21,422 bases of DNA from a virus: IMG/VR virus record IMGVR_UViG_3300027777_001340, positions 1 to 21,422 of that record; one strand, written 5' to 3'. The translations under genes and the position numbers were made by a program. Shown piece after piece: positions 1 through 21,422 of this stretch (position 1 is the stretch's first letter; the number at the start of each line of letters is the position of its first letter). The notes under the pieces were generated by a model. That model did not search any database. It was not told where the DNA came from and saw nothing but the letters and a program-made list of their open reading frames with translations.

Positions 1-1541
1 ATGCGTAGTTGAAGCAGTTCATCAACCAGCAGTTGAATTCTGGGCCCATCTACACGTTCTTCGGTAATACAAAGAGACATATCTTCATAGTGCTTTTTAG
101 CAACTGATAATGTTTGACAATTCATGCCATGAGCTTTTAACTGTTGCATCATATCGTGTGAATTCCAACGGTCAAATGTAACCATTTTAATATTAAAACC
201 ACGTTCTCTTAAACTAATTATATAATCTTTTACTTCTGTAAAATCTACTGATTTTGATGCTGTTGGTGTCCAAAATCTGACTGCATCTACTATAATACGT
301 GGGGCAGCTTCTTTCATCTTATCCCCAATTTTCATTGTAACCCAATTATGAACATGTGCCAGTGCGACTGCACAGTGGTCATGCTTTTGTGCAAGGTCAA
401 CGTGAATGTAATACCATTTTTCTGAATTTGGTTTGAATGTATCAGCAAAGCGTCCATATGAATCTACATTTAAATTAGGATTTGAAAATGCTTTTTCAAT
501 TACTGCACGATTTTTAAAGAAAGCATCTGTTGCATCTGGTGGCATACATGCAAAACGAGATAGCGCATCTGTTGGGTCTGTATAAAAATCAATAGTAAAA
601 TCAGTTATTTTACGTGTAGGGTTTACTTCCCATGTTGGTCTTTTAAGTGCATATACTCTCGGAATCTTGTAGGAAACAATGTGGTCTTCTTCCCATTCCA
701 TTTCAAATTCATTGCCTTCCATTCCATCTGGCAGTTCTGGATCTACTTTAAATTTCCAATGACGTAATACAACTTCTTTTTCAGCAATAACATCATTATA
801 TCTTTGTTGAATGTAATCGTTTTTAAAACGTGGAAATGAAAGCAATATTACTTTACCAAAATCTGGAAAACGAGAGTTTACGGATGCACGATACATTTTA
901 TAAATAGATGATGCTGTTTTTGCTTGTTCATTTCCAGATGTTGATTCCAAATCAAAACCTGAAATTTCGTCAAGAATAACAACAAGAACGTTATATCCTT
1001 CCCAAGCTTCTCTTTCAGAGTGACCTGAGTGAACTGTAACACCTTTATCAAATTCAACCATGTTGGCCTTTGATATGTATTTGCCTTGAAACCAAGGTGA
1101 CTTTTCAATACGCTGATTAAAGCCTTTAAAGAATACTCGGTTTGCTTGAACAGCGTTAATAGCAATATTAATAATATCAATTGCATCGCCTGGTGGCTTT
1201 CCATAATACCTAGCGGGGTCTGTAAGGCAAAGAAGTAAGTGCACCATATATGCACAAGCAATTGTAGATGTATAGTCCTTACCAGAACCCTTACCCAGCT
1301 GTAGAATAACTTCATTACATGTTTGTTTAAAGATCTTTCGACCTTCATCTTCCCCGTAAATTTTAATTAAGGTTTCTAACTTATAAATTTGAGTAGATGC
1401 TTTAATCATTGTGTATTGATGTTCTGATAAAGGAGGCAATCCTAAATAATCTTTACCTGTTACAAATTCTTCAAGTGGTGCTGGTTTTTCTACAAATTCA
1501 TCACCTTCAAGTGCATCTAAAAAGATATTGAATTCTGACAT
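1..1541 (-). CDS. terL: Terminase large subunit, C-terminus cut by window edge
   Basis: This is the packaging motor that cuts concatemeric phage DNA and pumps it into the prohead. I translated the frame from the ATG at 1541 and it stays open for 513 codons to the window edge. The ATPase domain shows Walker A GKGSGKD at residues 83-89, with Asp where Ser/Thr is usual, and Walker B LVVILDE at 186-192. A coupling-type segment LLSFPRF lies near 233-239. The RNase H-like nuclease domain begins at YIHVDLAQKHD, with candidate metal-binding acids D382, D388 and D457. Its start overlaps the stop of the preceding gene (TAATG), so the two are translationally coupled. The family is certain from the motif set; only the end of the nuclease domain is missing. 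Confidence 0.93.
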   Translation of the reverse strand, partial: MSEFNIFLDALEGDEFVEKPAPLEEFVTGKDYLGLPPLSEHQYTMIKASTQIYKLETLIKIYGEDEGRKIFKQTCNEVILQLGKGSGKDYTSTIACAYMVHLLLCLTDPARYYGKPPGDAIDIINIAINAVQANRVFFKGFNQRIEKSPWFQGKYISKANMVEFDKGVTVHSGHSEREAWEGYNVLVVILDEISGFDLESTSGNEQAKTASSIYKMYRASVNSRFPDFGKVILLSFPRFKNDYIQQRYNDVIAEKEVVLRHWKFKVDPELPDGMEGNEFEMEWEEDHIVSYKIPRVYALKRPTWEVNPTRKITDFTIDFYTDPTDALSRFACMPPDATDAFFKNRAVIEKAFSNPNLNVDSYGRFADTFKPNSEKWYYIHVDLAQKHDHCAVALAHVHNWVTMKIGDKMKEAAPRIIVDAVRFWTPTASKSVDFTEVKDYIISLRERGFNIKMVTFDRWNSHDMMQQLKAHGMNCQTLSVAKKHYEDMSLCITEERVDGPRIQLLVDELLQLR

Positions 1542-2065
1542 TAGTCTACTATTACTGCTTCAATTTGTCCTGTAACCTGAGATAATCTTTTGGAAACTTC
1601 CCACTTACAGTGTTCACATTTTGCAGTAACATCCTTTAATATTCCAACTAACAAATCTTGTTTTCTTTCTGACTCTAATATCTGATCAGCCATAGAATCA
1701 CTTTCAAGGACTCCCGCTTTATTAAGCATATCAATACGTTTAGCTTCAATGTCAGCAATAAGTTTTAATGCTGCATTTTTTGTATTAAGTTCTGATGCAA
1801 CACCAGCCTCATGAACAACATCCCAAGCTTCTTTAATAAGCATATTGTAATGCTCATCTGCTCCAGCAAGTGCTTCTTTAGCACGTTCACGGATAACCTT
1901 GCTATCTTGCACAAAATTTTTCCAACTTTTTACATGGTTTTCTACTTGAACTCTAGTCAGTCCCAAGTTGCTTGCAATCTTTGCGGGGGAGTTGCCCTTG
2001 AGCAATTCCTCTACAACTTTATTCATCTGATCAAACTGACCAGCAAGTTCTATTGAGTTATCCAT
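1541..2065 (-). CDS. Terminase small subunit candidate (HTH DNA-binding protein)
   Basis: A 174-residue protein directly before the large terminase. Residues about 15-52 form a helix-turn-helix resembling the recognition domain of small terminases (PAKIASNLGLTRVQVENHV). The middle is long and helical, as expected for an oligomerisation region. The C-terminal part carries a lone CxxC pair (C150, C153). The ATG at 2065 was chosen because it overlaps the upstream stop by only 8 bases (ATGGATAA). An ATG further out at 2143 would lie deep inside the upstream gene. The role, recognising phage DNA and loading it into TerL, is inferred from position plus the HTH. It could instead be another DNA-binding regulator. 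Confidence 0.72.
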   Translation of the reverse strand: MDNSIELAGQFDQMNKVVEELLKGNSPAKIASNLGLTRVQVENHVKSWKNFVQDSKVIRERAKEALAGADEHYNMLIKEAWDVVHEAGVASELNTKNAALKLIADIEAKRIDMLNKAGVLESDSMADQILESERKQDLLVGILKDVTAKCEHCKWEVSKRLSQVTGQIEAVIVD

Positions 2066-2240
2066 TATCTGTTTTATAAAACCCTGACCCTTTAAATTGT
2101 ATGCCAAAATTTTTAGATATAACTCTGTGCATATATGACCCACATGGGCATGTTAGTGATAAATCTCTATCATCTATTGATCTATTTTCTTCAATAATGT
2201 GAGCTTCATCATCTGAACATTTATACTCATATGTAGGCAT
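2058..2240 (-). CDS. FmdB-like zinc-ribbon protein
   Basis: A 60-residue protein that opens MPTYEYKC and ends in a GSGFYKTD motif, the two signatures of the FmdB/CxxC_CxxC_SSSS small zinc-ribbon family. The first cysteine pair is degenerate (C8 only, with H14 nearby), and the second knuckle is CPC (C31, C33) rather than CPxC. Metal binding may therefore be altered or lost. The family has no firmly established biochemical role; phage copies are common. It is the first gene behind a consensus promoter whose predicted transcription start falls on or next to the ATG. It overlaps the small terminase gene by 8 bases. Confidence 0.75.
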   Translation of the reverse strand: MPTYEYKCSDDEAHIIEENRSIDDRDLSLTCPCGSYMHRVISKNFGIQFKGSGFYKTDNG

Positions 2241-2245
2241 ATTTA

Positions 2246-2275
2246 ATTATACCTCTTTTACCCTATTCTTGTCAA
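2246..2275 (-). promoter_or_regulatory. Perfect sigma70-type promoter for the terminase operon
   Basis: Read on the minus strand, TTGACA (2275-2270) and TATAAT (2251-2246) are separated by 18 bases; both hexamers match consensus exactly. The site lies in the 3' end of the DUF1599-like gene. Only five bases lie between the -10 box and the ATG at 2240, so the expected start point is at or next to that ATG, giving a leaderless mRNA. It would drive the FmdB-like, small terminase and large terminase genes. Confidence 0.75.
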
Positions 2276-2588
2276 TAGCAATTTTAAGTAAGATTAAATA
2301 ACCAATCAAATCATCAACATCATTATCTCCTGCAAAGCCTTGATTATTTTGAATACGATTTAATTTATCATCAATTCTTACTTTAAGCTGCTCTACATTA
2401 TCAGATTGAGCAAAGATCCTATTTGGAGATAAAGCAGAATCACCATAAGATATATTTTTATCTATAAGCAACTTTGCTATTTCATGACAAGCATCCCATA
2501 TTTTTTTTCCTGAAGGGGCACCTGTAGAATGCAAGTATAAATCTCTACAACTAAATTGTTTTACATCAGGATATACTGGATTGAGCAT
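2247..2588 (-). CDS. DUF1599/NMAD1-like (MazG-like) protein
   Basis: 113 residues, mostly helical. The segment SYGDSAL (47-53), then RIDDKLNRI (71-79) and DDLIGYLILL (92-101), matches the pattern of DUF1599, also called nucleotide modification associated domain 1. It also resembles phage all-alpha NTP pyrophosphohydrolase-like proteins. The acidic D73/D74 and D88-D93 residues are candidate metal ligands. Members are suspected to act on nucleotides in pathways that make modified DNA bases or clean the dNTP pool; none of this is shown here. It overlaps the preceding glycosyltransferase by 23 bases and is thus the last gene of the sugar cassette transcript. The assignment is from remembered family pattern, not from a search. 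Confidence 0.55.
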   Translation of the reverse strand: MLNPVYPDVKQFSCRDLYLHSTGAPSGKKIWDACHEIAKLLIDKNISYGDSALSPNRIFAQSDNVEQLKVRIDDKLNRIQNNQGFAGDNDVDDLIGYLILLKIAIDKNRVKEV

Positions 2589-3252
2589 TATTTACCTTTA
2601 TTCTTTCTACATTGTGAATTGTTGTGGTCATACGTAAATCCCCACCAATTGGTTCAACATTTGGTTTAAAAGTATATGAGTTTAAGCTTCCATGCTTATA
2701 AAACATGTATATGTCAATTGGATCTGATATTAAATTTTCTTGTACATTTTTAACAATAGATTCGACACCAGATCTATTCAAAATATATCCTCCAAGCCAC
2801 TGACCTTGATAAGATTTGCATATAATATCACTACCTATATCATGAATAGACTTTTTATAATATGGTGGGTTCCAATTTAAAAAGAAAAATGCTTGCCAAT
2901 CTGATGGTATTTGATTTATTACATCATCAATTCTTTTCCAAAAATCTTGATAGATATAAACATCATCTTCAAATAAAACAAGATACTCTTTATCAGTTTT
3001 TAAAAAATTAATCCAAGCGTTGTAATTACTTGCCCATACACCAATTTCTGCATATCTAAATTCTATACTTGGATCTAATTTAAATAAAGGATTTTCCAAT
3101 TTAAATTTTTTTAATTGTTCTTCATTAGATATTTCATATGAAATGCATTCTAATTCTTTAGAATTAGAAGACATAATGTTATTTATTTTATTTACTACTG
3201 GCTTTCTATCAACACTTTTTTCCATATGAATTACTTTATGGGTAAATGACAT
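2566..3252 (-). CDS. GT25-like glycosyltransferase
   Basis: 228 residues from the ATG at 3252, which shares its A with the preceding stop (TAATG). A start seven codons earlier is possible but would overlap more. The layout recalls family 25 (LOS/LPS galactosyl-type) transferases: a segment EIGVWASNYNAW near 69-80 in the place of the family's conserved GCxxSH region, then LVLFEDDVYI (91-100) with an EDD nucleotide-sugar/metal motif. A later WLGGYILNRSG segment resembles the family's acceptor-side loop. It is predicted cytosolic, using a nucleotide sugar; donor and acceptor are unknown. It is AT-rich like its cassette neighbours. Confidence 0.6.
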   Translation of the reverse strand: MSFTHKVIHMEKSVDRKPVVNKINNIMSSNSKELECISYEISNEEQLKKFKLENPLFKLDPSIEFRYAEIGVWASNYNAWINFLKTDKEYLVLFEDDVYIYQDFWKRIDDVINQIPSDWQAFFFLNWNPPYYKKSIHDIGSDIICKSYQGQWLGGYILNRSGVESIVKNVQENLISDPIDIYMFYKHGSLNSYTFKPNVEPIGGDLRMTTTIHNVERIKVNNAQSSIS

Positions 3253-4259
3253 TACATAAGCCTTTCTGACCAAGTTTTAGGAGTTTTATCTGTTATAAAT
3301 TCTAATGGTAGGTGGTAGCTAAATGGTCTTGCTCCTTTTATTTTAATCCATTCCGCCAATTCTGTCAAGCCTGATTTAAGAGTTGTAGATGTTTTATAGT
3401 TTAATAACTGTCTTGCTTTATCAGCAGAACAATTGGCATGTTTAACTTCTTGAGGTCTGCCTGGCATGTATATTGAATTTAATTCAAATCCAAGTATTTC
3501 AGCAATTTTTTCAGCTAGTTCATTAATTGTAATAAATTCTTCATCTGGTCCAATATTAACAATTTGCCCATCAACTGCATCTGTTTCACATGCAATCATT
3601 AGTGGATCAATTACATCTTGCATAAATGAAAAAGAACGCATTTGAGAGCCATCACCATAAATAATTGGTTGATTACCTTGAAGCATACGATTAATCATAA
3701 TTGATGCTACATTTCTATAAGGATCATCAAACTTTTGACGTGATCCAATTATGTTATGTGGAACCAAGATTACATATTTCATGCCGTGAGTTTCGCATAT
3801 ATTTTTAATTAAAAGTTCTGCAGAATATTTAGCAATACCATACGGGTCTTGTGGTTTTGGTGTCATGTCTTCTGTAAATGGAACTATATCTTGTGTTCCG
3901 TATCTAGCCATAGAGGACATATGAACAAACTTTTTGACCCCCGCCCTAATAGATGCGGATACTGCAACAGTTGTAATGTGAGATGTATTGCGTGTTACAA
4001 GAGCTGGGGAGAATACAGAAAGTCCTTCATAAGCAGTACATGCAGTATGAACAACAAGGTCTACTCCTTTAAAATGATCTTTGATTGCATCAAAATCTCC
4101 CAGATCTTTTGCATAAAATTCTACACCGCTTGGAACATTTTCATAGTAACCACCTATTAAATTATCAATTCCAATTACTTTGTAGCCTTTTGCAAGAAAT
4201 TCATCTGCAAGATGACTTCCCATAAATCCTGCTACTCCTGTTATTAATACTTTTTTCAT
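3252..4259 (-). CDS. NAD-dependent sugar epimerase/dehydratase (extended SDR)
   Basis: 335 residues from the ATG at 4259, which overlaps the upstream stop as ATGA; a longer start would run into that gene. The N-terminus has the Rossmann motif TGVAGFMGSHL (G8, G11, G14), an acidic end of beta-2 (D32, NAD-type), a catalytic serine region (S115/S116) and the Y140-x3-K144 pair. This is a full extended short-chain dehydrogenase of the UDP-glucose 4-epimerase or dTDP-glucose dehydratase type. It would remodel a nucleotide sugar for the neighbouring glycosyltransferases. Epimerase or dehydratase cannot be settled: the residue before the second catalytic serine does not decide it. Length is normal for the family. 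Confidence 0.88.
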   Translation of the reverse strand: MKKVLITGVAGFMGSHLADEFLAKGYKVIGIDNLIGGYYENVPSGVEFYAKDLGDFDAIKDHFKGVDLVVHTACTAYEGLSVFSPALVTRNTSHITTVAVSASIRAGVKKFVHMSSMARYGTQDIVPFTEDMTPKPQDPYGIAKYSAELLIKNICETHGMKYVILVPHNIIGSRQKFDDPYRNVASIMINRMLQGNQPIIYGDGSQMRSFSFMQDVIDPLMIACETDAVDGQIVNIGPDEEFITINELAEKIAEILGFELNSIYMPGRPQEVKHANCSADKARQLLNYKTSTTLKSGLTELAEWIKIKGARPFSYHLPLEFITDKTPKTWSERLM

Positions 4260-4789
4260 AATGTTTTGTAATAATCCTCTCCAAATTGTCCCCAATTGCC
4301 TTTCCATTTTTCAAACATTTCATATTCTTCAATTAAATTTTCTCTGTCATGTTTAAAAACTCCCCAAGTTTCTTTTCTTGGAGTTGGATAGCAAGTAAAT
4401 TTTTCACAAAGATCAACATATGGTCTTGGAAAAGCTTCTTCATTAAACATTGATTCTGCTTTGTTTTTTGATTCAGGAATTACCATTTTTGATAAAGTTT
4501 TTCTTTCATAAAGTCCAAGATAAGAATTCATATGAAATCCATTATCTGCTAAACAAACAGAACCCTCAATATCAAACATGCTCATAAGTAAATCATTATT
4601 TTTAACCACTATACTATCTTGAAGATAGATAAATCTTTCTATAGATGTATTATCATAAATCCATTTTATATGACCAACTTCAAATCCTGGAGTTGATACA
4701 ACAATTGCAGGAACTTTTAAAGATTCCAGGCAGTCGTGCACCCATTTTTCTCTTCCAATATTTGTACCTACAACAATTGCATTTTTCAT
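4256..4789 (-). CDS. Unrecognised cassette protein, possibly GT-A-like
   Basis: 177 residues, no family recognised with certainty. It opens with a beta strand (NAIVVGTN) and a predicted helix. It later has FIYLQDSIVVKNNDLL (53-68), where QDS at 57-59 stands where glycosyltransferase A-fold enzymes have their DxD. The C-terminal third is rich in aromatic and charged residues (W142, W163, W166). There is no signal peptide or membrane segment. It overlaps both neighbours by ATGA, so it is made with the epimerase and the cytidylyltransferase. A reduced or divergent glycosyltransferase is the best guess, held with low confidence. Confidence 0.45.
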   Translation of the reverse strand: MKNAIVVGTNIGREKWVHDCLESLKVPAIVVSTPGFEVGHIKWIYDNTSIERFIYLQDSIVVKNNDLLMSMFDIEGSVCLADNGFHMNSYLGLYERKTLSKMVIPESKNKAESMFNEEAFPRPYVDLCEKFTCYPTPRKETWGVFKHDRENLIEEYEMFEKWKGNWGQFGEDYYKTL

Positions 4790-5214
4790 TTGTTTAACCT
4801 TTTTTTAATTTCTGTTGATGAAATTGTTTTAGTATATGGGACATAACAAAGCCCTATACTTCTTTCATCTAGCCAATCTTGATCAAAATTCATTTGCTTG
4901 TAATAATCTTTTTTAGCCCAATCAGATCCTATAACAATATAATCTGGCATTGCTAATTCTATAGAAATTTTAGAATCCGACCCGCCAACATTCAAAACAA
5001 CTTTGTCAACATACATGCAAGATTCAAGAACAGATTTTCTTTCTTCTTGACTACACACTGGAAATTTACCTTTATATTTATATATAAACTCATCTGTATT
5101 TAAAGAAACAACAACAATTCCATTATTACCAGCAATTTCTTTACATCGTTTTAATAAATTTACGTGACCAGAATGAAATAAATCAAATGTACCACCAGTA
5201 TATACAATAGACAA
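4786..5214 (-). CDS. TagD/RfaE-like cytidylyltransferase
   Basis: 142 residues, the normal size of glycerol-3-phosphate cytidylyltransferase. Hallmarks: GGTFDLFHSGH at 7-17 with the HxGH nucleotide-binding signature (H14, H17), and ISSTEIKKRL at 131-140 matching the family's ISST motif. It should join CTP (or ATP) to a phosphorylated polyol or sugar with loss of pyrophosphate, giving a CDP- or ADP-activated donor. Substrate cannot be told from sequence; glycerol phosphate, ribitol phosphate, phosphoethanolamine or heptose phosphate are all used in the family. The start is TTG, placed directly after the stop of the preceding gene with no gap and a weak ribosome site, so translation is probably coupled. 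Confidence 0.88.
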   Translation of the reverse strand: MSIVYTGGTFDLFHSGHVNLLKRCKEIAGNNGIVVVSLNTDEFIYKYKGKFPVCSQEERKSVLESCMYVDKVVLNVGGSDSKISIELAMPDYIVIGSDWAKKDYYKQMNFDQDWLDERSIGLCYVPYTKTISSTEIKKRLNK

Positions 5215-5988
5215 CTATGCTATCCATTCTGTCAATAAATGTTTATTTTCTTTTATATATTCTGGATAAGAATTATCTATGTTAACTATAGATAGATTAT
5301 TCCAACCTCTTTGCAAAATATCTTCAACATTATCTATTCTACTTTGAAGTATTTCAACAGTGTTAAAATCATTATTATTAAATTCTTGATGTGAAAAAGC
5401 TTCAATTTTTTCTTTAATTTTATCTACTGTTTTTATATAGGAAAAATGCCAGCCACCATTTTGAATTCCTGGCATAGATTCATTTTGACGATGTGCATCA
5501 AAATTAATAAATTTTCCATAAGAAATATATTTGGGTCTCCAACTATTTTCTGATGTAATTATATTAAATTTATAATAATAGCAAGGGCCTAGAAAAGAAC
5601 CTCCGTTTTCATCAAAACCGTTTTTCTTCAAATCTTCAACCACAGATCTTCTTGGAATCTCATCTGCATCTGCAAAAAGAATAAGATCTCCGTCATCAAG
5701 ATTTAAAAATTTTAAATTTTCTTTAGATAAGTGATCTTTTTGAAAATATTCTCTTTGCCAAACATCCTCATATTCGGAGCGTTCTGCTACAATAATTTCA
5801 ATTTTATCAGAATATTGAGCATATCTTTCTTTATAACACTCTGATAAGTATAAAGGTTTTTCTTTACCAGAAAATGTTTCTTTTGCTTCCATAACAACAA
5901 ATTTATCAACTACATCATACAATTCTCTAAATCTAACATCTAAAATTAAAAATTCATCAAAAAACGGGAAACAATCAATTACCTTCAT
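5215..5988 (-). CDS. Family 17 glycosyltransferase (GT17)
   Basis: 257 residues. The opening IDCFPFFDEFLILDVRFREL followed by a VVMEA...TFSGKEKPL stretch is the characteristic N-terminal block of GT17. That family includes the animal beta-1,4-mannosyl-glycoprotein N-acetylglucosaminyltransferase MGAT3 and many phage and bacterial homologues. DLILFADADEIPRR at 101-114 holds the DAD metal/nucleotide motif (107-109), and GGWHFSY near 178-184 is also typical. Donor is probably a UDP-sugar. It starts in an ATGA overlap with the preceding gene and ends flush with the TTG start of the cytidylyltransferase. The acceptor is unknown. Confidence 0.85.
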   Translation of the reverse strand: MKVIDCFPFFDEFLILDVRFRELYDVVDKFVVMEAKETFSGKEKPLYLSECYKERYAQYSDKIEIIVAERSEYEDVWQREYFQKDHLSKENLKFLNLDDGDLILFADADEIPRRSVVEDLKKNGFDENGGSFLGPCYYYKFNIITSENSWRPKYISYGKFINFDAHRQNESMPGIQNGGWHFSYIKTVDKIKEKIEAFSHQEFNNNDFNTVEILQSRIDNVEDILQRGWNNLSIVNIDNSYPEYIKENKHLLTEWIA

Positions 5989-6665
5989 TTTATAAGACTC
6001 CTAATCTTATTAACATCATCTGCAAAAGATGATTGCTTATAACTATTATACCTTACTTCATCTTCCTGCATATTACCTGCGGCTTTATATGTATCATCAA
6101 AATTATTTTTTCCATTTGTATAATGATTATGCTCAAGATTTACATCAGGAAAATAATGTAATATCCCAAGCTCTTTGCCTAAATCTTTATAAAAATTATC
6201 CATATAAAAATGATTTAAAACTGGTGGAACAAACCATCCTAAAGATTTTATAATTTCAGAATTAACTATAAATGTATTAGGTAATCCTTCACCATGATAA
6301 TAATCGTTGCCATATGAAATGCCAACTTTATTTTTTAATGGTTCTACCAATATACTGTCCCAGCCATAAGTATTTACTTTAACATCATCCCCGATAAAAC
6401 AAATATATTTATATTCATTTACAAATTGATTTGCTATAAAATTAATTTTAGGACATAAACGCATGTTTTTGTTAACACTATAAATTACATCCTCTTCAAT
6501 CCCATAGGATTCAAAATCATCATCATCAAGTCCAAAACAAATGTCTGAAATTGTTGAATTTTTTTTAAATAATTCATAAAAATGTTTAATTTTTTCAGGC
6601 CTTCCACGGGATGGCAATATAACTAAAATTTCATTCTTATTCACAATATCAATTAAACCATTCAT
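5985..6665 (-). CDS. GT-A-fold glycosyltransferase-like protein
   Basis: 226 residues. It begins with a typical GT-A first strand (ILVILPSRGRPEKI), then has an acidic FGLDDDDF block (44-51) and YICFIGDDVKV (87-97) with GDD in the DxD position. A later FPPV/HFYMDNFYKDL-type region and D-x-N-L-E-H-N-H stretch resemble the acceptor side of inverting family 2-like enzymes. No membrane segment is visible. It overlaps the GT2 gene upstream by 17 bases and GT17 downstream by ATGA. The fold call is good; the exact family and sugar are not known. Confidence 0.65.
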   Translation of the reverse strand: MNGLIDIVNKNEILVILPSRGRPEKIKHFYELFKKNSTISDICFGLDDDDFESYGIEEDVIYSVNKNMRLCPKINFIANQFVNEYKYICFIGDDVKVNTYGWDSILVEPLKNKVGISYGNDYYHGEGLPNTFIVNSEIIKSLGWFVPPVLNHFYMDNFYKDLGKELGILHYFPDVNLEHNHYTNGKNNFDDTYKAAGNMQEDEVRYNSYKQSSFADDVNKIRSLIK

Positions 6666-7368
6666 TTTTTCTCCTGCGATCTAAATTCCAGCCTCTATTT
6701 ATATGATTGTTTTTCTTTTCATAAAAATATTCTCTATTTAAATTATCTGTTATTGAATTTCTTGTCATAAACAATTCATTATTTTTATATGATTGTGAAC
6801 CACCTTCTAAAGCAAAAGCATCAGCATTAATTATATGTATTTTAAAACCTTCATCATAAAATCTATCTGTATAATCTTCATCTTCCCAATAAACTGGATA
6901 AAAAAATTCATCAAACAATCCAGTTTCCTTAATTATATCTTCTCCCAAACTAAATATATTGTATTGTTGCGTTTTTGTAAATACAGCTCTATCGCTTTTA
7001 CTTTGTGCTGCAAACTCTCTAAGTGTTCCTGGTTTTGTTACAGTATCATTAGATCCAAACATCCAATATTTTACATGTGGATAAAGTTTAATGCCTAAAT
7101 TCCAAGAAGCTGCACATCCTAAATTTGATGGCAAATTTAAAATTCGAATATTTAAATTAGGAAATTTTTCTTTAAGACCTACAGTGTTGTTGTCATTATG
7201 ACTATTATTAATAATTAAAATTTCATTTATTGGATGATCAATTGCTTCAAGAGATTTTTCAAGTAAATCAAATTTATTTATTACAGGATAAATTAAAACT
7301 GGTATTGATTCAATATTTTCATCTGTTGTTGAATCTAAATTCACGCAATCATAATTTGGAAAATCCAC
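6649..7368 (-). CDS. Family 2 glycosyltransferase
   Basis: 239 residues with a GTG start (7368) that shares its G with the TAG stop of the small HTH gene. The GT2 pattern is clear: IPVLIYPVINKFDLLEKSL (22-40), EILIINNS (49-56), SNLGCAASWNLGIK (81-94, the usual N-x-G-x-a-x-a-x-N-x-G block), FGSNDTV (104-110) in the DxD position and an acidic YWEDEDYTDR (160-169) in the catalytic-base position. It would transfer a sugar from a nucleotide donor. It is the first gene of the sugar cassette. No upstream alternative start is available, so the GTG is probably real. Confidence 0.85.
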   Translation of the reverse strand: MDFPNYDCVNLDSTTDENIESIPVLIYPVINKFDLLEKSLEAIDHPINEILIINNSHNDNNTVGLKEKFPNLNIRILNLPSNLGCAASWNLGIKLYPHVKYWMFGSNDTVTKPGTLREFAAQSKSDRAVFTKTQQYNIFSLGEDIIKETGLFDEFFYPVYWEDEDYTDRFYDEGFKIHIINADAFALEGGSQSYKNNELFMTRNSITDNLNREYFYEKKNNHINRGWNLDRRRKNEWFN

Positions 7369-7529
7369 TACTTAGTCCATTTTCTAGGTTTTTTTATAAA
7401 GCCATGTTGTTGCAATACTCTTTGAATAGTCATGTGAGAGCAATTAGCTTCCATTGCCATTTCACGAATTGTTTTTTTCTCAAGCACATATCTTTTATGT
7501 ACCCAAGCTTTACTATCATATAATTTCAT
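7368..7529 (-). CDS. 53-residue helix-turn-helix protein
   Basis: Frame read directly: ATG at 7529, stop TAG at 7370-7368. The protein is basic. It has a predicted HTH in its middle (KKTIREMAMEANCSHMTIQRVL, about residues 18-39), resembling the short response elements of IS-type transposases and phage regulators, and ends in a basic tail KKPRKWTK. It overlaps the resolvase gene upstream by 14 bases and the GT2 gene by 1 base, so it is embedded in the operon. It likely binds DNA; target unknown. It may be a small regulator or a nuclease-associated DNA-binding piece. Confidence 0.7.
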   Translation of the reverse strand: MKLYDSKAWVHKRYVLEKKTIREMAMEANCSHMTIQRVLQQHGFIKKPRKWTK

Positions 7530-8073
7530 TGACCGCATACCAAGCTATTCCCGCCGCATCAGCGACATTATCGGACTGAGTTTTAACGCCCAGCGTTCTA
7601 CTAAATTCAATAGTGCGTTGTTTTCTACGCTCTCTGATTTTTCCTTTGATCCATGTGTCGGATTTTTCGGGGAACTCATTTTTTATCGCCTGCTTCTCTA
7701 TTTTGTTAAAGTTTTTATTACCAATATATGATTGCCAGGTTATAGGATGAACTTCAACCACTTGCATATTATCACTAAGTAACTCTCCCATTATAGCACC
7801 AAATACGTATGCCATCTTAATTCCCGTATGAACAGATTTTACAGATATGGCTGCTTCTATGACAACAAAATCTGTATCAAGCTCTTTTTTAAAAGCTTTA
7901 ATCTTTCTTTTTGCATCAAGTATCCTTTGATAAACATCTAAACCTTCAAACGTAATCTCACCCCATTTAATGGCTTTTTTATTTTCCATTAAACAAAAAG
8001 CAATACTATTAGTGCTAGCATCTATGCCTAAAACCCTATTTGATCTTGGTTTAATTAATTTTGCCAGAGACAC
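7516..8073 (-). CDS. ruvC-like: RuvC-like Holliday junction resolvase
   Basis: 185 residues with a GTG start at 8073. RNase H-fold motifs in RuvC order: VLGIDAST with D18, VVIEAA with E73, and SDNVADAAGIAWYA with D168 and D172, giving the four-acid active site. A basic stretch around 143-155 (KGKIRERRKQR) could contact the DNA junction. It should cut four-way junctions made by RecA-driven recombination and remove branches before packaging. It overlaps the zinc protein upstream by 23 bases and the small HTH gene downstream by 14 bases. Confidence 0.85.
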   Translation of the reverse strand: MSLAKLIKPRSNRVLGIDASTNSIAFCLMENKKAIKWGEITFEGLDVYQRILDAKRKIKAFKKELDTDFVVIEAAISVKSVHTGIKMAYVFGAIMGELLSDNMQVVEVHPITWQSYIGNKNFNKIEKQAIKNEFPEKSDTWIKGKIRERRKQRTIEFSRTLGVKTQSDNVADAAGIAWYAVNEII

Positions 8074-8347
8074 TTTTCACCATGTTTACCAAAAATATAC
8101 GCTCTTTTTCTTTTTCAGCACTAATGCATTTGTCACAAATTCTACCTGAATTGTATCTACTTAAAATAACATTACAATCTTTATTTTTACAAATTCTTTC
8201 TTTGCCAGATAGTCTATCTTTTTTTTCGTAATAAGCTTCCTTTAATTTTTGATTTGTTGCTATTCTACAACATTCATCAGAACAATATTTTTGATTATGT
8301 GTTTTTGCTTCAAATTCATTATTGCATTCTTCATAAGCACATATCAT
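8051..8347 (-). CDS. Two-zinc-knuckle small protein
   Basis: 98 residues with two cysteine clusters: C3, C8, C22, C26 (with C27), in a treble-clef-like CxxxxC...KYCSDECC pattern, and C53, C58, C71, C74. The linker is basic and helical. The first cluster recalls the zinc knuckle of HNH-type and MYND-like proteins, but no catalytic HNH histidines are present. It sits between the Cas4-like nuclease (ATGA overlap) and RuvC-like resolvase (23-base overlap), so a DNA-binding helper in recombination is plausible, but unproven. Confidence 0.6.
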   Translation of the reverse strand: MICAYEECNNEFEAKTHNQKYCSDECCRIATNQKLKEAYYEKKDRLSGKERICKNKDCNVILSRYNSGRICDKCISAEKEKERIFLVNMVKSVSGKIN

Positions 8348-9132
8348 TTTTGAAGCACCAAAGGTTCAATATAAACATCACCCTCTTCATTTTTCATGTC
8401 TTTCCAACATACTGTTTTTACTGGGCATCCTTTACAAGCCCATTGAGACTTAGTAAAAGTTCTTTCTGGAAGAGTTCCTGCTTCATATGCACCATAAACT
8501 TTACGCATCCAATCCCAAACACCGTTAATTAAATTAGTATTCTTTTCATCCATATTAATTGGAACAATTAAAAAACTATTGTCATTTTTATTTTCATAAA
8601 AAAAGAATCCCTGTTGAGCGCCACGAATTTTCATGTATGTTAAAAGTTGAACTTTATGATATGGCAAGCCTTCCATTTCTGCTTGTCTAATATCAAATAT
8701 TTCTTGTTTAGCAGATTTAATTTCTCCTACTACTTCTTTTCCATTCCATTCAATAAAAGTGTCTGCAAATCCTCTAATCGGTGGATCATCATGGGTAACT
8801 TCTGTTTCATTTGCTTTGAATACTGGGATTTTAGCCATGACCTTCTGAATGCGATCATGGACATACGTACCATTATCCATATTAACGATACCCATAGCAT
8901 CGGTTTCATTTGTAAACTCTGCACCATTAAAAGCAATGAACCAATATCTAGGGCAGTTACCGTTACCATAACCAACACCACTAGGGCTAAATGTTTTCTT
9001 TTGTGTAAATTCGTCTGGTCTTTTTCCACTTAATACTGCCTCCTCATACATTTCTGCAAATTTGATTGGATCAAATCCATCTGGATCCGCTATCTTTTTA
9101 AACTTTAAATTAGCAATTATATCTCTTCCCAT
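8344..9132 (-). CDS. Cas4-like PD-(D/E)XK iron-sulfur nuclease
   Basis: 262 residues with the full RecB/Cas4-type nuclease layout. C60 (NGNCPRYW) plus C233, C236 and C242 (CKGCPVKTVC) can hold a 4Fe-4S cluster. H92, D124 (GFADTF), E137 and K139 (GEIKSAK) form the metal-dependent cutting centre, followed by Q162-x3-Y166 (QLLTYM). No helicase is fused and no CRISPR genes are near. A free phage exonuclease that resects DNA ends to make single strands for RecA is the likely role. It starts by TAATG overlap with the upstream gene. Confidence 0.9.
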   Translation of the reverse strand: MGRDIIANLKFKKIADPDGFDPIKFAEMYEEAVLSGKRPDEFTQKKTFSPSGVGYGNGNCPRYWFIAFNGAEFTNETDAMGIVNMDNGTYVHDRIQKVMAKIPVFKANETEVTHDDPPIRGFADTFIEWNGKEVVGEIKSAKQEIFDIRQAEMEGLPYHKVQLLTYMKIRGAQQGFFFYENKNDNSFLIVPINMDEKNTNLINGVWDWMRKVYGAYEAGTLPERTFTKSQWACKGCPVKTVCWKDMKNEEGDVYIEPLVLQK

Positions 9133-9458
9133 TATGCTCCATATTTTGCTGAATATTTAAGAGCATCAACCAGCTTATTGATTGCTTCTTCTGCTGTAAA
9201 GTATACGTTCTTTTTCTTTGCATTTTCCCCACCTTTTTCAAAAGTAGTGTAATACCTAGCCATCAAAGCAAATTTAGCAGACAACGCTTGCATTTTTACA
9301 ATAAGATCTGGAGCTTTGCTAGATGGAACATCTGGCTTAGCAATAAGTTTAATAATCAAATCAAGAGCGTAATCAAGATCTGGATCATTCATGTATGTTT
9401 TCATATCATTAAACTCTGTAAGTTCGCTGATTAATTCAATAACTGGTTTATCTGTCAT
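9132..9458 (-). CDS. Unknown helical protein
   Basis: 108 residues, not recognised. Almost wholly predicted helix, with an acidic first half and a lysine-rich segment near 79-84 (NAKKKN). There are no cysteines, signal or membrane segments. It is coupled to both neighbours (ATGA upstream, TAATG downstream into the Cas4-like nuclease). Its fixed place just before the nuclease suggests an accessory role in end processing or a small structural partner. That is inference from position only. Confidence 0.55.
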   Translation of the reverse strand: MTDKPVIELISELTEFNDMKTYMNDPDLDYALDLIIKLIAKPDVPSSKAPDLIVKMQALSAKFALMARYYTTFEKGGENAKKKNVYFTAEEAINKLVDALKYSAKYGA

Positions 9459-9637
9459 TCCATTATCCTAACACAGAACTGGCAAGGGTCTCCGCCTTCT
9501 TCCCATTCATTTTCTTCTTCTTCAGTTAGTGAAGGAACGCCATCATGGGTAGCGCAAAACATTTCAGTAATCCATTTACGCTCTACGCCATTATTAAACC
9601 AAATTTGAAATTCATTTAAATCTTCATCTTTTATCAT
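9455..9637 (-). CDS. Small acidic zinc-binding protein
   Basis: 60 residues with a clean CxxH...CxxC arrangement (C28, H31, C52, C55) able to bind one zinc. Between the two pairs is a very acidic stretch (TEEEENEWEEGGD). It has a FCATHDGVP segment that I associate with small phage proteins, without known function. It is coupled by TAATG to the XapX gene and by ATGA to the next gene. The coding call rests on clean overlaps and the paired metal ligands. Confidence 0.6.
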   Translation of the reverse strand: MIKDEDLNEFQIWFNNGVERKWITEMFCATHDGVPSLTEEEENEWEEGGDPCQFCVRIME

Positions 9638-9795
9638 TAAATAAACCTAACTATCAATCCATACCCAAGCCACAAACCAAAAATTCCCATTAATCCAGCA
9701 AATACTGGAGGTGCTGGTACTGGCAATTTAAACAAAGCAAATGCTGCCCCTACACCCATTCCTGTAATTGTAGTTTTAATAACTTCACTTATCAT
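9637..9795 (-). CDS. XapX-type small membrane protein
   Basis: 52 residues from the ATG at 9795 (an outer start at 9843 would add a basic leader inside the upstream gene). The core AFALFKLPVPAPPVFAGLMG (18-37) followed by IFGLWLGY is the XapX/DUF1427 signature: two hydrophobic helices joined by a proline-rich turn. Bacterial members are small inner-membrane proteins of unknown function. Here it lies among recombination genes. It could be a membrane anchor, a superinfection factor or a cargo gene. Confidence 0.75.
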   Translation of the reverse strand: MISEVIKTTITGMGVGAAFALFKLPVPAPPVFAGLMGIFGLWLGYGLIVRFI

Positions 9796-10096
9796 TATGC
9801 GTCTCCCAACACTCAACCATTTGTTCAAACAATGCCCATTCAATTACTGCAAGTCTAGTTTTTTGACCATCCCCGCCTAAAATTAATTTAAGAACTGGAT
9901 ATTTATCACGAGATACTTTAAACGTATCAGTACAAATTTTTGCCCAAATTTCTTTATTAATAGATATAGATTTTGCATATTCTTTATAATCAACTAAAAA
10001 TTGGCCCCAAATTGCATCACCTTTTTGATAGTCACCACGACCAGAATTTTTTTGTCCTTTTGCTCCATCACGTTTTATTTCTCCACGTTCTGACAT
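9785..10096 (-). CDS. Candidate PD-(D/E)XK-type nuclease or resolvase
   Basis: 103 residues. After a basic, Gly-rich start (KGQKNSGRGDYQKGD) there is D27 and, nine residues on, D36-Y37-K38: the spacing and order of a (P)D...(D/E)xK active site. It is followed by K42, S43 and an NKEIW helix, in the way Holliday junction resolvases of the Hjr/VRR type continue after their ExK motif. A later strand-helix segment (VLKLILGG, TRLAVIEWALFEQM) would complete a small restriction-endonuclease fold. It sits between recA and cas4-like genes and overlaps both neighbours. The nuclease call is motif inference, not recognised homology. Confidence 0.45.
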   Translation of the reverse strand: MSERGEIKRDGAKGQKNSGRGDYQKGDAIWGQFLVDYKEYAKSISINKEIWAKICTDTFKVSRDKYPVLKLILGGDGQKTRLAVIEWALFEQMVECWETHNDK

Positions 10097-10287
10097 TAGA
10101 CAATCACACTTGATTCATGACCGTTTATGCATACCCAATGCAATCTATTATTATATCTATCAATATATCCATCGCTCACGACTTCATTACAGTCTTCATG
10201 CTGACAAGAAAAAGATCCACCAGTTGGTTCCTTTTTTATTGGCACTTGCTTTTTTTCATTTTTTAAAAAATCTTCAAGACTTGTCAT
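10096..10287 (-). CDS. Small zinc-ribbon protein
   Basis: 63 residues from the ATG at 10287, one base after the methyltransferase stop; a GTG at 10299 would add four residues inside that gene. The N-terminus is charged and helical (MTSLEDFLKNEKKQ). The C-terminal half has C28, C33 and C53, H57 around a short hairpin, typical of a one-zinc ribbon. It ends in TAATG with the candidate nuclease. Function unknown; nucleic-acid or protein contact is usual for such modules. Confidence 0.6.
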   Translation of the reverse strand: MTSLEDFLKNEKKQVPIKKEPTGGSFSCQHEDCNEVVSDGYIDRYNNRLHWVCINGHESSVIV

Positions 10288-10288
10288 T

Positions 10289-10816
10289 TTATTTAACACA
10301 TCTCAATTCCCAAACTAAATGATATGGTACATTAACATCCCAATGTTGTGATATTAATTCAAACGCCCCGTTAAAACCATATTGTCTTCCAAGTCTTATT
10401 GAATAATGGTCCCAATTATTAGAATGTGTAGGGTTAACAAAATAATTTACTGTTTTTTCAGTAATAACATTAACATGTTGGGGATCTTGAAAAGCTTCAG
10501 GGTGAGGATATGCTGGAGTATGAAATCTAGCAATTCCACCTACTTTTAAAACACGAGAAACTTCACTCATTAAATCAATAAACGGTTGAGTTCTTTTCCC
10601 ATTAACATTAAAAATTCTTGGTATATGCTCAATAAAATCATATCCCGTTACATAATCAAATACACTATTTTCAAATGGAATTTTTTCAAAAGCAAGGTCG
10701 GCAATACGAATGTTATCATTTCCAACATTGGCAATATCAATTCCATAAAACTTATCTGCATTATAAGGATTTTTTGGTGTTTCTCCGCAACCCAAGTCTA
10801 AAGTTTTTGTAATCAT
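10289..10816 (-). CDS. SAM-dependent methyltransferase (class I)
   Basis: 175 residues. The SAM-binding motif LDLGCGETPKNPYNAD (7-22), the acidic end of strand 2 (YGIDI), a motif II-like DYVTGYDFIEHIPR and a motif III-like RVLKVGGIARFHTP place it in the Methyltransf_11 group. It lacks the DPPY/NPPY and PC motifs of DNA N6/N4 and C5 methyltransferases, so DNA bases are not the obvious target. Small molecules or sugars fit better, which would link it to the distant sugar cassette. Its ATGA overlap with recA puts it in the recombination transcript. Confidence 0.8.
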   Translation of the reverse strand: MITKTLDLGCGETPKNPYNADKFYGIDIANVGNDNIRIADLAFEKIPFENSVFDYVTGYDFIEHIPRIFNVNGKRTQPFIDLMSEVSRVLKVGGIARFHTPAYPHPEAFQDPQHVNVITEKTVNYFVNPTHSNNWDHYSIRLGRQYGFNGAFELISQHWDVNVPYHLVWELRCVK

Positions 10817-11805
10817 TTGTATATACCTTCTTTTAATTTTTCAACAACATCGGGATTGTTTTTTAAATACTCTATAGATTTAGCACGTCCTTGAAAACGT
10901 TCTCCATTTACAGTATACCAAGCTCCGCCTTTTTGCACAAGGCCCATCATTTCGCTTGTATCAAGTACTTCTCCAATAAGATCTACTCCTAAAGTTTCTC
11001 CTTGATAATAAAAATCATATTGTCCTGAAAGATTTGGTGGCCCAAGCTTATTATAATCAATAATCCAATTTACTGGTCGCCCAACCTTTTGTTCAATTAT
11101 TTTATCACCAACTTGTATACCAGATTTAATTGCATTTGCTTCAGCTTCTGAAGACCATAGTTTAATTACAGTTGATGAAAAGAACTTTACAGCCATTCCT
11201 CCAGTAGGAATATGAGAAGCATGCATAGAACCAAATTGATTTCTTTGTTGAGAAATTAAAACAAGCAATGTATTTTTATTAGCATAATTAAGCATTTTAA
11301 CTGCATGCGTCATATCTTTTGCTTCCGCACCAATTTGTTTAGTGTCTTCTAATTTTTTAAGGTTTGTACTATCTTTTTCAAAATAAATAGCGGGAAGTAA
11401 CGCTGAAATAGAATCTACAACAATAATGTCTACTCCTGCTTCCATTAATTGTTGAGCAATATCAACCATGTCATTAATAGATTTAGCGGGAGAATAAATT
11501 AAAGAATCTGAATCAACACCTAAAGATTTAGCCCAAGCAACATCATATGATGCTTCTGCATCTATCCAAGCACAAGTTTTTCCATTTTTTTGAGCATCAG
11601 CAATCATTTGTAAACAAAAAGAAGATTTACCAGCAGATTTGTTTCCCCATACTAAAACTTGACGACCAAAACCTAATCCGCCTTTTAATGCTAAATTTAA
11701 TCCAATACTAGGAGTTCTTTGTTTTTCTACGCTTATCTTTGTTGCTAGTTGTACTCTTGCTCTTGTTTTTGGATCCAGCTTCGCCAAGATCTCTTCGGTT
11801 ATCAT
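10813..11805 (-). CDS. recA: RecA-like recombinase
   Basis: 330 residues, slightly shorter than bacterial RecA. Walker A GNKSAGKSS at 54-62, catalytic glutamate in IDAEAS (E84), Walker B IIVVDSIS at 127-134, and the sensor segment LISQQRNQFG. A GGMAVKFFSS block after the DNA-binding loops is also RecA-like. It lacks the long acidic C-terminal tail of E. coli RecA. It would form filaments on single-stranded DNA and exchange strands. Its own ribosome site (AAAAGAG, about 7 bases before ATG) lies inside an overlapping 84-codon frame. A methyltransferase follows by ATGA overlap. Confidence 0.93.
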   Translation of the reverse strand: MITEEILAKLDPKTRARVQLATKISVEKQRTPSIGLNLALKGGLGFGRQVLVWGNKSAGKSSFCLQMIADAQKNGKTCAWIDAEASYDVAWAKSLGVDSDSLIYSPAKSINDMVDIAQQLMEAGVDIIVVDSISALLPAIYFEKDSTNLKKLEDTKQIGAEAKDMTHAVKMLNYANKNTLLVLISQQRNQFGSMHASHIPTGGMAVKFFSSTVIKLWSSEAEANAIKSGIQVGDKIIEQKVGRPVNWIIDYNKLGPPNLSGQYDFYYQGETLGVDLIGEVLDTSEMMGLVQKGGAWYTVNGERFQGRAKSIEYLKNNPDVVEKLKEGIYK

Positions 11806-11962
11806 TCATACTCTTTTCTAATTCAATTGCCAGTTCCCTGATTTGTTCACTTCTACTGGTTACTAAAAAATCTATGATGTTATAGATTATTTTTTCGTCT
11901 TCTGCTCTAATTACTAGCAAAAATTCGCTTTCCGTACCTTTAAGTATGTAGGATTTAGCCAT
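11708..11962 (-). CDS. Small protein overlapping recA start
   Basis: 84 residues. The first 55 form a plausible folded unit (strand, then a long amphipathic helix with IDFLVTSRSEQIRELAIELEKSM). The last 30 are low-complexity basic (KNKSKSTTSNKDKRRK), encoded out of frame over the first 98 bases of recA. It fills the otherwise empty 173-base gap before recA, which supports it. The basic tail may be only tolerated read-through of recA sequence, or a nucleic-acid-binding tail. A TATAAT box lies eight bases upstream of its ATG. No family recognised. Confidence 0.5.
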   Translation of the reverse strand: MAKSYILKGTESEFLLVIRAEDEKIIYNIIDFLVTSRSEQIRELAIELEKSMNDNRRDLGEAGSKNKSKSTTSNKDKRRKTKNS

Positions 11963-11970
11963 ATACTTAT

Positions 11971-11976
11971 ATTATA
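11971..11976 (-). promoter_or_regulatory. Possible -10 box before the recA group
   Basis: Minus-strand TATAAT, preceded by GTG and followed eight bases later by the ATG at 11962. No good -35 at 16-18 bases; TTGAAA exists at 22 bases, which is too far. If used, the transcript would have a leader of only about two bases. Confidence 0.35.
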
Positions 11977-11978
11977 CA

Positions 11979-12194
11979 CTATTTCTCTGATTCTATTTTT
12001 TCAATATCTGTCAACTCAAAAATAAAATTTTTGGTTTCTGGATCTTGATTTACAGCAATACTTTTATTTGAATAGTCTTCTAGCAATTGTTCTAACGTAA
12101 CTTCTGTGGGTCCGAATTTTGATAAAATTGATGCTACGATTTGTTCAATACCAATTCTTACGTCATTTTCATTTTTAACAACTTTGTCTGTCAT
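11979..12194 (-). CDS. Small acidic unknown protein
   Basis: 71 residues, acidic, predicted alpha then beta (VASILSKF, VTLEQLLEDYSNKSI, NFIFELTDIEKIE). No known family. Its ribosome site is the best in the window: AAAGGAGGT six bases before the ATG, formed by the last codons of the polymerase gene, and its ATG overlaps the polymerase stop as TAATG. This suggests high expression relative to the polymerase. Position between polymerase and recA fits a replication or recombination helper; unproven. Confidence 0.6.
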   Translation of the reverse strand: MTDKVVKNENDVRIGIEQIVASILSKFGPTEVTLEQLLEDYSNKSIAVNQDPETKNFIFELTDIEKIESEK

Positions 12195-15100
12195 TATCCT
12201 ACCTCCTTTACATATATCGTTCCATCATCCATTTCAGCAATAGCGGGATCACAAATCATTCCCGCCTGCATCTTTCCCAACGCTTTTGTATAAAGTTTTG
12301 GAAAAGCAATAACTCTTTCTAAAGTCTTATCTGCATCAGATAATATAATATGAGCCATCATTTTATTAGCTTTTGTTTTATAATGTGTAAAATCAAGAAC
12401 TAAACGTTTACCTGAATCAATCTTTAACTTATCTTTGTATAGCCATTGAACAAATGGATCATCAATCTTGTTTACTACATCATCAATAGTCACATATTTG
12501 TGAATACGGTTATCTCCAACTAAAAAGAAATACATCATTCCTGTTTCAATTTGTGTTTGTTCACTATGAAATATACCTACAGAACCAGTATCATCTACAA
12601 GCTCTACACGGCTCCATCCCGTCCCTTTTTTAATAGACTTAACCATTGCAAGCAAAACAAAGCATCCCTCTTCTAGGAACTCCTGGAGGGGGCTTACCTG
12701 TGCTTTAATAGATGGGCTTAGCTTTCCAGTATCAAATTTAGGAATGCCAAGATATTCATATAAGTTTTCATTTTCATTTCCTGTGCGTGGGTTATCAGGA
12801 AATGCAGAAGCGCCAATCATATTAAGAGAATCAAGCGCTCTTGAATTAATACCACTACCTTTTTGTATTGTTTTATCAGTAAAATCTTTATAATTTTTAA
12901 AAGGTCTTAATGCTGTAATTTTACTTCCAATATTATCTGAAATGTATTTAATATTAGATAAACCAAATCTTATAGAGTTTCCTTGAATAGTAAAATCGAG
13001 TTCAGATTCGTTGATATGCGGGAGCAAGACTTTAATGCCCAGACGCTTGGCTTCGAGTAAATAATCAGTTCTAGCATCTTTATCTTTTTCGTTCTTGAGA
13101 ATGGCAAACATAAACTCAAGAGGGTAATAACATTTAAGCCAAGCAGTATAATAGCTAAGCATAGAATACGCAATGGCGTGAGAACGGTTAAAAGAATAAC
13201 CAGCGTGAGCTTCGAAGTCGTGCCATAATTTTGCGGCATCTTCGGGTGTAATATGATTTGAAGCACCTGAGATAAACTGGTCTTTATATATATCAAACTC
13301 TTTAGCATCTTTTTTCTTTCCAATAATTTTTCTTACTTTATCTGCATCCATCCAAGTCATCCCGCCCAAATGAACGCAAGCTTGCATAACTTGTTCCTGA
13401 TAAATAATAACTCCATATGTACGCTCTGTAAATTCGTGCATAATTGGATGAGCATACGTAACCATCTCATCACCTTTTTTGCGACGTACATAAGATCCGC
13501 CCACTGTATTCATAGCGCCTGGACGAACTAATGCGTTAGACGCAGCAAGATCTTCAAACGTGCTTACACCCATTTTCATAAGAAGATTTGTATAAGGAGT
13601 TGCTTCTGCTTGAAACACACCTTTAGTAAATCCATTTGAAAGCATTTGAAATACTTTAGGATCATCCAGCGTTAAAGATTTAAGGTCAATCTTTTTCTTA
13701 CTAATCTTTTCAATAGTTTTTAATGTATCATCAATAACTGATAAAGTTTTAAGTCCAAGTACATCAAGTTTAATTAAGCCTAAATCTGCTGTTTGTTCCA
13801 TATCATATGCAACAACTGGGATACGACCAGATACTGAATCGTTTGGGTCTTTACGTGTTTCAATTGGGACATACTTGCTAATATCATCTTTTGCAACTAC
13901 AACTCCCGCTGCATGCATTCCATTGCCACGAATTTTTCCACGAAGCATTGAAGCATATTTTGTTACTTCAGGATACTTCTTTCTAAACTCTTCTGTGTTA
14001 GGGCTTGTTTCATATTCTTCAAAAGTTTCAACATGCTTAAGCGTTCTTTCAACTTCTTTAAGTGGTACTAGGAAAGTACGTGCAACGTCTTTAATTACAC
14101 CTTTATCTTTAAAATACTGAAAGGTAGAAATAGAAGCAACATGTTTAAACTTCTTGCGAAGATATTCTTTAACCTCACCACGACGACGGTCCATAAAGTC
14201 TGTATCAATATCTGGAAAGTCATTACGCTCTGGATTAATAAAACGGAAAAAAAGCAAATCATATTTAATTGGGTCTACTTCTGTAATACCCATTAAATAA
14301 CATACTAACGATCCTGCTGCAGATCCTCTTCCTGGTCCAACAAGGATTTCATTTTCTTTTGCCCAACCAACCATATCCCCAACAACAAGGAAATAGCTAG
14401 CAAAGTTTTTATCGGAAATAACTTGAAGCTCTTCTTTGAGTCTTTCTCTGTATGTCTCATTATCTAAACCCATTTCTACTAGAGACTTTTCACATAAATC
14501 TTTTACTGTTTTTAATGCATTTTTCTTTGGTACTGGAAGCAAATCTAGATTTTCGTGAAAATCATATGCTTCAATCTTATTAGCAATCTCTACTGATGAT
14601 TCATAAATGTCTTTGCGTGTAATCCCCGCTTTGATAAAGTCTTCTTCAATTTCAGTGCGGGATTGAATAAAAACGTTAATGTCAGCGAAAGAAATAGGGC
14701 GATTGGGATAAAGATGGTCAAACCTATCAATAATATTAGATCGTAAACGACCACTTGTATAATCTGCTTCTTTGTTTTGTGTTGGTTTGGTAGATAGGAT
14801 AAGCAAAAGTTCTTCCAAATCCCGTTCTTCTTTAACTGCAAAATGACAATCCCCCGTTGCTACTGGCTGTATTTTAAATTCATCTGCTAATGCAAGTAAA
14901 GCAGTATTTAAACTATCTGGGTTATGTGCTTGAACTTCAATATAAAAATCTTTATCAAAACGATCTTTTAACATCTTAGTATATTCTCTTGCTTTTTCAT
15001 TATCCCCACGCTCAATAGCTTTAGAAATAATTCCACCCATGCAACCAGACAATACAATTATACCGTCACCAAACTCAAAAAGAACTTCCATATCAATTCT

Positions 15101-15469
15101 TGGTTTATGGTAATAACCTTCTGTCCAAGCAATCTGAGAAAGCTTTTGAAGATTTTTTAAACCTAAATCATTTTTTGCCAATAAAATAATGTGTGAGTAA
15201 AGAGAGGTATTATCTTCTCTTTTTGCTACTGCTCTTTTGTCAAAACGATCTGTTTCTGAAATATAAGCTTCAAGACCAAGAATTGGCTTCATTCCAAGTT
15301 CTTTTGCAGCAATCTGCATATCTCTATGAGAAGATAGAGAACCATGATCAGTAATAGCCAAACATGCCTGACCTTGATTTTTTGCAGCAACGAGTAACTC
15401 GTTTGGTGTATTTAAACCATCCATAAGCGAATAATGCGAATGGACATGCAAATGAACAAAGTCAGACAT
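12194..15469 (-). CDS. dnaE: DNA polymerase III alpha subunit (family C, DnaE-type)
   Basis: 1091 residues, near full bacterial length. The PHP domain opens the protein and keeps a complete-looking metal site: H8, H10, D17, H42, E67, H93, C143, D207, H209, several of which E. coli DnaE has lost. The polymerase core has GPGRGSAAGS (378-387), the catalytic PDIDTDF (D422 and D424, with D420 nearby) and the third acid in LIKLDVLG (D569). A helix-hairpin-helix region follows, and an OB fold near 945-1000 (VELVDDTGSVGIF). It replicates the phage genome. No sliding clamp, loader or DnaQ is in the window, so host parts may serve; proofreading may be in the PHP domain. Confidence 0.95.
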   Translation of the reverse strand: MSDFVHLHVHSHYSLMDGLNTPNELLVAAKNQGQACLAITDHGSLSSHRDMQIAAKELGMKPILGLEAYISETDRFDKRAVAKREDNTSLYSHIILLAKNDLGLKNLQKLSQIAWTEGYYHKPRIDMEVLFEFGDGIIVLSGCMGGIISKAIERGDNEKAREYTKMLKDRFDKDFYIEVQAHNPDSLNTALLALADEFKIQPVATGDCHFAVKEERDLEELLLILSTKPTQNKEADYTSGRLRSNIIDRFDHLYPNRPISFADINVFIQSRTEIEEDFIKAGITRKDIYESSVEIANKIEAYDFHENLDLLPVPKKNALKTVKDLCEKSLVEMGLDNETYRERLKEELQVISDKNFASYFLVVGDMVGWAKENEILVGPGRGSAAGSLVCYLMGITEVDPIKYDLLFFRFINPERNDFPDIDTDFMDRRRGEVKEYLRKKFKHVASISTFQYFKDKGVIKDVARTFLVPLKEVERTLKHVETFEEYETSPNTEEFRKKYPEVTKYASMLRGKIRGNGMHAAGVVVAKDDISKYVPIETRKDPNDSVSGRIPVVAYDMEQTADLGLIKLDVLGLKTLSVIDDTLKTIEKISKKKIDLKSLTLDDPKVFQMLSNGFTKGVFQAEATPYTNLLMKMGVSTFEDLAASNALVRPGAMNTVGGSYVRRKKGDEMVTYAHPIMHEFTERTYGVIIYQEQVMQACVHLGGMTWMDADKVRKIIGKKKDAKEFDIYKDQFISGASNHITPEDAAKLWHDFEAHAGYSFNRSHAIAYSMLSYYTAWLKCYYPLEFMFAILKNEKDKDARTDYLLEAKRLGIKVLLPHINESELDFTIQGNSIRFGLSNIKYISDNIGSKITALRPFKNYKDFTDKTIQKGSGINSRALDSLNMIGASAFPDNPRTGNENENLYEYLGIPKFDTGKLSPSIKAQVSPLQEFLEEGCFVLLAMVKSIKKGTGWSRVELVDDTGSVGIFHSEQTQIETGMMYFFLVGDNRIHKYVTIDDVVNKIDDPFVQWLYKDKLKIDSGKRLVLDFTHYKTKANKMMAHIILSDADKTLERVIAFPKLYTKALGKMQAGMICDPAIAEMDDGTIYVKEVG

Positions 15470-15493
15470 GTTTAACTTTCTATTAGTTAGTTA

Positions 15494-16171
15494 TTACCAC
15501 TCAACAGCGGATGAAGTGGATGATGATTCTGCACTTGATGATTCAGAAGTAATTCCAAAGTAGAAATTTTCTTGCTCTGGATATTGAACATCTCGTACTG
15601 CTGTTTTTGAAAGGTCAAGCAATTCATACTTATCAAAATCAATTGCTTCTGCTGATGCAGTTGGAAGTGGAATAATTGAATAATTTGTATCAGTCTTCTC
15701 ACCTGTGCGCTTTAGCTTCCAGTTAAGATTTGTGATGCTTCCAGTTTCTCCCGCATATGAAACAACTTCTTGAGTTGCTGACTTTGGACCTACGCCCTGT
15801 GAAAAGATTGCAACGTATGGCTCTTCTGTACCATCATCAACTAATACATTTGCGTAAAAGCGTTGACGGCCTTTCCAGCCAGCCTTCGGGTCACGACGAT
15901 GCATTTCGCATCCGTAGCAACGACCTTGATCTTCAATAGTACAAAGCGCTTTACGCTTGTAGTCTCCTGGATTTGTGTGTTCAATTGCAATAAACGCTAG
16001 ACCAGCTTTTTCAACATATGTTGGTGAGTCTGGATCAATTTCTTGCATGAAGCGGATTTTTAATGATTGACCATCTTTAAGTTGTAGCCATCTTCCTTTT
16101 TGCGAATCACTTGAATGTGATTTTTGTTCCATTTGAAGGTTCATTGCCTTCAAGCCTGTTACTATACCCAT
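15494..16171 (-). CDS. T4 gp32-like single-stranded DNA-binding protein
   Basis: 225 residues. A zinc site H65, C77, C85, C88 (CTIEDQGRCYGC) lies at almost the same residue numbers as the H64/C77/C87/C90 site of T4 gp32. It is embedded in an OB-like strand-rich domain (QRFYANVLVDD, YVAIFSQG). The C-terminus is Ser/Glu-rich and ends in EW, like the acidic tails that recruit partners in single-strand binding proteins. It would coat unwound DNA at the fork and feed RecA. Strong ribosome site (AAGGAG, five bases from ATG) and its own promoter point to high expression, as expected for a stoichiometric protein. Confidence 0.78.
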   Translation of the reverse strand: MGIVTGLKAMNLQMEQKSHSSDSQKGRWLQLKDGQSLKIRFMQEIDPDSPTYVEKAGLAFIAIEHTNPGDYKRKALCTIEDQGRCYGCEMHRRDPKAGWKGRQRFYANVLVDDGTEEPYVAIFSQGVGPKSATQEVVSYAGETGSITNLNWKLKRTGEKTDTNYSIIPLPTASAEAIDFDKYELLDLSKTAVRDVQYPEQENFYFGITSESSSAESSSTSSAVEW

Positions 16172-16176
16172 GTTTT

Positions 16177-16182
16177 CTCCTT
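16177..16182 (-). promoter_or_regulatory. Strong ribosome binding site of the gp32-like gene
   Basis: Minus-strand AAGGAG five bases before the ATG at 16171; fixes the start. Confidence 0.75.
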
Positions 16183-16215
16183 ATGTAGTGGACTATATTG
16201 TGTCCTATTATTATC

Positions 16216-16244
16216 ATTATATCAGTTTAGACCTGCTTTGTCTA
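16216..16244 (-). promoter_or_regulatory. Promoter for the gp32-like gene (extended -10)
   Basis: Minus strand: TAGACA (16244-16239, five of six consensus), 17-base spacer, TATAAT (16221-16216) preceded by TGA, an extended -10 element. Predicted start near 16209, leaving a leader of about 38 bases before the ATG at 16171. It lies in the 73-base gap between primase and the gp32-like gene, its -35 touching the primase stop. It would let the binding protein and polymerase be made separately from helicase and primase. Confidence 0.72.
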
Positions 16245-17204
16245 CTAGATATTGGCGTATTCAAAATGCGGAATAGCATTTTTTATACATTGTTTTATTT
16301 CTTCATCCGTCATATCTCCTACATCTTTAGCAGAATTAGGATAGATATTATTGTGGTCATATTTAGCCCACAAAACATTTTTACTCTTTAATCTATTAGC
16401 AATTGTATTGCCTAACGCACGACCTGCTGAATCATTATCTGTCATTAAAATTATTGTAGATGAATACTTATTTAAATTTTGTATATTAATGTCTGATATG
16501 CTTCCACCTAGTGTGGCTACTGCATTTGGATATCCCGCTTGCCATAAACGAATAGCATCAAAGCTAGACTCAACAACAATAATAGTTCCGCCCTCACGCT
16601 TAGCACGATGTAAATTAAACATAGTCTTATTGCGTGGTAAGTTAACACTATTTTTAAACTTTTTATCAGTAATTGATCTGCCAATAATACCTACTGGCAA
16701 ACCATCTGGTGAATGTAACGGCACTGTAACCATACCCATATTAGAAGAATAGCCAAGTTTAAAATGTGATATTGCAGATAAACCTATCTGACGTGAATTA
16801 AAATATTCTAAAGCAGCTGGCGTTGTTGCAAGTTCATTATATAACTTCTCTAATGTTTCTTTTGGAAAAGCAACAAACTCTGGCTTTTCATCAAGCAAAT
16901 CTTTAAGTCCATCTTCAAATGCATCTTCTGCTGTTTGCTTATTTTGAGAAATAAATCTCAAAGCTTCAAAATCATTTCTATTTGTAAGTAATTTTACAAG
17001 GTCTAACACAGTTCCAGATGAATCGCAGTTTTGATTATAACAAATATAAAGACCTTTTGAATAACTTACTGCAAAAGCTGGAGAATCAACATTATGATGA
17101 AAAGGACACAAACATAAAAAGTCTGTACCTGTTTCAGATACAACATCTATATTGCAGGAACGCAGAATAGAGCGGAGATCCGCTTTAGTATATGCATCTA
17201 ACAT
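16245..17204 (-). CDS. dnaG-like: DnaG-type primase
   Basis: 319 residues. The N-terminal zinc finger (CPFH at 33-36, then C55 and C60) is the CHC2 type that recognises the priming site. A TOPRIM catalytic centre follows: E212 (VVESSFDAI) and D256/D258 (MTDNDSAG). It makes RNA primers for the family C polymerase. It is shorter than bacterial DnaG (about 580 residues) because the C-terminal helicase-binding domain is absent, so contact with the phage DnaB must differ or be dispensed with. The gene starts three bases after the upstream stop, with AAAGGA as ribosome site. Confidence 0.9.
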   Translation of the reverse strand: MLDAYTKADLRSILRSCNIDVVSETGTDFLCLCPFHHNVDSPAFAVSYSKGLYICYNQNCDSSGTVLDLVKLLTNRNDFEALRFISQNKQTAEDAFEDGLKDLLDEKPEFVAFPKETLEKLYNELATTPAALEYFNSRQIGLSAISHFKLGYSSNMGMVTVPLHSPDGLPVGIIGRSITDKKFKNSVNLPRNKTMFNLHRAKREGGTIIVVESSFDAIRLWQAGYPNAVATLGGSISDINIQNLNKYSSTIILMTDNDSAGRALGNTIANRLKSKNVLWAKYDHNNIYPNSAKDVGDMTDEEIKQCIKNAIPHFEYANI

Positions 17205-17207
17205 TTT

Positions 17208-17489
17208 TTATCCTTTAGGTATTAAACTCTGTCCTGAGAAACCTTCATATTTTAGTGCTTTGGCTTTCCCAAGATACATCCCGTACATAACTAGATTAAA
17301 GGTGTAGTGATCTTTATCTTCATTATATTTTATATTAAATTGTGGCTGTATGTCAAGTACAGGAATATAGCCCTTGTCCCGCATCTGCTGGACTAAAAGC
17401 CTTTCATAATTCTCTCTAGAAATTTGAAGTTTGGAATCATCAATGATGGTTCCACTTATCCAAAAGTCATGTATTTTTCTTGGGTACAT
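17208..17489 (-). CDS. Unknown protein between helicase and primase
   Basis: 93 residues, no family recognised. Predicted mixed alpha/beta, with conserved-looking FWISGTIIDDSKLQISRENYERLL and YTFNLVMYGMYLGKAKALKYEGF segments; no cysteines or membrane segment. It is first behind its own extended -10 promoter and runs into primase with a three-base gap. Guilt by association suggests a replisome factor, for example a bridge between helicase and the shortened primase; this is inference. Confidence 0.6.
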   Translation of the reverse strand: MYPRKIHDFWISGTIIDDSKLQISRENYERLLVQQMRDKGYIPVLDIQPQFNIKYNEDKDHYTFNLVMYGMYLGKAKALKYEGFSGQSLIPKG

Positions 17490-17510
17490 GGCTGCCTAAC
17501 TGTCTTGATA

Positions 17511-17519
17511 ATTATACCA
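17511..17519 (-). promoter_or_regulatory. Extended -10 promoter before the primase pair
   Basis: Minus-strand TGGTATAAT, an exact extended -10. The -35 region 17 bases upstream is weak (TATGTA). It lies in the 50-base gap after the helicase stop. Predicted start near 17504, giving a leader of about 15 bases. Confidence 0.5.
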
Positions 17520-17539
17520 AGTTAGCTAGACATTACATA

Positions 17540-18766
17540 TTATCCAATAGGAACATCGTAGACTTCTTTAACAATTCCCCGATTAAGATCCCAATCCAAA
17601 TACATTCCAAATTCAGTTCCATGACGGTTCTTACGACTTACAATTTCCATAATATTGCTATCAGGATTTTTATGAATTGCCATAGCCATATCAGCATCAT
17701 ACTCAATTGCTTTTGACCAAGCAACTTGACTCAACATTGGTGGTGAATCATGATCTGCTACTTCTTCTGCGGTTGCAGCAGTAATGTCAATAATTGGAAT
17801 GTTATTAGACATTGCCAACTTTTTAAAAGATTTAGAAATATTCATGTTACGTTCTGTAGGACCTTTTGAATTTTGATTATCACTAAATAACTGATGATAA
17901 TCAAGAATAACAATATCTGGCTTATATTGATCAATCTTTGCTTGAATAACATTTGGAGTTACTTCTCCCATGCCCTCATTTGATACTAAGATAAATTGAT
18001 TTTTATCAGCAAACTTCTTTAAACCCCAGTCATTAAATTGATCAATATTAATATCTCCTCTAGCAAAGTCTGAAGCCTTAAACAATCCCGACCCCATCAT
18101 AGTATAAATACGATCACGCATATTCTCAGGTGTCATTTCAAGGGATACAATCATTGGTTTAAAGCCCTGTTCCCAGGCTTTGCAGGCCAAATAAGACGAG
18201 AACCAAGTCTTACCCTTACCAGGCCAACCAATCATGACAATAAGGTGTCCTGGAGCCATTCCTGTAGGATACGCATAATCAATTGCTTTAAAGCCAGTCA
18301 TTATTCCTGGGCTGCCGCCCATTGCATCTGAACGGTCTTTAATTGCTTGAAAATGTTTACCTGCTTCTTCATAATCAGTTAAATCAACATCTCTAACATT
18401 AGAGGTTAACTTATTAAGTGTTGCAAGTTCTGCTTGCATTTGTGCAATGACTCTACCAGAAGCTTCTGTTTTTAAGCTTGCTCCAGAGGAAAGTAATAGG
18501 TTGCGTAGGCGGGAAGCAAGATATTCGTTTTTAAGTTGATCTAAGTAGTAGGCTGTTTCGCCTTTAGTTTTTGTAGGTTCAAAATCTTTAAACTTTTCAG
18601 TAAGTACGGAAACGTCAGGTACAGCCTTAAACTTTAAATAGTAAGATTTTAAGCCTTCCCACACATCTCTGTGTGAAGTAAAGACTTCATCAATATTGCC
18701 AGCCATTACAACTGAAATATCTTTGTTCTCACATATTGCTGTTATTACTGCTGACTCTGTATTCAT
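17540..18766 (-). CDS. dnaB: DnaB-type replicative helicase
   Basis: 408 residues from the ATG at 18766, which has a GAAAGAG ribosome site; the longer frame begins only with TTG. The N-terminal helical domain (about 1-110) is followed by a linker and a RecA-like motor domain: Walker A GWPGKGKT (180-187), SLEM (208-211) and Walker B DIVILDY (284-290). The segment NRHGTEFGMYLDWD near the end is typical of DnaB. It should form a hexamer that unwinds DNA ahead of the polymerase. The start overlaps the upstream gene by 38 bases. Confidence 0.92.
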   Translation of the reverse strand: MNTESAVITAICENKDISVVMAGNIDEVFTSHRDVWEGLKSYYLKFKAVPDVSVLTEKFKDFEPTKTKGETAYYLDQLKNEYLASRLRNLLLSSGASLKTEASGRVIAQMQAELATLNKLTSNVRDVDLTDYEEAGKHFQAIKDRSDAMGGSPGIMTGFKAIDYAYPTGMAPGHLIVMIGWPGKGKTWFSSYLACKAWEQGFKPMIVSLEMTPENMRDRIYTMMGSGLFKASDFARGDINIDQFNDWGLKKFADKNQFILVSNEGMGEVTPNVIQAKIDQYKPDIVILDYHQLFSDNQNSKGPTERNMNISKSFKKLAMSNNIPIIDITAATAEEVADHDSPPMLSQVAWSKAIEYDADMAMAIHKNPDSNIMEIVSRKNRHGTEFGMYLDWDLNRGIVKEVYDVPIG

Positions 18767-19088
18767 TGTCTCTTTCTTCAACCATAGTTTTTGTTTTTGC
18801 TCTAATTAATTCACGACGTAATTTGTCTTGCTCAATTTGAGTAAGCGTTAAATCTATTTTTTCAAAATTATAAAAGAACCATTGTATTGGATGGCCTGGG
18901 CGACTTGTTTTAAAATAATATTCAAGTAGTTCTTTTGATCTATCATATCCAATGCTATCAATAACATCTTGCATTGCCCACTTTTCACGATAACGATTTA
19001 CAACTGGAACTTTGCCATAAGACTGTTTGTATAAAGCACAATAGAACCCAACTAAACCGTAGGCTAACCTTGCTTCATCTTTGGTCAT
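18729..19088 (-). CDS. Unknown protein before helicase (possible loader)
   Basis: 119 residues, basic, largely helical: LAYGLVGFYCALYKQSYGKV, then a YRE/W region, then a long charged helix (LTQIEQDKLRRELIRAKTKTM). Length and helical content are like some phage helicase loaders, and it is translated just before and overlapping the helicase (38 bases). No diagnostic motif is present, so loader is a positional guess. Starts in ATGA overlap with the upstream gene. Confidence 0.55.
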   Translation of the reverse strand: MTKDEARLAYGLVGFYCALYKQSYGKVPVVNRYREKWAMQDVIDSIGYDRSKELLEYYFKTSRPGHPIQWFFYNFEKIDLTLTQIEQDKLRRELIRAKTKTMVEERDNEYRVSSNNSNM

Positions 19089-19321
19089 TTCTTTTTAGCC
19101 TTTAGCTCTTCCTCTATTTCGTTAACTTTTTCCATTAACTTTTTTTCTACAAAATCATAAACTCTATTAGTGGCTTCGTCAATTGTTTCACCATTTCGTT
19201 GAAAATCTTCAATACCAATTCCAACTTTAAGACTTTCATAATTACCTAAATTGCGAGTAAATTGTAAATCAATTTTAACAACAGTTGATTTACCTGATGT
19301 ACTATTCGTCAAATTGCTCAT
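19085..19321 (-). CDS. Small alpha/beta unknown protein
   Basis: 78 residues from the ATG at 19321, chosen for its AGAGGA ribosome site eight bases upstream; an ORF start at 19354 would lie further inside the upstream gene. Predicted two beta strands (VVKIDLQFTRN, ESLKVGIGIEDF) and a long C-terminal charged helix ending EELKAKKK. I do not recognise a family. It overlaps both neighbours, with ATGA downstream. Confidence 0.6.
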   Translation of the reverse strand: MSNLTNSTSGKSTVVKIDLQFTRNLGNYESLKVGIGIEDFQRNGETIDEATNRVYDFVEKKLMEKVNEIEEELKAKKK

Positions 19322-19544
19322 CTTTTTTATCCTCTTCTCTAGGTGATAAACCAAATCCTGGCTTAAACTTTTTTACATTCTTATCAGCCAAATGTTGATA
19401 AAGCATCATCAAGCGATCCGATATTGCTATCATAGCATCTAGGTCTTCTTTTTGTCCAGCTATCTCCATAGCATACTCAAGGACTCTAATTGCAGAATCA
19501 AGTGTTTGTTTTGCTTCTTTACTTAATTTATTATTCTCTACCAT
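19302..19544 (-). CDS. Small helical unknown protein
   Basis: 80 residues from the ATG at 19544; a TTG at 19559 is less likely. All-helical first part (KEAKQTLDSAIRVLEYAMEI, LDAMIAISDRLMMLYQHL) resembling a helical hairpin. A disordered acidic tail follows (SPREEDKKDEQFDE). Such tails often contact partner proteins. It overlaps the HTH gene upstream by seven bases and the next gene by 20. No family recognised. Confidence 0.55.
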   Translation of the reverse strand: MVENNKLSKEAKQTLDSAIRVLEYAMEIAGQKEDLDAMIAISDRLMMLYQHLADKNVKKFKPGFGLSPREEDKKDEQFDE

Positions 19545-20053
19545 TCGGGTTGTTTCCAAACTGGACTAAATGTCCCATCGTTATTTTTAACATATAAAAT
19601 GTTTTCCTGTCTCATCATTGCTTCTATTTCCGCTCTGCTAGGCATGTTACCTGGATGAATCTCTCCATCATTTCTAGGCCTGCCCCTGTGGACAGTTTTA
19701 AAAAATTCATGCATTTCTCTCATATCATCTTCACTCCAATAGTATTTACCTGGAGTTTTTTTTCCATTTAAAGAATAAACCTGTTGTGGCTTTTTAATAT
19801 TACCTGCGTATAAATGTCTTTTGATCGTATCTTCATGTCTTCCTATAATTTTACAAACTTTGGAAAGAGGGTAAGCGTTTTGCATATTATTTTTAACATC
19901 AGTTAATACAAACGCTACACGCTTACCCATCTCGTAATCCCAGGCGACCATAAGATCTTCTGCTCTTGATTGTCTTAAGACTTTATAAAGCTTGGTATTT
20001 AAATAGAAGTACCGTAGTTTTGATGAAGTCTTTCCTCGTTTTTTGACAGCCAT
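19538..20053 (-). CDS. MerR-like helix-turn-helix DNA-binding protein
   Basis: 171 residues from the ATG at 20053 (AAGG about eight bases upstream); an ATG at 20086 adds 11 residues and would deepen the overlap with the zinc gene to 88 bases, so either is possible. A helix-turn-helix at about 61-90 (YPLSKVCKIIGRHEDTIKRH plus a basic wing) resembles MerR/excisionase-type domains, followed by a KYYWSEDDMREMHEFF segment typical after such HTHs. The first 60 residues are basic with aromatic strands. Probably an early regulator or origin-binding factor. Confidence 0.65.
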   Translation of the reverse strand: MAVKKRGKTSSKLRYFYLNTKLYKVLRQSRAEDLMVAWDYEMGKRVAFVLTDVKNNMQNAYPLSKVCKIIGRHEDTIKRHLYAGNIKKPQQVYSLNGKKTPGKYYWSEDDMREMHEFFKTVHRGRPRNDGEIHPGNMPSRAEIEAMMRQENILYVKNNDGTFSPVWKQPEW

Positions 20054-20181
20054 ATACCGAACCTTGAATCTCTCTTGATCATCCATCTATTCCCACACAT
20101 AATGCAATACAGTTCAACACGGATTTTTTGGGAATAAACCCTGTCTACAACAACTCTGCCATTACATTTATTACAATACAT
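19999..20181 (-). CDS. Zinc-ribbon protein
   Basis: 60 residues with a classical CxxC...CxxC ribbon (C3, C6, C26, C29) separated by two predicted beta strands; the remainder is basic and runs over the start of the HTH gene (55 or 88 bases of overlap, depending on that start). The metal ligands and spacing are good evidence of coding. Function unknown; nucleic-acid binding or transcription modulation is usual for isolated ribbons. Ribosome site is poor. Confidence 0.6.
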   Translation of the reverse strand: MYCNKCNGRVVVDRVYSQKIRVELYCIMCGNRWMIKRDSRFGIWLSKNEERLHQNYGTSI

Positions 20182-20200
20182 TATTTAGTTTTTCTGTATC

Positions 20201-20503
20201 CTACTTAGAAGCTGGCTTCTTAGCAGTAGCTTTCTTTGGCTTTAAAGCCGCATCTAGCTTTTTAGTGAAAGCAGAAGTTGCAAGTTCTGCAACTACGCCA
20301 AACGCAGGATCCTTTTTGTTAAAATAGCGTAGCGCTACTGGAACAAGGGATGCCCATAGAGAGTTTGCTACTAGCAACCACTCGTGTCCACCAAAACTTA
20401 GAATAGTCAAATTTGTTGTTGCTGCAACAATTGTTGTTGCTCCAATAATTTGACCTACCAAGTTACGAACATAAGATTCAATCATTGCTTGATTAATCTT
20501 CAT
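20201..20503 (-). CDS. Small membrane protein, holin-like
   Basis: 100 residues: two hydrophobic stretches (about 14-36 and 41-60) then a lysine-rich tail (KPKKATAKKPASK). That is the size and layout of many phage holins, which puncture the membrane to release the endolysin. No endolysin gene is adjacent, and position in an early gene region is unusual, so another membrane role is possible. A strong ribosome site (AAGGAG) precedes the ATG at 20503. It is the first gene after a 95-base gap containing inverted repeats. Confidence 0.6.
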   Translation of the reverse strand: MKINQAMIESYVRNLVGQIIGATTIVAATTNLTILSFGGHEWLLVANSLWASLVPVALRYFNKKDPAFGVVAELATSAFTKKLDAALKPKKATAKKPASK

Positions 20504-20525
20504 TTTTTTTCTCCTTATTGTTAGT

Positions 20526-20588
20526 GTAGATGTTGTTCTTATGAACAGGATTTGAAACCTTTTTATAATTAATTTTTATTACATCTAC
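20526..20588. repeat. Inverted repeat in the gap before the holin-like gene
   Basis: GTAGATGT (20526-20533) and its perfect reverse complement ACATCTAC (20581-20588) flank a 47-base AT-rich spacer. Inside lies a second small hairpin, TGTTC-TTAT-GAACA (20534-20547). No U-run follows on the minus strand, so this is not an obvious terminator. It could be an operator pair or an RNA structure in the leader of the holin-like gene. Confidence 0.4.
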
Positions 20589-20598
20589 TATTTATTTC

Positions 20599-21402
20599 CT
20601 ATACAGAAAATAATTTTCCATCAACTACACAAGTGTAACTGGGGGAAATTTCTACTATCTGCACATGAGGATGTTCACCATTCTCAATGTGTGCGATAGC
20701 AAAACCTTTTTGCCAATTGTGGTTCTGTGTGTATTTCATACCAGAACTTTTTTCATCACACATATGTCCAATTTCATATCCACGAATTGTTCTGCCACCA
20801 GTGGCTAATGGGAGTTCATATGTTTGAAAGTGTGAGGCAATTCTATGAGAATGTCCTCTAATTAAAGAAATTTGCAAATCATCAATATCTTTTCTTACTG
20901 CACCAGTGTCAGCAATTGAAAGACCATGATGGACGTGAATATCACCAAAACGTTGCTTTGGCAATTCGTTGTAATAAATATATTCATAACCAAGAGAATC
21001 TAAAGACCACAAAGATTCTGGTGTTACGTCTTTGGCATAGTCTGGAAGCTTCTTATCAATATAATCAAAAATTCTAATATCATGATTTCCTAATGCAGAA
21101 AATAATTGTGCGTCTGGAAGCATTTCACGGGTCTTAGCATAAAAATCTCTTGCACCTTTTGCTTCATGTCGCATCATAGGAACAATAAGGTCTTTACTAT
21201 CATCTTTATGCAATTGCATAAATTCTGCAGAACGACCTTCTGTATATTTACTATAGCAAGCTTGATCATCTGTATCCCCAAGATAATCTACAACATCTGG
21301 CTTAAACCATTTTATAACCTTAAACCATAGCTCAATGGCTTTATCATCTTGATATGGGAATTGCTGGTCGGATGAAAGCATCCATTTTAAATCATTACTC
21401 AT
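20599..21402 (-). CDS. Calcineurin-like metallophosphoesterase
   Basis: 267 residues with the two-metal phosphoesterase motifs in order: D12-Q-Q14 (in place of the usual DxH), GD-T-D at 42-45, GNHD at 105-108, HHG at 158-160 and GHSH at 183-186. Q14 instead of histidine at a first-metal ligand is a change seen in some members. It could act on nucleic acid (Mre11/SbcD-like), on nucleotides or on protein phosphates; it lacks the extra domains of SbcD. First gene of the window in transcription order, with an AAAGGA ribosome site. Confidence 0.82.
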   Translation of the reverse strand: MSNDLKWMLSSDQQFPYQDDKAIELWFKVIKWFKPDVVDYLGDTDDQACYSKYTEGRSAEFMQLHKDDSKDLIVPMMRHEAKGARDFYAKTREMLPDAQLFSALGNHDIRIFDYIDKKLPDYAKDVTPESLWSLDSLGYEYIYYNELPKQRFGDIHVHHGLSIADTGAVRKDIDDLQISLIRGHSHRIASHFQTYELPLATGGRTIRGYEIGHMCDEKSSGMKYTQNHNWQKGFAIAHIENGEHPHVQIVEISPSYTCVVDGKLFSV

Positions 21403-21422
21403 GTAATCCTTTTTCTAGGTTT

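Follow-up and report, generated by a model that had tools for sequence, protein, structure and literature searches.

A probable exchangeable glycosylation cassette in a phage fragment

We found that positions 2527-7369 of the window, by which we mean the whole 21,422-nt stretch of viral DNA analysed here (a 21-kb fragment), probably represent an exchangeable virion-glycosylation cassette in an actinobacterial phage, and we put the probability of this reading at about 65%. Phages often carry glycosyltransferases (GTs), whose acceptor is in most cases a guess. Tying one such set to the capsid gene of a second phage group, as described below, yields an acceptor that is testable. The phage group to which the fragment belongs is inferred to infect actinobacteria from the occurrence of WhiB in 11 of 12 large relatives and from a DnaE that is 56% identical to that of Streptomyces phages. 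The genes concerned are as follows.

7368..7538, minus strand: HTH gene, 56 codons; conserved left border of the slot, not a sugar gene
6649..7368, minus strand: GT2 glycosyltransferase, GTG start (PF00535, 8e-7; phrog_29879, 1e-29)
5985..6665, minus strand: GT-A-like glycosyltransferase (phrog_14945, 3e-44)
5215..5988, minus strand: GT17 glycosyltransferase (PF04724, 3e-32)
4786..5214, minus strand: cytidylyltransferase-like nucleotidyltransferase, the putative activator (CYT; PF01467, 3e-17)
4256..4789, minus strand: mini GT-A glycosyltransferase by predicted fold, 177 aa, the activator's putative partner
3252..4259, minus strand: extended SDR nucleotide-sugar epimerase/dehydratase (PF01370, 9e-49)
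2566..3273, minus strand: GT25-like glycosyltransferase (PF01755, 2e-8; phrog_16010, 1e-9)
2247..2588, minus strand: small all-helical phrog_1485 protein; right border of the slot, a backbone gene outside the cassette
10289..10816, minus strand: SAM methyltransferase (PF08241, 3e-5), probable outlying cassette member

All eight open reading frames of the first-pass annotation were recovered at their coordinates, closely packed on the minus strand. Its family labels were borne out by Pfam matches above chance for the GT2, GT17, cytidylyltransferase-like, SDR, and GT25 proteins and by the PHROG glycosyltransferase family phrog_14945 for the GT-A-like protein, whose homologues occur in two relatives (L005 and L119) and in the Streptomyces phages Gilson and Jay2Jay. 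The proposal of a phage-borne set that activates and transfers sugars or related groups is supported, and the cassette of seven sugar genes stands. Its limits had to be redrawn, since the HTH gene directly before GT2, which overlaps it by 1 nt, had been missed, and since the last gene, which does overlap the GT25-like gene by 23 bases (2566-2588) as reported, is not a member. The SDR start is most likely 4259, corrected from 4307; it gives an ATGA overlap with the preceding gene. SDR homologues are about 334 residues long, and the closest solved relatives are annotated as UDP-glucose 4-epimerase and similar enzymes. The SAM methyltransferase gene is an insertion relative to three relatives (L168, L088, and L173), and its homologue in L005, the nearest cassette relative, sits inside the slot adjoining the GT-A gene, in the order MTase-GTA-GT17-CYT-mini GT-A-SDR-GT25. 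The enzymes are probably cytosolic, since hydropathy over 19 residues peaks at 1.18 in the cassette proteins and no transmembrane-like stretch is seen in any of them.

The putative activator and its miniature transferase

The activator scored 63.4 bits against PF01467, where 21 are required, and keeps the HxGH motif (HSGH in the translation). Its nearest solved relatives are EPT, TagD, and CCT, which are ethanolamine-phosphate, glycerol-3-phosphate, and choline-phosphate cytidylyltransferases, respectively. It shares the cytidylyltransferase-like family and the HxGH motif with TagD, Pcyt2, and CCT, but the RTxGxSTT signature of those enzymes is replaced by PYTxxISST (here PYTKTISST), with loss of the motif's Arg; in a motif survey, this change was seen in nearly all activator relatives, with two exceptions. 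Assignment as a TagD glycerol-3-phosphate cytidylyltransferase (TIGR01518) was not supported, as the score of 79.6 bits lies below the equivalog cut-off of 165.4 and the RTxGxSTT motif is not present. For the polyol-phosphate step proposed in the first-pass annotation, the nearest relatives speak in favour, whereas the lost Arg speaks against, as does the lack of any CDP-glycerol-type polymerase family in the scanned island proteins. Immediately after the CYT gene comes a GT25 or mini GT-A gene in 36 of 37 slots; this constant adjacency, together with the fold described next, suggests that the activator is paired with its own transferase.

The 177-aa ORF had no match in Pfam, PHROG, or NCBIfam. 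A structure model (pLDDT 87.6) resembled TarS (Foldseek E 9e-5) and TarP (Z 11.2, rmsd 2.8, 140 residues aligned), with 304 chains at Z of at least 8, and by this predicted fold the protein is a miniature GT-A glycosyltransferase, in agreement with the earlier suggestion of a possible GT-A protein. The DxD metal motif is absent; at the expected position, 77 to 79 of 80 homologues carry QDS, which we take as its probable equivalent. A single-sequence search with the mini GT-A returned zero matches in viral contigs and cultured phages, and only an alignment-based search reached 134 loci. The alignment search of bacterial and archaeal genomes (84,980 species genomes) found none at the sensitivity used, and the family, absent from the libraries searched, appears to be phage-only. 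The idea that the N-terminal part of a 475-residue GT25 protein holds a mini-GT-A-like domain received no support.

From these families we propose a working scheme. The CYT-like protein would activate a phosphorylated small molecule, either a sugar phosphate or a phospho-alcohol, probably with CTP as the nucleotide, and the mini GT-A, or the GT25-type protein in other phages, would transfer the activated group, as their adjacency and fold suggest. The SDR could make a modified nucleotide sugar, the GT2, GT-A, GT17, and GT25 enzymes could add residues in the cytoplasm, and the methyltransferase encoded at 10289-10816 may add a cap to the glycan. The acceptor would most likely be the major capsid protein or another virion protein, modified before or during assembly, to judge from gene position elsewhere.

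A sharply bounded slot

In relatives, the slot is fixed between the RuvC and terminase genes, where 136 non-redundant intervals of 182 to 6046 nt hold 84 different gene arrangements. Borders aside, its families are mostly GTs, SDRs, a sugar epimerase, and FkbM or other methyltransferases. Some slots are empty, and some hold an HNH endonuclease, an IMPDH-like gene, or a dNMP kinase; protein glycosylation does not explain the last two, which occur in a few slots. Slot genes are lower in GC than their flanks in 97 of 106 loci (p 2.5e-17). Independent scattering of the genes in relatives had been named in advance as evidence against a cassette, and most of them do shuffle, but the adjacency of CYT to GT25 or mini GT-A is kept.

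When relatives were compared, the exchange junctions fell on the stop codon of the HTH gene and on the phrog_1485 gene start. One pair (L185 and L189) is 98.0% and 94.7% identical over 4 kb on the two flanks, and the stretches between them, of 1987 and 4142 nt, are unrelated. Left breakpoints lay -6 to +17 nt from the HTH gene end in 10 of 10 comparisons, and in the cleanest comparisons the right breakpoints lay 0, 0, +12, +56, and +61 nt from the phrog_1485 gene start. Whole cassettes would pass from one related phage to another, probably through recombination within the conserved flanks, and related phages would then differ in their coats. HNH endonucleases were considered as the exchange engine; they are at the borders of only three slots, and we did not adopt this explanation. 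Sharp swaps of this kind, seen in phages as much as 98% identical, suggest that a diverse particle surface is selected for. The presumed hosts are environmental actinobacteria, with no immune system to evade, and candidate selecting agents are adsorption, grazers, and particle stability.

The left border gene was found by HMM in 221 of the sampled loci, and the PHROG matches of its product are the HTH parts of phage DNA-binding proteins and HNH endonucleases. The right border gene had been labelled DUF1599/NMAD1-like and counted as part of the cassette, and neither assignment was supported. None of 52 homologues matched PF07659 (hmmscan, E at most 1), and two large relatives gave only sub-threshold matches (12.2 to 12.6 versus 25 bits). 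The gene persists in slots without sugar genes (12 of 15 empty versus 104 of 121 filled slots; Fisher p 0.46), and breakpoints fall at or just inside its start; it is a backbone gene, independent of the sugar genes. The association with DNA base-modification genes expected of a DUF1599-type gene was not seen either, given this independence and the lack of PF00303 genes in the 12 large relatives. A model of the protein (pLDDT 88) had no significant match in fold searches (best Foldseek E 3.1). AF_0060 (2p06), of the all-alpha NTP pyrophosphatase superfamily (MazG/AF0060-like), aligned with Z 5.2 and rmsd 3.5 over 78 residues, below the chance level of helical bundles, and HISN2 was likewise among the weak fold matches.

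The probable acceptor and alternative roles

Three acceptors had been named at the outset: a virion protein, modified DNA bases, and the host envelope. The evidence favours the first, from gene position in other phages. In 52 of 80 mini GT-A contigs, the mini GT-A gene adjoins major capsid (MCP), connector, or tail-tube genes; these 52 come largely from one related phage group and so do not represent 52 independent events. The commonest order is MCP-GT4-GT2-CYT-mini GT-A-connector, several with GT17, and these sets have GT2, CYT, mini GT-A, and sometimes GT17 in common with the cassette, three or four of its seven families. Matches to PF05065 (3e-36 and 3e-52) support the MCP assignment and a match to PF05135 that of the connector, and the annotated gene order of phage phiPsal1, given below, lends further support. 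In another 6 of the 80 contigs, the module instead lies behind an exonuclease gene, an arrangement also seen in Arthrobacter phage Mimi. In the fragment's own phage group, the slot adjoins terminase/packaging genes only, not the capsid gene. The presence of the same enzymes next to the capsid gene in other phages most likely points to virion decoration and not to DNA modification.

An unlikely alternative, though the best of those weighed, is that the enzymes alter the host cell-wall glycan during infection and so block superinfection. This role has been proposed for the variable GTs of pelagimyophage host-recognition islands (PMC7029224), the best fold matches of the mini GT-A, TarS and TarP, glycosylate wall teichoic acid, and the activator resembles TagD. 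However, the GT-A fold matches are general rather than specific, the cassette has no membrane-spanning stretch, no flippase or polymerase was present among the slot families scanned, and the capsid-connector placement argues for a late virion role.

Somewhat less probable still is DNA hypermodification, in which the GTs would put sugars on hydroxylated phage DNA bases and shield them from host nucleases. DNA glycosylation is a known activity of phage GTs. Such a role was proposed for GTs of freshwater actinophages (PMC10202952), a dNMP kinase occurs in some slots and in Gilson, and the phrog_1485 protein, weakly and partially similar to AF_0060, may be nucleotide pyrophosphatase-like. Against this, PF00303, which covers thymidylate synthase and the pyrimidine hydroxymethylases that go with T4-type DNA glucosylation, was absent from the 12 large relatives (the control was detected in 9 of 14 genomes), the border gene does not track the sugar genes, and the same enzymes lie between capsid and connector genes elsewhere; there was also no Tet/JBP match, in a search whose control stayed silent as well. 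A neutral hotspot, in which the gap between replication and packaging genes gathers unrelated cargo and common sugar genes without shared function, would fit the empty slots and those with HNH endonuclease, IMPDH-like, or dNMP kinase genes, but it is improbable given that the annotated slot families are mostly glycan-related, that the activator-transferase adjacency holds in 36 of 37 slots, and that the same module is kept at a different location in other phages.

Within the preferred reading of virion glycosylation, we also entertain a more specific and quite speculative version, in which CYT and the phage-only 170-residue GT-A with QDS form a conserved two-enzyme module that decorates capsids with an unusual group activated by a nucleotide; this group might be a phospho-alcohol instead of a sugar. 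The slot between HTH and phrog_1485 would in this version be an active coat-exchange site, the phage counterpart of serotype switching.

Relation to known systems

Virion glycosylation is already known from mycobacteriophages, among them Che8, Corndog, and Myrna (Freeman et al. 2023, via PMC12363180 and PMC12619734), whose GTs glycosylate the capsid and tail tube (Freeman 2023, as reported in PMC12363180). As far as those reports describe them, these systems resemble ours in belonging to actinobacterial phages, in using phage-encoded soluble GTs, and in having structural proteins as the likely acceptor. Glycosylation of capsid and tail tube was shown there, whereas for the present cassette it is predicted, and ours differs from what is reported in being multi-enzyme, with its own activator, an epimerase, a new small GT-A, and a swapped slot. 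No description of this cassette was found in the literature searched, and three of its features seem to be new: the activator-transferase pair, the phage-only GT family, and an exchange site with sharp bounds.

Pontimonas phage phiPsal1, from a different phage group, resembles the capsid-adjacent cassettes in that GTs, one of them a GT2, and a methyltransferase separate its major capsid gene from its neck genes (annotated order MCP-GT-methyltransferase-GT2-neck), but it is without the cytidylyltransferase and mini GT-A. The pelagimyophage islands share a fixed position, hypervariability, many GTs, and an aquatic setting with the slot; they are embedded in tail-fibre genes and have been interpreted as modifying the host surface (PMC7029224), whereas the slot has sharp boundaries and no fibre genes were seen inside it. 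In the Stanwilliamsviridae, GT17, mini GT-A, SDR, and GT2 of this kind were not found in the slot, but the CYT of Gilson and Jay2Jay, which are soil phages of Streptomyces, is 57% identical, and Gilson carries HTH-GT-GT-CYT in the same RuvC-terminase place, where its gp77 is annotated as HTH.

An exchangeable slot between RuvC and the terminase

The annotated genes of this 21.4-kb virus record all read on the minus strand, and the transcription order includes DnaB, primase, SSB, DnaE, RecA, a methyltransferase, a Cas4-like exonuclease, RuvC, the sugar genes, a small helical protein, a zinc-ribbon protein, and the small and large terminase (short names are our comparison-script labels). The primase-to-terminase order is the same in Streptomyces phage Gilson. 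Since DnaE shares 56% identity with its counterpart in Streptomyces phages and WhiB is encoded in 11/12 large relatives, the hosts are most likely actinobacteria. The genes needed below are as follows.

2247..2588, minus strand, border protein (phrog_1485)
4256..4789, minus strand, 177-aa ORF (mini GT-A)
4786..5214, minus strand, cytidylyltransferase-like protein (the activator)
7368..7538, minus strand, HTH gene

We gathered relatives by activator, small terminase, large terminase, and border protein searches, retaining 136 non-redundant loci whose RuvC-to-terminase interval (the slot) was complete. This interval ranged from 182 to 6046 nt and held 84 arrangements of 56 protein clusters, counts that are approximate because ORF calling was simple. 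In the window's closest backbone relatives (TerL 97%, RuvC 92%, RecA 91-92%), the slot is filled by two or three other genes. Only one locus, L005, has nearly the same gene set: it shares six of the seven families and has a methyltransferase instead of GT2; the window homologue of this methyltransferase lies outside the slot (10289-10816). The clearest natural experiment is L185 versus L189, whose flanks are 98.0% and 94.7% identical over about 4 kb each side, while the enclosed 1987 and 4142 nt are unrelated. Where flank identity reached 90% or more (25 pairs), 5 pairs had no slot family in common and 12 had identical sets. The GC content of slot genes was below that of the flanks in 97/106 loci. 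In some slots, a dNMP kinase (L204:3310-3861) or IMPDH/GMP-reductase-like protein (L034:9837-10868) replaces or accompanies the sugar genes.

The slot has sharp borders. In 10/10 pairwise comparisons, the left breakpoint fell -6 to +17 nt from the end of the 56-codon HTH gene, which was missing from the first-pass gene list. In the cleanest comparisons, right breakpoints lay 0, 0, +12, +56, and +61 nt from the phrog_1485 gene start; in three pairs the break came later because of a further downstream indel, in one pair the gene was missing, and L005 has its cassette in common with the window. L185 (5630-6211 and 8691-9296) and L189 (3475-4056 and 8691-9296) have different cassettes but share HNH endonuclease genes near both borders; in L291, such a gene (520-1116) lies near the left border. 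In L058 (3323-4081), a 253-residue protein between RuvC and the HTH gene resembles APS kinase in its N-terminal part, and a later stretch gives a weak cytidylyltransferase-like match.

The border gene is independent of the sugar genes, being present in 12/15 slots without them and 104/121 with them; 9 of those 12 came from the small-terminase search and were thus not selected for it. It belongs to the backbone, and the right slot border lies at its 5′ end. Its earlier label, DUF1599, was not borne out, as Pfam DUF1599 matched 0/52 homologues. The predicted model has four helices and gave no significant fold match in structure comparison; a nucleotide-pyrophosphatase-like role would be a guess. 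The conserved core carries two alternative N-terminal types, MLxPVYxD...DLYLH and YPxR...SWITDLQLIA (window 2490-2588, alignment A1), as expected if the 5′ end were swapped along with the cassette. An unrelated phage contig encodes a second phrog_1485 protein (L074:2858-3142), with an activator-GTA pair a few genes downstream.

Cassette proteins and the activator

The cassette comprises GT2 (E = 8e-7), a PHROG glycosyltransferase (3e-44), GT17 (3e-32), the activator (3e-17), an unknown-family ORF, an extended SDR (9e-49), and GT25 (2e-8), family matches supporting the named members. The unknown-family ORF, mini GT-A, had no match in Pfam, PHROGs, or NCBIfam. Its predicted model is a compact GT-A fold resembling TarS (Foldseek E 9e-5) and TarP (Z 11.2, rmsd 2.8 over 140 residues), with a near-invariant QDS at the DxD position. 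A profile search found it at 134 loci in viral contigs; 84,980 species genomes of bacteria and archaea yielded none. Separately, the N-terminal part of phrog_2675 (window 5985-6665; L143:7336-7959) aligns with a glycosyltransferase and the part further on with a methyltransferase; it may be a fusion of the two, its DNA methyltransferase label misleading.

In 36/37 slots the activator is directly followed by GT25 (25 slots) or mini GT-A (11). This constant adjacency points to use of the activator's product by the protein that follows, and we infer activator-transferase coupling. Among proteins with solved structures, the activator is closest to ethanolamine-phosphate, glycerol-3-phosphate, and choline-phosphate cytidylyltransferases. 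It possibly makes CDP-glycerol; its score is below the TagD equivalog cut-off, the Arg of RTxGxSTT is changed in nearly all family members (reading PYTxxISST), and the slot proteins scanned included no CDP-glycerol glycerophosphotransferase family member.

Capsid linkage in other phages

In a different phage group, the activator-mini GT-A module is flanked by the major capsid gene on one side and the head-tail connector on the other, assignments supported by PHROGs, Pfam, and the annotated phage phiPsal1, which has GT-methyltransferase-GT2 at the equivalent position. This type accounts for 52/80 mini GT-A contigs, most commonly ordered MCP-GT4-GT2-CYT-mini GT-A-connector (CYT, the activator); several other orders occur, sometimes including GT17. 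As the contigs are mutually related, we treat them as a single strong observation, with reshuffling inside it. Given this linkage, the absence of membrane segments from the cassette proteins and of PF00303 genes from 12 large relatives, and the capsid and tail-tube glycosylation by phage glycosyltransferases that PMC12363180 reports for mycobacteriophages (Freeman 2023), gene neighbourhood points to a virion protein as the most likely acceptor. Slot exchange would then give related phages different coats. The activator and glycosyltransferases also occur in a third setting, downstream of an exonuclease gene (L059, L062, L064, L072, and Arthrobacter phage Mimi, L297), the product being a PHROG exonuclease or, in Mimi, MRE11.
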